In this document: positions 1 to 64,000 of the stretch, piece by piece | Layout: the number at the start of each line of letters is the position of its first letter | Numbering within the stretch: position 1 is the first letter of the stretch | NCBI RefSeq assembly: GCF_024972755.1 | Contig: NZ_CP087724.1 | Span: forward strand, 2,604,001-2,668,000 | Source of the DNA: Halanaeroarchaeum sp. HSR-CO | GTDB taxonomy: Archaea; Halobacteriota; Halobacteria; Halobacteriales; Halobacteriaceae | Reading direction: 5' to 3' | Length of the DNA: 64,000 nucleotides | Notes under the pieces: model-generated | Told to the model about the DNA's origin: nothing | What the model saw: only the letters and a program-made list of their open reading frames with translations | The model's database searches: none | Translations under genes and position numbers: made by a program

Positions 1-1
1 C

Positions 2-1222
2 GTCGGGAGCAGCGTGAAGGACCTCTCCGACCACCTGCGCATCTCGCGCGAGAAACTCTCCTACATCGTCGATTCGACCGCCGCCCCAGTATCGACGCTG
101 GGCATCTCCTCGTGGGTTGCCTTCCAGTTATCGATGATCGAGAGCGGCTACGAGGCTACCGACCTCGCGGCGGCCGAGGTCCCGAACGCCTTCGAGATCT
201 TCCTCCAGTCCATCCCATACAACATGTACGCCATCCTCGCCATCGCGATGGTCGGTATCGTCGTCCTCACCCGGCGGGACTTCGGCGAGATGCTCACGGC
301 CGAACACCGCGCCTCGACGACCGGGAGGGTGAGCCGGGAGGACGCCCGACCGATGCAGGACGTGCAGGCGGAACTCGGCGAACCAGCGGTCGAAAATCCG
401 CGACTTCGCTCCTTTTTCCTCCCAATCGGCGTCCTCGTGGTCGTCACCATCGGGTCGGCGCTGTACACCGGGTACGCGCCCGGCACGTCGGTGCGCGAGA
501 TGATCACCGGCGGCGACTATGCCATGGCCCTCATCTTCGGATCCTTCGCCATGGTCCTCTCCACGTACGTACTGGGCTATCTCGACGGCGTCCTGTCAGT
601 GAGCGACAGCGTGGACGCGACCATCGACGGGTTCGGGCTGATGTTGACCGCGGTGACGATCCTCGTCCTCGCGTGGTCAATCGGGAACGTCGCCAACGAC
701 CTCGGGACCGGCGAGTACGTCGCCGGTATCGCGACCCAGACGCTCTCACCGGCCGTTCTCCCGGTCGTCGTCCTCCTCGTGACCGGATTCGTCGCGTTCT
801 CGATGGGGACCGCCTGGGGCGCCATGAGCATCATGACGCCCATCGCCGTCCCGGTCGCCTGGGAGCTCACCGCCACCCACACCATGGTCGCCGTGGTCGT
901 GGCGATGGTCTTCTCGGGCTCGATCTTCGGTGACCACACTTCACCGATCTCCGATACGACCGTCCTCTCGGCGACGTTCACCGGCGCGGACCTGGTGGAC
1001 CACGTCCGTACCCAGCTGTACTACGCGGTCACCGTCGTCCTGATCGCGATCGGACTGATGCTGGTCTGGGGCTTTACCGGCATCTCGCCGTGGCTCCTCC
1101 TCGTCGTCGGCGTCCTCGTGCTGGTCGCCCTGGTCTACGGGCTCTCCGCCCTCGACGCCAGCCGGCGTGACATCGACCCGGTCCAGCGACCCGAGGGCGT
1201 AGGCTCCGCAAGCGAAGACTGA
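2..1222 (+). CDS. NhaC-type Na+/H+ antiporter, C-terminal part
   Basis: Membrane antiporter exchanging cytoplasmic Na+ for H+ or a related ion pair, assigned to the NhaC family from the C-terminal half. The frame is open at the left edge, so the N-terminus lies outside the window; a GTG at 14 is in frame but is unlikely to be the true start because the family is much longer. The visible 400 residues hold several hydrophobic helices, a soluble loop near residues 85-130, and the segment FGDHTSPISDTT, which is typical of the family and contains polar residues inside a membrane segment. The C-terminus is short, charged and cytoplasmic. The next gene starts after about 80 nt. Confidence 0.85.
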   Translation, partial: VGSSVKDLSDHLRISREKLSYIVDSTAAPVSTLGISSWVAFQLSMIESGYEATDLAAAEVPNAFEIFLQSIPYNMYAILAIAMVGIVVLTRRDFGEMLTAEHRASTTGRVSREDARPMQDVQAELGEPAVENPRLRSFFLPIGVLVVVTIGSALYTGYAPGTSVREMITGGDYAMALIFGSFAMVLSTYVLGYLDGVLSVSDSVDATIDGFGLMLTAVTILVLAWSIGNVANDLGTGEYVAGIATQTLSPAVLPVVVLLVTGFVAFSMGTAWGAMSIMTPIAVPVAWELTATHTMVAVVVAMVFSGSIFGDHTSPISDTTVLSATFTGADLVDHVRTQLYYAVTVVLIAIGLMLVWGFTGISPWLLLVVGVLVLVALVYGLSALDASRRDIDPVQRPEGVGSASED

Positions 1223-1278
1223 CCAGCCCGCTCGCCCCGATACGCGTTCCACCCCTCCCGCGAATCGTCACGGCCAAG

Positions 1279-1284
1279 TATATT
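1279..1284 (+). promoter_or_regulatory. TATA element of the RHH gene
   Basis: TATATT ends 20 nt before the ATG at 1304 in a locally AT-rich stretch, which fits a leaderless archaeal transcript. Confidence 0.5.
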
Positions 1285-1303
1285 CTCGCAATAATACCCC
1301 AGT

Positions 1304-1480
1304 ATGCCCAAGATAAGCGTCGAGGTCCCCGCGGAGTTACTCGCTGACCTCGACGACCACGTCGGCGCGGACGGCAAGTTCGTCAACCGAAGCGAGGCGA
1401 TCCGCGCGTCCATCCGGAAGACCCTCGACCTGCTCGACGACATCGACGACCGACAGGGTCGCCTAGAGGACGACGAATGA
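1304..1480 (+). CDS. Ribbon-helix-helix (CopG/MetJ-type) DNA-binding protein
   Basis: A 58-residue acidic protein with the RHH pattern: a short beta strand (PKISVEVPAELL) that would lie in the DNA major groove, then two helices, the second containing NRSEAIRASIRKTL. It is a transcription-regulator type fold. The stop codon overlaps the ATG of the next gene (ATGA at 1477-1480), so it is translationally coupled to a putative queuosine-precursor transporter. That makes local control of the transporter the simplest role, although the target is inferred from position only. It is too short for most ORF callers but has a good TATA element at the right distance. Confidence 0.8.
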   Translation: MPKISVEVPAELLADLDDHVGADGKFVNRSEAIRASIRKTLDLLDDIDDRQGRLEDDE

Positions 1481-2190
1481 CCGACCGTCTCGCGACGGCG
1501 CAGGTCGCCCTCGTCGGCCTGTTCGTCACGGCACTGGTGACCGCCCAGTTGACCGCAGCGAAGGTCCTGGCCATCGACATCCCCATCTCGCTCCCGCTCG
1601 CCGGCGAGACGCTCTTCCTGCCCGGTGCCGCGCTGGCCTACGCCATCACCTTCTTCGCCTCGGACGCCTACGCCGAACTCTACGGCCGGCGGGCCGCCCA
1701 GGTCCTGGTGAACGTGGCCTTCTTTCTCAACTTCGTCATGCTGGCGCTGGTCTGGAGCACCATCGCCGCGCCAGTCGCCCCGACCTCCCCCGTCGGTGCC
1801 GAGGCCTTCGCCGGCGTTCTCGGGCCGAGTACGAGCATCGTCGTGGGCAGCCTGGCCGCCTATCTGGTCAGCCAGAACTGGGACGTGCTCGTCTTTCACG
1901 TCCTCCGCGAGGTGACCGACGGGGCCCACCTGTGGCTCCGCAACCTCGCCTCGACGGCCTCGAGTCAGCTCATCGACACGGTCATCTTCGTCACGCTGGC
2001 GTTCTACGCGGTCCCGGCCCTTCTGGGGACCGCCGACCCGCTCAAACCGGCTGTCCTGGGAGGACTCATCGTCGGCCAGTACGTCCTCAAACTGCTAATC
2101 GCGGTGGCCGACACGCCGTTCGTCTACGCCGTGGTTGGGTTCGTCCGCCAACGCGAGCGCGACGAACAGGTAGTGGCGTCCGCGGACTGA
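1477..2190 (+). CDS. Queuosine-precursor transporter (VUT/YhhQ family)
   Basis: Integral membrane protein of 237 residues with about six hydrophobic segments, matching the VUT (COG1738, YhhQ) family that imports deazapurine precursors such as preQ0 or preQ1. The family signature is visible as a hydrophobic N-terminus with TAQLTAAKVLAID followed by FFASDAYAELYGRRAA, and later SQNWDVLVFHVLRE and SQLIDTVIFV. In archaea preQ0 feeds archaeosine formation in tRNA, so a salvage role is plausible. It starts inside the stop codon of the upstream RHH gene, so the two form one operon. The final residues are hydrophilic. Confidence 0.85.
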   Translation: MTDRLATAQVALVGLFVTALVTAQLTAAKVLAIDIPISLPLAGETLFLPGAALAYAITFFASDAYAELYGRRAAQVLVNVAFFLNFVMLALVWSTIAAPVAPTSPVGAEAFAGVLGPSTSIVVGSLAAYLVSQNWDVLVFHVLREVTDGAHLWLRNLASTASSQLIDTVIFVTLAFYAVPALLGTADPLKPAVLGGLIVGQYVLKLLIAVADTPFVYAVVGFVRQRERDEQVVASAD

Positions 2191-2277
2191 TACTGCCCCG
2201 TTCCACGGCCGGTCTCGACCGACCGGATCCCCACCCCATCCCGCAACTATTTGCCCACGGAGCCCAGCTATCCGGGC

Positions 2278-3147
2278 ATGCTCGGGCCGGCCCTCGCACT
2301 CTGCTTTGCACTCCTGATGGGATTCGCGAGCATCTTCTCGCGACGCGGACTGCAGACGGGGTCGTTCCGAGCGCTGTTGGTCATCTCGCTGGGGGTCGGA
2401 TCGGTCGTCTTCCTGGCGATGACCGCCGTCACCACCGGCTTCGCCGAGACCCCAGTCATGGGTGTCGTCTACGCCGGTATCGGCGCCATCATCGGGTCGG
2501 TCGCCGGCCGGTCGCTGTACTTTCTCGGGATCAACTACCTCGGCCCGGGAAAATCCCTCTCCGTCTCCGCGACGTCGCCGCTGTACGCCACCGTCTTCGC
2601 CTGGCTCGTCCTCGAGGAGACGATCACCCCGCTGGTCGTCGCCGGCACGGTCGCCATCGTGGGCGGCATCGTCGTCCTCTCGAAGGACATCCGGACCCAG
2701 ACCGCCGAGGAGAGCTATTCGAACGCAGTCGTCCTCTATCCGCTCGTCGCCGCAGTTATGCTGGCGATGGCGGTGACGCTCAGGAAACTCGCCCTCGACA
2801 CGGGAATCGCCCCGATCGAGGCGGGGACGGTCAACATGGTCGTCGGACTGGTCGTCGTCCTCCCGCTGTTCGCGACCCGGTGGCGACGGGAGATACTCGA
2901 GACCGATCCCACCGCACTGCGGCAGTTCAGCATCGCGAGCACGTTCATGGCGGTTGCGTTCATCCTCTACTTCGTGGGCCTGCAGATCACGAACGCCAGC
3001 ATCTTCTTCCCGCTAGTGCAAACCCAGCCGCTGTTCGCGCTCGCGTTCAGTGCGGCCTTGCTGGGCAATCTGGAGGTCATCTCCCGATGGTCGGTGGTCG
3101 GCTCGACAATCATCGTCGTCGGGGCGGCACTCGTCGTGCTGGGATGA
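2278..3147 (+). CDS. EamA/DMT-superfamily transporter
   Basis: Ten hydrophobic segments arranged as two repeated five-helix EamA halves in 289 residues, the usual length of drug/metabolite transporters. The halves begin around GPALALCFALLMGFAS and LYPLVAAVMLAMAV, and the first half carries the common PLYATVFAWLVLEE helix. The substrate cannot be told from the sequence. A TTG at 2251 would add nine residues, but the ATG at 2278 lies about 28-34 nt after a TATA-like ACTATTT at 2244 and starts the first membrane helix directly, so I prefer it. The gene stands alone between the transporter and the convergent sensor kinase. Confidence 0.85.
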   Translation: MLGPALALCFALLMGFASIFSRRGLQTGSFRALLVISLGVGSVVFLAMTAVTTGFAETPVMGVVYAGIGAIIGSVAGRSLYFLGINYLGPGKSLSVSATSPLYATVFAWLVLEETITPLVVAGTVAIVGGIVVLSKDIRTQTAEESYSNAVVLYPLVAAVMLAMAVTLRKLALDTGIAPIEAGTVNMVVGLVVVLPLFATRWRREILETDPTALRQFSIASTFMAVAFILYFVGLQITNASIFFPLVQTQPLFALAFSAALLGNLEVISRWSVVGSTIIVVGAALVVLG

Positions 3148-3316
3148 GGGCGTCGTCGGTGGGCCGCCGTGCAGCGGTGGGCCGGCTCACGGAACTCGAG
3201 GGGCCTGTAGCAGCAGTCGGTCGAACGTCGAGCGGTCGATATCGCCTCCCGAGATGGTGTCACGATCGTCACAGAGACCTGGTACGCTGTCTGTCCGTCC
3301 CGCCAGGTCGTTTCGC

Positions 3317-4828
3317 TCACTCGGGGTCGTCAGGGTGTGACCCGGTGGTCACCAGTTCGACGCCGAAGATCGCCCCCTGCGGGTCGTTGTCCTCGATCCA
3401 CACGGATCCACCGTACGTTTCGACCAGGGAGTGGACGAGGAACAGCCCCATTCCAGTCCCCCCACTCTCCAGCCCTTTTTCCGCCTGGCTGAATATCTGC
3501 GCTCGCTTCCCATCCGGTATTCCAGGGCCGTCGTCGGCCACCGTCACGACCGCCGAAGCGTCCCTGAGCGTGCTCCGTATCTCCACCCGCGGTTCGGCCG
3601 AGTCGTTGTGCTGGATCGCGTTGTTGACGAGATTCCGGAACACCGATGCGAGCATCGAGTTCGCCCGGACCGTCGTCCCGGGGGGGACCTCGTCGCGAAA
3701 GTCGATCGTTGCCTGCGTGAAGGTCTCTCGCCGTTTTTCCACCTCCTCTAGAAGTACCGACGATAGCTCGACTGGCTCCAGATCGGGATCGCTATCGGTC
3801 GTGATATCTTGAACGAGATCACTCGCCTCCTCGGTAATTTCGACCATGTGTTTGGCCGAATACGTGACCCGGTCGATGTACGCCACACCTGGCGGTGCCA
3901 CGTGGTCGCCGACCATCTCCAGCCACCCGATGATGACGTTCAGGTCGTTTCGGATATCGTGACGGAGCACCCGGTTGAGAATCTCCAGTTGTTCGCTCCG
4001 TCGACGGAGCGAGGTCTCCAGTTCCTTGAGTTGTGTGATCTCGTGGTTGACTGCGATGAACCGGTCGATTGCGCCGTCCGTATCGGTAACTGGTGCGATC
4101 GTCTGATTCAGAATGTACGTCTCCCCGCTCTTGCGCTCGTTTGTCACCACTCCATCCCAGACCTTGCCTGCCAAAATCGTGTCCCACAACTCCTCGTAGA
4201 ACGATTCGTCGTGCTCGCCGGACTGCAGAATTCGGGGATTTTTCCCGATTACCTCCTCGGACGGATACCCGGACTGTTGTTCGAACGCCCTGTTCACGTA
4301 CTGAATCGTTCCGTCGGGATCCGTGATGACGACGCCGTGGCCGGCATGCTCGTCCCTGATTGCCCGCAACTGGTGTTCCTGGACGGCGATCTTTCGAGAC
4401 TGCTCGCGCATCAGAAGGAGCGTTCGTAGCTGGTCGGCGAATCGATATTCCGCAATCGGCATCGTCACCACTGCATTGATCGCATCGAACAGAGCGGGTT
4501 GCTCCCGGCGAAGTTCTCGGCGCACGTGGCGTTCCTCGGTTTCGTCGACGAGCAAAATGACTGGTAATACCAGCGTCTCGATTTCCTTCCGCTCGAGGAG
4601 GGACTGGCGACGGTCAGCGAGAGCGCCGACATCGACGATCAAACAGTCGTACTCGGCCGTCAGTACGTCACTGGTCTCGGCCACCAGACCGTAGTCGTCC
4701 TGGGCGTCTATCCAGTCGGTCAGCACTCGCCGGTTGCCCCGATCACTGACGAGTGAGAGGATCTGTGCGGACGTGTTGGCGGTCGAATATCCGTCCGATC
4801 GGCCGTCGGGCGTGTGATCAGGCCCCAT
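3317..4828 (-). CDS. PAS-domain sensor histidine kinase
   Basis: Cytoplasmic signalling kinase of 503 residues with no membrane segment. Residues 20-140 form a receiver-like region (DCLIVDVGAL near 61-70) that lacks the full acidic pocket. Residues 160-265 are a PAS sensor (GVVITDPDGTIQYVNRAF, then GYPSEEVIGKNPRILQSG). The phosphoacceptor is His290 in NRVLRHDIRNDLNVI, a variant common in haloarchaeal kinases. The ATPase domain follows with VNNAIQHND, DDGPGIP and GGTGMGLFLV. Its start overlaps the end of the upstream KaiC gene by 11 nt, so both are probably made from one mRNA and act in the same pathway. No response regulator lies nearby. Confidence 0.9.
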   Translation of the reverse strand: MGPDHTPDGRSDGYSTANTSAQILSLVSDRGNRRVLTDWIDAQDDYGLVAETSDVLTAEYDCLIVDVGALADRRQSLLERKEIETLVLPVILLVDETEERHVRRELRREQPALFDAINAVVTMPIAEYRFADQLRTLLLMREQSRKIAVQEHQLRAIRDEHAGHGVVITDPDGTIQYVNRAFEQQSGYPSEEVIGKNPRILQSGEHDESFYEELWDTILAGKVWDGVVTNERKSGETYILNQTIAPVTDTDGAIDRFIAVNHEITQLKELETSLRRRSEQLEILNRVLRHDIRNDLNVIIGWLEMVGDHVAPPGVAYIDRVTYSAKHMVEITEEASDLVQDITTDSDPDLEPVELSSVLLEEVEKRRETFTQATIDFRDEVPPGTTVRANSMLASVFRNLVNNAIQHNDSAEPRVEIRSTLRDASAVVTVADDGPGIPDGKRAQIFSQAEKGLESGGTGMGLFLVHSLVETYGGSVWIEDNDPQGAIFGVELVTTGSHPDDPE

Positions 4829-6293
4829 TATTGGCGTCCAATGTCTGCTCCCGATCGTTCCACCCAGGGGTGCCGGTCAGTATTCCACGAAGGTGTGGAA
4901 GCGGGTCGCCAACCTGGAGGCCATATTCAGTGATCTCCAGTTCGCGAAGTGCCCGTTCGAAGGAACTGGTCCGCATTTTCAGGGCTCCGATCACCTTCCG
5001 TATTTCGCCGTGGTACTCGACATGTCGAATGAACAAGATCGTGTCGGCGAGATTGCTCGTCCCCCGTTCGGTCACCTTGAACTCGCCAGTAACCGAGTGG
5101 ACCTCGTGTGGAACGATGACGGTTACCCCCTGTGATCGCAGGTACCGACCGATCCGCAGGAGATCCCTGGCCGGGTCGTCGTCCATCCCCCGGAGGTTCT
5201 GCCCGAAGCCTTTGGTCCCGTCGATCATGACCACATCGACGCCCGCCTCCTCGACGGCGGTGCGGACCATGTGACCGAACTCGTCGACGGTATACGCGTC
5301 CGGAGGGACCTCCACGACGGAGAGGTCCCCCCGTTCGACCATCGGTTCGATCGGGATATTGATCGCTCTGGCGCGGTCGAGCAACGTGCGAGTGGACTCC
5401 TCGAACTCGTACAGCACCGCGCGTTCTCCCTGTGCGACGGCCTCCTTCAGGAACTGCACCCCCGTCGTCGTCTTGCCGGCACCGGTCGGACCGCTCAGCG
5501 CCGTCACCGTCCCCCTGCTCAAGCCCCCGTTGAGGAGTTGATCGAGTTCCGGGACGCCGGAAGAAAGTTTCGTGAGTTCGACATGATCCACTGGTTCGAG
5601 ATCGCCCCGTATCTTTGGAAAGACGGTCACTCCTGAATCGTCGATCTCGTAGGCGTGGCTCCCGGATCGGTACGAGGACCCCCGGAACTTCGAGACGCGG
5701 ACCGTCCGATAGTCCGAGTGGAGTTCGAGATTGATGACGGTGTCAGTGAGAAACTGCAGGTCGTCGTCGGGGATCGACGACGTTGCCTGAGAGGTCAACA
5801 CCACCGTCATATCGCGTGCGGAGAGGAAATCGAGGAACCCGAGGATCTGTTTTCGAAACTGGCGTTCGTCGGTGGTGAGAAACCGAAATTCGGTAATCGG
5901 GTCGAGTAATATACGGTCGGGGTCGATATCCTCGATAGTTTCTCTGAGAGCGGTGATGTAGTCCGGTTGTTCGACCGCTGCTCCCTCGAAGAGTGTGTAG
6001 GCTTCGTCCGGTGAGAACTGCTCGTCCGTCGGCGAGAGGTCGACGAAGTGGACGTCGTCGGCGTGCAGGTCGAACGCACTCGCCGTTCGATTGACGTAAT
6101 CGCTGGGTTCGCCGAGATTGACAAAGAGACTCGTCTCGCCCGCGTCAACGCCAGCCGAGAGGAAATAGAGGCTGAAGATCGTCTTCCCGGAACCAGGTGG
6201 TCCTCGAAGCAGTGCGTTCCGGCCGTCGATGAGACCGCCATTTAGGATGGTATCGACGCCGGGAATACCGGTCGAAACACGATCGGGAGTCAT
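4818..6293 (-). CDS. Double-domain KaiC-like RecA-superfamily ATPase
   Basis: Two tandem KaiC domains in 491 residues. Walker A motifs are GPPGSGKT (31-38) and GPTGAGKT (268-275); Walker B-like segments are RILLDP and VVMIDG. The second domain carries the EFEES glutamates (296-299) and the segment FKVTERGTSNLADTIL. Aligned with the cyanobacterial clock KaiC, the autophosphorylated Ser is kept (Ser413) but the following Thr is replaced by Asn414. No kaiA or kaiB is present. The ATG at 6293 is preferred over one five codons upstream. The overlap with the kinase gene suggests a signalling pair rather than a full clock. Known archaeal KaiC paralogues have varied and mostly untested roles. Confidence 0.88.
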   Translation of the reverse strand: MTPDRVSTGIPGVDTILNGGLIDGRNALLRGPPGSGKTIFSLYFLSAGVDAGETSLFVNLGEPSDYVNRTASAFDLHADDVHFVDLSPTDEQFSPDEAYTLFEGAAVEQPDYITALRETIEDIDPDRILLDPITEFRFLTTDERQFRKQILGFLDFLSARDMTVVLTSQATSSIPDDDLQFLTDTVINLELHSDYRTVRVSKFRGSSYRSGSHAYEIDDSGVTVFPKIRGDLEPVDHVELTKLSSGVPELDQLLNGGLSRGTVTALSGPTGAGKTTTGVQFLKEAVAQGERAVLYEFEESTRTLLDRARAINIPIEPMVERGDLSVVEVPPDAYTVDEFGHMVRTAVEEAGVDVVMIDGTKGFGQNLRGMDDDPARDLLRIGRYLRSQGVTVIVPHEVHSVTGEFKVTERGTSNLADTILFIRHVEYHGEIRKVIGALKMRTSSFERALRELEITEYGLQVGDPLPHLRGILTGTPGWNDREQTLDANNGA

Positions 6294-6483
6294 GCCACGT
6301 AGACACACCCCAGAGTCTTAACTCAAACGTCTATTCCCTGATAAAAAGAGCCACCAGACATCGTTTTCCGCGGGGAGTCGACGACCGTTCGAGCGGGAAC
6401 GCCGGGTTCGAAACGGCCGAACCGGCCGCTGGTTGGCACGGGAGACCACGAGCCGACGACCACACGGCCGTGAATGAAACCCG

Positions 6484-7257
6484 TTACGCGTCGACGACCT
6501 CGGCGAACCCGAATCTCGGTTTGATGCCGGTGACCTCGACGGTCACCGCGTCACCGGGTTCTGCGTCCGAGACGAACAGGGTGTATCCGTCGACGTAGGC
6601 GATGCCGTCGCCCTCGTCGCCGGTGTCGACGACCTCGACGTCGACCTCGTCGCCCTCGCGAAGCGGCGTCGTCAGCCGACCCTTCCCGACGACGTAGACC
6701 TCGGAGGAACTATCGCGCGACGCGTCCGGGCTGAGGACCCTGACGTATTCGAATTCGGCCTCGCAGTCCTCACGAAACGCCGCGAAGTCCTGGCCGTCGA
6801 AGACCTTCACCGCGAAGTCGCCGCCAGTGTCGAGCAGGTCGAGGGCCGTCTCCAGGGCCTGCCGGGCCAGGTGCACGGAGCGAGCGTGGTCCACGCTGTA
6901 CTCGCCGGTCATGTTCGGCGCCATGTCCGAGAGCACCGTATCGACCGGGCCACCGGCGGCCTCCCGAACGCGTTCTTTCGTCTCGTCTTCGGTCACGTCG
7001 CCGCGGATGGTCTCGACGTCGTGGTCCTCGAAATCCGGGATCCGCTGGAAGTCGACGCCGATGACGCGACCGGACGGGCCCACCGCCTCCGCCGCCACCT
7101 GGAGCCAGCCGCCCGGCGCCGCACCGAGGTCGACGACCGTTCCATCGGACGGGAGGAGGCCAACCTCGCGGTCGAGCTGTTTGAGCTTGTACGCGGACCG
7201 CGCGCGGTAGCCCTCCTGTTTCGACTTGTTGTAGTAGTGGTCCTTCGACCCGGTCAT
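6484..7257 (-). CDS. rlmE: 23S rRNA 2'-O-uridine methyltransferase RlmE with TRAM domain
   Basis: SAM-dependent 2'-O-ribose methyltransferase acting on large-subunit rRNA. Residues 1-190 are the FtsJ/RrmJ domain: the SAM site is VVDLGAAPGGWLQVA, and the catalytic K-D-K-E set reads Lys24 (SAYKLKQ), Asp111 (LSDMAPN), Lys151 (FAVKVFDG) and Glu186 (SSSEVYVV). Residues 198-257 form a C-terminal TRAM RNA-binding domain, a fusion normal for haloarchaeal RlmE and absent from the E. coli enzyme. It is divergent from the sliding clamp gene across a 245-nt gap. Confidence 0.92.
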   Translation of the reverse strand: MTGSKDHYYNKSKQEGYRARSAYKLKQLDREVGLLPSDGTVVDLGAAPGGWLQVAAEAVGPSGRVIGVDFQRIPDFEDHDVETIRGDVTEDETKERVREAAGGPVDTVLSDMAPNMTGEYSVDHARSVHLARQALETALDLLDTGGDFAVKVFDGQDFAAFREDCEAEFEYVRVLSPDASRDSSSEVYVVGKGRLTTPLREGDEVDVEVVDTGDEGDGIAYVDGYTLFVSDAEPGDAVTVEVTGIKPRFGFAEVVDA

Positions 7258-7468
7258 TGGCGGATGAAGGCCGTTCGACCCTTTACCCCCTTCGCTTGGG
7301 ATTGCGCCAGCGTCGCCGTCGCGGTCGATGCCCTCGTCGCACGTCGCGAGGGGTGCCGAGACGGTCGGATCGGCGGTACCGATGTTCGTACTCGCGATGG
7401 GGCCAACGGCGGGGGCGGCTTCGCCAAACCGGCCGGCTCGCCGGTCGAGACGGCCCCCGAACGGATGG

Positions 7469-7476
7469 CTTTTTAT
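7469..7476 (+). promoter_or_regulatory. TATA element of pcn
   Basis: CTTTTTAT is centred about 30 nt before the ATG at 7503, the spacing expected for a leaderless haloarchaeal gene. It supports the 7503 start over the in-frame ATG at 7482, which would fall too close to the transcription start. Confidence 0.65.
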
Positions 7477-7502
7477 GATGGGTGTGCCTACACGCGAACA
7501 AG

Positions 7503-8246
7503 ATGTTTAAGGCCATCGTGAGTGCCGATACGCTCCGGACCACATTGGACTCCGTGAGCGTCCTGGTGGACGAATGCAAGATCCACCTCAACGAAGCGGG
7601 ACTCGCCATCCGCGCTGTGGATCCGGCGAACGTGGGAATGGTCGACCTCGAACTCGACGCGACGGCGTTCGAGTCCTACGAGGCCGACGGGGGACTCATC
7701 GGGGTCAACCTCACCCGTCTCGAGGACATCGCCGGCATGGCCGACGCGGGCCAGTTGGTTCAGCTCGAACTCGACGAGGAGACCCGCAAACTCCACATCA
7801 AGATCGACGGTCTCGAGTACACCCTCGCGCTCATCGACCCCGACTCCATCCGCCAGGAACCCGACCTCCCCGACCTGGACCTCCCTGCGCGTATCGTCAT
7901 CGAGGGACGGGACATCGACCGGGCGGTCAGAGCCGCGGACATGGTCTCCGATCACATCGCACTGGGCGTCGACGCGAGCGAGGAGCTGTTCTACGTCGAC
8001 GCGGAGGGCGATACCGACGACGTTCACCTCGAACTCGGTCGCGAGGACCTCATCGACCTCGAGTCCGGAGACGCTCACTCACTTTTCTCCCTCGATTACC
8101 TGAAGGATATGAACAAGGCCATCCCGAAGGACGGCGAGGTCGCCGTCGACCTGGGCGAGGAGTTCCCGGTCAAGATGCACTTCGAGATCGCCGAGGGGCT
8201 GGGGCAGGTCACGTTCATGCTGGCCCCGCGCATCCAGAGCGACTGA
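7503..8246 (+). CDS. pcn: DNA polymerase sliding clamp (PCNA)
   Basis: Homotrimeric clamp that tethers replicative polymerase, ligase, Fen1 and other repair enzymes to DNA. The 247-residue length and the two-domain repeat are normal. Recognisable segments are [12 protein letters not shown] at the start, the interdomain connector region near residues 115-130, and the C-terminal motif [10 protein letters not shown], which helps bind PIP-box partners. The acidic composition is typical of halophiles. I chose the ATG at 7503 because PCNA proteins begin with MFKA-like sequence and the TATA spacing fits. It is followed closely by hjc, so replication and recombination genes are grouped here. Confidence 0.96.
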
Positions 8247-8295
8247 CCGCCGCCAGTCAGCCGACGTTAAGGGCCTCCGGAACCGAGCAGCAGTG

Positions 8296-8718
8296 ATGAG
8301 TGCCAACCGGAAGGGGGACCGCCGCGAACGGGAACTCGTCAACGAACTCGACGAGCACGGCTTCGCCGTAATGCGCGCACCAGCGAGCGGGTCGGCGACC
8401 GCCCGCGAACTCCCCGACGTGCTGGCCGGCAACGGCGACGACTTCTACGCCATCGAGGCGAAATCCAGTGCCGGCGACCCCATCTACCTCACCGGCGAAG
8501 AGGTCGAGGCGCTGGTCTACTTCGCCCGGAACTTCGGGGCCAAACCACGCGTCGGCGTGCGATTCGACCGCGAGGCGTGGTACTTCTTTCACCCTGGCGA
8601 CCTCCACGTCACGGATGGCGGCAATTACCGCGTAAAAAAGGAGACCGCGCTCGCGGCCGGCGAGGACCTCCCGTCGCTGGCCGGCGAATCGACACAGTCA
8701 CGTCTCGGCGAGCGGTAA
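8296..8718 (+). CDS. hjc: Holliday junction resolvase Hjc
   Basis: Structure-specific endonuclease that cuts four-way DNA junctions during recombination and fork repair. The 140-residue protein shows the archaeal Hjc nuclease core: [15 protein letters not shown] at the start with the conserved Glu, ARELPDVLA (Asp41), and AIEAKSS (Glu54, Lys56), together the PD-(D/E)xK active site. The tail after residue 110 is a short hydrophilic extension. A GTG one codon upstream is possible. It sits 49 nt after pcn on the same strand, and archaeal Hjc is known to interact with PCNA, so the pairing makes functional sense. Confidence 0.93.
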
Positions 8719-8763
8719 CCGCGCTTCGGTGGCTTTTTGCTCGCCCTGACGAAACGGCGGGGT

Positions 8764-8964
8764 ATGAGTGTCGGACGCGACACGATCCGGGAGGCGCTGC
8801 TCGCCACCGTCGGGGTCGTCGTCTTCATCGCATTTCTCGTCGCCGCCGGGAGTATCTCGCCGGACGGAATCGACACGACCGGGGCCTACGTCATCGTGGG
8901 CGGCATCGTCGCATTCATCCTGACGATGGCGCTCATCGGCGTCTTCTTCATCGGCGACGACTGA
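8764..8964 (+). CDS. Small two-helix membrane protein, unknown function
   Basis: A 66-residue protein with two hydrophobic segments, roughly residues 10-29 and 39-62, joined by a short loop (GSISPDGIDTTG). The last residues GDD are acidic. I do not recognise a characterised family; similar short membrane proteins are common in haloarchaea. The ATG at 8764 is preferred over an in-frame TTG at 8739-region sequence because a TATA-like GGCTTTTT at 8731-8738 lies about 29 nt upstream. It lies between hjc and the convergent primase gene and overlaps neither. Confidence 0.7.
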   Translation: MSVGRDTIREALLATVGVVVFIAFLVAAGSISPDGIDTTGAYVIVGGIVAFILTMALIGVFFIGDD

Positions 8965-8981
8965 CCGCGAGCACCTCGGGC

Positions 8982-10052
8982 TCAGTCCTCGGCAGTGGCC
9001 TCGCGTTCTCGCCAGTCGGTCAACTCCTCGTCGTCGGCGTCGTCGAGTTTGACCTCGTAGTACGAGAGCGGGTGGGAGATGGCATCACAGAGGTCGTCCG
9101 GGTTGACGCAGTCGTCGTAGGCCTTCATGGTCGCACAGGAGGGCGCCGTATATTCGGTCGGACTCGACTCGCCCCGGATGTGATCGGTCTGGTACCGGGT
9201 CATCTCGCGGCCGAAGCCGGGGTTCACCTGGTAGAGATCGACGATCTCCTCGGTCGAGAGCCCGATATTCGCGAGAAAGGAGGTGATGGCGAACCGCGAG
9301 TGGTGTGGGAGGTGGTCGCCCCGCTGGATGCCGTCGAGGAGGTGTTGCATACAGGGCGGAAACAGTTCCGGAACGACGGTGTCGATGTCCCTGGTGAAAT
9401 CCAGGTCCGACAGCGTCTCCTCGACCGTCTCGACCTCCCGGTCCAGTTCCGACGCGATGGCATCGGGGACCGAGAGTGGGAGCCCCTCCGCCACGCGCTC
9501 CTCGATGGCCCGCTCGAGGATGCGGTCGAGTTCGGCCGCCTCGAGCGGGACGGTTCCGTCGGCCAGTGCTCGCCCGGTCAACCGCCACTCCTCGCCCCGG
9601 AGGGACGCGGCGTACTCGAGGTACGGGGCCACGTCCATGCGATAGCCATCATCCACCCGGCGAACGGCGACGGAGAGGTCGAACTCCCGCAGCAGTGCAT
9701 CCCGCGTAAGGGCACTCGAGCCTACGGAGCGCATCTCCGCGTCGTCATCGAACTCCGTCGTCAACCGTTCGAAGGCGGTCGCGGCCTCGGCACTTGCATA
9801 GCGCCGACGCGCGACGTCCGCGTCCACGAGCGAGACCAGGACGCGGGCCACCGGATAGGAGAGGAGTTCGACCCGGGTCGAGCGGGCCATCGGCCCCACC
9901 TCCCGGTCGGTGAGCGAACGGGTGACGCGTTCGACGGCCCGCTCGACGACGTCCTGGTCGGTCGCGACGACGTCGGCGAGGTCCACCCCGGCCTCCTCGA
10001 CCGCCGTCCTGGCACCGGCGAGGAACGGATACCGAGCGTGGCGTGCGTCCAT
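8982..10052 (-). CDS. priL: DNA primase large subunit PriL
   Basis: Non-catalytic large subunit of the archaeal/eukaryotic primase, which with PriS makes primers for replication. Its C-terminal domain holds a [4Fe-4S] cluster; the four expected ligands are Cys234 (FPPCMQH), Cys306 (APSCATM), Cys315 and Cys322 (DDCVNPDDLC). The N-terminal 200 residues form the helical PriS-binding domain. Length is 356 residues, the family norm. An open frame runs further upstream to 10613, but that stretch lies over the divergent decarboxylase gene; the start MDARHARYPF has a TATA element (AATAAA at 10078-10083 on the plus strand) about 28 nt away. No priS lies in the window. Confidence 0.94.
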   Translation of the reverse strand: MDARHARYPFLAGARTAVEEAGVDLADVVATDQDVVERAVERVTRSLTDREVGPMARSTRVELLSYPVARVLVSLVDADVARRRYASAEAATAFERLTTEFDDDAEMRSVGSSALTRDALLREFDLSVAVRRVDDGYRMDVAPYLEYAASLRGEEWRLTGRALADGTVPLEAAELDRILERAIEERVAEGLPLSVPDAIASELDREVETVEETLSDLDFTRDIDTVVPELFPPCMQHLLDGIQRGDHLPHHSRFAITSFLANIGLSTEEIVDLYQVNPGFGREMTRYQTDHIRGESSPTEYTAPSCATMKAYDDCVNPDDLCDAISHPLSYYEVKLDDADDEELTDWREREATAED

Positions 10053-10077
10053 CGGGCGCGGTTTGGGCGCCACCCCG

Positions 10078-10083
10078 AATAAA
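10078..10083 (-). promoter_or_regulatory. TATA element of priL
   Basis: TTTATT read on the minus strand, 26-31 nt from the priL start at 10052. It marks a leaderless transcript and decides the start. Confidence 0.6.
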
Positions 10084-10142
10084 CCCCCCGCTCGTCGTCC
10101 CACACCCGAAGGTTCGAGTCGTCGGCAACCGTACCGACGACC

Positions 10143-10730
10143 ATGCAACTCGCCCCCGGGACCTGGCGACTCGCCGGCCCAGTACTCCTCGCCGCCGTCG
10201 TCGCGGCATTCGTCTCGCCGCTCTGGAGCGTGGGTGCGGCCATCCTGGGCCTGCTCATTCTGTGGTTCCATCGAGACCCGGACCGGCATCCACCGGCGAG
10301 CGGGATCGTGGCACCGGCCGACGGTCGCGTCTCGGTACTCAGACGCGAGGACAGTCGCGTACGCGTGGGGGTGTTCATGAACGTCACCGACGTTCACGTG
10401 AATCGGGCTCCGAGCGGGGGCACCCTCCGGGAGCGGACCCACGTCCCGGGGGCCAATCGACCGGCGTTCACGAAGGATTCCGACCGGAACGAGCGCCTGC
10501 ACTTCGCGTTCGACGACGTCCGGGTGACCCTCATCGCCGGGTGGTTCGCGCGACGCATCTACCCCCACGTCGAACCCGGCGAATACGTCGAGCGGGGCGA
10601 GCGGATCGGGCACGTCTCCTTCGGCAGTCGCGCCGACGTCCTCCTCCCCGAAAGGGTATCGATAGACGACGTACGGGTCTCGAAAGGCGATCGAGTCCGC
10701 GCGGGCGAGACGGTGCTCGTGGCAGACTGA
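10143..10730 (+). CDS. asd: Archaetidylserine/phosphatidylserine decarboxylase
   Basis: Pyruvoyl enzyme that turns archaetidylserine into archaetidylethanolamine in the membrane. A hydrophobic N-terminal segment (about residues 10-42) anchors it. The self-cleavage site is Gly161-Ser162 in FGSRADVLLP, the archaeal variant of the bacterial LGST motif; the Ser becomes the pyruvoyl group. The short 195-residue form is typical of the archaeal Asd branch. In Haloferax volcanii the corresponding gene, called pssD, is needed for lipid anchoring of some surface proteins. It is divergent from priL across 90 bp. Confidence 0.9.
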   Translation: MQLAPGTWRLAGPVLLAAVVAAFVSPLWSVGAAILGLLILWFHRDPDRHPPASGIVAPADGRVSVLRREDSRVRVGVFMNVTDVHVNRAPSGGTLRERTHVPGANRPAFTKDSDRNERLHFAFDDVRVTLIAGWFARRIYPHVEPGEYVERGERIGHVSFGSRADVLLPERVSIDDVRVSKGDRVRAGETVLVAD

Positions 10731-10754
10731 TCGACGAACCGCGTCCGGTGTCCG

Positions 10755-11195
10755 TCATACGGGGCCGTCGCTGTCCTCGAGTGGCCCGGTTCGGTCTCGT
10801 TCGAGCCTGGCCGCCTCGGTCGCCAGGTCGTGCTGGTGGTAGACGAAGTCGGTCATGGTGACGATGCCGACGAGTTCGTCGCCGTCGACGATCGGCAATT
10901 TCTTGATTCCGTGGTCGAGTAGAACCTCGATCGCCGCCTCGAGCGACGTCTCCGGGTCGACCGTGACCGGATTAACACTCATCGCCCGCGTCACCGGGAT
11001 CTCCTCGAAGGGACGCCCGTAGGTCGTCCCGACCGCCAGGACGTCCGTCTCGGTGACGATACCGACCGGTTGTGACCCCTCCACGACCACGACGCTGCCC
11101 ACGCGGTCGTCGAGCATACGCGTGACCGTCTCCTGGAGGGACGTCTCGCGTGTCACCGTCACGAGGTCCGTCGACATGATGTCTCGAACGTCCAT
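10755..11195 (-). CDS. CBS-domain pair protein
   Basis: Cytoplasmic 146-residue protein made of two CBS repeats, about residues 1-60 (DIMSTDLVTVTRETSLQETV) and 72-130 (AMSVNPVTVDPETSLEAAI). CBS pairs bind adenine nucleotides such as AMP, ATP or SAM and usually regulate another protein. No catalytic domain is attached and no obvious partner is next to it: it lies convergent to the decarboxylase gene and divergent from rpiA. The ligand cannot be predicted from sequence alone. Confidence 0.88.
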   Translation of the reverse strand: MDVRDIMSTDLVTVTRETSLQETVTRMLDDRVGSVVVVEGSQPVGIVTETDVLAVGTTYGRPFEEIPVTRAMSVNPVTVDPETSLEAAIEVLLDHGIKKLPIVDGDELVGIVTMTDFVYHQHDLATEAARLERDRTGPLEDSDGPV

Positions 11196-11324
11196 AGTCG
11201 GGTTTCGGGCGGCCGTTCACACAAAACTTTTTGCGATTGTCATAACCATACAATATCGGCAGTCGGACCGACGGTCCGGTTCCGGACCCACGCCTTTTTC
11301 TCCCCATGGGTCCGTGAGACGGGT

Positions 11325-12014
11325 ATGAAGACCCAGGGCGGGTCGGACGCGGCGAAGCGACGGGCCGGCGAGAGTGCCGCCGATCTGGTCGGTGACGGTG
11401 CGGTCGTCGGGCTGGGGACCGGAAGTACGGCCGCCTGGGCCATCCGTGCCCTCGGCGACGCGGTCGACGCGGGTCTCGACGTTCGCGGTATCCCGACGTC
11501 GTATCAGTCGCGCAAACTCGCCATCGAGGCCGGCATCCCCCTGACCAGTCTGGACGCGGTCGAGGCAGTCGACGTGGCCATCGACGGTGCGGACGCGGTC
11601 GCCGGACGTGTCCTGCTGAAGGGCGGGGGCGCGGCCCACGCGCGGGAGAAGATCATCGATTCGGCCGCCGAGCGTTTCGTCGTAGTGGTTGACCACTCGA
11701 AGATCGTCGAGACGGTGACGCGACCCGTTCCGCTCGAGGTCCTTCCGGACGCCAGACCGGTCGTCGAACGCGAGGTCTCGGGCCTCGGCGGCGAACCGAC
11801 CCTTCGGGACGCGACGGCCAAGGACGGACCGGTGGTCACCGACAACGGCAACCTCGTGCTGGACTGTTCGTTCGGCACCATCGAATCGCCAGGCGATCTG
11901 GCGGGGGCGCTCTCCGCGCTCCCGGGGGTCGTCGAGCACGGTCTCTTCGTCGATCTCGTGGACGAGATCCACGTGGGATCGACGGACGGCGTTACGGTCG
12001 ACCGATTCGACTGA
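11325..12014 (+). CDS. rpiA: Ribose-5-phosphate isomerase A
   Basis: Interconverts ribose 5-phosphate and ribulose 5-phosphate, supplying ribose for nucleotides. The 229-residue protein shows the RpiA signatures: GLGTGSTAAWAI near the N-terminus (substrate phosphate loop), DVAIDGADAV, and LLKGGGAAHAREKI with the catalytic acidic and lysine residues. The C-terminal half contains EVLPDARPVVEREV and TDNGNLVLDC, also typical. Length matches the family. It is a stand-alone gene with its own start about 130 nt after the divergent CBS gene. Confidence 0.95.
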   Translation: MKTQGGSDAAKRRAGESAADLVGDGAVVGLGTGSTAAWAIRALGDAVDAGLDVRGIPTSYQSRKLAIEAGIPLTSLDAVEAVDVAIDGADAVAGRVLLKGGGAAHAREKIIDSAAERFVVVVDHSKIVETVTRPVPLEVLPDARPVVEREVSGLGGEPTLRDATAKDGPVVTDNGNLVLDCSFGTIESPGDLAGALSALPGVVEHGLFVDLVDEIHVGSTDGVTVDRFD

Positions 12015-12038
12015 GCGGCCGCTGGCGGGTTCGGGGTC

Positions 12039-12044
12039 AAAAAA
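12039..12044 (-). terminator. Oligo-T terminator of the histone-fold gene
   Basis: Six T residues on the minus strand, 20 nt after the stop codon of the 55-aa histone-fold gene. Short T tracts are the usual archaeal termination signal. Confidence 0.5.
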
Positions 12045-12063
12045 CCGGTTCAGTGCGTCTGGC

Positions 12064-12231
12064 TTACAGGTCGCGCGGCTGGACGGTCTTGCGACCGTTC
12101 TCTTCGGCACGTCGGCCGGCGTCCTCGAGCAGCGCGTCGACCTTCTCGTCGAGCGCGTCGTAGAAGTCGGATGCGACGTTTTTGTCAGCGAGTGCTTCCT
12201 TCACAGCGGCCTTGACGATGAGGTCTGCCAT
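12064..12231 (-). CDS. Small histone-fold protein (DUF1931-type)
   Basis: A 55-residue, mostly helical protein starting MADLIVKAAVKEAL and ending GRKTVQPRDL. The pattern of short helix, long helix (ASDFYDALDEKVDALLEDA) and a final RKTVQPRDL strand is that of a histone fold, and the length fits the DUF1931 single-histone-fold family of haloarchaea. The RKTVQPRDL ending resembles the loop and helix start after the central helix in archaeal histones. Whether it binds DNA is not established from the sequence. A TATA-like CTTATTA (plus-strand 12257-12264) lies about 27 nt upstream, and an oligo-T tract follows, so it is an independent transcript. Confidence 0.82.
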   Translation of the reverse strand: MADLIVKAAVKEALADKNVASDFYDALDEKVDALLEDAGRRAEENGRKTVQPRDL

Positions 12232-12356
12232 ACGAAGACCATTTTTCAGACTACCCTAATAAGAGTTGCCATAATCGGACGCCTTAGCCGTCCTCCGGCC
12301 CCCACACGGCACCCACCCCCCAGGGATTGCTGTGTTCAGACCGGGGTCACATCAGT

Positions 12357-12668
12357 ATGACGACCTGTTTTTCGCCCGTCGCGACCGCGACCGAAACCGG
12401 GAGGGTGGCGAGCGACGAACGGGTGGTCGTGCATCACGTGTACGTCCTCGCCTGTGCCGACGACACCCTCTACACCGGGTACACGACCGACGTCGAGCGA
12501 CGCGTCGCCGAGCACAACGCCGGTAACGGTGCGAAATACACGCAGAGCCGGACTCCCGTCGAAGTCGTGCACGTGGAGTCCTTCGAGACGCGGTCGGCAG
12601 CGCTTTCACGGGAGTACGCGATCAAACAGCTCTCCCGGGCCGAGAAGGACCGTCTCGTCGACGATTGA
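12357..12668 (+). CDS. GIY-YIG nuclease superfamily protein (YhbQ/UPF0213-like)
   Basis: A single-domain GIY-YIG fold: HHVYVLACADDTLYTGYT gives the two tyrosine-containing strands, followed by the conserved Arg in TDVERRVAEHN and a Lys-Tyr pair in GAKYTQSRTP. The downstream Glu lies in VESFETRSAALSREYAIKQL. Family members are small putative DNA endonucleases of uncertain function. The core would start at about residue 22, so the ATG at 12357 adds a short unrelated leader; a GTG at 12423 region is an alternative start. It runs into the phosphohexomutase gene 47 nt later on the same strand. Confidence 0.85.
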   Translation: MTTCFSPVATATETGRVASDERVVVHHVYVLACADDTLYTGYTTDVERRVAEHNAGNGAKYTQSRTPVEVVHVESFETRSAALSREYAIKQLSRAEKDRLVDD

Positions 12669-12715
12669 GAGGGGCGACCGGTGCCGTTTTGTCGGACCGC
12701 GTACATGGTGGCCGC

Positions 12716-14092
12716 ATGGATGCGATTTCGTTCGGCACGTCGGGGTGGCGAGCCACACTCGACGTCTTCACCGCGCCGCGGGTCAGAATGGTTGGGCAGG
12801 CCGTGGCCGATTACCTCGACGACGAGGGGCGGGCGGGGGACCCGGTCGCCATCGGCTACGACGCCCGAGAGAGCTCGCGCGGGTTCGTCGAGGAACTCGC
12901 ACGGGTCATGGCGGCGAACGGCCACGACGTCCTCCTCCCCGCCCGGGATTGCCCCACGCCGATGGTGGCCCACGCCATCGTCACCCGAGAGTTGGCCGGC
13001 GGGCTCGTCGTCACCGCCTCCCACAACCCGCCCGAGTACAACGGCGTGAAGTTCTTCCCGGCCAGTGGCGCTCCGTCGATGCCGACCATCACGGCGGCTA
13101 TCGAGGCCAACCTCCGCGAGCCCGTCGTCGCCCCCGAACACGAGTGGGGGGCGATCCGGGAGGTCGACTTCGTGGAGCCGCATCTCGACGCAGTACTGGA
13201 GCTGCTCGACCCCGATCTCGACGGCCTCACAGTAGTCTACGACGCCATGTATGGAAGCGGGCGCGGCGTCACCGATCGGCTTCTGGAACGCGCGGGTGCC
13301 AAGGTGGTCTGTCTGCACTGCGACCGTGACCCCGAGTTCGGCGGGACGGCACCCGAACCCTCACGCGATCGGCTCCAGCCCCTCGTCGAGGCGGTCCGTG
13401 AGGAAGACGCGGACCTGGGCGTCGCCAACGACGGCGACGCCGACCGCGTCGCCATCGTCACCCCCGAACGCGGATTCCTCGACGAGAACTTCTTCTTCGC
13501 GGCCGCGTACGACTACCTCCTCGAGTCCGATTCGGGTCCCGCGGTCAGAACCGTCTCGACGACCTTCCTCATCGACCGCGTCGCGGCGGCCCACGGCGAG
13601 GAGGTCATCGAGACGCCGGTCGGGTTCAAGTGGGTCGCCGACGCCCTCCGGGAGCACGACGCACTGATGGGCGGCGAGGAGTCGGGCGGATTCACCATGC
13701 GGGGCCACGTCCCGACCAAGGACGGCGTGCTGATGGCGCTGCTCGCCGCTACGGCCGACTCCGAGCGCTCGCTCGACGACCGGGTCGACGCGCTCCTCGC
13801 CGAGCACGGCGACGTCTATCAGGACAAGGTGAGCGTCGACTGCCCCGACGCGGAGAAGTCCCGCGTTCTCGGGGACCTCGAAGGGTCGTTCCCCGAGACG
13901 GTTGCGGGTCGGGCCGTCCAGGAGATCAACCCCGCCGACGGGGTCAAGGCGCTCCTCGAGGACGGCTCCTGGATCCTCATCCGCCCCAGCGGGACGGAAC
14001 CGAAGTTGCGCGTGTACGCCGAAGGGGCGAGCGAGGCCGCAGTCGAGGAGCTGCTCGCCGCCGGCCGCGACCTCGTCGAACCGCTCGTCTAG
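12716..14092 (+). CDS. Phosphoglucomutase/phosphomannomutase family enzyme
   Basis: Alpha-D-phosphohexomutase that moves a phosphate between the 1 and 6 positions of a hexose or aminohexose. All four active-site regions are visible in the 458 residues: catalytic phosphoserine Ser102 in TASHNPPEYNG, the Mg2+ loop NDGDADRVAI, the sugar-recognition loop GGEESGGF, and the phosphate-binding loop RPSGTEPKLRVY near the C-terminus. Specificity for glucose, mannose or glucosamine cannot be settled. The ATG at 12716 starts directly with MDAISFGTSGWR, the family N-terminus. Its stop codon overlaps that of the convergent acetyltransferase gene in the palindrome CTAG. Confidence 0.94.
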   Translation: MDAISFGTSGWRATLDVFTAPRVRMVGQAVADYLDDEGRAGDPVAIGYDARESSRGFVEELARVMAANGHDVLLPARDCPTPMVAHAIVTRELAGGLVVTASHNPPEYNGVKFFPASGAPSMPTITAAIEANLREPVVAPEHEWGAIREVDFVEPHLDAVLELLDPDLDGLTVVYDAMYGSGRGVTDRLLERAGAKVVCLHCDRDPEFGGTAPEPSRDRLQPLVEAVREEDADLGVANDGDADRVAIVTPERGFLDENFFFAAAYDYLLESDSGPAVRTVSTTFLIDRVAAAHGEEVIETPVGFKWVADALREHDALMGGEESGGFTMRGHVPTKDGVLMALLAATADSERSLDDRVDALLAEHGDVYQDKVSVDCPDAEKSRVLGDLEGSFPETVAGRAVQEINPADGVKALLEDGSWILIRPSGTEPKLRVYAEGASEAAVEELLAAGRDLVEPLV

Positions 14093-14460
14093 ACGCGTTC
14101 GGCCCAGTACCGTTCGCCACGCGATTCGAGGTCGAAGGAGAGCGACTCGTAGAACGGCCGGACCGGTGGGTCGAACGTCGCCGTGAGTCGGCCCCACCGA
14201 TCGGCGGCCGCCTCGACGAGCGCGGTGCCGATCCCCTGATCGCGGCGACGGCGCCGGACCGCGATGGCCTCGATGTGCACACCTTCCCGTCGTGGAATCG
14301 CGACCAGCGCGCCGAGCGGGCGCCGCTGGTCGCCGGCCACGAGCACCATATCCGCCTCGATACGCCGGGCGACAGTATCGGCGGTGATGGCGATGTTGGC
14401 CCCGTCGAGAACGTTCATGACTGCAGCCAGGTCGCCGGGGGTCGCTTCGCGAACCGTCAT
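14089..14460 (-). CDS. GNAT-family N-acetyltransferase
   Basis: A 123-residue single GNAT domain using acetyl-CoA. The acetyl-CoA-binding motif A is RRRRRDQGIGTALVEAA, preceded by strand VHIEAIAV, and the C-terminal part PFYESLSFDLE matches motif B. The acceptor substrate is unknown. Its ATG overlaps the stop codon of the upstream SAMP2 gene (ATGA at 14457-14460), so the two are translationally coupled. That makes a role linked to the SAMP/sulfur-carrier system possible, though this is inference from position. Confidence 0.88.
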   Translation of the reverse strand: MTVREATPGDLAAVMNVLDGANIAITADTVARRIEADMVLVAGDQRRPLGALVAIPRREGVHIEAIAVRRRRRDQGIGTALVEAAADRWGRLTATFDPPVRPFYESLSFDLESRGERYWAERV

Positions 14461-14654
14461 CCGCCCCTGACGAGTCGCAACACGGTTACGGTGGACGATT
14501 CGATCGGCTGGTCCTCCGGGACCGGGCGGCCCTCCACGAGCACCGACGCCTCGTGGGTGCTCAACCCGACGGCGTCGAGCAGGTCGGCGTAGGTGCCGTC
14601 AGCGAGCTCGACGTCGTAGGTTTCCTCACCGACGACGTCGACGGTGACGCGCAT
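14457..14654 (-). CDS. samp2: SAMP2-like ubiquitin-fold modifier and sulfur carrier
   Basis: A 65-residue beta-grasp protein ending in Gly-Gly (VLRLVRGG), the mark of ubiquitin-like modifiers. It resembles Haloferax volcanii SAMP2: start MRVTVDVVGEETYDV, middle DGTYADLLDAV and VEGRPVPEDQ are all as in that protein. SAMP2 is adenylated by UbaA (E1-like) and either attached to lysines of target proteins or thiocarboxylated to supply sulfur for tRNA 2-thiouridine. It is the first gene of a two-gene unit with a GNAT acetyltransferase. No ubaA or JAMM protease lies in this window. Confidence 0.88.
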   Translation of the reverse strand: MRVTVDVVGEETYDVELADGTYADLLDAVGLSTHEASVLVEGRPVPEDQPIESSTVTVLRLVRGG

Positions 14655-14714
14655 GTACTCGCGCAGTAGCAGTGTCGCGATAATGAGGGTGTCGGCCGAC
14701 GGGTGAAGCGGTTC

Positions 14715-15890
14715 TCAACGCGTCTCGCCGGCCTCCGTCCCAACGTCGCTTCCGGGCCTGTCACCGATCACCGCCTCGCCGTCGTCACCGGTCTTCGCTT
14801 CTCGTTCGCCGCCACCCCGTCGCTCCGCGAAACGACCACGCAGCCCACTCCCCAGCGCCCCGATACCGACCAGCAACGCGAGGAAGACGGCGATCCCGCC
14901 GACGATCGGGATGAACCCGATGAGCACGAAGACGAATAGGCCGAGTAGCAGTGCCTTCCACTTGCCCTCGGAGCCGAGCCGGGCGAGGAGATACCGACCG
15001 ACGGCGAACTCACCGTACACCACGCCGACCCAGATAGCCAGCACGTACAGCATCAGACCGAGAAGCGCCACGGGGATGCCGACGATGGTGATGGCGAACG
15101 CCACGAGGAGGATCGGAATGCCAAAGAGCAAGAGGAGGCCCCAGCCGCCCGAACGGACCGTGCGCTCTTCCACCGCGTCGGCGACCTCGTTCGAGAACCG
15201 GGGGAACAGCACGAGTAGGAGCGCGCCCAGGAGCAGGTTCGCGAAGAACCCGTAGACGGTGTCGACCCAGCCAGGAATGTCCCAGTTTGTGCCCCACCCG
15301 GCCGGACCCATGCCGCCGCCGATGCTGTCGTCACGAATCACGGATCCCTCGACCGTCGCGCCCTCCTGCAGGTTCAACGCGCCGTCGTACCGGAGGTCGC
15401 CGGCGACGACCGCGGACGGCCCGACAGTGATCCGGTCGGCGCCCACCGTCACGGTGCCGTCGATCTGTCCGGCGATGAGGACGTTCCCGGCACCGAGATT
15501 GACGTCACCGCCGATCCGTGCGGGTCGCTCGAAGACGACGTTCCCGCCGGCGAAGTCGACGTTCCCACCGACGGTGCCGGCGATCCGCAGGCTTCCGGCG
15601 GCCCCGTTCACGTTCCCGGTCACCGTTCCGGTCTCCTCGACGACGACATCGCCGGAGACGGCGTTCACGTCACCGTCGACCGTTCCGCGAACGACGACGG
15701 TTCCAGCAACCGTCGAGATGCCGTTCGACGTCTCGCCCTCGTCGACCACGACCGTCCCTGCTGGACCGGTCTGGGCAGGGGCGACGCTCTGCGATGGCTG
15801 GGAAGCGACGACGCCGGCGACGCCAGCGAAGACGACGAGCGCGACTATCGCGAAGACGGTCGCTCGGCGGAGCGAGGGATAACGGTTCAT
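14715..15890 (-). CDS. Polymer-forming beta-helix membrane protein (bactofilin-like)
   Basis: A 391-residue envelope protein. Residues 1-35 are a signal or anchor segment. Residues 45-190 contain a run of short repeats of the kind GTVDGDVNAVSGDVVVEETG, about 6-residue turns rich in Gly, Asp and Val, which predict a right-handed beta-helix like bactofilins. Residues 205-350 hold about five membrane helices, and the last 40 residues are charged and hydrophilic. The arrangement of an outside beta-helix followed by a membrane domain is common in haloarchaea and is named polymer-forming by similarity; its function has not been shown. It is divergent from rfcS across a hairpin-rich region. Confidence 0.8.
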   Translation of the reverse strand: MNRYPSLRRATVFAIVALVVFAGVAGVVASQPSQSVAPAQTGPAGTVVVDEGETSNGISTVAGTVVVRGTVDGDVNAVSGDVVVEETGTVTGNVNGAAGSLRIAGTVGGNVDFAGGNVVFERPARIGGDVNLGAGNVLIAGQIDGTVTVGADRITVGPSAVVAGDLRYDGALNLQEGATVEGSVIRDDSIGGGMGPAGWGTNWDIPGWVDTVYGFFANLLLGALLLVLFPRFSNEVADAVEERTVRSGGWGLLLLFGIPILLVAFAITIVGIPVALLGLMLYVLAIWVGVVYGEFAVGRYLLARLGSEGKWKALLLGLFVFVLIGFIPIVGGIAVFLALLVGIGALGSGLRGRFAERRGGGEREAKTGDDGEAVIGDRPGSDVGTEAGETR

Positions 15891-16007
15891 ACCATCGACA
15901 TTCTCCCGCCAAGACGATAAATGCAGGTTGACATTTTGTGGCCTGCTACTCAGTATCGGTGTCTTGCTGGCTGGAGCGGTTCAGTTCGCTGGGACCAGTC
16001 GGGGTTC

Positions 16008-16246
16008 GCGGCTCACTACGTTCGCCGCTCGCAATACCGAGAGCCTCGCGCGTCTCTCGGGTCGCTCGCACTCCCCGCTCGATATGCCAGTAGCGCTCAC
16101 TGCGTTCGCGCCACTCGTCTCGCGGCTCGTTTCACTCACCGCTCGTCTATCCGAGGCCCCTCCCTTCGGTCGGCGCCTCGCGTCTCTCGGGTCGCTCACG
16201 CTCCCCGCTCGCCACAACGTGGAGCTTCCCTCCGGTCAGCTCCACG
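16008..16246. repeat. Intergenic hairpin array upstream of rfcS
   Basis: Four hairpins with different stems but matching 11-nt loops. Stem GCGGC/GCCGC (16008-16028) with loop TCACTACGTTC; stem GCGC/GCGC (16093-16111) with loop TCACTGCGTTC; stem CGAGGCCCC/GGCGCCTCG with one mismatch (16152-16180) and loop TCCCTTCGGTC; stem CGTGGAGCT/AGCTCCACG (16218-16246) with loop TCCCTCCGGTC. Between them, CGTCTCTCGGGTCGCTC occurs at 16051 and again at 16181, and CTCCCCGCTC at 16071 and 16201, exactly 130 bp apart. The whole gap between the two divergent genes is otherwise non-coding. A related array lies upstream of radA. Confidence 0.75.
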
Positions 16247-16257
16247 CGTCTCGCACC

Positions 16258-16265
16258 CTTTTTAC
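16258..16265 (+). promoter_or_regulatory. TATA element of rfcS
   Basis: CTTTTTAC lies about 27 nt before the rfcS ATG at 16289 and just after the last hairpin of the array. Confidence 0.65.
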
Positions 16266-16288
16266 CTCTCACCCACCACACTCCCACC

Positions 16289-17257
16289 ATGGCAGATCCC
16301 GCGGACGGGCGACAGCAGATCTGGGTCGAGAAGTATCGCCCCGAACGCCTCGCGGACGTGGTCGGCCACGAGGACATCATCGACCGCGTCGAGAGCTACG
16401 TCGCCCGCGACGACCTCCCCCACCTGTTATTTTCGGGGCCGGCAGGTACGGGAAAAACCGCGACGGCTACGGCCATCGCCAAGGAACTCTACGGCGACGA
16501 CTGGCGCGAGAACTTCCTGGAACTGAACGCCTCCGACGAACGTGGCATCGACGTGGTCCGCGACCGTATCAAGAACTTCGCGCGGTCGAGTTTCGGCGGT
16601 TACAACTACCGCATCATCTTCCTCGACGAGGCCGACGCGCTCACCAGCGACGCACAGTCCGCGCTCCGGCGGACGATGGAGCAGTTCTCGAACAACACCC
16701 GCTTTATCCTCTCGTGTAACTACTCCTCGAAGATCATCGATCCCATCCAGTCGCGGTGTGCCGTCTTCCGGTTCACCCCACTCGACGACGACGCGGTGGC
16801 CGAACGGATCGAGGACATCGCCGAGGCAGAGGGGATCGACTACACCGACGCTGGCGTCGACGCCCTGGTCTACGCGGCGAACGGCGACATGCGACGGGCC
16901 ATCAACGCGCTGCAGGCCGCCGCGGCGACCGGCGAGGTCGTCGACGAGGAGAGCGTCTTCGCCATCACGAGCACGGCCCGCCCCGAAGAGATCCGGGAGA
17001 TGGTCACCAGCGCTATCGACGGTGATTTCCCCACCGCTCGCGCCCGCCTCGACGAACTCATCGGCGAGCGTGGCCTGGCGGGTGGCGACATCATCGACCA
17101 GCTCCATCGGTCTGTCTGGGACTTCGACGTCGACGAGGAGACGGCGGTCTTCCTGATGGACCGCCTCGGTGAGGCCGACTACCGCATCACCACGGGTGCG
17201 AACGAGCGCGTCCAGCTGGAGGCGCTGCTCGCGGCGGTCGCCCTCGAGGTCGAATGA
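16289..17257 (+). CDS. rfcS: Replication factor C small subunit
   Basis: AAA+ clamp-loader ATPase that opens PCNA and places it on primed DNA. The 322-residue protein shows [17 protein letters not shown], Walker A GPAGTGKT, Walker [12 protein letters not shown], sensor 1 [10 protein letters not shown] and the SRC arginine-finger motif in QSRCAVFRF. The C-terminal third is the helical collar. Haloarchaea often carry more than one rfcS-type gene, so this may be one of two or three. It begins 27 nt after a TATA box, fitting a leaderless transcript, and its partner PCNA is encoded 8 kb upstream. Confidence 0.95.
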
Positions 17258-17309
17258 GCGCGCGTCGCCGGTAGGGGCGCTGTTTTGCTCGGTGCGTGCC
17301 TCTGTCGTG

Positions 17310-17762
17310 ATGATGAACGAGACATCGTTGCCGATCGATCCCACCAGCCTCGACGCCGCCGACGTCGGCGAGAAACGAACGGTCCTCGAGATGGGCCACG
17401 AGGAGGCGATCGAACACGTCCGGACGGCCTTCACCGACGCGGGATTTGGCGTCGCCACGGAGTTCTCCCCGTCCGAGATGCTCAACGAGAAGGTCGACGC
17501 GGGTCGCGATCCGTACTTCGTCCTGGGTGCCTGCAACCCGGCCGTCGCGGATGCCGCTCTCGCGGAGACCGACGGACGGATCGGCGGCCTGTTCCCCTGC
17601 AACGTGGTCGTACGAGAACTCGAGGACGGCCGACAGGAGGTCTACCACGTCTCGATCATGCGGATCGCCCGGTTGGTCGGGTTGGCGCCGGACTCGGAGG
17701 AGTGGGCGGACATCGTCGCCGAAACGGGTGCCGCCGTCGACGAGGCCTGGGCGAACCTCTGA
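17310..17762 (+). CDS. DUF302-domain protein
   Basis: A 150-residue soluble protein matching DUF302: the pattern HEEAIEHVRTAFTDAGFGVATEFS, then LGACNPAVADAALAET and GGLFPCNVVVRE, is characteristic of this family, which has a beta-sheet fold and no assigned activity. The family often accompanies sulfur- or redox-related genes elsewhere, but here the neighbours are rfcS and alaS and give no hint. Two consecutive ATG codons (17310, 17313) are possible starts; an open frame further upstream would overlap the end of rfcS and is not needed. Confidence 0.85.
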   Translation: MMNETSLPIDPTSLDAADVGEKRTVLEMGHEEAIEHVRTAFTDAGFGVATEFSPSEMLNEKVDAGRDPYFVLGACNPAVADAALAETDGRIGGLFPCNVVVRELEDGRQEVYHVSIMRIARLVGLAPDSEEWADIVAETGAAVDEAWANL

Positions 17763-17919
17763 CGCGGGCCACAGCGCGGCCACGACCGGCTGGCGCGCCG
17801 ACCGCTACGGGTCGCTCAGGCGCCTCGACGTCGTCTGAACCGCCGGACCGGTCGAAGTCGTCGAAACTGCTCTCTCCGGACGTTTCGTGCCGTCTCGATG
17901 TCGTTTCTCGGTCCCGGAA

Positions 17920-17927
17920 CTGTTTTA
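17920..17927 (+). promoter_or_regulatory. TATA-like element of alaS
   Basis: GTTTTACT centred about 29 nt before the alaS ATG at 17953, consistent with a leaderless transcript. Confidence 0.45.
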
Positions 17928-17952
17928 CTCCCGCGTCGGTCACTACCTTGCA

Positions 17953-20724
17953 ATGACCGACCTGGAAGAAGCGTACCGCCTCGAGTACTTCGAGGAGGAA
18001 GGATTCATGCGCAAGCAGTGCAGCCAGTGCGGTGCGCACTTCTGGACTCGCGACGAGTCCCGGGAGACCTGCGGGGAGCCACCCTGTGACGACTACTCGT
18101 TCATCGACAATCCGGGGTTCCCCGAGGAGTACACCTTAGAAGAGATGCGCGAGGCGTTTCTCTCCTTCTTCGAAGATCGTGACCACGAGCGGATCGACCC
18201 CTACCCCGTCGCAGCGAACCGCTGGCGGGACGACGTCCTGCTCACGCAGGCGTCAATCTACGACTTTCAGCCACTGGTGACCAGCGGGAAGACGCCGCCG
18301 CCGGCGAACCCGCTGACGATCAGCCAGCCCTGCATCCGGATGCAGGACATCGACAACGTGGGCAAGACCGGGCGACACACGATGGCCTTCGAGATGATGG
18401 CTCACCACGCCTTCAACGCCCGCGAGGACGCCCCCGACGACCTCGCCTACCAGGGCGAGGTCTACTGGAAGGACGAGACCGTCGAACTCTGCGATGAGTT
18501 CTTCGTGGACATGGGTGCCGACCCCGAGGAGGTCACCTACATCGAAGACCCGTGGGTGGGCGGCGGGAACGCCGGCCCCGCCTTCGAGGTGCTCTACCGT
18601 GGCGCGGAACTCGCGACGCTCGTCTTCATGTCCCTCGAACAGGACCCAGAAGGCGAGTACGAGATGAAAGACGGCAACCGCTACAGCCCGATGGACACCT
18701 ACATCGTGGACACCGGCTACGGGCTGGAGCGGTGGACGTGGGTCAGTCAAGGAACGCCCACGGTGTACGAGGCTATCTATCCCGACACCATCGAGTTCCT
18801 CAAGGAGAACGCCGGCATCGAGCTCTCCGAGGAGGAACGCGACCTGGTCCGCCGGTCCTCGAAACTCGCCGGACGCATGGACATCGACGAGGCCGAGGAT
18901 ATCGCCGCCGCCCGCGACAACATCGCGGACAAGCTGGGCGTCGAGACAGAGTACGTCGAGCGGCTTCTCTCACCGCTCGAGGATATCTACGCCATCGCCG
19001 ACCACGCCAGGACTCTCGCGTACATGTTCGGCGACGGGATCGTCCCCTCCAACGTGGGGACCGGCTACCTCGCGCGGATGGTCCTCCGGCGTACCAAGCG
19101 CCTCGTCGACGACGTCGGCGTGGACGCCCCCATCGACGAGCTCGTCGACATGCAGGCCGATCGCCTCGGGTACGAGAACCGTGACACCATCCGCGAGATC
19201 GTTCGGAACGAGGTGCAAAAATACGAGGAGACCCTGGACCGTGGCGGTCGGCGAGTCCGCCAGATCGCCCAGGAGCACGCCGACGACGATCGGCCGATCC
19301 CGCGCGAGACGCTCGTCGAGCTGTACGACTCCCACGGCATCCAGCCGGGGATGGTCGAGGAGATCGCCGACGAGGTCGGTGCGACCGTCGACGTCCCCGA
19401 CGATTTCTACAGTCTCGTGGCCCAGCGACACGACACGACGGCAGGCGGCGGCGAGGCCGAGCAGACGGACGAACGCCTGGCGGACCTCCCCGAGACCGAA
19501 CGACTGTTTTACGACGATCAGTACCGCAGCGAGTTCGAAGCCGTGATCCTCGACGTCTTCGAGCGCGAGGAGGGCTACGACGTGGTGCTCGACCAGACGA
19601 TGTTCTACCCCGAGGGGGGTGGCCAGCCCGCCGACCGTGGGACGCTCTCGACCGACGAGACGACCGTCGACGTCCGCGACGTCCAGCGCGAGGGTGACGT
19701 CATCCTCCACCGAACTGACGAGAACCCCGGCAAGGGCGGCTTCGTCCGGGGCCAGATCGACGTCGAGCGGCGCCGACGGCTGATGCGCCATCACACGGCC
19801 ACCCACGTGGTCATCCACGCTGCCCGGCAGATCCTCGGCGATCACATCCGGCAGGCGGGCGCCCAGAAGGGGACCCACTCCTCGCGCATCGACATCACCC
19901 ACTTCCGGCGCCTCGACCGCGACACGATCAAGGCGATCGAGCGACTGGCGAACGACATCGTCCTCGAGGACGTGAGCGTCCAGGTCGAATGGCCCGACCG
20001 CCACGAGGCCGAAGAGACGTTCGGGTTCGACCTCTACCAGGGTGGCATTCCGGCCGGCGAGAACATCCGCCTCGTCCACGTCGGCGAGGACGTCCAGGCC
20101 TGTGGCGGGACGCACGTTCGGCACACGGGCGAGATCGGGGCGATCAAGATCCTCTCGACCGAGCGGGTGCAGGACGGCGTCGAACGGCTCACCTTCGCCG
20201 CCGGCGAAGCGGCCATCGAGCACGTCCAGGCGATGGAGGACGACCTGCTCGACGCGGCCGAGGCCTTCGACGTCTCGCCGGAGGAGGTCCCGGCCACTGC
20301 AGAGCGCTTTTTCACCGAGTGGAAAGAACGCGGCAAACGCATCGAGGAACTCAAAGAGGAACTCGCGACGGCGCGAGCCAGCGGCGGAACGGCGGGCGAG
20401 GAGGTCGAAGTCGGGGGCACGGTCGCCGTCGTCCAGCGCGTCGACACCGACATGGACGAACTCCGGGCGACCGCGAACGCCATCGCCGAGGAGGGCAAGA
20501 TCGCGGTCGTCGGAAGCGGTCTGGACGGGGCCCAGTTCGTCGTCGCCGTCCCCGAGGGCAGCGCGGTCAACGCCGGCGCTGTCGTAAGCGAACTGGCCAG
20601 TCGCGTCGGCGGCGGTGGCGGCGGCCCGCCCGACTTCGCCCAGGGTGGCGGGCCGGACGTCGACGCTCTCGAGGACGCCCTCGAAGCGGCACCAGACGTC
20701 CTCCGGAGCGTCGCCGAGGCCTGA
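17953..20724 (+). CDS. alaS: Alanyl-tRNA synthetase
   Basis: Class II synthetase that charges and edits tRNA-Ala. The 923 residues include an N-terminal cysteine cluster peculiar to archaeal AlaS ([19 protein letters not shown] and a further Cys), class II motif segments around [13 protein letters not shown] and [13 protein letters not shown], and the editing domain with [16 protein letters not shown] and [13 protein letters not shown], which supply the zinc ligands. The C-terminal region carries a Gly-rich [15 protein letters not shown] stretch before the last helix. An upstream open frame starting near 17887 is not needed: ATG 17953 starts with [13 protein letters not shown], as in other archaeal enzymes, and has a TATA-like element. 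Confidence 0.96.
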
Positions 20725-20800
20725 CACGGTTTGTCACGAACGTCATGCATATTACCAGGGTTCTCCTATCAGTTTGCGTGGTGCTAATCCACACCACACG

Positions 20801-20860
20801 GTGACCGACGGGACACATCGGCCACTGACGGGACAATTTGGCGACCGACGGGCCGGAGCG
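20801..20860 (+). repeat. Three 20-bp imperfect tandem repeats
   Basis: Three consecutive 20-mers share the core GACGGG at the same offset: GTGACCGACGGGACACATCG, GCCACTGACGGGACAATTTG and GCGACCGACGGGCCGGAGCG. They lie between alaS and the amidotransferase gene and follow a GTGGTG/CACCAC hairpin at about 20779-20799. Confidence 0.55.
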
Positions 20861-20931
20861 GGCCCGTACTCGGTCTCCACCTACTCTTCGAGGCGGAACC
20901 GATTTTGCCCAGCGTCGGCTACGTGCCGTCG

Positions 20932-21600
20932 ATGCCCCGCGCTCGTCTCGCACTGTTGAACGCCGCCCGCGACCCCGAGCAACCGCGACGGAACTTCCGC
21001 CGCGAACTGGCCGCCGACCTCGTCGAGTTCCACGTCGGCGGTGGGGAGCTGCCCGAAGACCCCGCCGTCGACGGCGTTGTCGTCACCGGGTCCCAGGCCT
21101 CGGTCTACTGGGACGAACCGTGGATCGATGAGACCGTCGACTGGGTGCGCGAGGCGGTCGACCGGGGCCTCCCGACGCTCGGGGTCTGTTTCGGCCACCA
21201 GCTGGTCGCGAGGGCGCTCGGCGGGGAGGTGAGCGACATGGGCGAGTACGAACTCGGGTATCGGGAGATACGCCACGATGGCGATCCCCTGTTCGACGGA
21301 CTGGACGAGCGGTTCACCGCCTTCACGACCCACTCCGATACCGTCGAGTCGCTCCCGCCAGGGGCGAGCGTCGTCGCCGAGAACGATTTCGGCGTCCAGG
21401 CGTTCCGGACAGATCTGGCCGTCGGCGTGCAGTTCCACCCCGAGTACGACCGGTCGACCGCCGAGCGGGTGACGAAACGCAAAGACCTCCCCCAGGAGCG
21501 CATCGACGCCGTGCTCGCCGACATCACCGACGAATCGGTCGCCCGCGCGGCCCCCGCAGCGGTCGTCTTCGAGAACTTCCTCGGCGAGTTCGTCCGGTGA
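20932..21600 (+). CDS. Class I glutamine amidotransferase
   Basis: A 222-residue stand-alone glutaminase domain. The catalytic triad is visible: Cys in GVCFGHQLVARAL (nucleophile elbow), His in VQFHPEYD, and the following Glu. The domain resembles GMP-synthase-type or GuaA-like amidotransferases used for unknown acceptors. No synthetase partner is adjacent, so the ammonia acceptor is not known; peptidase activity on gamma-glutamyl bonds is another possibility. The ATG at 20932 is chosen over an in-frame TTG nine codons upstream. Confidence 0.85.
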   Translation: MPRARLALLNAARDPEQPRRNFRRELAADLVEFHVGGGELPEDPAVDGVVVTGSQASVYWDEPWIDETVDWVREAVDRGLPTLGVCFGHQLVARALGGEVSDMGEYELGYREIRHDGDPLFDGLDERFTAFTTHSDTVESLPPGASVVAENDFGVQAFRTDLAVGVQFHPEYDRSTAERVTKRKDLPQERIDAVLADITDESVARAAPAAVVFENFLGEFVR

Positions 21601-21693
21601 ACGAACGGGAGAGAACGGCGTCGGTCCCGTCGGTCGACGTGGCTGCCCGGCCTCGATCTGAACGTCCGCGAAGGGCCGGAAGCACGTCCCGGT

Positions 21694-23106
21694 TCACGCC
21701 GAATCTTCGAGCTCGTTGAGTTTTCGCTTTGCCACTTCCACCCTCTCTTCGTCGTACCCCTCGGAGACGGAGAGGAGGACCACGCCGAGGGCGACCCAGA
21801 GGAAAACGATCGCCCACTCGTAGGGCCAGGCGAGAGCCGACTGGCCGCCCGGAAGGTACAGGTACACGAAGAAGGCAGCGAGCAAGAGGCCAGCAACGCC
21901 GACCACTCGCCCAGCCGGGACCTCGTAGGGCCGATCCAACGTCGGTTCACGTCGACGGAGGACCAGGAAGGAAATAGCGACCATCAGCCAGGCCGTCACG
22001 ATACCGAGTCCACCAGCGTTCACGATCCACGTCAGCATAGTCTCGCCGAAGAGCGGTGCGAGAGCCGACAGCGTGCCAACGAGGACGATGGCGTTGCTCG
22101 GGGTATTGTACTCGGGGTGGATTTTCGCGAGCGACCGCGGGAGCATCCCGCTCTGTGCAAGTGCAAAGATTGCCCGACTACCGCCGATGAGAAAGGCGTT
22201 CCAGCTCGTGAGAATGCCAGCGACCCCTGCCAGCGCCATCAACTGGCCGATCGTACGGCTATCGAATAGTTCGGCCATCGCCGCCGCGGCTGGAAGCGTC
22301 GAGTCGACGAGTTGCGCACCCGAGAGGGCTCGACTCGCCCCCCAGATGACCGCGATGTAAAATATCATCGCCATGAGGACCGACAAGACGATCACGATCC
22401 CCAGGGACCTCGCGGGAATGTTCGTCTCTTCGGCGGATTGCGGGATGACGTTGAAACCCACGAACATGAACGGCGTCTGTAAGACGACCGCGAAAATACC
22501 CGCCGTTCCGGCAGTGAATGCGGGGTCGGGCGACGGGGCCCCTCTCCCTACCGCTCCAGCGACCAGAACGGCACCCGCGAGAGCGATGACGACGGTCATG
22601 ATGAACTGAAACTGCGCCGCCGGTCGAATCCCACGGTAGTTCAGATACGTGATGACCGCGGTCCCGAGAACGCCGGTGAGTACCCAGGTGGCATAAACTG
22701 GCTGACCGGCAACGGACCACAGTTGCATCACGTCGAAGCCCGGGAGGAGAAAAGAGACCGCAGATGGCAGTGCGACCGCTTCGAATGCGGCGACCGAGAC
22801 GTGCCCGAAGATTATCGCCCACGTGGTCACGAACGCCCCGATCGGGCCGAGTGCTCGGAGACTGTAGACGTGTTCTCCCCCCACGAGCGGCATCGCGGAG
22901 GCGAGTTCTGCGTAGAGTAGGGCGATCAATCCGACCATCAGACCACCGATTACGAAGGCGACGATGGTCCCGAGCGGACCGCCGAGATCTATCCACGTCC
23001 CCGAGAGAATGATCCACCCCCAACCGATCATCGCTCCGAAGCCGAGAACGAGCGTATCCCGGACGGAGAGCGTCTTGAGTAATCCGTCGTCAGTTTCCGA
23101 TGGCAT
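21694..23106 (-). CDS. APC-superfamily amino-acid permease
   Basis: Integral membrane transporter of 470 residues with about 12 helices. The first helix carries the APC substrate-binding signature (VLGFGAMIGWGWIILSG) with the unwound GxxIGxG-like stretch, and FNVIPQSAEETNIPARS follows in helix 6-7 as in amino-acid/polyamine permeases. Substrate is not predictable. The start MPSETDDG at 23106 is preferred to an upstream frame that runs through AT-rich intergenic DNA. It is divergent from an Lrp-type regulator 198 bp away, which probably controls it. Confidence 0.88.
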   Translation of the reverse strand: MPSETDDGLLKTLSVRDTLVLGFGAMIGWGWIILSGTWIDLGGPLGTIVAFVIGGLMVGLIALLYAELASAMPLVGGEHVYSLRALGPIGAFVTTWAIIFGHVSVAAFEAVALPSAVSFLLPGFDVMQLWSVAGQPVYATWVLTGVLGTAVITYLNYRGIRPAAQFQFIMTVVIALAGAVLVAGAVGRGAPSPDPAFTAGTAGIFAVVLQTPFMFVGFNVIPQSAEETNIPARSLGIVIVLSVLMAMIFYIAVIWGASRALSGAQLVDSTLPAAAAMAELFDSRTIGQLMALAGVAGILTSWNAFLIGGSRAIFALAQSGMLPRSLAKIHPEYNTPSNAIVLVGTLSALAPLFGETMLTWIVNAGGLGIVTAWLMVAISFLVLRRREPTLDRPYEVPAGRVVGVAGLLLAAFFVYLYLPGGQSALAWPYEWAIVFLWVALGVVLLSVSEGYDEERVEVAKRKLNELEDSA

Positions 23107-23303
23107 GTGTGGACAGATCACAATTTGCGAGTCTATAATGTTAAATCTTATTATATAGCAATTATCCCAATTATTTCCAAGAATAGGCAGAGAATATCGT
23201 AGATATACCAACATATCGAGGGTCGACGGAGCCGGACAGCGCACCGGAAGCGACGCCCAGAGCGGGCGAAAGGACCAATTGAGAACCGAACGATAGCGGA
23301 GGC
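23107..23303. promoter_or_regulatory. AT-rich divergent promoter region, permease and Lrp regulator
   Basis: About 197 bp, much richer in A+T than its surroundings, between the divergent permease and regulator genes. It contains several TATA-like words (TTATATAG at 23150-23157, ATAATGTTAAATC before it, and AGATATACC near 23211-23219). The density of AT steps fits overlapping promoters and a binding site for the adjacent Lrp-type protein, but no operator repeat is clear. Confidence 0.5.
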
Positions 23304-23819
23304 ATGTCCGAGAAATCCGAGGTGGACCTCGACGACAAAGACCTCAATATACTCGCAGCGATCGGTCGTCTCAAGACGTCGAACTCCCAGAAGATTCACG
23401 AAGCGACGGGGATCCCGAACTCCACGGTCCACTATCGGATTCAACAGTTACGGGAGACGGGCGTCCTCAAGAACGACCTGTTCGAACTGGACCTCGAGAA
23501 GGTCGGTCTCCCGGTCACCGTCATCACAGAAGTCTTCGCGGTGTTCGGTGAGGACTACCACCGAACCATCGGCGAGCGACTGGGGCAAATCGAGAGTGTA
23601 AATCAGGTGTATTTCACGATGGGCGATACCGATTTCGTCCTCATCTCTCATCACCACGATAGAGCGTCCGTGACCCAGTTCGTCGAGGACCTAGAGCGAG
23701 TGGAGGGCATCGAACGGACGAGTTCGAAGTTCGTGATCGAGCCGGTGAAGTACGCGGGGTTTCCGATCGGAGACTACTCTTTCCAGACGCTGCAGGACAC
23801 GCTATCCGACACCGAATAG
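23304..23819 (+). CDS. Lrp/AsnC-type transcriptional regulator
   Basis: A 171-residue regulator. Residues 8-60 form a winged helix-turn-helix (LDDKDLNILAAIGRL, then KIHEATGIPNSTVHYRIQQL as recognition helix). Residues 70-150 resemble the effector/oligomerisation domain of Lrp-family proteins, with alternating strands VTVITEVFAVFG and YFTMGDTDFVLISHHHDR. Such proteins sense amino acids and often control the divergent transporter, here an APC permease. The signal is not known. The C-terminal 20 residues are longer than usual. Confidence 0.87.
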   Translation: MSEKSEVDLDDKDLNILAAIGRLKTSNSQKIHEATGIPNSTVHYRIQQLRETGVLKNDLFELDLEKVGLPVTVITEVFAVFGEDYHRTIGERLGQIESVNQVYFTMGDTDFVLISHHHDRASVTQFVEDLERVEGIERTSSKFVIEPVKYAGFPIGDYSFQTLQDTLSDTE

Positions 23820-24259
23820 CACGGAGTGCCGTGCTGGGAGGTGACGCCCAGTCGCTCCGATTATGTCCAATATATACGCCAGAGTGTGAGAGATTCTCCA
23901 AATCTAGTAAATTTTATTGAGGACAAAATATGATGATACTCGTGGGAATCGACGGCGCCGCCCGAAGCAAGTGACCGACCTGATCACGGGGTCGAGACCT
24001 GTACCCGAGCCGGTCGGTCCCAGCCGGTGATACGACCAATGCCGAAGACAACCAGTAATCGGTCGGGAGCGGACAGAGGCGACGGAGACGTCGTCCCGAT
24101 ATCGAGCGGTTACGAGCCGTTCGCCGACGAGGAAGCGACGGGCACGACCGCCGCGACGACCGATGGCGACGAATCCCCCGGCTGTGCCGTGAGCCCCAGT
24201 CGAACAGCGACCGAACCGATAACGACGGAGTAATCTATCGAAACACCGTATCCCAGACC
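23820..24259. other. Intergenic region, no convincing gene
   Basis: 440 bp between the Lrp gene and the acyl-CoA dehydrogenase gene. The first 120 bp are AT-rich (ATCTAGTAAATTTTATTG near 23901) and look promoter-like. An open frame at 24027-24233 would encode 68 residues of Thr/Ser/Asp-rich low complexity with no recognised family and no clear promoter; I do not call it as a gene. Confidence 0.5.
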
Positions 24260-25423
24260 ATGTTAAACTACCTCGACCTCGACGCCGACCTCACCGAAGA
24301 AGAGCGGATGATCCGCGACACCGCCCGCGAATTCGTCCAAGAAGAGGTCTGTCCCGACATCGCCGAACATTACATCGAGGGCACCTTCCCGACCGACATC
24401 ATCCCCGAGATGGGCGAGCTCGGCTTCTATGGGCCGAATCTCGAGGGCTACGGCATGCTCGGCATCGGCGAGAAGGCCTACGGCCTCCTCATGGCCGAAC
24501 TCGAGGCCTGTGACTCCGGGCTCCGCTCGATGGCCAGCGTCCAGGGCGCGCTCGTCATGTATCCGATTCACGCCTACGGCAGCGAGGAACAGAAAGAGGA
24601 ATGGCTGCCCAAACTCGCCGCCGGCGAGGCCGTCGGCTGTTTCGGGCTCACCGAGCCGAACCACGGCTCCAACCCCGGTGGCATGGAGACGCACGCCGAG
24701 AAGGACGGCGACGAGTACGTCCTCAACGGCTCCAAGACCTGGATCACCAACTCACCCATCTCCGACGTCGCCGTCGTCTGGGCCCGTGACCGCTCCGAAG
24801 ACGACGACCCCATCCGCGGATTCATCGTCGAGACCGACCGCGACGGCGTAAGCACCAACAAGATCGACGAGAAACTCTCGCTGCGTGCCTCCATCACCGG
24901 CGAGATCGCGCTCAGCGACGTCCGCATCCCCGAGGAGAATCGGCTGCCAGGGGTCGAGGGGCTCAAGGGGCCGCTATCCTGTCTCACGCAGGCGCGGTAT
25001 GGCATCGCCTGGGGCGTCATCGGCGCCGCAAAGGATTCCTTCGAGACCGCCCTGGAGTACACCTCCGAGCGCGAGCAGTTCGGACAGCCCATCGCCGGCT
25101 TCCAGCTCCAGCAGGGGAAACTCGCCGAGATGGCGACCCAGATCTCGCTCGCCGAACTCCTCGCCCACCGCCTCGCCGACCTCAAAGAGCGCGGGGACCT
25201 CACACCACAGCAGGTCTCCATGGCCAAGCGCAACAACGTCCGCATGGCCCGCGATCAATCCCGCATCGCCCGCGAGATGCTCGGCGGGAACGGCATCACC
25301 GCCGATTACTCGCCCATGCGCCACATGGCCAACATGGAGACCGTCTACACCTACGAGGGCACCCACGACATCCACTCGCTCATCCTCGGCCAGGATCTGA
25401 CCGGCATCCCTGCCTTCGAATGA
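24260..25423 (+). CDS. Acyl-CoA dehydrogenase, glutaryl-CoA dehydrogenase-like
   Basis: Flavoprotein of 387 residues. It resembles glutaryl-CoA dehydrogenase closely: LRSMASVQGALVMYPIHAYG, GCFGLTEPNHGSNPGGMET, ARYGIAWGVIGAA and LGGNGI are all close to the mammalian enzyme. The residues that bind the glutaryl carboxylate are kept as Arg89 and Ser93 (RSMAS) and the catalytic base is Glu366 in YEGTHDIH. The predicted reaction is oxidation of glutaryl-CoA to crotonyl-CoA or glutaconyl-CoA with ETF as acceptor. Its stop overlaps the start of a class III CoA-transferase (ATGA), a pairing that supports glutarate use. Other acyl-CoA substrates cannot be excluded. Confidence 0.88.
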   Translation: MLNYLDLDADLTEEERMIRDTAREFVQEEVCPDIAEHYIEGTFPTDIIPEMGELGFYGPNLEGYGMLGIGEKAYGLLMAELEACDSGLRSMASVQGALVMYPIHAYGSEEQKEEWLPKLAAGEAVGCFGLTEPNHGSNPGGMETHAEKDGDEYVLNGSKTWITNSPISDVAVVWARDRSEDDDPIRGFIVETDRDGVSTNKIDEKLSLRASITGEIALSDVRIPEENRLPGVEGLKGPLSCLTQARYGIAWGVIGAAKDSFETALEYTSEREQFGQPIAGFQLQQGKLAEMATQISLAELLAHRLADLKERGDLTPQQVSMAKRNNVRMARDQSRIAREMLGGNGITADYSPMRHMANMETVYTYEGTHDIHSLILGQDLTGIPAFE

Positions 25424-26667
25424 CCGGGGAAGCCGAACATCCAGCGGGCGACACCGGCCCACTGGACGGCATCACCGTCCTCGACGCCAGCCGCGTGCTC
25501 GTCGGGCCGTTCATGACGATGCAACTCGGCGACCTCGGCGCGGACGTCATCAAGATCGAACGGCCGGGCTCCGGCGATCAGACCCGTGCCTGGCACCCGC
25601 CCCGGTACGGCGACGCCGAAGAGAGCGCCTACTACATGAGCGTCAACCGGAACAAACGCTCGGTCACCCTCGACCTCTCGACCGACGAGGGGAAGACCGT
25701 CTTCCGCGATTTGGCGAGGGAGGCCGACGTGCTCGTCGAGAACTTCCGGGTCGGCACCATGGAGAAGTGGGGGCTGGGCTACCAGGCCCTCAGCGAGGAC
25801 AACCCCGGTCTCGTCTACGTGGGCCTCTCCGGCTACGGCGAGTGGGGGCCGGACACCGACCGACCGGCCTACGACATCATGATGCAGGCCGAGGGCGGCC
25901 TGATGTCGATTACGGGTATCGAGGACGGGCCACCAGTACGGGTCGGCGTCGCCATCGCCGACATCGGCGCGGGGATGTACGCCGCCCAGGCGACCCTGGC
26001 GGCGCTGTTCGAACGCGAACTCGGCGACGGCACCGGCCAGAAGGTCGACGTGAGCCTCCTCGACGGACAGGTCGCCTGGATGTCCTACATGGCCTCGAAC
26101 TACTTCGCGACGGGCGAGAGCCCCGGTCGGATGGGCAGCAAGCACCCGACCATCGCCCCCTACCAGGCCTTCGAGACCGAGGACGGCTACGTCGTCGTTG
26201 CCGTCGGGTCCGAGAACATCTGGCCGCGGTTCTGTCGCGCCATCGACCGCGAGGACCTCGTCGACGACGACCGCTTCGCGACGAACGCGGACCGCGTCGA
26301 GAACCGGGAGGACCTCGATCCGCTGCTCGCCGAGGAACTCCGCTCCGTCGAGACCGAAGCCCTGCTCTCCCGCCTCGACGACCACGACGTCCCCGCGAGC
26401 GACGTGAAGAACATGGAGCAGATCTTCTCGAACCCGCAGGTGCTGGCCCGCGGGATGCGCGAGTCCGTCCCCCACCCGACGGCGGGGGAGGTCGAGATGG
26501 CGGGGAGCCCGATGCACTTCTCCCGGACGCCGACCGAGATATGGGGCCACCCGCCGCTGCTCGGCGAACACACCGACGAGGTCCTCGCCGAACTCGGATA
26601 CGACGCCGAGACCGTCGACGACCTCTACGATACGGGCGTGCTCGGCGACCGCCCCGACGAGAACTGA
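25420..26667 (+). CDS. CaiB/BaiF class III CoA-transferase (SUGCT-like)
   Basis: Moves CoA from an acyl-CoA donor to a carboxylic acid. The 415-residue protein has the class III start GITVLDASRVLVGPFMTMQLGDLGADVIKIE-type region (in pieces: LDASRVLVGP, ADVIKIERPG), NRNKRSVTLDL, and the catalytic Asp152 in RPAYDIMMQAEGG. The family member of mammalian glutarate metabolism (SUGCT) makes glutaryl-CoA from glutarate. Translational coupling to a glutaryl-CoA dehydrogenase-like gene suggests the same job here. The exact donor is unknown. Confidence 0.88.
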   Translation: MTGEAEHPAGDTGPLDGITVLDASRVLVGPFMTMQLGDLGADVIKIERPGSGDQTRAWHPPRYGDAEESAYYMSVNRNKRSVTLDLSTDEGKTVFRDLAREADVLVENFRVGTMEKWGLGYQALSEDNPGLVYVGLSGYGEWGPDTDRPAYDIMMQAEGGLMSITGIEDGPPVRVGVAIADIGAGMYAAQATLAALFERELGDGTGQKVDVSLLDGQVAWMSYMASNYFATGESPGRMGSKHPTIAPYQAFETEDGYVVVAVGSENIWPRFCRAIDREDLVDDDRFATNADRVENREDLDPLLAEELRSVETEALLSRLDDHDVPASDVKNMEQIFSNPQVLARGMRESVPHPTAGEVEMAGSPMHFSRTPTEIWGHPPLLGEHTDEVLAELGYDAETVDDLYDTGVLGDRPDEN

Positions 26668-26711
26668 CCAGCAGGTCGTCGAAGATCGCGGCCCATCGAC
26701 GAGTCCATCCC

Positions 26712-26722
26712 GATTATTTAAT
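26712..26722 (+). promoter_or_regulatory. TATA-like element between CoA-transferase genes
   Basis: ATTATTTAATA stands out in GC-rich DNA 45 nt after the CoA-transferase stop. It is about 134 nt before the ATG of the next gene, so a longer leader or a later start would be implied. Confidence 0.35.
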
Positions 26723-26855
26723 ACAGTGAGTGCGCACTCTCCGGTGTCCGAATGCTCGCGCGCCCCACCACCGAAGACCACACGATCGATGGCCGTTCGC
26801 TCGTCCGTGTCGACCGACCGACTGCCGACTCGCCCACCCCCGGAGCCGACGACCG

Positions 26856-28346
26856 ATGACCGGTTCGCGGTCGATACCCGACCCCGTCGAGGAGCGTCTG
26901 TACGGGTCCCTCCCCACGACCACCGCGGCGGAGGCGGCGGAGACCATCGGCGAGAAGGACACCGTCCTCACGAGTGGCTTCGGTAGCGTCGGCTATCCGA
27001 AAGCCGTCCCACTCGCGCTGGCCGCCTCGGACCGCGACCGCTCGCTCACGCTGGTCCATAGCGGGAAGGTCGGCGACGAGATCGACGTCGACCTCGTCGA
27101 GTCCGGGAGCATCGAACGCCGGTTCACCTACCAGTCCTCGTCGGTCGCCCGTCGGGCGAGCAACGACCGATCGCTCGCGTTCAGCGACCGCCACGCCTCC
27201 GCCATCGCCGACGAGGTGGAGTACGGCGGGCTGGTCGACCCGGACGTGGCCGTGGTCGAGGCGGTCGCCGTCGGCGAGGGGTGGTTCGTCCCCTCGACCT
27301 CGCTCGGGCAGACGCCGGCGCTCGTCGACGCTGCCCCGGAACTGATCGTCGAGGTCAACCACGCCCAGCCACTCGAACTGCAGGCCATCCACGACGTCTA
27401 CCGGCCCGGACGGCCACCGAACCGGGAGTCCATCCCCATCGACCGAGCGGGGGACCGCATCGGCGAATCGGTCGTTCGATTCGATCCGGACTCCCTCCGT
27501 GCGGTCGTCGAAACGGACCGTCCCGACTCGACGTACACGTTCCGAGAGCCGACGTCGGTCGACCGGACCATCGCCGCGAATCTCCGGGACTTCCTCGCGA
27601 GTGAGATGGCGCGCTCGCCGGCCTTCGATGAGGCGCTGCACCTCCAGTTCGGGGTGGGATCGCTCGGCAACGCCCTCATGACCGAGATACAGGGCCTGGA
27701 CATCGGCGACCGCCGGCTGGCGTACTTCGGCGAGGTCATCCAGGACGGTTTATTCGACATGCTCGACGCCGGGCAGTTGAGCGCGGCGAGTGCCACCTCG
27801 CTGGCGCTGACCGAGGACGGCCAGCGCCGGCTGTTCGCGGACGTCGAACGCTACGCCGAGGACGTGGTCCTCCGGCCCGCCGACGTCTCCAACCACGCCG
27901 GCCTCATCGACCGCTTTGGCGTCGTCGGCGTCAGCAGCGCCGTCGAGGTCGACATCTACGGCAACGTGAACTCGACCCACGTCGGCGGGTCGCGGATGAT
28001 CAACGGCATCGGCGGGTCGGGGGACTTCTTCCGCAACTCGCTCGTGAGTGTCGTCGCGCTCCCCTCGAAGCTCTCCGGCAAGGACGTCTCCCGGGTCGTC
28101 CCGATGACCTTCCACGTCGATCACACCGAACACGACGTCGACGTCTTCGTCACCGAGCAGGGCGTCGCCGACCTGCGCGGTCTCTCGCCGGTCGAACGTG
28201 CCGAACTGATCGTAAAAGAGTGCGCCCATCCCGAGTACCGACCGGCGCTCGAGGAGTACCTGGCCGAGGTAAAGACAGGCCACGGGCACATCCCCCTGGA
28301 CGTGGAGCGAGCGGCCGAGTGGCAGCCCAGAGGCGCCCTCGACTAG
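26856..28346 (+). CDS. Acetyl-CoA hydrolase / class I CoA-transferase
   Basis: A 496-residue protein of the acetyl-CoA hydrolase/succinyl-CoA:acetate CoA-transferase family. The catalytic glutamate that carries CoA as a thioester is Glu293 in YFGEVIQDGLF, and the Gly-rich oxyanion region GIGGSGDFFRNS is present. TEQGVADLRGLSP near the C-terminus is a family hallmark. It could transfer CoA between acetate and a dicarboxylate, or hydrolyse acetyl-CoA. The start MTGSRSIPDP is preferred to the long upstream frame, whose Arg/Pro-rich residues look non-coding. It converges on the 74-aa TRAP-associated gene and overlaps its stop by 4 nt. Confidence 0.85.
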   Translation: MTGSRSIPDPVEERLYGSLPTTTAAEAAETIGEKDTVLTSGFGSVGYPKAVPLALAASDRDRSLTLVHSGKVGDEIDVDLVESGSIERRFTYQSSSVARRASNDRSLAFSDRHASAIADEVEYGGLVDPDVAVVEAVAVGEGWFVPSTSLGQTPALVDAAPELIVEVNHAQPLELQAIHDVYRPGRPPNRESIPIDRAGDRIGESVVRFDPDSLRAVVETDRPDSTYTFREPTSVDRTIAANLRDFLASEMARSPAFDEALHLQFGVGSLGNALMTEIQGLDIGDRRLAYFGEVIQDGLFDMLDAGQLSAASATSLALTEDGQRRLFADVERYAEDVVLRPADVSNHAGLIDRFGVVGVSSAVEVDIYGNVNSTHVGGSRMINGIGGSGDFFRNSLVSVVALPSKLSGKDVSRVVPMTFHVDHTEHDVDVFVTEQGVADLRGLSPVERAELIVKECAHPEYRPALEEYLAEVKTGHGHIPLDVERAAEWQPRGALD

Positions 28347-28567
28347 CCGACGACGAAGAACAGATACAGCCAGTAGACGTACCCGCCGATGAGGACCGCC
28401 CCGACGATCGCCTCGAGGACGCCCGTGTACGTATCCCCGTGGGTCTCGCGGAACTCGTCGACGAGGAGCCACCGCTCGTAGATCGGCACCAGCGGGTCTG
28501 GAAGGATCTCCTCGAGGCCCCCCACGTCCTCGGTCGAGTCCTCGACAGCCGATTCGGTCTCGCTCAT
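28343..28567 (-). CDS. 74-aa TRAP-associated membrane protein, copy A
   Basis: Small protein with an acidic N-terminal half (SETESAVEDSTEDVGGLEE) and one membrane helix near residues 49-73 (LEAIVGAVLIGGYVYWLYLF). It is the last gene of TRAP unit A and its ATG overlaps the permease stop codon (ATGA at 28564-28567). A nearly identical copy ends TRAP unit B. I recognise no characterised family. Constant co-occurrence with a TAXI permease that already contains the fused small-subunit domain suggests an accessory subunit or an assembly or regulatory factor; this is inference. Confidence 0.8.
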   Translation of the reverse strand: MSETESAVEDSTEDVGGLEEILPDPLVPIYERWLLVDEFRETHGDTYTGVLEAIVGAVLIGGYVYWLYLFFVVG

Positions 28568-30555
28568 TGTTCTGCCCCCGTGAACGGGATGCGCATCCCC
28601 TTCGTCATCACCTTCTCGCCGAAGAAGACCAGCGCGAAGATAGCGATGCCGCCGAGTTTGACGATCTCACCCGGGTGGACCATCACCACGATACCGAGCA
28701 CGCTCAGGCCCAGGCGCAGGGCGAACGTCTTCCCGATTCCCGTCTCGAAGGGGTAGTTCAGCCCGTAGATCATCGTGATCGCACCCAGCAACACGAAGGT
28801 GCCGGCGATAACCGTCGGGAGCCCCAGTTCGAAGGAGACGATGGCGGGATTGTAGACGAACGTCACCGGCAGGATGAACAGCGGCGCCGCGATCTTGATC
28901 GCCGACGCGCTCACCCGCCAGAAGTTCGCCTCCGCGATGCCCGCCGTGACGACCACCGCCGTCGCCACCGGGGGCGTGATCCCCGCCAGGATCGCCGCGT
29001 AGAACACCGTGTAGTGGGCCGTCACCGGCGGAATCCCGAAGTCCGCGATGAACGTCGGCGCGATCAGGATCGCCACGATCACGTACGCCGCCACCGTCGG
29101 CATCCCGATCCCCATCAGGATCGCCACGGCCATCCCCAACAAGACCGCAAGGAGGAGGACCCCGCCGGAGAGGTCGATGAGCAACAGCGCGATCTTGTTC
29201 GGTACGCCCGTCACGCTGAAGATGTCGATGACGCCGTTGATGGCGATCAGGATGATCGCGATCGGTGCCAGGATCAGCGCCCCACGGCGGAACCCGGCAA
29301 CCGTGTTACGGAGCTGCTCGACGAACTCGGCGGTGGCCGATGTATCGGAGTCGTCGAGTAGTCGCATCACCGTCGGCACCGAGACACCGAGTACCACGCT
29401 CGCGACGATGGTGTACAGCGCCGAGGTCATCACCGTGTACTGCGCGATCCCCAGCAGATAGATCAACACGATGAAGGGGATTCCCAGACGGATGCCCTCC
29501 ACCCACTTCTCCTGGGTCGACAGCGTCTCGTCGAAGAACTCCGAGAACTCCATCTCCTGGTCACTCGTGCCGCTAATCGCCGTGTAGTGGACCGCGACGA
29601 CGATACTGGCCACGAGGACGGCCGCCGGGACGAGACCCGCGATGACGATCTGGATATACGGCACCTGCAGATAGGAGGCCATCACGAACGCCGACGCACC
29701 CATCACCGGGGGTAGCACCTGCCCGGAGGTCGAGGCCACGGACTCGATCGCTGCCGCATCGTGGCCCGGCATTCCACTGTCCTTCATCGTCGGGATGGTG
29801 AACGAACCGGTCATCGCCGCGTTCGCCGTGTACGAACCGTTGATGGAACCGATGACCGCCGACGCCAGCACTGCCGTCTGGGCCACCCCGGACTCGATGT
29901 ACTTCGCCGACTGGATCGCGATGCGGAGGATCAGGTCGAACGCGCCGTAGCCGAACAGCAGGCCGGCGTACAGCAAGAACGGCGCGATCCACGCCGCCGT
30001 CAGTTGGGTCAGGCTGCCGTAGAAGCCGTACAGGTCCGTGACCAGGGTCTGCAGCAAGGTCAACTCGACCATCCCGCCGTGGCCCAGGATGCCCCCGATG
30101 GCGTCGCCGTACAGTCCGTAGACCATGACGCCGCCGATCAGCCCCAGGAAGAGATTCCCGAACTCACGCCAGGTCAGGTAGAGGATCGAGAGGATGATCA
30201 GTCGGGCGATCATGTACTCGTGTTCCAGCGCGTACCCCTGCTGGATGACGTACACCTGCGTGAAGTTCGACGCGAAGTAGACCGCTGCAGAGATGAGGAC
30301 GATGGAGGCGGGCAGTAACACGAACGCGTCGAGTTTGTCGCCTGCCTCGATGGCCTGCCGAGTCTGATCCAGGGCGTAGACCGTGAGGATCGCCCCCACG
30401 AAGATGACGCCGTACTGGACGCGTGACATCCGCTGGGTGTACGCCCACCCGAGGACGATTGCCCAAAAGAGGATGGCACTGATCGTGACGGTTATATCCA
30501 GGCCGCGGAGTGCGGTGGATACGGTGGTACTCCGTTGTGCCGTTTGGGAGCTCAT
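28564..30555 (-). CDS. TAXI-type TRAP transporter fused permease, copy A
   Basis: Sodium-dependent secondary transporter subunit, 663 residues with about 16-18 membrane helices. The first 190 residues correspond to the four-helix DctQ-like domain fused to the DctM-like 12-helix domain. DctM signatures include GSINGSYTANAAMTGSFTI-like SINGSYTANAAMTGS, SGQVLPPVMGASAFVMA and LMGIGMPTVAAYVIVA. It works with the extracytoplasmic TAXI binding protein encoded just upstream. The substrate is unknown; TAXI systems studied elsewhere take up dicarboxylates or amino acids such as glutamate. A same-length paralogue lies 3.6 kb away. Confidence 0.92.
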   Translation of the reverse strand: MSSQTAQRSTTVSTALRGLDITVTISAILFWAIVLGWAYTQRMSRVQYGVIFVGAILTVYALDQTRQAIEAGDKLDAFVLLPASIVLISAAVYFASNFTQVYVIQQGYALEHEYMIARLIILSILYLTWREFGNLFLGLIGGVMVYGLYGDAIGGILGHGGMVELTLLQTLVTDLYGFYGSLTQLTAAWIAPFLLYAGLLFGYGAFDLILRIAIQSAKYIESGVAQTAVLASAVIGSINGSYTANAAMTGSFTIPTMKDSGMPGHDAAAIESVASTSGQVLPPVMGASAFVMASYLQVPYIQIVIAGLVPAAVLVASIVVAVHYTAISGTSDQEMEFSEFFDETLSTQEKWVEGIRLGIPFIVLIYLLGIAQYTVMTSALYTIVASVVLGVSVPTVMRLLDDSDTSATAEFVEQLRNTVAGFRRGALILAPIAIILIAINGVIDIFSVTGVPNKIALLLIDLSGGVLLLAVLLGMAVAILMGIGMPTVAAYVIVAILIAPTFIADFGIPPVTAHYTVFYAAILAGITPPVATAVVVTAGIAEANFWRVSASAIKIAAPLFILPVTFVYNPAIVSFELGLPTVIAGTFVLLGAITMIYGLNYPFETGIGKTFALRLGLSVLGIVVMVHPGEIVKLGGIAIFALVFFGEKVMTKGMRIPFTGAEQ

Positions 30556-30622
30556 TGGTGGTAGCTGTGAAAGGTGATGGTCGAAACCGTTCGAAATCGG
30601 TCGATGGCGACGGGTCGGCTAC

Positions 30623-31723
30623 TTACGGCTCGACGTAGTTGCCGGAGCCCCAGACGTCGTTGTCCTTGTAGTACTGGGCGGCACCCGGGTGGACCGGGAA
30701 GTCCTCACTCTCCATGATCTGGCCCAGCATGTCCTCGGTGGTCTCGAAGTCGAGGAACTGTTCTTCGGCCTCGTTGACCGTGTCGTTGTGCTCGTCGACG
30801 ACCCGGCACAGTTCGTAGACCGCGTCGGGGTCCGCGTCGGGGTGGAAGACGTAGTTGACCTCCAGGTCCCAGGTGAACACCTCGTCCGTGCCGATGTCCT
30901 GGTCGCCGATCGACCACTCGTCGTAGGCCGTCCGGGTCGTGCCGGCCCCGCCGAAGGACTCGGCGGACTCGATGAGCGCGTCCGTCGGCTCGACGTACTT
31001 CACGTCGATGCGGGCCGCAATCTCGGAGACCCAGCCGGTGTACCGCACACCGGGCGTCCCGTACGCGATGGCCGCGTCGATGCGGCCCTCTTCCATGGCC
31101 CCCGGCGCGTCGCCGACGCCCATGTTCATGATGTTCATCTGGTCGTAGACGTCCTTGGTCGGCTCCTGGGAGAGCACGTCCAGGGTCGTCCCACGCGTCG
31201 AGAAGCCGGGCTCGGCCGGGTAGACGTTCTTGCCCGCGAGGTCGTCGAACGTCTCGATGTCCGTGTCCTCGCGTGCGATGAAGTAGATGCTGTACGGGAA
31301 CGCCGAGAATCCCTGGAGGGGGACCGAATCGACGGACTTGTCCGCGAAGTCGGCCTCGTCGTTCAGGGCCTTGTTCAGCGAGTTGTTGTCCGTGATGCCA
31401 CCGTCGAACTGGTCCTGGTCCAGCCGGAAGATGGTCCCGACGTATCCGGGACTCTCGACCGTCGAGTAATCGAGGTCGCTGTGTTGGCTGACCGCACGCT
31501 CGACTGCGAGGCCGACGTCCTTGGTCCCGCCCGTCGAGGTGCCGATCCTGATCGAAAGGCCACCGTCGTCGCCGTCGCCACCATCGCTTCCGTCGCCGCC
31601 GTCCCCGCCATCGCCACCGTCGCCACCGTCGCCACCATTGCCGGCGCAGCCAGCAAGGCCGATGATGCCGGCCGTCGCACTACCGTACAGGAACTTCCGT
31701 CGGTTCATGGCAGATTCGTCCAT
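30623..31723 (-). CDS. TAXI-family TRAP solute-binding lipoprotein, copy A
   Basis: Extracytoplasmic receptor of 366 residues. The N-terminus is a Tat-type lipoprotein signal: NRRKFLYG followed by a hydrophobic stretch and the lipobox GLAGC. A flexible Gly-Gly-Asp repeat linker follows, then the TAXI domain starting IRIGTSTGGTKDVGLAVERAVS, with YFIAREDTDIETFDDLAGKN-type sequence (AREDTDIETFDDLAGKNV) and AAIAYGTPG. The TATA element ATAATAG (minus strand) lies about 25 nt upstream of the MDESAM start. It is the first gene of TRAP unit A. Confidence 0.92.
   Translation of the reverse strand: MDESAMNRRKFLYGSATAGIIGLAGCAGNGGDGGDGGDGGDGGDGSDGGDGDDGGLSIRIGTSTGGTKDVGLAVERAVSQHSDLDYSTVESPGYVGTIFRLDQDQFDGGITDNNSLNKALNDEADFADKSVDSVPLQGFSAFPYSIYFIAREDTDIETFDDLAGKNVYPAEPGFSTRGTTLDVLSQEPTKDVYDQMNIMNMGVGDAPGAMEEGRIDAAIAYGTPGVRYTGWVSEIAARIDVKYVEPTDALIESAESFGGAGTTRTAYDEWSIGDQDIGTDEVFTWDLEVNYVFHPDADPDAVYELCRVVDEHNDTVNEAEEQFLDFETTEDMLGQIMESEDFPVHPGAAQYYKDNDVWGSGNYVEP
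31561..31641 (-). repeat. Gly-Gly-Asp coding repeat in TAXI protein A
   Basis: Short in-frame triplet repeat encoding the GGD-rich linker after the lipid-anchored cysteine. The copy number differs from that of the paralogue at 35279-35357, as expected for replication slippage. Confidence 0.6.
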
Positions 31724-31745
31724 GCTCTATGGAATCAGGTGGGGC

Positions 31746-31752
31746 ATAATAG
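31746..31752 (-). promoter_or_regulatory. TATA element of TRAP unit A
   Basis: CTATTAT on the minus strand, 23-29 nt from the binding-protein start. The surrounding GACTATTATG is similar to the AGATTATTAT upstream of unit B. Confidence 0.55.
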
Positions 31753-31996
31753 TCTTGCCATAACAATTCTGATGGTTCGCTGTCGGTTCCGCGAGAAACC
31801 ACGTCACGTCCCCGATATTTCACACTCAAATTCATATCGATATTTCGTAATATACAGGGGAGGTCCGTCGTCCAGTGTGACAACGATCGATCAGACCAAC
31901 CGCGCGAGCGGCCGCTGCACGGGTGACCACCATATCGCTGCCGAACCGGAACGTGTCGTGATCCACGCGGAAGCCGGTGGCGGCCGGGATCGCCGG

Positions 31997-32221
31997 TCAC
32001 CCGGCAGTGAAGAACAGGTACAGCCAGTAGACGTACCCGCCGATGAGGACCGCCCCGACGATCGCCTCGAGGACGCCCGTGTACGTGTCCCCGTGGGTCT
32101 CGCGGAACTCGTCGACGAGGAGCCACCGCTCGTAGATCGGCACCAGCGGGTCTGGAAGGATCTCCTCGAGGCCCCCCACGTCCTCGGTCGAATCCTCGAC
32201 AGCCGATTCGGTCTCGCTCAT
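31997..32221 (-). CDS. 74-aa TRAP-associated membrane protein, copy B
   Basis: Second copy of the one-helix acidic protein, last gene of TRAP unit B, overlapping the permease stop (ATGA at 32218-32221). The protein differs from copy A only at residues 72-73 (TA instead of VV). Over the first roughly 210 nt I count only three base differences between the copies, all silent, although the adjoining permease genes are clearly more diverged. That points to recent gene conversion or a constraint on the nucleotide sequence. Its function is unknown, as for copy A. Confidence 0.8.
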   Translation of the reverse strand: MSETESAVEDSTEDVGGLEEILPDPLVPIYERWLLVDEFRETHGDTYTGVLEAIVGAVLIGGYVYWLYLFFTAG

Positions 32222-34209
32222 TGTCCCACCCCCGTGAACGGAAGGGCCATCCCCTTCATCATCACCTTCTCGCCGAAGAAGACCAGCGCGAAGACACCGA
32301 ACCCGGCGAGTTTGAGGAGCTGGTTGGGGTGAACCATCACGACGAGGCCGAGGACGGTGAGGCCGGCTCGTAACAGCAGCGTCCGGACGAACCCAGTCTT
32401 GAAGGGGTAATTCAGCCCGTAGATCATCGTCACGGCGCCGGCCAGCACCAGGAGACCCGCGACCACGGTCGGCATCCCCAGATCGAAGGACACGATGGCG
32501 GGATTGTAGACGAACGTCACCGGCAGGATGAACAGCGGCGCCGCGATCTTGATCGCCGCGCCACTCACCCGCCAGAAGTTCGCCTCCGCGATGCCCGAGG
32601 TCACGACCACCGCCGTCGCCACCGGTGGTGTGATCCCAGCCAGGATCGCCGCGTAGAACACCGTGTAGTGGGAGGTGATGGGCGGAATACCGAAATCGGC
32701 GATGAACGTCGGCGCGATCAGGATCGCCACGATCACGTACGCCGCCACCGTCGGCATCCCGATCCCCATCAGGATCGCCACGGCCATCCCCAGCAAGACC
32801 GCGAACAGCAACACGCCGCCGGAGAGTTCGATCATCATCAACGCGATCTTGTTCGGCACGCCGGTCACCTGGAAGATGGAGATGACCCCGTTGATGGCGA
32901 TCAGGATGATCGCGATCGGTGCCAGGATGATCGCACCCCGGCGGAACCCGGCGACCGTGTTACGGAGTTGGTCGACGAACTCGGCGCTCATCGATTGTCC
33001 CTCCGAAGTGAGCAGTTGGGAGACCGTGGGGATCGAGACGCCCAGCACCACGCTCGCGACGATGGTGTACAGCGCCGATGTCATCACCGTGTACTGCGCG
33101 ATCCCCAGCAGGTAGATCAACACGAGGAACGGAACCCCCAGGCGGACCCCCTCGACCCACTTCTCGCGGGTGGTGAGCGCCTCGTCGAAGAACTCCGAGA
33201 ACTCCATCTCTTGGTCGCTGGCGTCGCTGATGGCCGTGTAGTGGACTGCGATGGCGATGCTCGCGACGAGGACGGCTGCCGGGATCAGTCCGGCGATCAC
33301 GATCTGGATGTACGGCACTTGCAGGTACGAGGCCATCACGAACGCCGACGCCCCCATCACCGGCGGCAGGACCTGGCCAGATGTCGAGGCGACCGACTCG
33401 ATCGCCGCCGCATTGTGGGCGGGCATCCCGCTCTCTTTCATCGTCGGGATGGTGAACGCACCCGTCATCGCCGCGTTCGCCGTGTACGAGCCGTTGATCG
33501 AGCCGATGACCGCAGAGGAGAGCACCGCTGTCTGGGCCACCCCGGACTCGATGTACTTCGCCGACTGGATGGCGAGGCGGAGGATCAGGTCGAACGCACC
33601 GTAGCCGAACAGCAACCCCGCGTACAGCAGGAACGGTGCGATCCACGCCGCCGTCAGTTGGGTCAGACTGCCGTAGAAGCCGTACAGGTCGGTGACCAGC
33701 GTCTGCAGCAAGGTCAACTCGACCATTCCACCGTGGCCCAGGATACCCTCGATAGCGTCGCCGAACATCCCGTAGATCATCACGCCGCCGATCAGCCCCA
33801 AAAACAGGTTTCCGAACTCCCGCCAGGTGAGATACAGGATCGAGAGGATGATCAGCCGCGCGATCATGTACTCGTGTTCCAGCGCGTACCCCTGCTGGAT
33901 GACGTACACCTGCGTGAAGTTCGACGCGAAGTAGACGGAGGCCGAGATGAGCACGATAGAGGCCGGGAGCAACACGAACGCGTCGACCGTGTCCCCCGCC
34001 TCGATGGCTTGCCGAGTCTGATCCAGGGCGTAGACCGTGAGGATCGCCCCCACGAAGATGACCCCGTACTGTACGCGCGATATCTGTTGAGAGTACGCCC
34101 AGTAGAGGACGATAGCCCAGAAGGCCACCGCCGCCACGGTGACCGTGACGTCTAGCGCGCCAAGTGCGCGAGAGACGAGGCCACTTCGTTGGGCTGTTTG
34201 TGAACTCAT
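32218..34209 (-). CDS. TAXI-type TRAP transporter fused permease, copy B
   Basis: Paralogue of copy A, also 663 residues, with the same fused DctQ-DctM architecture and the same motifs (SINGSYTANAAMTGA, SGQVLPPVMGASAFVMA, LMGIGMPTVAAYVIVA). Differences concentrate at the N-terminal 50 residues, in the loop after the QEMEFSEFFDE segment (SQLLTSEGQSMSAEF against MRLLDDSDTSATAEF) and in the C-terminal 90 residues. The core transport helices are nearly unchanged, so both copies may share a substrate class while differing in affinity or partner. It follows its binding protein gene after 75 nt. Confidence 0.92.
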   Translation of the reverse strand: MSSQTAQRSGLVSRALGALDVTVTVAAVAFWAIVLYWAYSQQISRVQYGVIFVGAILTVYALDQTRQAIEAGDTVDAFVLLPASIVLISASVYFASNFTQVYVIQQGYALEHEYMIARLIILSILYLTWREFGNLFLGLIGGVMIYGMFGDAIEGILGHGGMVELTLLQTLVTDLYGFYGSLTQLTAAWIAPFLLYAGLLFGYGAFDLILRLAIQSAKYIESGVAQTAVLSSAVIGSINGSYTANAAMTGAFTIPTMKESGMPAHNAAAIESVASTSGQVLPPVMGASAFVMASYLQVPYIQIVIAGLIPAAVLVASIAIAVHYTAISDASDQEMEFSEFFDEALTTREKWVEGVRLGVPFLVLIYLLGIAQYTVMTSALYTIVASVVLGVSIPTVSQLLTSEGQSMSAEFVDQLRNTVAGFRRGAIILAPIAIILIAINGVISIFQVTGVPNKIALMMIELSGGVLLFAVLLGMAVAILMGIGMPTVAAYVIVAILIAPTFIADFGIPPITSHYTVFYAAILAGITPPVATAVVVTSGIAEANFWRVSGAAIKIAAPLFILPVTFVYNPAIVSFDLGMPTVVAGLLVLAGAVTMIYGLNYPFKTGFVRTLLLRAGLTVLGLVVMVHPNQLLKLAGFGVFALVFFGEKVMMKGMALPFTGVGQ

Positions 34210-34284
34210 TGATCGTCTCGTGAAATATTGGTATGGTTGGCAGGCGGATCGGTCGAGGTCGGTCGGTGGCGACGGGTCGGCTAC

Positions 34285-35442
34285 TTACGGCTCGACGTAG
34301 TTGCCGGAGCCCCAGACGTCGTTGTCCTTGTAGTACTGGGCGGCACCCGGGTGGACCGGGAAGTCCTCGCCTTCGATGATCTGGCCCAGCATGTCCTCGG
34401 TGGACTCGTAGTCGAGGAACTGCGCTTCGCCCTCGTTGACCGTGTCGTTGTGCTCGTCGACGACCCGGCACAGTTCGTAGACCGCATCAGCGTTGGCCGA
34501 CGGGTTGAACACGTAGTTGACCTGCAGGTCCCAGGTGAACACCTCGTCCGTGCCGATGTCCTGGTCGCCGAGCGACCACTCGTCGTAGGCCGTCCGGGTC
34601 GTGCCGGCGCCGGCAAAGGACTCGGCGGACTCGATGAGCGCGTCCGTCGGCTCGACGTACTTCACGTCGATACGAGACGCGATCTCGGTCACGAAGCCAG
34701 TGTACCGGACTCCGGGGGTACCGTACGCGATGGACGCGTCGATGCGGCCCTCTTCCATGGCCCCCGGCGCGTCGCCGACGCCCATGTTCATGATGTTCAT
34801 CTGGTCGTAGACGTCCTTGGTCGGCTCCTGGGAGAGTACGTCCAGGGTCGTCGCGCGCGTCGAGTAGCCCGGCTCGGCCGGATAGACGTTCTTGCCCGCG
34901 AGGTCGTCGAACGTCTCGATGTCCGTGTCCTCGCGTGCGATGAAGTAGATGCTGTACGGGAACGCCGAGAATCCCTGGAGGGGGATCGAGTCGACGGACT
35001 GCTCCGAGAACGCACCCGTATCGTTCAGCGCCTTGTTCATCGAGTTGTTGTCCGTGATACCGGCCGGGAACTGGTCCTGGTCCATCCGATACAGCGTCCC
35101 GATGTACCCCGGACTCTCGACGGTCGCGTAGTCCAGCATGTCGCTGTGCTGACTGACTGCGCGCTCGACCGCCAGGCCGACGTCCTTCGTCCCACCCGCA
35201 GAGGTGCCGACGCGGAGCGAGACCGATTCTGCTTCCTCGTCTCCTCCGTCTCCGGATTCGGTGGTGGTCTCGTCTGCTCCGTCGCCACCGTCGCCGCCGT
35301 CCCCGCCATCGCCACCGTCACCGCCATCGCCACCGTCGCCGCCGTCGCCGTCGCCGTTGCCGGTACATCCTGCAAGACCGATTATTCCAGCCGTGGCTGT
35401 GCCATACAGGAACTTTCGCCGGTTCACACCAGTTTCGTCCAT
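34285..35442 (-). CDS. TAXI-family TRAP solute-binding lipoprotein, copy B
   Basis: Receptor of 385 residues with Tat signal NRRKFLYGTATAGIIGLAGC, lipobox cysteine, a longer Gly/Asp linker followed by a Thr/Glu-rich stretch, and the TAXI domain (LRVGTSAGGTKDVGLAV). It parallels copy A along its length, including AREDTDIETFDDLAGKN and ASIAYGTPGVRYTG. I start it at MDETGVNRR (35442) rather than five codons upstream because copy A starts with the same MDE and a TATA element lies 27-35 nt before. It is the first gene of unit B. Confidence 0.9.
   Translation of the reverse strand: MDETGVNRRKFLYGTATAGIIGLAGCTGNGDGDGGDGGDGGDGGDGGDGGDGGDGADETTTESGDGGDEEAESVSLRVGTSAGGTKDVGLAVERAVSQHSDMLDYATVESPGYIGTLYRMDQDQFPAGITDNNSMNKALNDTGAFSEQSVDSIPLQGFSAFPYSIYFIAREDTDIETFDDLAGKNVYPAEPGYSTRATTLDVLSQEPTKDVYDQMNIMNMGVGDAPGAMEEGRIDASIAYGTPGVRYTGFVTEIASRIDVKYVEPTDALIESAESFAGAGTTRTAYDEWSLGDQDIGTDEVFTWDLQVNYVFNPSANADAVYELCRVVDEHNDTVNEGEAQFLDYESTEDMLGQIIEGEDFPVHPGAAQYYKDNDVWGSGNYVEP
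35279..35357 (-). repeat. Gly-Gly-Asp coding repeat in TAXI protein B
   Basis: In-frame repeat encoding a run of GGD units in the linker after the lipobox, a little longer than in copy A. Confidence 0.6.
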
Positions 35443-35812
35443 GTCCAACGGTATCAAATGGCTGGGTGTATAATAATCTTACTCCATAATACGTGATGTT
35501 TAGAGTGTAGACATTTCGTCGGTTCCGGTACGGCGTCCCGACGCCCGGTTGACGTCGAATGTCTGTGGTCGAACAGTTTCGGGACTGGGATTCGTCGACC
35601 ATCCGATACTGAATCCCGATCGATCGCGATAGCGGAGGCGTCAGTGCGACGGAGACGATCGAATCGACAGCAGTGATGGAGAAGCCGACGGGCCAGATCG
35701 GGCCCGGTAGTGCTCGATAGCGACCAATCCGTCCACCACTGTCCAATAGAACGTCGAAGGAATCGAGGGAGTAAATGTCGATGAATCGTCACCGACGGGA
35801 CCGTGGTTCGGA
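35443..35812. other. Intergenic region with promoter of TRAP unit B
   Basis: 370 bp between the FAH-family gene and TRAP unit B, both on the minus strand. The first 60 bp hold the unit B promoter: ATTATTATA on the minus strand (35469-35477) in an AT-rich block. The rest shows no gene, hairpin array or repeat that I can support. A separate promoter here means unit B need not be co-transcribed with the larA-like operon upstream. Confidence 0.55.
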
Positions 35813-36643
35813 TCAGTCACGCGGTCGGACGACCGGTGCCGAGACCGTTCCCACGTCGTCGACGATCGCACGGACCCGATCACCCGGGTCGATGGGTGCC
35901 GCACCCGGCGTGCCCGTGCTGAAGACGTCGCCCGGTTCGAGGGTCATGACGTGCGAATGGAAGCGGACGATCTCGCGCGGCGGGAAGAGCATGTTACGGA
36001 TCTCGTTCGAGGCCTCGACCGACCCGTTCACCTCGGTCGTCACGGTCAGATCCGCCAACTCCATCGACGCTTCGGGGACCGCGATGGCCCGGCCGACGAC
36101 GAGGAAGCTATCGTAGCTCTTCGCCCGGGTCAGGAACCGTGGGTTACGCTGGAGGACGTCCTCGGCCGTCATGTCGATGACCGGGAGGTAGCCGGCCACG
36201 ACGTCGTCGACCTGCTCGGCCTCCAGGTTCTTGCTCTCGCGGCCCATCACGACCGCCAGTTCCGCCTCGGCGGTGACGCGCTCGGACTGGTCGGTCGGCG
36301 GCAGGCGGATCGGACCGCCGGGACCGGCCAGCGTGTTCGCGGGTTTGTGGAAACTCGCGGGTTCGGTCGGACGGTCCTCGTCGAGGTCGCCGGCGTGTTC
36401 CTCGTAGTTGAGGCCGATGCCCCATAGCTTGCCGAACCGCTCGAGGGGAGCACCGAAGGACAGGTTCCGGGGTTCGACCCGCGGAGCGGTCGCCTCGTCG
36501 ACGGCACCGAGGTCGCCGGCTGCCGCCAGCGGGAGTGCGTCGCGAACGCTCTCGACGTCGGGGTGGACCGCGGTGAGCGGGACGAACCCCGCCTCGTCAC
36601 CCAGGAGCGGGTCGCCGGTGGCGGTGCGGGCGAGGAACTTCAT
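35813..36643 (-). CDS. Fumarylacetoacetate hydrolase-family protein
   Basis: Metal-dependent enzyme of 276 residues with the FAH fold in its C-terminal 200 residues. The metal site is suggested by TAEAELAVVMGRES (Glu-x-Glu) and VIDMTAED (Asp), and by the family strings KPANTLAGPGGPI, RAKSYDSFLVVG and FSTGTPGA. Members hydrolyse or decarboxylate 2-oxo acids (acylpyruvases) or dehydrate 2-keto-3-deoxy sugar acids. The setting, last in an operon with an SDR and a LarA-type protein and near two sugar-acid dehydratase-like genes, favours a 2-keto-3-deoxy sugar-acid substrate, but that is inference. Confidence 0.87.
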   Translation of the reverse strand: MKFLARTATGDPLLGDEAGFVPLTAVHPDVESVRDALPLAAAGDLGAVDEATAPRVEPRNLSFGAPLERFGKLWGIGLNYEEHAGDLDEDRPTEPASFHKPANTLAGPGGPIRLPPTDQSERVTAEAELAVVMGRESKNLEAEQVDDVVAGYLPVIDMTAEDVLQRNPRFLTRAKSYDSFLVVGRAIAVPEASMELADLTVTTEVNGSVEASNEIRNMLFPPREIVRFHSHVMTLEPGDVFSTGTPGAAPIDPGDRVRAIVDDVGTVSAPVVRPRD

Positions 36644-36701
36644 TGGCGATCGGTCCCGGAGTCGTACTGCTGGACGGTCACTTCGTCCAAAGAGACAGCC
36701 C

Positions 36702-37487
36702 TCATAGGTTCGACCCGGTTGCGCCCCCGTCGATGGGGATGGCCGTTCCGTTGATGAATCCGGACTTCGGCGAGGAGAGGAAGGCGACCGTGTTGCCGAG
36801 TTCCATCGGATCGCCGATGCGGTCGAGCGGGTTTCCGGCCCAGTCCGCCAGCCCCTCCTCGTAGGAGTCGTAGTCGCCCCGCTCGACGGCCTGGTTGACG
36901 AGATCCTTGATGCGCTGGGTCTCGTGGGGACCCGGGAGCACCGCGTTCGAGCGGATCTCCGGCGCGAACTCCTGGGAGAGCGTCTTCTCGAGACCGATGA
37001 CGCCCATGCGGACCGAGTTCGAGAGCACGAGGTTCTCGATGGCCTCCTTGACGCTCCGGGAGGTGATGGTCACGATGGTGCCCTCGCCCTCGCGGAGGTG
37101 CGGTTCGGCCGCCCTGGCGAGGCGAACGACGCTCATCACCAGGAGGTCGTAGGCCTGGTACCAGTCCTCGTCGTCGGTGTCGAGGAACGAGCCAGACGGC
37201 GGACCGCCGGCGCTCGTCACGAGGTGGTCGATGCCGTCGAACTCCTCGACGGTCCGGTCGACGAGCGTCTCGATGTCGTCGGGGTCGGTCAGGTCGCCAG
37301 CCTGGGCGACGACCTCCCCGGTCGCGACCGCTTCGACCTCGGCTTTCGCTTCGGCCAGTCGCTCCTCGTCGCGACCGTTGATCACGACGTTAACACCCTC
37401 GGCGGCGAGCGCCTTCGCCGACGCCTTGCCCAGGCCACTCGAAGAAGCCGTTATGAGTGCTGCATTGCCTGCAATCTCGAAGTCCAT
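36702..37487 (-). CDS. Short-chain dehydrogenase family protein, atypical active site
   Basis: Rossmann-fold protein of 261 residues. The cofactor site reads TASSSGLGKA with NGRD after strand 2, and the C-terminus INGTAIPIDGGATGSNL is normal for SDRs. The active site is unusual: where a Ser-Tyr-x-x-x-Lys set is expected, the sequence is TSRSVKEAIENLVLSNSVRMGV, with no Tyr and with Arg in place of Lys. This belongs to a minor SDR subgroup with Ser/Arg substitutions, so oxidoreductase activity is not certain. The start MDFEIAGN is preferred to an ATG 19 codons upstream. It is the middle gene of the larA-like operon, with gaps of about 57 nt on each side. Confidence 0.85.
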   Translation of the reverse strand: MDFEIAGNAALITASSSGLGKASAKALAAEGVNVVINGRDEERLAEAKAEVEAVATGEVVAQAGDLTDPDDIETLVDRTVEEFDGIDHLVTSAGGPPSGSFLDTDDEDWYQAYDLLVMSVVRLARAAEPHLREGEGTIVTITSRSVKEAIENLVLSNSVRMGVIGLEKTLSQEFAPEIRSNAVLPGPHETQRIKDLVNQAVERGDYDSYEEGLADWAGNPLDRIGDPMELGNTVAFLSSPKSGFINGTAIPIDGGATGSNL

Positions 37488-37544
37488 AATCCTTCCAAGC
37501 AGAGTGGCACGGGAAATAGTTGGCGTTTGGGCAATCGACGCCAC

Positions 37545-38843
37545 TCAGTCGATGGAACGCTGTGCTGTCCCGTCTTCGAACGTGACCGAGACGGTCTCGA
37601 CGGGGCTCGCCGCGGGTGGGAGGTCAGAAAGGACGGCATCGGAGACGACGAGTTCGCCCAGGTCCTGGGTGTTCTCGATCCACACCACCCTGACCGTCTC
37701 GGGATCGTAGCCGCCGAGCGAGGCGAGCGCGATGCGCAGCGCGATCTCGTCGTCGGGCGCCACGACCGGCAGTTTGGACTTCTCCAGGGACCCGCTCGTG
37801 ATCGCGTTGGCGTAGGCCTTCTCGAGGTCCAGCTGATCGATGGCCGCCTGCCGGGTCAGGTCGGCGAGGCCGATGCCGTTCCCGTTGCCGCTCGTCTTCT
37901 CGGAGAGGCCACGGACGTAGATGAGTTTGATGGCCGGCGTTTCGGGATCCGGCGCGTTCAGGACGCGATACCGCCCGATGACGTTGGTGTCCATTCCGGC
38001 GCCCGAGATGTCCTTGCCGATCTCGTCGACGACGAGCAGATCGATATCGTCGACGGGCAGGGTGGCCATCTCCTCGTATGCCCGCTCGAGCAGTGCGGGT
38101 TCGCGGTCGGTGAACGACCCGGCCGGTATCGCCTCGACGAGCGCGGTCTCCTCGTGGAAGTTCTCGACGAGGGCGACCCCACCCAGCACCGGTGCGGCGT
38201 CCAGGATGACGTCGAGAGCCGCTTCGAGTGTCTCCTCGTATCCCTCGGCGATGGCGGTCGAGTGAAACGTTTTCGCGCCCCGCTGTTTGCCCAGACCGAC
38301 GACAGTCATCTTCGTGAGGCCGCTCTCGAAGCGCCCGGTGTAGTTGGTGTGGGCCTTCACGCGGTTGATCACGACGACGCCATCGGCCTCCAGGGCGGCC
38401 GTCGAGAAGAAGACCGGCATCGCCGTCTCGCCGACGGTCACCTCGCCGACCCGCGTCGCGTCCATCCGGGCGTCGATCGGGGCGTCCACGGTCGTTTCGT
38501 CGATACCGAGGTGCTCGAGGACGTCTCGCTGGCCCGTTTCGGTCGCCCCACCGTGGCTCCCCATCGCCGGTACGACGACCGGTTCGTACCCGAGGTCCCG
38601 GACGGTCGCCACCGCCGTGCTGGTGATCTCGACGAGGTTGTCGATACCGCGACTGCCCACCCCGATGGCGACCGTATCACCCTGGTCGAGGTCGTCGAAC
38701 GGCAGCACCTCGACCTCCTGGCGGGCGATCGCCCCGACGTCGTCCAGGGCGGTCGTCTCGGGTTCGTACGTGATGCGCGTGAATTCGGGCAGTGGGAGGG
38801 GGTCGATGAGTCCCTCGACGGATTCGCGGGCCGGAAAGTCCAT
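37545..38843 (-). CDS. LarA-family (DUF2088) nickel-dependent racemase/epimerase homologue
   Basis: A 432-residue homologue of lactate racemase LarA, whose cofactor is the nickel-pincer nucleotide. The residues that hold it in Lactobacillus LarA have clear counterparts: His97 in GSHGGATETGQ, His165 in NRVKAHTNYTG, Lys178 in SGLTKMTVVGLGK (the lysine that tethers the cofactor) and His194 in KTFHSTAI (nickel ligand). This supports an active Ni-pincer enzyme. The protein is diverged enough that lactate is not the obvious substrate; LarA relatives act on several 2-hydroxy acids. It heads an operon with an SDR and a FAH-family hydrolase and is divergent from two sugar-acid-type enolases. The larE, larB and larC genes follow 2.5 kb away. 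Confidence 0.85.
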   Translation of the reverse strand: MDFPARESVEGLIDPLPLPEFTRITYEPETTALDDVGAIARQEVEVLPFDDLDQGDTVAIGVGSRGIDNLVEITSTAVATVRDLGYEPVVVPAMGSHGGATETGQRDVLEHLGIDETTVDAPIDARMDATRVGEVTVGETAMPVFFSTAALEADGVVVINRVKAHTNYTGRFESGLTKMTVVGLGKQRGAKTFHSTAIAEGYEETLEAALDVILDAAPVLGGVALVENFHEETALVEAIPAGSFTDREPALLERAYEEMATLPVDDIDLLVVDEIGKDISGAGMDTNVIGRYRVLNAPDPETPAIKLIYVRGLSEKTSGNGNGIGLADLTRQAAIDQLDLEKAYANAITSGSLEKSKLPVVAPDDEIALRIALASLGGYDPETVRVVWIENTQDLGELVVSDAVLSDLPPAASPVETVSVTFEDGTAQRSID

Positions 38844-38867
38844 GGCAACTCACAGGCCACAGAGCAG

Positions 38868-38875
38868 TGTAAAAC
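38868..38875 (-). promoter_or_regulatory. TATA element of the larA-like operon
   Basis: GTTTTACA on the minus strand, about 28 nt from the start at 38843. It shares the 88-bp divergent region with the enolase-gene promoter. Confidence 0.5.
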
Positions 38876-38901
38876 TATCCGGCCGCCCCAGTAATGTGAA
38901 C

Positions 38902-38908
38902 ATTTATC
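38902..38908 (+). promoter_or_regulatory. TATA element of the enolase-superfamily genes
   Basis: ATTTATC lies about 27 nt before the ATG at 38932. This spacing supports 38932 over the ATG at 38914. Confidence 0.5.
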
Positions 38909-38931
38909 AGGCAATGTCACCGCTCTTCTCC

Positions 38932-40035
38932 ATGGAAATCGAATCGGTCGAATCGATCCCAGTAAAGCTCCCACTCGAGACGCCGGTCTCCTTTTCCAAC
39001 CGGACGATCGAGTATCGTGACCACGCGATAACCTACGTCCGGACCACGGACGGTATCGAAGGGGTCGGTTACTCGCTCGGCTACGAAGGGGCACCGCTCA
39101 TCGCGGAAGCGGTCGAATCCCTGCTCGCGCCCATGGTGGTCGGCGAGGATCCACGAGACACCGAACGACTCTGGGAGGAGATGTACGAGGGGACCGTCCA
39201 GATCGGTCGAACGGGTCTTCTGTTACGTGCAATCTCGACGGTCGACATCGCCCTCTGGGACGTGAAGGCGAAAGCGGCCGACGAGCCGCTCTACAAACTC
39301 CTCGGTGGCTACGCCGACGAAGTTCCCGCGTACGCGAGCGGTGGCTACTACCGCGACGAGAAGGGCCACGATGCGCTTCGCGGGGAGATGCGACGGTACC
39401 TCGACGAGGGTCACGACGTCGTCAAGATGAAGATCGGCCGGCTGTCGGTCGACGAGGAGGTCGAGCGCGTGGCGGCCGTGCGAGACGAGATCGGGGACGA
39501 CACGACGCTGCTGCTCGATGCCAACGGCGTCTATCCGACCACCACGGAGGCGCTCAGGGCCGGGCGGGCCTTCGAACCGTACGACCCGTACTTCATCGAG
39601 GAACCGGTCATGATCGACCGAGTCGAGACGATGGCCGCGGTCAACGACGGGCTGTCCTACCCGGTCGCGACGGGGGAACTCGAGGGGACGCGGCACAACT
39701 TCGCGAGACTCGTCGACACCGGCGCCGCTGGCATCCTCCAACCCGACGCGACCGTCTGCGGTGGCATCACGGAGTGGCTCAAGATCGCTCACTACGCCGC
39801 CGCCTACGACATCCCCATCGCGCCACACTACAACTGGAACCTCCACTCCTCGCTGGTCGGCGCCATCGAGAACGGCCTCTGGATCGAATACTTCTACCGC
39901 GACATGGATGTGAAGGTCTTCGACGACATCGTACAGACCCCACTCCGACCCGAGAACGGCACGATCGAGCTTCCCGACACGCCCGGACACGGTGTCCCGC
40001 TCGACGAAGACGCAATCGAGAACTTCCGCTACTGA
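38932..40035 (+). CDS. Mandelate racemase-type enolase-superfamily enzyme
   Basis: A 367-residue enzyme that abstracts a proton next to a carboxylate. The active-site set matches the mandelate racemase subgroup: Lys165-x-Lys167 (VVKMKIG), metal ligands Asp196 (LLLDANG), Glu223 (FIEEPV) and Glu249 (ATGELEG), and the Asp272/His299 dyad (QPDATVCGG, APHYNWNLH). Both a lysine and a histidine base are therefore present, as in racemases and acid-sugar dehydratases. The substrate is unknown. Its stop codon overlaps the next ATG (TGATG), so it is coupled to a second enolase-superfamily gene; the divergent operon encodes the LarA-like protein. Confidence 0.9.
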   Translation: MEIESVESIPVKLPLETPVSFSNRTIEYRDHAITYVRTTDGIEGVGYSLGYEGAPLIAEAVESLLAPMVVGEDPRDTERLWEEMYEGTVQIGRTGLLLRAISTVDIALWDVKAKAADEPLYKLLGGYADEVPAYASGGYYRDEKGHDALRGEMRRYLDEGHDVVKMKIGRLSVDEEVERVAAVRDEIGDDTTLLLDANGVYPTTTEALRAGRAFEPYDPYFIEEPVMIDRVETMAAVNDGLSYPVATGELEGTRHNFARLVDTGAAGILQPDATVCGGITEWLKIAHYAAAYDIPIAPHYNWNLHSSLVGAIENGLWIEYFYRDMDVKVFDDIVQTPLRPENGTIELPDTPGHGVPLDEDAIENFRY

Positions 40036-41252
40036 TGAGAGATTACGCCAATCACACCACGAACCGAGCACCGGACCGCGACGTCGCCATCACCGACATC
40101 AAGACGTGCGTCGTCGAGGGCAACTTCGAGTGGAACCTGATCACAATCGAAACGGACGCCGGCGTCACCGGCATCGGTGAAGCCTACCGCGGCGGTGGCG
40201 TCCCCGAGATCGTCGAGTACACCAAGCGCTTTCTCATCGGTGAAAACCCCCTCGACGTCGAGCGCCTGTTCCGCCGGATCATCCAGGAGATGTCCGGCCA
40301 CGGTGGCACGACCGGCAAGGTCGTCACCGCCGCCTCGGGTATCGAGTTCGCCCTCTGGGACGTGGCCGGCAAGGTCCTCGACGTCCCGATCTATCAGCTC
40401 CTCGGCGGCAAGTTCCGCGACGAGGTTCGCATCTACGCCGACGTCCACGCCGGCGAGGCCTACCAGGTCGAGGACGGGTTCACGGAGTACGCGGACGAGG
40501 ATGCCTACACGCCCGAAGCCTACGCCGACGCCGCGGCCCAGGTCGTCGACATGGGCTTCACGGCGCTCAAGTTCGACCTCGACCTCCCGATGGACAACGA
40601 CCCCGACCCCTACAACGGTCGGGTCTCCAACGCCGCCATCCAGTACAAAGTCGACATCGTCGAGGCCGTGCGCGAGGAGATCGGCGACGACGTCGACCTG
40701 GCCTTCGACTGTCACTGGGATTACGCCACCGAGAGCGCCAAGCGACTCGCGACGAAGCTCGAGCCCTACGACCTGATGTGGCTCGAGGACCCCATCCCGC
40801 CCGAGAACATGCGGGCCCAGAAGGAGGTCACCCGCTCGACGAGCACCCCCATCGCGACCGGGGAGAACCGCTTTCGCGTCCACGAACTCTCCGAACTCAT
40901 CTACGATCACGGCGTCGACATCGTGACGCCCGATCCCTCGACGGTCGGCGGCCTCGCCGAGACGAAGCGGATCGCCGACCGGGCCGAGGAGCAGTACATG
41001 CCCCTCTCGCCGCACAACGTCACCAGCCCCATCGGCACGATGGCGATGGTCCACCTCGGCGCGGCCATCCCGAACTTCGACGTCCTGGAGTTCCACGCCC
41101 TCGAGGTCGACTGGTGGGACGACCTCCACACCCGCGACGAACCGCTCATCGAGGACGGCTACATCGAGGTCCCCGAGACGCCCGGTCTCGGCATCGAACT
41201 CGACGAATCGGTCGCCCGCGAGCACTGTCTCGAGGGGACGGACTGCTTCTGA
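40035..41252 (+). CDS. Sugar-acid dehydratase-like enolase-superfamily enzyme
   Basis: A 405-residue enzyme of the gluconate/mannonate/xylonate dehydratase type. Features are LKFDLDLP at 178-185 (acid-base residues of the KxD type), metal ligands Asp225 in AFDCHWDY (with His227), Glu251 in WLEDPIPP and Glu277 in ATGENRF, and His327 in LSPHNVTSPIG as general base. Haloarchaeal gluconate and xylonate dehydratases belong to this superfamily and produce 2-keto-3-deoxy sugar acids. The true sugar acid cannot be told. The first codon overlaps the stop of the preceding enolase gene. A FAH-family hydrolase encoded in the divergent operon could act on the product. Confidence 0.87.
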   Translation: MRDYANHTTNRAPDRDVAITDIKTCVVEGNFEWNLITIETDAGVTGIGEAYRGGGVPEIVEYTKRFLIGENPLDVERLFRRIIQEMSGHGGTTGKVVTAASGIEFALWDVAGKVLDVPIYQLLGGKFRDEVRIYADVHAGEAYQVEDGFTEYADEDAYTPEAYADAAAQVVDMGFTALKFDLDLPMDNDPDPYNGRVSNAAIQYKVDIVEAVREEIGDDVDLAFDCHWDYATESAKRLATKLEPYDLMWLEDPIPPENMRAQKEVTRSTSTPIATGENRFRVHELSELIYDHGVDIVTPDPSTVGGLAETKRIADRAEEQYMPLSPHNVTSPIGTMAMVHLGAAIPNFDVLEFHALEVDWWDDLHTRDEPLIEDGYIEVPETPGLGIELDESVAREHCLEGTDCF

Positions 41253-41320
41253 GGCGATCGGGGCGAGGACCGTTTCGAGGGAAACCGTTAGGGCCGTCTC
41301 GCGCATACCGACCACGACCG

Positions 41321-42130
41321 ATGGGAGATATCGCCGACACCGTCCGCGACATCCGGGCCGACCTCCGCAGCCGAGACGGGGTAGTGGTCGCTTTCAGTGG
41401 TGGTGTCGACTCAGCCGTCGTCGCCGCCCTCGCTCACGACGCCCTGGGTGACGATGCCGTCGCCGTAACGGCGAAGAGCGAGACGCTCCCGGCGGCCGAA
41501 CTCGAGGCAGCAGTGCGGGTCGCCGACGAAATCGGCATCCGCCACGAACGCGTCTCCTTCAGCGAACTCGACGACGAGCGGTTCGTCGCGAACGACGACG
41601 ACCGGTGTTACCACTGCCGAACGATGCGGTTGGGCGAACTGTCCGAGGCCGCCCGCGACCTCGGCATCGATACCGTCTGCGACGGGACGAACGCCAGCGA
41701 CGCCAGTGGCGGGCACCGCCCCGGCCTCCGCGCGGTCGAAGAGCAGGAAGCATACTCCCCACTCCTGGCCCACGACGTCACGAAAGAACAGGTCCGGGAG
41801 ATCGCGAGGGCGTACGACCTCTCCGTCGCCGAGAAACCGTCGATGGCCTGTCTCTCCTCGCGCATTCCAACCGGGCAGGAAGTGACCGAGGAGCGGCTCA
41901 CCCGCATCGAAGAAGCCGAGCAGTTCCTGCGCGACTGGGGCTTCGACCAGTTCCGTGTGCGCGACCACGACGGCTTCGCCCGCATCGAGATCGGTGCCGA
42001 GGAACTCGAGGCCGCCCTCGATCCCGAATTCGCCCGGGCGGCGGACGAGCACGTTCGCGCCGCCGGGTTCGACGCGGTCGCGCTCGACCTCGAAGGCTAC
42101 CGGACCGGCAGCGTCAGTCCGGACGGCTAG
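41321..42130 (+). CDS. larE: Pyridinium-3,5-bisthiocarboxylic acid synthase LarE (sulfur transferase)
   Basis: ATP-pyrophosphatase-type enzyme of 269 residues that puts two sulfurs into the nickel-pincer precursor. The PP-loop SGGVDS lies at residues 26-31. Three cysteines, Cys96 and Cys99 (RCYHCRTM) plus Cys177 (MACLSSR), match the LarE branch that binds a [4Fe-4S] cluster, which can donate sulfur catalytically instead of sacrificing one protein cysteine per turn. The N-terminal start at 41321 removes a long non-coding upstream frame. It follows the enolase genes by 68 nt on the same strand and converges with larB. Confidence 0.93.
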   Translation: MGDIADTVRDIRADLRSRDGVVVAFSGGVDSAVVAALAHDALGDDAVAVTAKSETLPAAELEAAVRVADEIGIRHERVSFSELDDERFVANDDDRCYHCRTMRLGELSEAARDLGIDTVCDGTNASDASGGHRPGLRAVEEQEAYSPLLAHDVTKEQVREIARAYDLSVAEKPSMACLSSRIPTGQEVTEERLTRIEEAEQFLRDWGFDQFRVRDHDGFARIEIGAEELEAALDPEFARAADEHVRAAGFDAVALDLEGYRTGSVSPDG

Positions 42131-42145
42131 GAGTGATCGAATTGC

Positions 42146-42883
42146 TCAGTTCCGCGCGATCTGTGCCGCCTGCGCGCCGGCGACGAAGCCGGCGTCGATG
42201 TTCACCGTCGAGAGCACGGTGCACGACTGCAGCATCCCGGCGAGCGCGGCCTCCCCGTCCCCACCGTGGCCGTAGCCGATGGACACCGGGAGACCGATGA
42301 CCGGGACGTCGACGAGACCGGCGACGACCGTCGGCAGCGCGCCCTCCCGACCCGCGGCCACGACGATGCTGTCGGCCGCAGCCAGGGCGTCGGCCTCGGA
42401 GAGGACGCGGTGGATCCCCGCCACGCCGACGTCGTAGTACGTCTCGACCGTACAGCCCATCTCGCGGGCCGTCACGGCCGCCTCCTCGGCGACCGGGACG
42501 TCCGACGTTCCGCCCGACACGACCGCGACCGTTCCCTCGCACTCCGGCGGTTCGTAGTCGGTGGCTCGGAGCACGAGGACGTTCGAGTCCGGGTGCCAGT
42601 CGGCCTCGCTCCCGAGAGGCTCGAGCGACCCGACCGCCCCACCGTCAACCCGGGTGAGGACGACGTGGCCGCGGTCGTCGAGGAACGACTCGGCGATAGC
42701 CCGGAGCTGGTCGGTGGACTTCCCCTCCCCCAGCACCACCTCCGGGATGCCCGCCCGGTCCGCCCGCCCGGTGTCCAGCCGGGCGAAGTCGTCGACGCGC
42801 GTGTACCCGTCGAGGGCCCGTCGCGCCTCCTCGACGGTTCGCTCCCCCGCGGCGACGTCCGCGAGTAGGTCCTGGATGTCCAT
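42146..42883 (-). CDS. larB: Pyridinium-3,5-biscarboxylic acid mononucleotide synthase LarB
   Basis: First enzyme of nickel-pincer nucleotide synthesis: carboxylates the pyridinium ring of nicotinic acid adenine dinucleotide and releases AMP. The 245-residue protein has a C-terminal PurE-like (AIR carboxylase) domain with AVVSGGTSDVPVAEEAA, YYDVGVAGIHRV, GLPVSIGYG and SCTVLSTVNIDAGFVAG. Cys221, in the last motif, matches the cysteine that forms an adduct with the substrate in the Lactobacillus enzyme. The start at 42883 gives MDIQDLLADVAAGER, typical of the family. It is divergent from larC with facing promoters in an 85-bp gap. Confidence 0.93.
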   Translation of the reverse strand: MDIQDLLADVAAGERTVEEARRALDGYTRVDDFARLDTGRADRAGIPEVVLGEGKSTDQLRAIAESFLDDRGHVVLTRVDGGAVGSLEPLGSEADWHPDSNVLVLRATDYEPPECEGTVAVVSGGTSDVPVAEEAAVTAREMGCTVETYYDVGVAGIHRVLSEADALAAADSIVVAAGREGALPTVVAGLVDVPVIGLPVSIGYGHGGDGEAALAGMLQSCTVLSTVNIDAGFVAGAQAAQIARN

Positions 42884-42904
42884 GCTATCTCTCCGGCCAT
42901 CCGA

Positions 42905-42945
42905 AGGGAAAAACCAACCGCCCCCGGGAACGCGAGCCTTTTTCG
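42905..42945. promoter_or_regulatory. Divergent promoters of larB and larC
   Basis: GGTTTTTCCC on the minus strand (about 42907-42916) is 28 nt from the larB start, and GCCTTTTT on the plus strand (about 42937-42944) is 28 nt from the larC start. Both genes look leaderless. Confidence 0.55.
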
Positions 42946-42968
42946 CTCGGGGCCCCCATCTCCTCTCG

Positions 42969-44351
42969 ATGCGAACGCTTGCCGTGGACGGCCGGATGGG
43001 TGCCAGCGGTGACATGCTGCTCGGGGCGTTGCTCGCGGCGGGCGCCGACCGGTCTGCGCTGGCCCCCGTCGAAGCCGTCCTGCCCGTCAGGTACATCGTG
43101 GAGACCGTGGACAGGAACGGCATCGAGGCCACGACGGTCTCGGTGCAGTACACGGAGACGGCGGCCGACGAGCATGGTAGCCACCAGAGCGGGACACACG
43201 AGGGCGGCCACGACCATGCACACGCACACGACCACGAGAGCGACCAACACGATCAGGGCCACTCCCACGGACACGAGCACGACAGAGGGGACGGAAGCCA
43301 CGACAACCACGCCGAGGGGCACGGGCCGACGAGAACCCTGGACGAGATCGTCGCGATCGTCGACGAGATGGCCCTGCCGCCAGGGGTCCGCGAGGACGCC
43401 GTCGCGACGTTCGCGGTGCTCGCCGAGGCCGAGTCGCGGGTCCACGGCACCGATCTGGCGGCCACGACCGTCCACGAGGTCGGGGCGGACGACGCCATCG
43501 CCGACGTCGTCGGGACGGCGTTGTTGCTCGCCGACCTCGAGATAGAACGAGTCGTCGTCCCGCCGGTCAACGCCGGATCGGGGGAGGTGTCGATGGCCCA
43601 CGGGACGTACCCGATCCCGGCACCGGCGGTGGTCGAGATAGCCAGACGGGCCGACTGGTCGCTGGCCGGCGGCCCGGTCGAGGGCGAGTTGCTGACGCCG
43701 ACCGGTGCCGCACTACTCAGCCACTTCGGCGAGGGTGTCGAGGCGCTCCGCGCGCTGGACGTCGACGCCGTCGGGTACGGTGCGGGATCGCGAACCTATC
43801 CGCACCGGCCGAACGTCCTCCGTGTCCTGGTCGGCGACGGCGGACGGCCCGAAACGGACGGTACGGCGGCCGACGAGGAACTCGCCCTGCGACGGGAACC
43901 CATCGCGGTCGTCGAGACGACGGTCGACGACGTGACGCCCGAGGTGCTCGGGTCCCTGCACGAGACGCTGGCGGAAGCGGGCGCCCTGGACGTCGCCATC
44001 GCCCCGGTAGGGATGAAGAAGTCACGGCCCGGCCACGTCGTGCAGGTGATCGTGGCACCGACAGACGCGCGGGCCGTCGCCGCTCGGCTGGCGCGCGAGA
44101 CCGGGACGCTCGGCGTCCGGGTGATCGACGCGGCGCACCGCTGGGTCGCCGACCGGACCGTCGAGCCCGTCACGCTGACTATCGACGGGGAGACCTTCGA
44201 GGTCGGCGTCAAGGTCGGGACCGACACCGGGGGCGTCCAGTACGACGCGAGTGCCGAGTACGACGACGCGGTCGCGGTCGCGACGGAGACGGGGCTCGCC
44301 GTTCGTGAGATCGTGCGACGAGCGGAGCGAGAAATCGACGAGACGGAATGA
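42969..44351 (+). CDS. larC: Pyridinium-3,5-bisthiocarboxylic acid mononucleotide nickel insertase LarC
   Basis: Last enzyme of the nickel-pincer pathway: CTP-dependent cyclometallase that inserts Ni2+. The 460 residues run in one frame, unlike the LarC1/LarC2 pair of Lactobacillus made by frameshifting. The N-terminus LAVDGRMGASGDMLLGALL and the later strings VHEVGADDAIADVVG, NAGSGEVSMAHGTYPIPAPA and GMKKSRPGHVVQVI are diagnostic. Residues 69-118 form a low-complexity insertion with 16 histidines, a likely nickel store or delivery arm. Starts at the ATG of MRTLAVDG, 28 nt after a TATA element. Confidence 0.94.
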   Translation: MRTLAVDGRMGASGDMLLGALLAAGADRSALAPVEAVLPVRYIVETVDRNGIEATTVSVQYTETAADEHGSHQSGTHEGGHDHAHAHDHESDQHDQGHSHGHEHDRGDGSHDNHAEGHGPTRTLDEIVAIVDEMALPPGVREDAVATFAVLAEAESRVHGTDLAATTVHEVGADDAIADVVGTALLLADLEIERVVVPPVNAGSGEVSMAHGTYPIPAPAVVEIARRADWSLAGGPVEGELLTPTGAALLSHFGEGVEALRALDVDAVGYGAGSRTYPHRPNVLRVLVGDGGRPETDGTAADEELALRREPIAVVETTVDDVTPEVLGSLHETLAEAGALDVAIAPVGMKKSRPGHVVQVIVAPTDARAVAARLARETGTLGVRVIDAAHRWVADRTVEPVTLTIDGETFEVGVKVGTDTGGVQYDASAEYDDAVAVATETGLAVREIVRRAEREIDETE

Positions 44352-44382
44352 GCTCCCGGCGTCACCCACCTGGTGCCGGCGC

Positions 44383-44544
44383 TCAGGCCCGATCGACGTC
44401 CAGCTGCTCCCGGACCTCGTCGAGGGCGTCGGACGCCGCCAGGGACTCCAGTTGCTCCTGGAAGTGCTCCTCGCACAGGGCAACGTGCACGCCGTCCTTC
44501 TCGACGGTCAGGTCGGCGCTCCGGTCGCAGTAGTGACACTGCAT
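44383..44544 (-). CDS. 53-aa zinc-finger protein
   Basis: Small protein MQCHYCDRSADLTV... with Cys3 and Cys6 as a CxxC pair and a second CxxxH pair in HVALCEEHFQEQL, together a single zinc-binding knuckle. The C-terminal half is an acidic helix. It looks like a small haloarchaeal zinc-finger family (possibly DUF6757), with no known function. A long open frame upstream is a shadow of the PHP gene; the ATG at 44544 starts at the first cysteine motif. It lies 32 nt upstream-side of the PHP gene stop, on the same strand, so they may be co-transcribed. Confidence 0.75.
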   Translation of the reverse strand: MQCHYCDRSADLTVEKDGVHVALCEEHFQEQLESLAASDALDEVREQLDVDRA

Positions 44545-44576
44545 GAGTGAGGATAGGTGGCCGACACACCTGAACG

Positions 44577-45389
44577 TCACGGAACCGGAAGGTGCTCGGC
44601 CACGCGGTCGTACTGCGCCGCAGAGAGGCCGGCGAGCCCGAGTCGACGCCCGTGGGCGTCGCTCCCACCGGTCTCGACGAGGGCGTACTCCTCGACCGTC
44701 TCGGCGAGGAGCGCGGCGTCGGTGGCCGGCTCCCCGCCGTGGCCGCGCGCCCCGTCGTAGGGGTAGACCGATTCGACCGCGTCGAGGTGCTCGCAGAGCG
44801 CCAGGGCCCCTTCCGGGTCGGGATACCGGAACGGATGGGCGAGGGAGACGAGGTGGCTGGACGCCTGCAGCAGTGGCAGGGCGTCGGCGAACGCCGGGAC
44901 GTCGCGAGCCACGAAACACGGGTCTGATTCGCCGATGAGGTCCTCGAAGACGTCGCCGAGACGTTCGTAGGCGGTATCGCCGTGGTCGACCACCGCGCGG
45001 GCGACGTGGGGCCGCCCGACGCCCTCGACGAGGTCGACGTCGAGCGAGACCTCGAGCCGGTCCTCGACGCACTCCACGATGGCCCGCCCGCGCTCGACAC
45101 GGTCGCGCTGGATGCGGGCCAGTTCCGCCCGGAGCGATTCGGTCGGCGTCACGCCATACGCGAGGAGGTCGACGCGCTGCTCGGCTGCCTGGACGCGCAG
45201 TTCGATGCCGTGCACGACCTCGACGCCGTCCATCACCGTCACCGGATGGGACAGCCCGGGGTGAATGCGGTCGTGGTCCGTGATGGCCACGACACTGACC
45301 CCGGACCGACGTGCGGCCGCTGGCACCGCCGAAAGCGACAGAGACCCGTCCGAGACGTCGGTGTGGACGTGGAGGTCGGCGTAGACCAT
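44577..45389 (-). CDS. PHP-domain metal-dependent phosphoesterase
   Basis: A 270-residue stand-alone PHP domain with the four motifs that bind metals: ADLHVHTDVSDG at the start, AITDHDRI, HGIELRV, and SLAHPFRYPDPEG plus the C-terminal GGSDAHGR. The family includes 3',5'-nucleotide bisphosphatases, histidinol phosphatases and small RNases; the bacterial YciV/RNase AM type is a close shape match. Which phosphoester it cleaves is unknown. The start MVYADLHVHT at 45389 is set by the first metal motif. The frame further upstream lies in the AT-rich intergenic stretch. Confidence 0.88.
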   Translation of the reverse strand: MVYADLHVHTDVSDGSLSLSAVPAAARRSGVSVVAITDHDRIHPGLSHPVTVMDGVEVVHGIELRVQAAEQRVDLLAYGVTPTESLRAELARIQRDRVERGRAIVECVEDRLEVSLDVDLVEGVGRPHVARAVVDHGDTAYERLGDVFEDLIGESDPCFVARDVPAFADALPLLQASSHLVSLAHPFRYPDPEGALALCEHLDAVESVYPYDGARGHGGEPATDAALLAETVEEYALVETGGSDAHGRRLGLAGLSAAQYDRVAEHLPVP

Positions 45390-45558
45390 GCCCGAGACTG
45401 GGGGCCGGGTCCTCAAACCGATTGTGCACGGTCGCGTCGACGCCGATCGCCCTCCGCCCGTCCGCAGACCATGACATTTAATCACAAAGTGTCATAGCAT
45501 AACAATCATTATCGTTCATGCACAATTTACTTGCGTCTCCGTCCGGTCCCTTCAGTCG

Positions 45559-45843
45559 ATGACACTGAATCAGACGACCGACCTGCTCGAGTCCCAGTCG
45601 TACCCGCTGACGGCCGACGAACTGACCGACCGCCACGGCGACCACGAACTGACTCTGCCGAACGGAGACGAGTCACTGGGGGCCGTCATCGAACGGTCCG
45701 GCGAGGAGTCCTTCGAGTCCGCCTTCGAGGCCCAGCAAGCCGTCTATGCCTCCTTGACCAGCAAGGCCATCGGCCGCAAGGGCTACAGCGACCGCGACCC
45801 GACCCCGATGGGCGTCTACGGTCCCGACCCGGTCTCCTTCTGA
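45559..45843 (+). CDS. Conserved haloarchaeal protein, DUF5789-like
   Basis: A 94-residue acidic protein. It has the pattern YPLTADELTDRHGDHELTLPNGDESLG and ends with AIGRKGYSDRDPTPMG, strongly reminiscent of the DUF5789 family of small haloarchaeal proteins, which have no known function. The ATG lies 28 nt after the start of an AT-poor stretch, and a TATA-like ACAATTTAC occurs near 45520. It is followed after 113 nt by another small haloarchaeal DUF gene on the same strand. Confidence 0.8.
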   Translation: MTLNQTTDLLESQSYPLTADELTDRHGDHELTLPNGDESLGAVIERSGEESFESAFEAQQAVYASLTSKAIGRKGYSDRDPTPMGVYGPDPVSF

Positions 45844-45956
45844 GTAGTCGACCGCTCACGCCGTCCGGCCACCCACCAATCCTCCGGCCGCCCGTTTCCA
45901 CACGAACCTCCGTTACATATATATCCCTACATGCCAAATTCGTGGGTAGGATTGGC

Positions 45957-46130
45957 ATGTCACTGGGAGCCTACGACGAAGACGAATACGAACGTCGCGA
46001 GCGGAAGAACGCCACCGTGGACATGAGCGAAGACGACACGCGAAACTCCTACGAGGGGTCGATCGAGTACGACTCGGGAGATTCCGCAGACGAACTCCTC
46101 GAACAGTTCGAGGAGATCAAATCCAACTAG
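45957..46130 (+). CDS. Conserved haloarchaeal protein, DUF5786-like
   Basis: A 57-residue, very acidic protein beginning MSLGAYDEDEYERRERKN and ending SADELLEQFEEIKSN, the profile of the DUF5786 family, found only in haloarchaea. The middle part YEGSIEYDSGDS is probably extended and the C-terminus helical. Function is unknown. AT-rich DNA (CATATATATCC near 45915) precedes it. Its stop codon overlaps the stop of the convergent membrane-protein gene by 4 nt. Confidence 0.82.
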   Translation: MSLGAYDEDEYERRERKNATVDMSEDDTRNSYEGSIEYDSGDSADELLEQFEEIKSN

Positions 46131-46840
46131 GGACCGGTTTTCAGGCGGGCACCGGCGATGACGACGAATACTGCGAGGACGTGCCCGAGAAGCGCTGCCG
46201 CAAGTAGCGGAAACTCCCAGACGAAGGGAAGCAAGACCAGTTGCACCACACCGAACGCGGCCGTGCGATAGTCGATGGCCCGGACTTCGTCCGCGAGTTG
46301 TCCCTCGACGTCCAGTGTAACCGCCCGCCAGAGGGCGAGCAGCGCGATCCACCAGCCGGTACCCACCCGATAGGCGATGTCCCAGAGGATCACGAAGAAG
46401 AGAAACGCCGCGAGCAGGGGAACCTGCGGGCCGAGCACCGATTCGAGGAGCGTCGGCCCGTGCCGTGGTTGATAGGCGAACAGAATGGTGAGCACCGTCG
46501 CGTACCCGACGACGCCGAGGACGACCTCGAGGCTGCTCGAGAACAGCAACTGCCGATAGGTATCCGGCACCGCCGCCCGCCTGACGCGACGCCCGATGTC
46601 GAGCATGAGGGCGCTCCCCGCGGTCGCGACCAGGACGGCCGCGGTGCCGGGAAGGACGGCCTGCCACCGGCCGTAGGCGGCCGCGACCAGAACCACGATC
46701 GCCTCGAACACCACCAACTGGAGCGCGAGGGCGGTACGATCGGAAACGTCGATGCCGGGAATGGCGCCCACGATGCTCTCGAAGACCCAGGTCTCTCCGT
46801 ACTTCAACCGCAGGTCGGCCGGGTCCAGGTCCTCACCCAT
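46127..46840 (-). CDS. Multi-pass membrane protein, unknown function
   Basis: A 237-residue protein with six predicted membrane helices (about residues 38-58, 60-80, 100-122, 133-152, 155-175 and 197-230). A cytoplasmic N-terminus of 35 residues contains LKYGETWVFESIVGAIPG. I do not recognise a characterised family; similar proteins of this size are found in other haloarchaea. Its start overlaps the end of the NAD-dependent epimerase-type gene by 8 nt, so the two are coupled. Confidence 0.75.
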   Translation of the reverse strand: MGEDLDPADLRLKYGETWVFESIVGAIPGIDVSDRTALALQLVVFEAIVVLVAAAYGRWQAVLPGTAAVLVATAGSALMLDIGRRVRRAAVPDTYRQLLFSSSLEVVLGVVGYATVLTILFAYQPRHGPTLLESVLGPQVPLLAAFLFFVILWDIAYRVGTGWWIALLALWRAVTLDVEGQLADEVRAIDYRTAAFGVVQLVLLPFVWEFPLLAAALLGHVLAVFVVIAGARLKTGP

Positions 46841-47738
46841 CGACGACCGGTTCTCCCATCTCCGTTAACGTCTTTCTGACCGCCTCGTCGAAGGGCGTCA
46901 GATCGACCTCGATGACGTCCGTTACGCTATCGTCGTTCACGACGACCGGATTTTTGAGGCCCTCGATGAGCGGGTGGGCGACCGAGGCCGGGACGTCGGT
47001 GACGAGGTCGACCCAGTACGCCGACAGCCGAGGCGTGAGCACCGGCACCGGGATCACGAACAGTCGACGGCCGAGGGCCGCGGCGGTCCGCTGCATCATC
47101 TGTTGGTAGGTGAGGACCTCCGGCCCACCGATCTCGAACGTTCGGCCCCGCGCGGCGTCGGTCTCGATGGCGCCGGCGAGGTAGGCGACCACGTCGTCCA
47201 CGTAGATGGGCTGGGACCGGGTGCGGACCCACTCGGGCGTGATCATCACGGGGAGGCGTTTGGTCAGAGCGGCGACGATACGGAAACTCGAACTCTCCGC
47301 CCCGACCACGATGGCTGCCCGGAAGACGGTCAGGTCGTACTCGCCGCCCTCGAGGACCGCCTCGACCTCGCGGCGCGACCGCAGGTGCTCCGAGAGCGTC
47401 CCGTCCTCACCGCCCAACCCCCCGAGGTAGACGACCTGCGAGACGCCTGCCTCGCTCGCCTTCTCCGCGAAGTTCCGGGCCGCCCGCCGGTCCTTCTCCT
47501 CGAAATCCCCCGCGGCGCCCATCGAGTGGACGAGGTAGTACGCGGCCTCACACCCGTCGAACGCCCCCTCGAGCGACGACGCGTCGAGCAGATCCGCCTC
47601 GACCAGCGTCACGGCTTCGGGACCGTCGTAGCGTGTCTCGTCCCGCACGAGCGCCCGGACGTCGTGCCCGGCCGCGAGGAGCGCGGGAACGAGATGCGAA
47701 CCCACGAACCCGGTCGCGCCGGTCACCAGTACTTGCAT
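46833..47738 (-). CDS. NAD(P)H-binding epimerase/dehydratase-family protein
   Basis: Atypical short-chain dehydrogenase of 301 residues. The nucleotide loop is VTGATGFVGSHLV at the N-terminus, followed by ALVRDE and LVEADLLDASSLEGAF. AAYYLVHSMG replaces the usual catalytic Tyr motif region, as in NmrA-like or ubiquinone-assembly (NDUFA9/YcfA-like) relatives, which bind the cofactor without known catalysis. The C-terminal 60 residues include membrane-active hydrophobic stretches. Partners in the membrane are possible because the next gene encodes a membrane protein. The start MQVLVTGATG at 47738 is chosen for the first strand. Confidence 0.83.
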   Translation of the reverse strand: MQVLVTGATGFVGSHLVPALLAAGHDVRALVRDETRYDGPEAVTLVEADLLDASSLEGAFDGCEAAYYLVHSMGAAGDFEEKDRRAARNFAEKASEAGVSQVVYLGGLGGEDGTLSEHLRSRREVEAVLEGGEYDLTVFRAAIVVGAESSSFRIVAALTKRLPVMITPEWVRTRSQPIYVDDVVAYLAGAIETDAARGRTFEIGGPEVLTYQQMMQRTAAALGRRLFVIPVPVLTPRLSAYWVDLVTDVPASVAHPLIEGLKNPVVVNDDSVTDVIEVDLTPFDEAVRKTLTEMGEPVVDG

Positions 47739-47784
47739 ACTCGAATCATCGGGCGCCGCCCGCATAAGCCTACCAGCCGATTCC

Positions 47785-48636
47785 TCACCATCCGGGAGTC
47801 GGTGGCGCCCCTCGCTCGTCTTCGACCTCGCGACCGAGTTCGGGGTCGGGGTCGGCGGTCTCGGCCCGGTCCGTCCACGACGCGATCGCCCGCCCGGCCC
47901 AGGAATCGGCCGCCCGGGCGCGCTCGAGAGCGGTCTCGTAGTGCGTCTCGTCGGTCTCCGTGGTCCCCGGTGACCCGGCGGCCGCAGCGGCGACGAACCG
48001 GGCGCGGTCCTCGGCCGTGAGCGCCTGCCGGGCGGCCCGGTCGACGATCCCGGTCAGCGCGTCGGCCTCGGGGTAGACGAAGACCTTCTGGCCGACGGCC
48101 TGGGGGCCCACGAGCGGGCCATCGGCATCCGATGGGGGTGTTCGGTCGAGCAATCGCTCGCCGCCCATCGTTTCCTCGACGCGCTCGCACTCGGTCTGGG
48201 CCCCGAGCGCGAGGTTCGACCCGGGGTACGCGGCGCACTCCTCGGGGTAGGGCTCCGCGTCGTGCACCCGACACTGCAGGGTCTCCGGGTCGAGGAAGAC
48301 ACAGGTCGGGAGCCACTGTGGGTCGGTGTCGAAGGGCGCGACCGGTTTCGGGACCTTCCGGAGGCCCAGAAAGAAGACGGGCTTGCCGTCGATAGCGGCG
48401 ATATCGTGGCCATCGACGGTGACCGATGGCCCTTCGTCGGCGGTCCAGAGACGAGGGGTGGTGGCGTCCGCCAGCCCCGCGTCCAGCAGCGCGTGTACGT
48501 CGTCCCGCGAGAGCGGGACCAGGTTGTACACGTCGTCGAGGGGACGGTGGGCACCGTCGCGTTCGTGTTCGGCCACGGGGCCGAGCGTGCGCCAGTCGAC
48601 ACAACAGCCAGCACACCCCTCGCAGTCGACGCGCAT
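47785..48636 (-). CDS. YkgJ-type cysteine-cluster protein
   Basis: A 283-residue soluble protein starting MRVDCEGCAGCC, the cysteine cluster of the YkgJ family (COG0727), thought to bind zinc or an Fe-S cluster. Further cysteines occur in PTCVFLDPETLQCRVHD, YPEECAAYPGS and QTECERVEE, giving the usual four-plus-four pattern with PxxCxxxP spacing in the second half. Some YkgJ relatives act with enzymes that modify metals or flagellin methylation; none of those is next door. Function unknown. It is followed by the NAD-binding gene after a short gap. Confidence 0.85.
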   Translation of the reverse strand: MRVDCEGCAGCCVDWRTLGPVAEHERDGAHRPLDDVYNLVPLSRDDVHALLDAGLADATTPRLWTADEGPSVTVDGHDIAAIDGKPVFFLGLRKVPKPVAPFDTDPQWLPTCVFLDPETLQCRVHDAEPYPEECAAYPGSNLALGAQTECERVEETMGGERLLDRTPPSDADGPLVGPQAVGQKVFVYPEADALTGIVDRAARQALTAEDRARFVAAAAAGSPGTTETDETHYETALERARAADSWAGRAIASWTDRAETADPDPELGREVEDERGAPPTPGW

Positions 48637-48726
48637 GAGGAGGAATTCGTATCAGCGAGTGGTAAAGATACCGCCGCCAGCGGGGCCGACGGCCACGCTT
48701 TTGGGTCCGCGTCCCGGACGGAGACC

Positions 48727-48939
48727 ATGGGCGAACGCTGTGCCGTCTGCGGACGAGACGTGCCGATAGCGGGCGGCATCGCGAACTTCTGGACGCTCGA
48801 TCACACCGAGACCGGTGGGATGACCCTCGAACTGGAAGATGGGACCGAGCACTTCCTGTGCTTTTCCTGCATGGAGTCGTTGCCCGACCATCCGACCGAG
48901 GCCGACATCGAAGCCCTCGCCGCGGAGCGCCACGATTAA
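48727..48939 (+). CDS. Small zinc-ribbon protein
   Basis: A 70-residue protein with two CxxC pairs (RCAVCGRDV at the N-terminus and FLCFSCMES in the middle) forming one zinc ribbon, and a short acidic C-terminal helix. No known function; small zinc proteins of this size are numerous in haloarchaea. The ATG is 6 nt after GAGACC, and the gene is divergent from the YkgJ gene and runs toward the helicase gene, which begins 26 nt after its stop. Confidence 0.75.
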   Translation: MGERCAVCGRDVPIAGGIANFWTLDHTETGGMTLELEDGTEHFLCFSCMESLPDHPTEADIEALAAERHD

Positions 48940-48965
48940 CCCCGGCCGTCTCGTGCCGACGTGTA

Positions 48966-50807
48966 GTGCAGCCTGACCGCATCGTCGAGGAGTTTCCGGC
49001 ACCGTCCTACAGAGGAGCCCAGCAACAGGCCTTGCAGGACGTCCGCGAGGCCTTCGAGGCGGGGAACGACGTCGTGCTGGTCCGCGCGCCGACCGGGACC
49101 GGGAAGTCCCTCATCGCCCGGGCAATCATGGGGTGTGCGCGTCAGCCCGGGGCGGCCGACCCCACCGAAGCTGTGGGCGCGTACTACACGACCCCACAGG
49201 TGTCCCAGCTCGACGACGTCGCCGAGGACCCACTTCTGTCCGATCTACAGGTCGTGCGCGGCAAGCGAAACTACGACTGTATCCTCGCCGGCGAGGAGCA
49301 CACGCCGGTCGACCGGGCGCCCTGCGCCCGGAAACGGGGGTACGACTGTGCGGTCAAACACCGCTGTCCGTACTTCTCCGCCCGGGCCATCGCCAGTTCC
49401 CGCGAGTACGCCGCCATGACCCTCGCGTACTTCATGCATACGGCCGGTTCCGACGTCTTCGGGCAGCGCGACGTCGGCGTCATCGACGAGGCCCACGGCC
49501 TGGGCGAGTGGGCGGAGATGTACGCCGCTATCGACCTGGGGCCGGCGACGCTCCCGGTCTGGGACGACCTCCGGATCCCGGACCTCGACGGCGACGTCGA
49601 ACGGACGGCCCGATTCGCCGAACAGGTGATCGACGTCTGCGAGTCGGCCAAGGACGAACTGCTCGTCGCGGACGAACTGACCCCCGACGAGGCGGGCCGC
49701 CGGGACCGACTTCAGGACCGCATCGCGGACCTCACCTGGTTCGTCGACGACTACCGCGATCCGGACAGCGCGACGACGTGGGTCGTCGACCAGGGCGACG
49801 GTGGGCGGATCACGATCAAGCCGATGGACCCCGAGCGATACCTCAACCACACCATCTGGGAGCGGGCAAACCGGTTCGCCCTCCTCTCGGCGACCATCCT
49901 CGACAAGGACGCCTTCTGCCGGAGCGTCGGCCTCGATCCGAGTCGGGTCGCGCTGGTCGACGTCCCGCACACGTTCCCCGTCGAGAACCGCCCGCTGTAC
50001 GACGTGACCCAGGGGCGGATGACCTACGAGGACCGGGAGGAGACGATCCCCCGCATCGCCGAGACCATCGGATCGCTCATGGCCGAACACCCCCACGAGA
50101 AGGGGCTCGTCCACGCACATTCCTACGACATCCAGTCCAAACTCGCCCAGCACCTCCGCTCGCTGGGCGTCGGCGACCGCGTGCGCGTCCACGACCGGGA
50201 CACCCGGGACGAGTCCCTCGAGACCTGGAAAGCGAGCGACGACCCGGAGGTGTTCCTGTCGGTGAAGATGGAGGAGGCCCTGGACCTCTCCGGCGACCTC
50301 GCGCGGTGGCAGGTGCTCACCAAGGCCCCGTTCCCGAACACCAACGACTCGCGGGTGGCCCGACGACTGTCGGACGGGCAGTGGCCCTGGTACTACCGCA
50401 CGGCGCTCCGGACGGTCATCCAGGCGGCGGGCCGGGTGGTTCGGTCCCCGGACGACTACGGGGCGACCTACCTGGCCGACACCAGCCTGCTCGACCTCTT
50501 CGAGCGGGCCCGGACCGACATGCCCGACTGGTTCGCCGACGCCGTCGACCGGATGGACCGGCCGTCGCTCCCCGCCCTCGACGCGGATGCCGCGCTCGCC
50601 GGGATGGACGGGCGCGTGCGCCAGGTAGCGGCCGTCGAAGACGACCCCACACAGCAGCGCGTCTCACGGTCCGAGACGACCTCCGCGGACGGCGGTGGTC
50701 ACGGACAGGGTGGCGAGCGGAGCGGGCCACCGGATGGGGGTGCGCCGAGTCGAACCGGGCGCGAACAGGGCTCGCGGAGCCCGTTGTCGGACGTGTGGGA
50801 CCCCTGA
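48966..50807 (+). CDS. XPD/Rad3-family Fe-S DNA helicase
   Basis: Superfamily 2 helicase of 613 residues. Walker A APTGTGKS (41-48), DEAH box (VIDEAHGLGEW), LLSATIL (motif III-like) and the C-terminal QAAGRVVRSPDDYG (motif VI). An Fe-S domain is predicted by Cys105, Cys120, Cys128 and Cys134, spaced as in XPD and DinG. The protein acts on single-strand/double-strand junctions in repair. The GTG at 48966 is used because the frame further upstream is the small zinc gene in another frame. The last 50 residues are Gly/Ser-rich and disordered. Confidence 0.9.
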   Translation: MQPDRIVEEFPAPSYRGAQQQALQDVREAFEAGNDVVLVRAPTGTGKSLIARAIMGCARQPGAADPTEAVGAYYTTPQVSQLDDVAEDPLLSDLQVVRGKRNYDCILAGEEHTPVDRAPCARKRGYDCAVKHRCPYFSARAIASSREYAAMTLAYFMHTAGSDVFGQRDVGVIDEAHGLGEWAEMYAAIDLGPATLPVWDDLRIPDLDGDVERTARFAEQVIDVCESAKDELLVADELTPDEAGRRDRLQDRIADLTWFVDDYRDPDSATTWVVDQGDGGRITIKPMDPERYLNHTIWERANRFALLSATILDKDAFCRSVGLDPSRVALVDVPHTFPVENRPLYDVTQGRMTYEDREETIPRIAETIGSLMAEHPHEKGLVHAHSYDIQSKLAQHLRSLGVGDRVRVHDRDTRDESLETWKASDDPEVFLSVKMEEALDLSGDLARWQVLTKAPFPNTNDSRVARRLSDGQWPWYYRTALRTVIQAAGRVVRSPDDYGATYLADTSLLDLFERARTDMPDWFADAVDRMDRPSLPALDADAALAGMDGRVRQVAAVEDDPTQQRVSRSETTSADGGGHGQGGERSGPPDGGAPSRTGREQGSRSPLSDVWDP

Positions 50808-50947
50808 ACGGAACGACGGCGGAAGGGTGCTGGCGAGCATCGCCACGAGGTGGCCGTGTCTTGGTACATGAACTCTCGGAGCCCACGCAACCGGAGAGGC
50901 CCACTCCCGTCCGAACGTTGATACGACGACGGGCCGACAACTGGACC

Positions 50948-51901
50948 ATGCGAGCGATGGTCATCACCGACTTCGGTGACACCGACGTCTTCGAGGAGCG
51001 CGAAGTCGAGACGCCCGAACCGGGCCCCACCGAGGTCCGGGTGACGGTGCACGCGTCCTCGGTCAACCCGGTCGACTACAAGATCCGACAGGCCGGTTCC
51101 TGGGCGAACGTCTCGCCGCCGGCGATCATCGGCTACGACGTCTCCGGCGTCGTCGACGCCGTCGGGGAGGCGGTGACCGACTTCGCGGTCGGTGACGAGG
51201 TCTTCTACACGCCCGAGATATTCGTCGGCGAGGGGAGTTACGCCGAGTACCACGTCGCGGCGGCGGACATCGTCGCCCACAAGCCACCGTCGCTCACCCA
51301 CGAGGAGGCGGCCGTCCTTCCGCTGGCCGGCGGCACCGCGTGGGACGCCGTCATCGAGCGCGGCGACGTCGAGGCCGGCGAGACCGTCCTGATCCACGGC
51401 ACCGGCGGCGTCGGGTCGGTCGCGGCACAACTGGCCCTCGCCTCGGGCGCGCGGGTCGTCACCGTCTCCAGCCCCGAGACCGCACCGCTCATGGCGGACC
51501 TCGGCGTGGACCTGGTGCTCGATTACACGGCGGACGACGTGACCGACGCCGTCCAGGCCCACTTCGACGCCGACGAACCGATCGACCTGGTCGTGGACAC
51601 GGTCGGCGGGACCGCCGTGGCCGACAGCATGGACGTGCTCCGACCCCACGGGACCGCGGTGACCATCCAGAACCCCCAGGGCGACGTCGGCGCACAGTAC
51701 GCCAAAAACCCCACGCTGGAACTCCTCTTCCTCGAGCGGGCGCGCGACAAACTCGACGGGCTCCGCAGGCTCGTGGAGAGCGGTCACCTCGAACCGATGA
51801 TCGACTCGACCCGACCAGTACAGGAGGTCGCGCGAGCCCACGAACTCGTCGAAGCAGGTGGGCTCGAGGGGAAGATCGCCCTCGACGTGGACTTCGCCTG
51901 A
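50948..51901 (+). CDS. NADPH:quinone reductase-type zinc-independent alcohol dehydrogenase
   Basis: Medium-chain dehydrogenase/reductase of 317 residues. VNPVDYKIRQAGSW and GYDVSGVVDAVGEAVTDF are standard, the Rossmann loop is HGTGGVGSVAAQLA, and PLAGGTAWDAV is also typical. Zinc-binding Cys and His pairs of alcohol dehydrogenases are absent, which points to quinone oxidoreductase or enoyl reductase-like activity. No partner gene. The start MRAMVITDFG at 50948 replaces a very long shadow frame that covers the helicase gene. Confidence 0.9.
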   Translation: MRAMVITDFGDTDVFEEREVETPEPGPTEVRVTVHASSVNPVDYKIRQAGSWANVSPPAIIGYDVSGVVDAVGEAVTDFAVGDEVFYTPEIFVGEGSYAEYHVAAADIVAHKPPSLTHEEAAVLPLAGGTAWDAVIERGDVEAGETVLIHGTGGVGSVAAQLALASGARVVTVSSPETAPLMADLGVDLVLDYTADDVTDAVQAHFDADEPIDLVVDTVGGTAVADSMDVLRPHGTAVTIQNPQGDVGAQYAKNPTLELLFLERARDKLDGLRRLVESGHLEPMIDSTRPVQEVARAHELVEAGGLEGKIALDVDFA

Positions 51902-51946
51902 AGGCGGGACGGTCGCCGACGCGGCGTGACGGCCGGGACCACCCCG

Positions 51947-52030
51947 TCAGAAGAACGACGCCGCGTACGCGAAGACGGATCCGGCCATGATCACGGTGAG
52001 GAAGATGGCGATGAGTTGCTGTCGGTCCAT
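51947..52030 (-). CDS. 27-aa membrane microprotein
   Basis: Encodes MDRQQLIAIFLTVIMAGSSV followed by FAYAASFF: a charged tip (MDRQQ) and one hydrophobic helix that fills the rest. It is well placed between taw2 (27 nt away) and the quinone reductase stop (46 nt away). Haloarchaea have several tiny proteins of this plan, and the codon use is good. Function unknown; a membrane-anchoring or modulator role is a guess. Expression has not been shown by anything in the sequence. Confidence 0.6.
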   Translation of the reverse strand: MDRQQLIAIFLTVIMAGSVFAYAASFF

Positions 52031-52056
52031 GTTACTCTCTCGGAGCGCCGACGGTT

Positions 52057-53088
52057 TCAATCTGACCCAGGGACGCGGGCGTCGACCACCACGTGCCAGA
52101 CGCCCTCGCTATGGGACTTGACCCGACGACGGTCGAGGATCTCGAGGTCACGGTCGACTGCCGCGGCCGCCTCGCGGAGTCGGCGGATCGGGCGGTCCCA
52201 GAGCTCCGCCTCGGGCGTGGCCTCGTGCATGTGGACGACGCCCCCGGGAGCGACCGAGGCGAGCGCACTCTCGAGGTACGCGTGCGCGTCGTAATATCCC
52301 ATCACGACGCGATCGAATCGTGGGTCGGCGGCCGCGACGCGGGTTTCGACCACGTCCCGGCAGTCGCCGAGCAGGAGTTCGACGCGGTCCTGTACCTCGT
52401 TCAGCGCGGCGTTCTCCGTCAGGTAGCGGAACGCCTCGGGGTTCTTCTCGACCGCGGTGACCCGTGCTCCGGCGCGGGCCATCGGGAGCGTGAAGTAGCC
52501 GACGCCGGCGAACATGTCGAGGACGGTCTCGTCGGTGGCCACCACCTCGCCCATGTGGGCGCGTTCGGCCTTGTTCCCTGGGGCGAACATCACCCGCGAG
52601 AGGTCCAGTGCGTAAGCGGTACCGTGCTCGTAATGGACCGTCTCCGTATCGCCGGACCCGGCCACGACCTCGACATCGGGGTGACGCGTCTCGCCCGCGA
52701 TGCCACCCCTGGCGAGGACGGTGTCGGCCTCGCCGTGGAGGTCGAGGAGTGCCTCGCCCACCGCCTCCCGCCGTTCACAGTCCCCGAATGAGACGAGGAT
52801 CACGTCGCCGATGACCGCCCAGGAACTCGGCGCCCGCTCGACCGCCTCGTCGTCGAAGCCGCGGTCCCGAAGACGGGAATCGAGTCCGAGGCGGCGGAAT
52901 GCGGGGTCGTCTTCCTCGAAGACCGCCACGACCGACGTCTCACTCGGGGGCGCGAGGATCGGAACGGAGAGGTGCTCGTCGTCCTGCTCGCGGACCCGGC
53001 GATCCTCGTCGTAGACGCCCTCCGCTCGGAGTGCGTCCATCGTGGCTTCGGCGTCGGCCTTGCGAACCAGCGCGGCGAGCGTGGCCAT
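52057..53088 (-). CDS. taw2: tRNA wyosine aminocarboxypropyltransferase Taw2
   Basis: SAM-binding Trm5-like fold of 343 residues. SAM motif: VLDMFAGVGYFTLPMARAG. At the position where Trm5 methyltransferases have NLP(R), this protein has VVMGYYDAHAYL, the mark of Taw2/TYW2, which transfers the aminocarboxypropyl group of SAM to wyosine at position 37 of tRNA-Phe. The N-terminal region, residues 1-120, is the RNA-binding domain common to this group. The ATG at 53088 follows the nmd3 stop by one base, so the genes are one operon. It is not certain without activity data that it is not a Trm5. Confidence 0.82.
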   Translation of the reverse strand: MATLAALVRKADAEATMDALRAEGVYDEDRRVREQDDEHLSVPILAPPSETSVVAVFEEDDPAFRRLGLDSRLRDRGFDDEAVERAPSSWAVIGDVILVSFGDCERREAVGEALLDLHGEADTVLARGGIAGETRHPDVEVVAGSGDTETVHYEHGTAYALDLSRVMFAPGNKAERAHMGEVVATDETVLDMFAGVGYFTLPMARAGARVTAVEKNPEAFRYLTENAALNEVQDRVELLLGDCRDVVETRVAAADPRFDRVVMGYYDAHAYLESALASVAPGGVVHMHEATPEAELWDRPIRRLREAAAAVDRDLEILDRRRVKSHSEGVWHVVVDARVPGSD

Positions 53089-53089
53089 C

Positions 53090-54187
53090 TCAGGCCTCCG
53101 GGAGGACGTGCAGACCGGCACGGCTCTTCAGCGCCAGAACGGTCTCGGCGTCGGCGTCCAGGTAGTCGGGGCGGGCGACCGTCTTCGACTCGTAGGTCTC
53201 GGGGTCCAGGATCTGGACGGCGTTCTCGTCCTCGACCGCGACGAGGGTCGTCTCCTCGGCGTCGGCGCGGGTGCCGACGACCCGACCGGCCGGGGCGTCC
53301 CCGTCCTCGTAGCTGGCTTCGTAGGGCGCACCGGTCGTGACCCTGACGCCTTTGAGGTTGCCGTGGACGCTTCGGACGAGGACCGGGCCCGCCTCGTCGT
53401 CGAGTGCCACGACGTCGCCGGGCTGGTACCGGGGCAGTCGAACCGCGTACGTGACGCGATAGACCTCGTTACCGTCCTCGTCCTCGGTGACCAGCGTCTC
53501 GGAATCGTCGACGCGACCCCCGAACTCGGTGACGAGTTTCCGCGAGACCTTCTTCCCGATCTTGTTGGTCGAGAGCTTCATGTCGAGCCCGTCCGCCATC
53601 TCCGATATCTCGGTGATGAAGGCGTTACGGTCGCCGGTGGCCTCCATCTCGGCGACGACGTCGTTGGCGATATCGACGGCGCGCGACGTCTCCTCGGCCG
53701 TCGGCGTCCTGTCGGTCGCCCGCACCTGGACCACCGATGCGTAGTAATCGCCCGAGATACGCCCACACCGGGTGCAGGTTCCTTTCGCGATGGTGACCGG
53801 GACGGTAACCGACTCGGTGACGGGATCGTCGCGAACGGTGCCGGTGAACGTCGCGTGCATCCGGATGGTCGTCGGGTCGACCTGTTCGGGCCTGACCTGC
53901 CACTCGACGTCCTCGGCCGCGACGTGGACGCCGAGGGCCTCGGTGACCGCCTCGACGGCGACGTCGGTGTAGTCCTGGGCGCCGACATCGACCCACCGAT
54001 TGCCGCGGTGGACCGCACCGCACCGGGCACAGACGTTCACCTGGACCCGTTCCGGCGCGTCGACCAGCGAGAAATCCTCGAGATAGCACGCATCACAGAG
54101 CATCCGCTCCCGGCGGGTCTCCCCTGACTCGCGTGGAACCACGGGATCGCCACAGCGCGGACAGAACGTGCCGGTCTCGGCTGTCAT
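53090..54187 (-). CDS. nmd3: NMD3 homologue, ribosome large-subunit factor
   Basis: Archaeal relative of the eukaryotic 60S export adaptor NMD3, 365 residues. The N-terminus carries two CxxC pairs (FCPRCGDP and MLCDACYLED), then CARCGAVHRGNRW and CTRCGRISG, a string of zinc ribbons typical of the family. The region DRNAFITEISEMADGLDMKLS and STNKIGKKVSRKLV is conserved. The C-terminus contains an OB-like section (PRYQPGDVVALDD). Archaea lack a nucleus, so it probably acts in ribosome assembly or recycling. It is the first gene of an operon with taw2. Confidence 0.92.
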   Translation of the reverse strand: MTAETGTFCPRCGDPVVPRESGETRRERMLCDACYLEDFSLVDAPERVQVNVCARCGAVHRGNRWVDVGAQDYTDVAVEAVTEALGVHVAAEDVEWQVRPEQVDPTTIRMHATFTGTVRDDPVTESVTVPVTIAKGTCTRCGRISGDYYASVVQVRATDRTPTAEETSRAVDIANDVVAEMEATGDRNAFITEISEMADGLDMKLSTNKIGKKVSRKLVTEFGGRVDDSETLVTEDEDGNEVYRVTYAVRLPRYQPGDVVALDDEAGPVLVRSVHGNLKGVRVTTGAPYEASYEDGDAPAGRVVGTRADAEETTLVAVEDENAVQILDPETYESKTVARPDYLDADAETVLALKSRAGLHVLPEA

Positions 54188-54252
54188 CGGGCCGGGCTAT
54201 GCGGCGACCGATGTTAAGTTGCCCGTCACGGGCGTTCACCACGCCACCGCAG

Positions 54253-54642
54253 TCACCCGAAGATGACGCCCTCGCTCTCGCCACGAAGGACGACGGCGTC
54301 GTCTTCGTCGGTGCAGACGAACGACGCCGCGAGTTCTGTCCGGTCGTCGGTCTCCGTGAGGTCCTCGACGGTCACCTCGCAGGTTATCGTCTCGCCCGTG
54401 TAGACCGGTCTGGGAAATTCGAAGGCCATCGACCGGGCCACGTAGTCGATATCGCCGCCGAACTTCGTGGGAAGCGTCGCGGTGAGCAAGCCGTGGACCA
54501 TGACGGTGCCGGACTGGTCCGCGACCAGGTGATGATAGCCCTCGTCCTCGGAGAGCTCGGCGAACTGCGTCACCTCCTCGGTCGTGAACGTCCGACTGTA
54601 GGTGACCGAATCGCCCGGGGAGACGTCCGCCAATCGTGTCAT
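54253..54642 (-). CDS. MaoC-like hotdog-fold dehydratase
   Basis: A 129-residue single hotdog domain of the MaoC type. The active-site pair (Asp/His) lies in HHLVADQSGTVMVHGLLTA, as in (R)-specific enoyl-CoA hydratases. It could hydrate 2-enoyl-CoA, or bind acyl-CoA in another way. The start at 54642 is 28 nt from a TATA element shared with the divergent htpX gene; a start further upstream would overlap htpX. No fatty acid genes are nearby. Confidence 0.88.
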   Translation of the reverse strand: MTRLADVSPGDSVTYSRTFTTEEVTQFAELSEDEGYHHLVADQSGTVMVHGLLTATLPTKFGGDIDYVARSMAFEFPRPVYTGETITCEVTVEDLTETDDRTELAASFVCTDEDDAVVLRGESEGVIFG

Positions 54643-54666
54643 ACCGATGATGTCGACGAGCGACGA

Positions 54667-54674
54667 CTTATAGC
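54667..54674. promoter_or_regulatory. Shared bidirectional TATA element
   Basis: CTTATAGC, read as GCTATAAG on the other strand, is centred at about 54670.5. It is 27-28 nt from the ATG of htpX at 54698 and from the ATG of the MaoC gene at 54642. Both genes look leaderless and seem to use the same element. Confidence 0.5.
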
Positions 54675-54697
54675 CATGGAGTACACTAGGGACGTGC

Positions 54698-55576
54698 ATG
54701 CAGTGGAAAACGGACTGGGGACTGCGCCTCCGGATGGGCGTAACGATGTTCCTCCTGTTCGCCCTCTACCTCGTCTTCGCCGCGTTCATCGTCTGGTACA
54801 TGGGCGGCGGGATGGCGATGTTCGTGCTGTTGATGGGGAGTTTCTCCATCGCACAGTGGTACTTCAGTGATAAGTTGACGCTCTGGAGCATGGGCGCCAA
54901 AGAGGTGACCGAGGCGGAGTACCCGGAACTTCACCGGAGCATCCGACGCCTCTCCCAGCAGGCCGACCTCCCGATGCCCAAGGTCGCCGTCGTCGACTCC
55001 AAGATGCCCAACGCCTTCGCCACCGGCCGGTCGAAGAACCACGCGGCCGTCGCGGTGACGACGGGCATCCTGCAGACCCTCGACCGCGAGGAACTCGAGG
55101 GGGTCCTCGCCCACGAGCTCTCCCACATCAAGAACCGGGACATGACCGTGATGACCGTCGCGTCGTTCCTCTCGACCATCGCCTTCATCGTGGTCCGCTG
55201 GGGCTGGCTGTTCGGCGGCCGGAACCGCCAGCAGGGCGGCGCCCCGGTCATCGTGGCCATCCTGGCGTCGCTCGTCGTCTGGATCATCTCGTTCCTGCTC
55301 ATCAGGGCGCTCTCGCGCTACCGCGAGTACGCCGCCGACAGGGGTGCCGCGATGATCACGGGGAAACCGTCCGCGATGGCGTCGGCGCTCATGAAAATCG
55401 ACAATCGCATGGACCGGGTACCCGAGCGCGACCTGCGCGAGCAGTCGGAGATGAACGCCTTCTTCATCGTCCCCATCGACAAGGGCGTCATCGCCCGACT
55501 GTTCCGCACCCACCCGACCACCGAGAAGCGCGTCGAACGACTTCGCGACCTGGAACGCGAGCTCGAGACAGCCTGA
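54698..55576 (+). CDS. htpX: HtpX-like M48 zinc metalloprotease
   Basis: Membrane protease of 292 residues that degrades misfolded membrane proteins. Zinc site HELSH at 139-143 (VLAHELSHIKNRDM) and a downstream Glu. Two N-terminal helices (12-32 and 36-52) and two more near 150-175 and 180-200 place the active site on the cytoplasmic side. It is followed one base later by pspAB, a pairing that suggests a phage-shock-type membrane stress system, here without pspA nearby. The start is decided by the shared TATA element. Confidence 0.93.
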   Translation: MQWKTDWGLRLRMGVTMFLLFALYLVFAAFIVWYMGGGMAMFVLLMGSFSIAQWYFSDKLTLWSMGAKEVTEAEYPELHRSIRRLSQQADLPMPKVAVVDSKMPNAFATGRSKNHAAVAVTTGILQTLDREELEGVLAHELSHIKNRDMTVMTVASFLSTIAFIVVRWGWLFGGRNRQQGGAPVIVAILASLVVWIISFLLIRALSRYREYAADRGAAMITGKPSAMASALMKIDNRMDRVPERDLREQSEMNAFFIVPIDKGVIARLFRTHPTTEKRVERLRDLERELETA

Positions 55577-55577
55577 G

Positions 55578-56174
55578 ATGGGTGTCCTCGACAGTATCCG
55601 CGAAGCGCTCGGCCTCCGGGCGTCGGCGGACGCGACACGCGAGGCCGACCCGGACGACCTCTTCCAGTTGAGCGGCGCCTCCGTCACCATGGAAGCGGAC
55701 CTCGACTTCGTCCCGATGTCCGTGGCGGGCATCGGCTTCTCCGAGATGGGGTCGACGGACTTTCGCGACGCCCTGCGGGACGTCGAGGCCGTGCTCGACG
55801 GCGACGGCTGGGCCAGCGTCCACGAGGACGCTCACGGCTACACCTGGGCCGTCGCCGACCGGGAGGGCTTCGAGTCGCTCATCACCGACCTCTACGTGGC
55901 CGCGGACACCCTCGACGACCGGGGCTACGGCGACCGCCTGCTCGCCGCCGTCTTCGGCTTCGAACCGACCGAGGGCGAGGGGCGGGTGTACTGGATCTAC
56001 TCGTTCCGTCGCGGCTCGTTCTACCCGTTCGCCCCGCGCGCGATGCGCGAGCGGGACACCGCCCTCGAGGTCAAACTCCAGTCGGTCCTCGACGGCGAAC
56101 TCGACGTCGAAGAGGACACCGGCTACTGGTACCCGCTCTGGCCGGACCGAAACGGCGGCCATCCCTGGGAGTAG
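55578..56174 (+). CDS. pspAB: PspA-associated protein PspAB
   Basis: A 198-residue soluble protein whose sequence (VLDSIREALGLR at the N-terminus, then VPMSVAGIGFSEMGSTDF and RVYWIYSFRRGSFYPFAPR) matches PspAB, a family that in archaea and actinobacteria is encoded next to HtpX or PspA. It has no catalytic motif that I can see. It starts one base after htpX stops, so they are one operon. It probably acts in the same membrane-stress response; the exact interaction has not been shown. Confidence 0.85.
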   Translation: MGVLDSIREALGLRASADATREADPDDLFQLSGASVTMEADLDFVPMSVAGIGFSEMGSTDFRDALRDVEAVLDGDGWASVHEDAHGYTWAVADREGFESLITDLYVAADTLDDRGYGDRLLAAVFGFEPTEGEGRVYWIYSFRRGSFYPFAPRAMRERDTALEVKLQSVLDGELDVEEDTGYWYPLWPDRNGGHPWE

Positions 56175-56207
56175 CGCCACGCGGCGCTTGGGCCCCCACC
56201 GTCTCCG

Positions 56208-57107
56208 CTACTCCTCGACGGTCGGTTCTTCGATGCGATCGAACGACTCTCGCATCCGCGAGAGTTCCCTGTCGACGTCCTCGGCCTTGCCGTGGGCGTT
56301 CGAGATGTGGCGTTCGAGTGTCCCCCACTCGTCCTCGAAGGCCTCGAATCGGCGATCCAGTCGATCGAGGTGCTCGAGGATCTCCTCGGCCTCCGCCGAG
56401 AGCTTTCGGGCCTGCACGCCGGCCTTGATGAGTTCGAGTTTGTGCCCGAGGGTGAGCGGCGAGACGACCTGGACGCCGCGTTTCGTGTACGCCCGGAGCA
56501 TGTCGTACTCCTCGGTCACGAGGTGGTAGTAGACGCTCTCGCTCGGGACGAACGCGAACGCGAAGTCGGTCGTCCCCTGGTCCGGCCTGACGTAGTCCTC
56601 GGCGATCTTCGCCAGCTGTTCGTCGACCTGGTCGCGGAAGGTCCGTTCGTGGGTGGCCCGTTCCTGTGGATTTTCGGCCTCGATGGCTCGTTCGTAGGCG
56701 TCCAGCGAGAACTTCGAATCGATGCAGACGACCCCCTCGCTGGTCTCGATGTGGGCGTCGGGCGTCTTGTTGCCCACCACCCGCTTGCGGATGCCGAACA
56801 TGTCGGGCGGGAGGTGGTCTTCGAGGATGATCTCGAGTTGCTCCTCGCCGAACTCGCCGCGCTCCCGCGGGACCCGCAGGAGGCGTTCGAGGTTCTGGTG
56901 GACGCTCTGGAGTTCGGTGGCGCGGTCCTCGATGCGGGAGACCGACGCCGCGAAGCCCATCTCCGAGAGCGTGGTGTGCATCGCCGTCGTCAACTGGTCG
57001 GTCCCGATCTCCTCGCGCTGGACCGCCCGCCGGATCTGGACGAGCAACAGGAGGATGGCGAGCAGCGCGAGCAGCACTCCACCGATGAGGTAGTCGCCGA
57101 CGGGCAT
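56208..57107 (-). CDS. RmuC-like protein
   Basis: A 299-residue protein with one N-terminal membrane helix (6-26), a coiled-coil part (residues 40-100) and an RmuC nuclease-type core. Core strings are GEFGEEQLEIILEDHL, VCIDSKFSLDAYERAI and FAFAFVPSESVYYHLV, the DSKF segment being part of the PD-(D/E)xK site. The C-terminus is helical. E. coli RmuC limits rearrangements at inverted repeats; whether the archaeal form does so is not known. It lies next to the hairpin array upstream of radA, divergent from it. Confidence 0.86.
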   Translation of the reverse strand: MPVGDYLIGGVLLALLAILLLLVQIRRAVQREEIGTDQLTTAMHTTLSEMGFAASVSRIEDRATELQSVHQNLERLLRVPRERGEFGEEQLEIILEDHLPPDMFGIRKRVVGNKTPDAHIETSEGVVCIDSKFSLDAYERAIEAENPQERATHERTFRDQVDEQLAKIAEDYVRPDQGTTDFAFAFVPSESVYYHLVTEEYDMLRAYTKRGVQVVSPLTLGHKLELIKAGVQARKLSAEAEEILEHLDRLDRRFEAFEDEWGTLERHISNAHGKAEDVDRELSRMRESFDRIEEPTVEE

Positions 57108-57149
57108 TACAGGCGCGTACGCGTGGGGGACCCTCAACTATTGGGTTCG

Positions 57150-57397
57150 GGTGGCGCCGGCAGGCGCCACCGAATGAGCGAGCGGGGAGAGCGCGGACCG
57201 AAGGTCCGCGGTACTTACGAGCGGGCCTGTGGCCCGCGAGCGGTAGCCAACCGCGAGCCGCGGGCGGTGCCGCTAGGCACCGCCGGATGGGCGAACGGGG
57301 AGGCGCGGACCGGCGGTCCGCGGGATAATCGAGCGGGCAGGTAGCCCGCGAGATCGAAGCGACCCGCGAGCAGCAGCGATGCCACCAGGCACTGCTG
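57150..57397. repeat. Intergenic hairpin array upstream of radA
   Basis: A unit of three hairpins (A, B, C) is repeated with a period of about 111 bp. A1 (57150-57171) GTGGCGCC/GGCGCCAC; B1 (57192-57210) CGCGGACC/GGTCCGCG; C1 (57221-57237) GCGGGCC/GGCCCGC; A2 (57263-57284) GGCGGTGCC/GGCACCGCC; B2 (57304-57322) CGCGGACC/GGTCCGCG; C2 (57333-57349) GCGGGC/GCCCGC; A3 (57374-57397) CAGCGATGCC/GGCACTGCTG with one mismatch. Stems of A differ between units but stay paired, and B loops are GAA or GGC. Spacers share GCGAGCGGGGAG-like and CGAGCGGGC-like words. Confidence 0.75.
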
Positions 57398-57497
57398 GCT
57401 GTGAGCGGGCACTCTTCCCTGATGAACCCTGGCCAGGGGAGGAGCGACCCTCGATCACCGCACCCGAATTTCACTTTCACTCTGGTGTATACGAGGG

Positions 57498-57503
57498 TTT
57501 ATA
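57498..57503 (+). promoter_or_regulatory. TATA element of radA
   Basis: TTTATA in GGGTTTATACCC, about 28-30 nt before the ATG at 57531. A second TATA-like GTATAC lies just before it. Confidence 0.65.
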
Positions 57504-57530
57504 CCCGAAACGGGAGAATGTCGGACTACG

Positions 57531-58565
57531 ATGCCAGCAGACGCGAACCTCGAGGAGCTGCCGGGCGTGGGACCGGCCACGGCAGAGAAGTTGCACGAAG
57601 CGGGATTCGACTCCTATCAGAGTCTGGCGGTCGCCTCTCCCGGCGAACTGTCCAACACGGCCGACGTCGGCGAATCGACCGCGGCCGACATCGTCCAGGC
57701 CGCCCGGAAGGCGGCGGACATCGGCGGCTTCGAGACCGGCACCGACGTACTCGAGCGGCGCGAACAGATCGGGAAGCTCACCTGGGGCGTCCCGGAGGTC
57801 GACGAACTGCTCGGCGGCGGCGTCGAGACGCAGTCGATCACCGAGGTCTACGGCGAGTTCGGGGCCGGCAAGTCCCAGGTCACCCACCAGCTGGCCGTCA
57901 CCGTCCAGCTCCCCAGGGAGTACGGCGGCCTGGAAGGCAGCGCCATCTTCGTCGACAGCGAGGACACCTTCCGACCGGAACGGATCGACGACATGGTGAA
58001 GGGGCTCTCCGAAGAGGCCCTCGAGGCGACGAAGGCGGACCGTGAGATAGAGGGCTCGCTCGACGACGAGGACGTCATGGACGAACTGGTCCAGGACTTC
58101 CTCGACCACATCCACGTGGCGAAGGCGTTCAACTCCAACCACCAGATCCTGCTCGCGGAGAAGGCAAAGGAGGTCGCGAGCGAACACGAGGATACCGACT
58201 GGCCGGTCCGGATGCTGGCAGTGGACTCGCTGACAGCTCACTTCCGGGCGGAGTACGTGGGCCGCGGCGAACTCGCCGACCGCCAACAGAAGCTCAACAA
58301 ACACCTCCACGACCTGTTGCGGATGGGCGACCTCTACAACACGGCCGTCGTCGTCACCAACCAGGTGCAGTCCAACCCGGACGCGTTCTTCGGCGACCCC
58401 ACGAAACCGATCGGTGGGAATATTTTGGGCCACACCTCGACGTTCCGTATCTACCTCCGCAAGTCCAAGGGCGACAAACGGATCGTTCGGCTGGTCGACG
58501 CGCCCAACCTCGCGGACGGTGAAGCCGTCATGCGCGTCGAAGACCGTGGGCTGAAGCCAGAGTAG
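57531..58565 (+). CDS. radA: DNA repair and recombination protein RadA
   Basis: Archaeal RecA/Rad51 recombinase, 344 residues, forms filaments on single-stranded DNA and drives strand exchange. Residues 1-65 are the helix-hairpin-helix domain ([16 protein letters not shown]). Walker A is GEFGAGKS at 108-115, Walker B is [12 protein letters not shown], and the later [17 protein letters not shown] covers the DNA-binding loop L2. [21 protein letters not shown] is the C-terminal signature. No intein. It starts 28 nt after a TATA element and downstream of a hairpin array. Confidence 0.96.
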
Positions 58566-58693
58566 CACCGAGCGCCAGAATCGAACCGTACCGGCTCCGC
58601 GAGGATTGCTTCGCGGCGACTATATTCTGTGCCGAGAAACGGCCAGTACCGCCGATACGACCCCCTTGAACGTGCACGTTTTCCCACGCACTT

Positions 58694-58701
58694 GGAATAA
58701 A
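58694..58701 (+). promoter_or_regulatory. TATA element of the dsrE-tusA operon
   Basis: AATAAAAG at about 58694-58701, followed by about 48 nt before the first ATG at 58750; a second AT-rich word lies near 58730. It is the only strong candidate after radA. Confidence 0.4.
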
Positions 58702-58749
58702 AGCACACTACTAAAGCCCTGGGTTCATACTCACGAACTGTACACTACT

Positions 58750-59151
58750 ATGACTGGCTACGCAATCGTACTTGCATCCGAGGAGATAGAACGCGTCCAG
58801 GCGGTCAGCATGATCGCCTCGGTCGCGGCGATGTCGGACACCCCCGTCGAGGTCTTCGTCACGATGAACGGCCTCAACCCCTTCGAGAAGGCGGCCGTCG
58901 AGAACATGGACTTCGAGGGCGGTCGCGTCGCCCAGGCGATGATGGAAGCCGAGGACGTCGAGGTCCCCCTGTTCACCGAACAGCTCGAACAGGCCCGCCA
59001 GATCGGCCCGCTCAACGTCTACGCCTGCGAACTGGCCATGGACCTGCTGGACACGGACCTCGACGACTACGTCGACGACGTCTTCGACGACGTCCTGGGC
59101 GTCTCCGGGTTCCTGAACCGCGCGAAGGACAAGCAGATCATCTTCGTCTAA
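58750..59151 (+). CDS. DsrE-family sulfur-transfer protein
   Basis: A 133-residue protein of the DsrE/DsrE2 fold, which carries sulfur as persulfide or trisulfide. The likely active cysteine is Cys93 in NVYACELAMDLL, a motif common to DsrE2 members. The rest shows the alternating pattern MTGYAIVLASEEIERVQAVS and TPVEVFVTMNG. It starts a four-gene operon with tusA, an SQR-like flavoprotein and a DUF1641 protein, in line with a sulfur-relay or sulfide-oxidation role. Confidence 0.86.
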   Translation: MTGYAIVLASEEIERVQAVSMIASVAAMSDTPVEVFVTMNGLNPFEKAAVENMDFEGGRVAQAMMEAEDVEVPLFTEQLEQARQIGPLNVYACELAMDLLDTDLDDYVDDVFDDVLGVSGFLNRAKDKQIIFV

Positions 59152-59155
59152 ATCA

Positions 59156-59395
59156 ATGAGTGAACAAATCGAAGCTGACGTGACCGTCGACGCCCGCGGA
59201 TCCGCCTGCCCCGGCCCACTGATGGACCTCATCGGCAAGATCAAGAACGTCGACGCTGGAACCGTCGTGGAACTGCTCACCGGCGACGAGGGGTCGAAAA
59301 ACGACGTCCCCGAGTGGGTCGAGGAAGCCGGCCACGAACTCCTCGACACCGTCGACGAGGGTGAGTATTATGCTATCTACGTCGAAAAGAGCTAA
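59156..59395 (+). CDS. tusA: TusA-family sulfur carrier
   Basis: A 79-residue carrier with the CPxP motif: ACPGPLMDLIGKI, active Cys18. The C-terminus is VDEGEYYAIYVEKS. TusA takes sulfur from a cysteine desulfurase and passes it on to DsrE-type or tRNA thiolation proteins. It starts 5 nt after dsrE and is itself 4 nt before the SQR-like gene, so all three are tightly packed. A SufS desulfurase is encoded 2 kb away. Confidence 0.9.
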   Translation: MSEQIEADVTVDARGSACPGPLMDLIGKIKNVDAGTVVELLTGDEGSKNDVPEWVEEAGHELLDTVDEGEYYAIYVEKS

Positions 59396-59398
59396 CCA

Positions 59399-60544
59399 AT
59401 GACGGATGAAATCGTCATCATCGGCGGTGGGGTCGGCGGTACCGTCACGGCCAACCGGCTCGTCGAAAAATTAGAGCGAGAGGTCAAGGCCGGGGACGTG
59501 AACGTTACGATCGTCACCGACGACCCGTATCACGTCTACAAACCGACGTTCCTCTACGTCCCCTTCGGCAAGAAGGAGGCCGAGGACGCGAAACGACCGC
59601 TGGCAGACGTCGTCGACCGACACGTCGACCTGGTCTTCCAGCGGGTTACCGGCATCGACACCGACGCCCAGTCAGTCTCGATGCGAGACGGCTCCGCGAT
59701 GGACTACGACTACCTCGTGGTCAGTACCGGCGCGATTCCGGACCCGGAGGGCACGCCGGGGCTGGGTTCCGACGGGGACGGCCACCACTTCTACGGCCCG
59801 GAGGCCGCCGAGGAGCTCCGCGAAGCGCTCGCGGGCCTCGAAGAGGGACGACTGGTCCTCTCGGTCATCGGCACGCCGCACGTCTGTCCAGCCGCTCCCG
59901 TCGAGTTCGCGTTCATGGCCGACTCGTGGCTCGACAAGCGCGGGCTACGCGACGACATCGAGATCACCTACACCTACCCGATCAACCGCCTCCACGGGGT
60001 CCGACCGGTCGCCGAGTGGATGGAACCGCGCTTCGAGGATCGCGGTATCGACACGCGGACGTTCTTCAACGTCGATTCCGTCGACAGCGACGAACAGGTG
60101 ATCGAGACGATCGAGGGCAAGGAACTGGACTACGACCTCCTGGTCGGCATCCCCGAGTTCAAGCCCTCGCCGCTGATCGAAGACGCGGGCCTGGGGCCAG
60201 ACTGGATGGAGGTCAACAAGGACACCCTCGAGTCCGACCACGCCGAGAACGTCTTCGGCATCGGCGACGTCACCGACCTGCCGACGAGCAAGGCCGGGAG
60301 CGTCGCCCACTACGCGTCGAGCGTCGTCGTCGATCGCATCGCCTCGTACGTGCGGGGCCAGACGCCGACCGGGCACTTCGAAGGCGACACGGTCTGTTTC
60401 ATCGAAGCAGGCATGGACGAGGGAACCCACATCACCTTCGACTACGAGAACGAGCCGGTCGTCCGCAACGAAACCCAGTTCATCCACTGGGCGAAACTGT
60501 CCTACAACGAAGCCTACTGGCTTACCGCCAGGGGGTTGCTCTGA
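59399..60544 (+). CDS. Sulfide:quinone oxidoreductase-like FAD protein
   Basis: Flavin-dependent oxidoreductase of 381 residues. FAD loops are IVIIGGGVGG (9-14), the second NAD-type region near 152-165 and NVFGIGDVTDLP. Two cysteines, Cys163 (TPHVCPAAPVE) and Cys333 (DTVCFIE), are where the redox pair of SQR would lie. It likely oxidises sulfide or a persulfide carrier and gives electrons to the menaquinone pool. It could also be another FAD-dependent pyridine nucleotide disulfide reductase type. It sits between tusA and a DUF1641 gene, a common arrangement. Confidence 0.86.
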   Translation: MTDEIVIIGGGVGGTVTANRLVEKLEREVKAGDVNVTIVTDDPYHVYKPTFLYVPFGKKEAEDAKRPLADVVDRHVDLVFQRVTGIDTDAQSVSMRDGSAMDYDYLVVSTGAIPDPEGTPGLGSDGDGHHFYGPEAAEELREALAGLEEGRLVLSVIGTPHVCPAAPVEFAFMADSWLDKRGLRDDIEITYTYPINRLHGVRPVAEWMEPRFEDRGIDTRTFFNVDSVDSDEQVIETIEGKELDYDLLVGIPEFKPSPLIEDAGLGPDWMEVNKDTLESDHAENVFGIGDVTDLPTSKAGSVAHYASSVVVDRIASYVRGQTPTGHFEGDTVCFIEAGMDEGTHITFDYENEPVVRNETQFIHWAKLSYNEAYWLTARGLL

Positions 60545-60553
60545 GGTGAGACC

Positions 60554-60982
60554 ATGACTGAGAACCAAACCGACATCGACGCGGAGGCCGAGTCCATCGA
60601 GAACGCGATGAACGCACTGGTCGAACTCGAACAAAGCGGCACCCTCGATGACCTCACGCAGGCCGCCAACACCGTCTCGCTCGCGTCCGAGGCGATGGAC
60701 GACGAGATGGTGGTCTCGGGGGTCAGCGCGGTGACCCAGGCCGGCGAACTCCTGGATCGCGCGGCCGGTGAGCCCGAAGCGGTTCGCAATCTGGAGTTGC
60801 TCATGTGTGCGCTCGGCGACGCCGCCGACGACCCGAGCGACCCGCCCGAGGCCGTCGGCATGCTCGGGATGCTGCGCAAGATGAACGACCCCGACGTCCA
60901 GCGTGGACTCGGGTTCATCTTCCAGCTGGCGAGCGAAGTCGGCCAGAAGCTAGAAAAGCGGTCGGATCGTTACGAAGGGTAG
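60554..60982 (+). CDS. DUF1641-domain protein
   Basis: A 142-residue helical protein matching DUF1641: LVELEQSGTLDDLTQAANTVSLASEAMDD-type region (pieces LVELEQSGTLDDL and ASEAMDDEMV) and LRKMNDPDVQRGLGFIFQLASEVG. In many genomes the family is encoded beside SQR-like or formate dehydrogenase genes, here directly after the SQR-like one. No catalytic residues are visible. The last residues KLEKRSDRYEG are charged. It ends the operon. Confidence 0.87.
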   Translation: MTENQTDIDAEAESIENAMNALVELEQSGTLDDLTQAANTVSLASEAMDDEMVVSGVSAVTQAGELLDRAAGEPEAVRNLELLMCALGDAADDPSDPPEAVGMLGMLRKMNDPDVQRGLGFIFQLASEVGQKLEKRSDRYEG

Positions 60983-61091
60983 TTCACGGCATCGACCGTG
61001 GCCGAATTCTCGGTGCGAGCAACATCCACGAGTGCAGTGCCAGCGCCGGACAGACGGCCGGGAGAGGGGCCCGCAATGGGCTGTGTGTCGG

Positions 61092-61511
61092 TCAGTCCTC
61101 GAGGTTCGTTTCCTCGTCGTCGCGCTCGCCCCGGTAGATCGCGGTGCCGTCCTGCACGACCTTCTCGGCGAGAACGGCGCATTTGACCCGCATCGGGCTG
61201 ATATCCACGCCCAGGAGTTCGAAGACGTCGTCGCGGTCCAGTTGTTCGATCTCGTCGAGCGTCATCCCCGGCAGTTGCTGGGAGAGCAGGCTCGCGGCGG
61301 CCTGGCTGATGGCACAGCCATCGCCCTCGAAGGCGACCTGCTCGACGGTCTCCCCGTCGTCGGCGAGTGCCACGTCGAACTCCAACTGGTCCCCACACGA
61401 GGGATTGTGGCCGCCGTGGGAGAAGTCGGGGTCCTCGAGGGAGCCGTAGTTGCGCGGGTTCTTGTAGTGGTCCAGGATCTGCTGTCGGTACATGTCCGAA
61501 CCCATGCTCAT
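61092..61511 (-). CDS. sufU: SufU/IscU-type Fe-S scaffold protein
   Basis: A 139-residue scaffold or sulfur-acceptor protein. The three conserved cysteines are Cys39 (NPSCGDQ), Cys66 (GDGCAISQAAAS) and Cys111 (MRVKCAVLAEKV). With the acidic residue after Cys39 they bind zinc or a [2Fe-2S] cluster. It has the SufU-like insertion between the first two cysteines, and in SufU systems it takes sulfur from SufS, whose gene lies directly upstream on the same strand (80 nt). The start at 61511 has a TATA element, TTTTACA-type, about 30 nt away. Confidence 0.9.
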   Translation of the reverse strand: MSMGSDMYRQQILDHYKNPRNYGSLEDPDFSHGGHNPSCGDQLEFDVALADDGETVEQVAFEGDGCAISQAAASLLSQQLPGMTLDEIEQLDRDDVFELLGVDISPMRVKCAVLAEKVVQDGTAIYRGERDDEETNLED

Positions 61512-61539
61512 GACTACACAATCGTAGGCGAGAGGGCTG

Positions 61540-61545
61540 TAAAAG
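61540..61545 (-). promoter_or_regulatory. TATA element of sufU
   Basis: CTTTTA on the minus strand, about 29-34 nt from the sufU start at 61511. Because it lies between the sufS stop and the sufU start, sufU can be transcribed on its own. Confidence 0.45.
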
Positions 61546-61590
61546 GGTTGTGCGGGGGCGGACCGGCCCGGCGGCAGAACGCGGCAGTCC

Positions 61591-62841
61591 TCACCCGAAG
61601 ATGTCCCTGGCAGCGTCGAGTCCCTCGAGCAACACGTCGACCTCCTCGCGAGTATTGTACATGTAGAACGACGCGCGCGCCGTGGCGGCCACCCCCAGTT
61701 TACGGTGGAGTGGCTGGACGCAGTGGTGGCCGGCACGGATGGCGACGCCGAAGTCGTTGAGAATGCTCGAGAGGTCGTGGGCGTGGATGCCATCCATCTG
61801 AAACGCGACGAGGCCGGCCCGGTCCACCGCCGGGCCCGGGCCGAAGACCCGGATATCGTCGCGCTCGCCCAGTCGTTCCATGGCGTACCGGGTAACGTAG
61901 TCCTCGTGGGCGTGGATTCGGTCGAGGCCCACGTCCTCGAGGTAATCAGCGGCGGCGGTGAGGCCGACGGCCTCCGCGATGGGTGGAGTCCCGGCCTCGA
62001 ACTTCCAGGGCAACTCGTTGTACGTGGCGTCCTCCCAGGTGACCTCCCGGATCATCTCCCCGCCGTAGAGGAACGGCGGCATCTCCTCGAGGAGGGCTTC
62101 GCGGGCCCACAGCACACCGATACCGGTCGGCCCGGCCATCTTGTGCCCGGAGAAGGTGTAGAAGTCGACGTCGAGGGCGTCCACGTCGACCGGGCGGTTC
62201 GGCACGGCCTGGGCGCCGTCACCCAGGACGAGCGCGTCGTGTTCGTGGGCCAACTCGGCCAGGTCGTCGAGCGGGTTGACGGTCCCGAGGACGTTCGAGG
62301 CGTGGACCGCGCTCACGATTGCGACGTCGTCGTCGATCAGCGTGGCCGCGTGGTCCATATCGAGTCGGCCGTCCTCGGTGACGCTGATGTAGCGGACGTC
62401 GGCCCCTGCCTGCTCGGCGATCTGTTGCCAGGTCACCAGCGAGGCGTGGTGTTCCATCTCCGTGAGGACCACCGCGTCGCCCTGCTCGAGGTTCGACAGG
62501 CCCCAGGCGTACGCGACGAGGTTGATCGCCTCGGTCGTGTTCTTGGTGAAGACGATCTCCTCGCGACCGCCGGGCGCGCCGATCAACGCGGCCATCCGGT
62601 CGTGGGCCTCCTCGTAGGCGAGTGAGGCCTCCTGGCTCAACTGGTGGATGCCACGGTGGACGTTGGCGTTGTACTCGCGGTAGTACCGCGAGATGGCCTC
62701 GATGACCGGTTCGGGCGTCTGGGTGGTGGCTGCGTTGTCGAGGTACACCAGCGGCGTGTCCTCGGCCACCTCCCGGTCGAGAATCGGGAAATCGGCCCGG
62801 ATAGCGTCGGTATCGAGCGGTGCTTGCTCGTAGGACTCCAT
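61591..62841 (-). CDS. sufS: SufS-type cysteine desulfurase
   Basis: PLP enzyme of 416 residues that releases sulfur from cysteine as a persulfide. PLP lysine is Lys234 in FYTFSGHKMAGPTGIG, and the catalytic cysteine is Cys374 in RAGHHCVQP. YLDNAATTQTP opens the domain, and EMEHHASLVTWQ and RASFYMYNT are typical of group II (SufS/CsdA). It supplies SufU and Fe-S assembly; tusA could be a second sulfur acceptor. The start MESYEQAP at 62841 is chosen over an ATG eight codons upstream. Confidence 0.94.
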   Translation of the reverse strand: MESYEQAPLDTDAIRADFPILDREVAEDTPLVYLDNAATTQTPEPVIEAISRYYREYNANVHRGIHQLSQEASLAYEEAHDRMAALIGAPGGREEIVFTKNTTEAINLVAYAWGLSNLEQGDAVVLTEMEHHASLVTWQQIAEQAGADVRYISVTEDGRLDMDHAATLIDDDVAIVSAVHASNVLGTVNPLDDLAELAHEHDALVLGDGAQAVPNRPVDVDALDVDFYTFSGHKMAGPTGIGVLWAREALLEEMPPFLYGGEMIREVTWEDATYNELPWKFEAGTPPIAEAVGLTAAADYLEDVGLDRIHAHEDYVTRYAMERLGERDDIRVFGPGPAVDRAGLVAFQMDGIHAHDLSSILNDFGVAIRAGHHCVQPLHRKLGVAATARASFYMYNTREEVDVLLEGLDAARDIFG

Positions 62842-63031
62842 TGAACGACAGTAGCGCGCCGACACATTACTTTCCTTCGGTGGAAGAAGGTCTCACGGCC
62901 GCCGATACCCCTTCGTTTCGTGTGGAGAATCGAAGATTCCAGGCACGTCGACTACGGACCGACATCCGAACTGTCGCCCGCCGGTCGGAACGATATTATC
63001 AACGGGACGCAAATGAAAATTGACCGTATCG

Positions 63032-64000
63032 ATGGATCCGCTCTTCGTTGCCCACGTCGTCGCGTTCGCCGTCGCCGCCCTGGCGAGTTTCGCCACCGTG
63101 GGTCCGGCCAGTCGGGTCGACCATCCCGACACGCGATACGGCCTCGTGGGATTGCTGGTCACGAGCGGGATCTGGGGCAGCGCACAGGCGCTCTACCTCG
63201 TCGTTCCGGGCGTCGTTCTCAAGGAGGTGCTGTACATGGTCGGGCTCGTCGCGGGCATCGTCTCGGTGCTGACGTGGCTGTACTTCAGTGCCGCCTACAG
63301 CGGGCGGGCGCCTCGTGAGACACCCTACGCACGGGCAGTCGTGGGCATCGTCGCGATGTTCGTCCTCGTCAAAGTGACGAACCCCCTACACAACGGCTAC
63401 TTCACCGCCGAGATGGCGAGCGAGCCGTTCGCCCACCTCGCGATCCAGTATGGGATGGTTCACTGGATTGCGATGGGGCTGTCCTACGCGCTCGCGTTCG
63501 TCGGCTTCTACATGCTCGCCGAGCGCTTCGCTCAGGCCAGCGTCGGCACGCGACCGCTGGAGGCGCTCGTTTTGCTCACCGCGCTGCCACTGGGACTCGA
63601 CCTGCTCGCGCTCCAGACGCCGTGGTTACTGGCGCTCACCTACGAACCGCTGGGAGTCGCGGCGTTCGCGGTCGGCACGGTGACGGTGTACTTCGACCGG
63701 TTCCAGACCGTCCAGCTGGCCGCCGACGTCGACGACCCGGTCTTCGTCCTCGACGCGGAGGGACGGGTCGCCTCGGTCAACGACCAGGCCACGTCCCTGT
63801 TTCCCGACGCGGCCGACCGGATCGGGGAGCCGTTGGAATCCGTCGCCCCACAGCTCAGACGGGCCCTCGACAACGATCGAGTGCTCACGATGGAAGATTC
63901 CGGGGATCCCCGGTTCTTCCAGATCTCGACGAGCCCGTTCGTCGCGGGTTCGACCGAGACCGGCCGCGTGGTCATCCTCTCGGACGTGACCGAACGGGAG
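63032..64000 (+). CDS. 7TM histidine kinase N-terminal part with PAS domain
   Basis: Start of a membrane sensor kinase that runs off the right edge; the visible 323 residues have no stop. Residues 1-215 contain seven hydrophobic segments, the N-terminal 7TM sensor region of archaeal kinases (starting MDPLFVAHVVAFAVAALASF). A PAS-like domain follows near 230-323 (DPVFVLDAEGRVASVNDQATS and RVVILSDVTERE). The kinase core with its His is expected past the edge. A TATA-like GATATTATC lies about 32 nt before the ATG. Confidence 0.87.
   Translation, partial: MDPLFVAHVVAFAVAALASFATVGPASRVDHPDTRYGLVGLLVTSGIWGSAQALYLVVPGVVLKEVLYMVGLVAGIVSVLTWLYFSAAYSGRAPRETPYARAVVGIVAMFVLVKVTNPLHNGYFTAEMASEPFAHLAIQYGMVHWIAMGLSYALAFVGFYMLAERFAQASVGTRPLEALVLLTALPLGLDLLALQTPWLLALTYEPLGVAAFAVGTVTVYFDRFQTVQLAADVDDPVFVLDAEGRVASVNDQATSLFPDAADRIGEPLESVAPQLRRALDNDRVLTMEDSGDPRFFQISTSPFVAGSTETGRVVILSDVTERE

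Follow-up and report, generated by a model that had tools for sequence, protein, structure and literature searches.

Palindromic DNA that invades genes in frame has been described mainly in Rickettsia and in a few bacteria (PMC3733652, PMC10969869). The Rickettsia palindromic elements (RPE) include CGTC-type REPs, namely RPE-4 and RPE-6 (PMC3733652, PMC10969869). Our literature search, in which subscription journals were mostly uncovered, turned up no description of haloarchaeal genes with palindromic inserts in frame, though an earlier one is possible. The 64-kb stretch of haloarchaeal DNA analysed here (the window) carries an array of hairpins between two genes, and related copies were found both between and inside genes of other haloarchaea. 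The comparisons below suggest, with a probability that we place at about 0.7, that a mobile palindromic DNA element of haloarchaea, whose copies within genes are kept in one frame, gave rise to the array as a tandemly expanded cluster between two genes.

Hairpin array between rmuC and radA

The array occupies about 255 bp (window positions 57146-57400) between two divergent genes, one of the RmuC family (56208-57137, minus strand; PF02646) and the other radA of the Rad51 family (57531-58565, plus strand; PF08423). It consists of two 112-bp units, each made of hairpins A, B and C, and a weaker third A hairpin, all given here on the plus strand; the B and C hairpins of the two units are spaced by 112 bp and are 80% identical over 50 nt. 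The first unit contains hairpin A1 (TTCGGGTGGCGCC-GGCA-GGCGCCACCGAA; 57146-57174), hairpin B1 (CGCGGACC-GAA-GGTCCGCG; 57192-57210), which is the variable-stem hairpin of the family, hairpin C1 (CGAG-CGGGCC-TGT-GGCCCG-CGAG; 57218-57240), which is its conserved hairpin, and a linker hairpin (CGAG-CGGT-AGCCA-ACCG-CGAG; 57237-57257). The second contains A2 (GGCGGTGCC-GCTA-GGCACCGCC; 57263-57284), B2 (CGCGGACC-GGC-GGTCCGCG; 57304-57322) and C2 (CGAG-CGGGC-AGGTA-GCCCG-CGAG; 57330-57352), and the imperfect third A hairpin (around 57370-57400) opens a truncated unit. The initial annotation had described three hairpins repeating about every 111 bp. The array is real, but its period is 112-113 bp (about 113 bp from A to A) and comprises three hairpins or more rather than one, with B and C placed between consecutive A hairpins; the last of the A stems is weak. 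The two perfect A stems are 9 bp long with 4-nt loops (57150-57171 and 57263-57284), and the proposal that these stems vary in sequence yet remain paired was borne out, as A1 and A2 differ at two pairs and both changes are compensated.

Folding of the 255-nt array gave z-scores of -6.5 (RNA) and -6.1 (DNA), and 0 of 200 shuffles folded equally well. The window (66% G+C) holds five perfect hairpins of at least 9 bp, which is near the shuffled range (0-7), but two of them within 140 bp were not seen in any of 20 shuffles. The array lies upstream of both divergent genes, and a terminator role is therefore excluded. Rfam gave no match above the gathering score for the array.

In the single congener compared (G001), the rmuC-radA junction is present without the array. 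The array is an insertion or expansion at this junction. A block directly upstream of radA, TTTCACTTTCACT...GTTTAT, is retained by the congener and by the other haloarchaeal radA loci examined. Strong conservation across the haloarchaeal radA loci examined was seen for the block TTTCACTTTCACTCTGGTGTATACGAGGGTTTAT (57467-57510, upstream of radA), which is probably a promoter or regulatory site. The gene next to the array had been called RmuC-like, and a link to inverted repeats, perhaps by chance, had been noted. It is a true RmuC-family gene, but since the congener has the same gene pair without an array, and other arrays and copies adjoin many different, unrelated genes, the link is unsupported and looks like chance.

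A repeat family of the Halobacteria

A search with the array DNA alone returned copies in its own genome and short matches in other genera, including matches inside trpB, and these trpB-embedded copies belong to other families. The C hairpin was then expressed as the pattern CGAGCGGGC N2-6 GCCCGCGAG, with the same pattern read backwards as control. Of 194 genomes from the order, 128 contain it; the reversed control gave a handful of matches and was nearly absent. When a longer pattern was run over GTDB, 66 of the 69 contigs matched were from Halobacteria; three bacterial matches (L098, L104, L113) lie on the opposite coding strand and were set aside as chance. The pair of B and C hairpins belongs to a repeat family nearly confined to Halobacteria. 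Eight pattern matches were found on viral contigs, none of which resembled the element around the C motif, and no viral carrier was found. A 24-mer common to many genomes was also discarded, being a chance coding match in a gene resembling that of ribosomal protein S13.

Hairpin B precedes C, in most copies at a distance of 7 nt, and its stem varies in sequence (GCGGAGC, GCGGAAC, GAGGCGC, the GCGGACC of the window, and others) while its pairing stays. In an alignment of 56 copies, 97.8% of the cells pair, and double changes affect 47 cells where shuffling gave 12 on average, which agrees with the earlier suggestion that pairing rather than sequence is kept. None of 500 shuffles showed B-stem covariation as strong, and no slid register came close. 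The alignment favors copies with a recognisable B and the statistic ignores kinship; two master variants of the B stem (GCGGAGC and GCGGAAC) could explain part of the covariation. A covariance model (R1) built from this alignment gave 793 matches, spread over 76 of the 98 related genomes, with up to 44 in a single genome. As both window units were among its training sequences (2 of the 56 rows), their own R1 scores are not independent.

The family is also represented elsewhere in the window's genome, where the initial annotation had proposed to search for it. R1 found six matches there at E < 1e-4, and related arrays or copies stand at C1:2579303 (minus strand), 594758-594937, 2367317 and 218972. 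A second, more diverged array of similar design, with weak model matches only, is located in the window upstream of rfcS (16005-16250, minus strand). It shows alternating hairpins with CGAG-CGG...CCG-GAG motifs and lies between an ORF at 14715-15890 and rfcS (16289-17257). A further copy lies in frame in a HIT-family gene (G000:C1:187336-187863, L166). This copy is longer than usual, with three hairpins in the order further stem, B and C, is flanked by an 11-bp repeat with one mismatch, and is missing from G001 and from the other HIT orthologues examined. The further copies in this genome and across the order, together with the empty site in the congener, argue for the mobile or recombination-prone repeat that had been listed among the possible natures of the array.

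Copies inside protein genes

Roughly half of the copies studied are intragenic (in trpB, merA, gyrB, eno, cobN and others), and these in-gene copies, invisible to a reading of the window only, are a more surprising part of the family than the window array. In a first pass over haloarchaea, 61 of the 63 copies judged intragenic shared one frame, reading approximately SAERSSADxSSGQxPRE. A stricter test scored each flank separately and retained those copies where both sides were confidently called coding on one strand. All 66 copies so retained have the same orientation and the same frame (approximately SAERSSADHSSGQSPRE), with zero stops, and 65 of them have a 21-nt form of C; non-coding copies show other lengths. 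Five further copies had flanks called coding on opposite strands by the composition score, and these calls are taken as errors of that score. In two copy-rich genomes, coding copies measured 55 or 61 nt over R1 (one measured 53), and non-coding copies measured 52, 57 and 60 nt as well. The host proteins include AMP-binding ligases, class I tRNA ligases, ATP synthase, gyrase B, an amino-acid kinase, a carbamoyltransferase, aconitase, phosphoglycerate mutase, enolase, SufB/D and a RIO kinase, among others, and RefSeq or public plasmid annotation runs uninterrupted across the element in merA, cobN, eno and others. None of the coding copies showed hairpin A in the form that it has in the window array.

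Comparison with uninterrupted orthologues defined exact inserts. The gene for an AMP-binding ligase differs by exactly 54 bp between two species of one genus. The trpB of Natrinema hispanicum differs by 54 bp from that of Halobiforma, which has its own insert elsewhere in the gene, and a solved TrpB structure (5ey5) is without the insert. The merA of Halorussus aquaticus is 54 bp longer than those of Halorarius litoreus and Haloarcula marismortui, its insert being common to Halorussus aquaticus, Salinirubellus and Natrinema zhouii. No target duplication was found at the 54-bp inserts of the ligase, trpB and merA genes, and the in-gene inserts compared have no terminal inverted repeats. The TrpB inserts occupy two different places in different genera (L120; L122/L141/L161). 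Three genera share the first of these, but their B stems differ and so, slightly, do the boundaries. An AlphaFold model of TrpB with its insert was set aside, as the mean pLDDT was 34 on four sequences.

Two codons of stem B have third bases that combine as G-C in 40 of the 66 coding copies, as A-T in 21 and otherwise in 5, and the covarying third bases fall mostly at synonymous positions. Protein selection alone does not explain this linkage, which would instead require selection on pairing in place or the spread of two paired masters; either would suit an element dependent on its hairpin.

Mobility, alternatives and relation to known systems

The evidence for movement is comparative, and the presence or absence at orthologous sites, the exact inserts, the frame bias and the covariation would together favor a model where the core of the element is a twin hairpin, formed by B, whose stem can vary provided that it pairs, a 7-nt spacer, and a nearly fixed C (CGAG-CGGGC-nnn-GCCCG-CGAG). 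This core would spread as a unit, about 54 bp long, that leaves no recognisable target duplication at its new sites, its copies probably moving as DNA through a single-stranded, hairpin-forming intermediate, and pairing may be kept for that mobility. Between genes, copies could gain extra hairpins, alter the length of their loops and be duplicated in tandem, as in the window array. Within genes, survival would be limited to copies in a single orientation and frame, and these would be translated and tolerated as a soluble insert of 18 residues (approximately SAERSSADHSSGQSPRE), so that the host protein presumably still functions. A more ambitious version, to which we give slightly less than even odds, is that of an order-wide archaeal hairpin element specialised for genes, its sequence shaped both for the twin-hairpin fold and for a harmless, soluble one-frame insert of 18 residues, so that it could invade essential enzymes, and which is moved by an unrecognised enzyme.

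The copies could also be by-products of IS605/TnpB elements. They would then be palindromes close to the tips of right ends, like those of the PATEs of Haloquadratum, either mobilised by a Y1 transposase or remaining once the core had been deleted. Six copies (L136, L140, L143, L154, L189, L194) do resemble right ends, with the tip GTAGGGTGGGGTAGTTTAC directly 3' of the core, and a tnpB zinc-ribbon motif stands upstream in three of them (L136, L140, L143). Each end of the short element L039 carries GTAAACTACCC, and IS605-type elements share with the 54-bp inserts the lack of a target duplication (PMC3119063). However, a right-end or IS context was seen in just 7 of the 184 pattern matches examined, the tip GTAGGGTGGGGTAGTTTAC is missing from in-gene inserts, and the TnpB right ends may merely have captured the repeat. 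The number of Y1 transposases does not follow copy number (Spearman rho -0.02), which speaks against this enzyme as the driver, and 18 genomes with at least 10 copies have no detectable Y1 transposase. An origin of the family in IS605/TnpB elements is therefore rather unlikely.

The strong fold, the compensated stems and the location between divergent promoters would also suit a functional non-coding structure serving radA or rmuC (a 5' leader, a regulatory RNA or a cruciform insulator) in which pairing is kept. This is improbable as the congener lacks the array though it retains the TTTCACTTTCACT...GTTTAT block, similar arrays stand beside unrelated genes and Rfam recognised none of it. Less probable still is the removal of in-gene copies at the RNA level, or their skipping by the ribosome in the manner of the byp elements of yeast mitochondria. 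The stable hairpins in the mRNA and the insertion into conserved enzymes would fit this, but a skipped sequence would escape the constraint that holds all 66 coding copies to one stop-free frame, and 65 of them to a 21-nt C. Chance, or low-complexity drift of GC-rich intergenic DNA, for which the GC-rich genome and the common, generic GAGCG-rich linkers could be invoked, is refuted by the near absence of reversed control patterns, the 0 of 500 shuffles and the exact presence or absence of 54 bp.

A mobile palindromic element, the reading that we favor, would have consequences beyond this locus. The haloarchaeal family is apparently unrelated to RPE, and its presence in central enzymes would be an independent solution and would show selfish DNA adding new protein segments. 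Many 'lineage-specific insertions' annotated in haloarchaea may be one mobile element, a warning for annotation, and Haloferax, Haloarcula and Natrinema offer tractable hosts in which its mobility, translation and cost could be studied.

Compared with described systems, the in-gene inserts examined differ from a MITE in having neither terminal inverted repeats nor a target duplication. The family resembles REP/BIME sequences with RAYT in its short hairpins, its tens of copies, its paired units and its intergenic clusters. It differs from them in that its copy number does not follow Y1 transposase counts, and from GTAG REPs in that a GTAG/CTAC tag stands by the hairpin in 3 of 140 copies and about half of the copies are intragenic. 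The sequence GACG (CGTC on the other strand) is enriched on the 3' side of C, where 61 of 140 copies have it no more than 10 nt away, and it recalls the CGTC tag of some bacterial REPs, but GAC is also present in the empty ligase and merA sites. The PATEs of Haloquadratum walsbyi (PMC3119063) are likewise haloarchaeal palindromes with no transposase gene and no target duplication, and some TnpB right ends carry the core of our repeat, pointing to IS605-type elements or PATEs. The family differs from PATEs in its 54-bp core, mostly without IS ends and in frame in genes, which is not mentioned in the passages of PMC3119063 consulted. RPE are alike in being short palindromic repeats of many copies, in frame in many unrelated genes whose products apparently work, and the haloarchaeal in-frame inserts are similarly missing from orthologues, a likeness of description between unrelated hosts. 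Unlike RPE, which belong to one obligate intracellular genus, the family described here is archaeal and order-wide, with a 54-bp twin hairpin of one fixed and one covarying stem, and with multi-hairpin arrays between genes.
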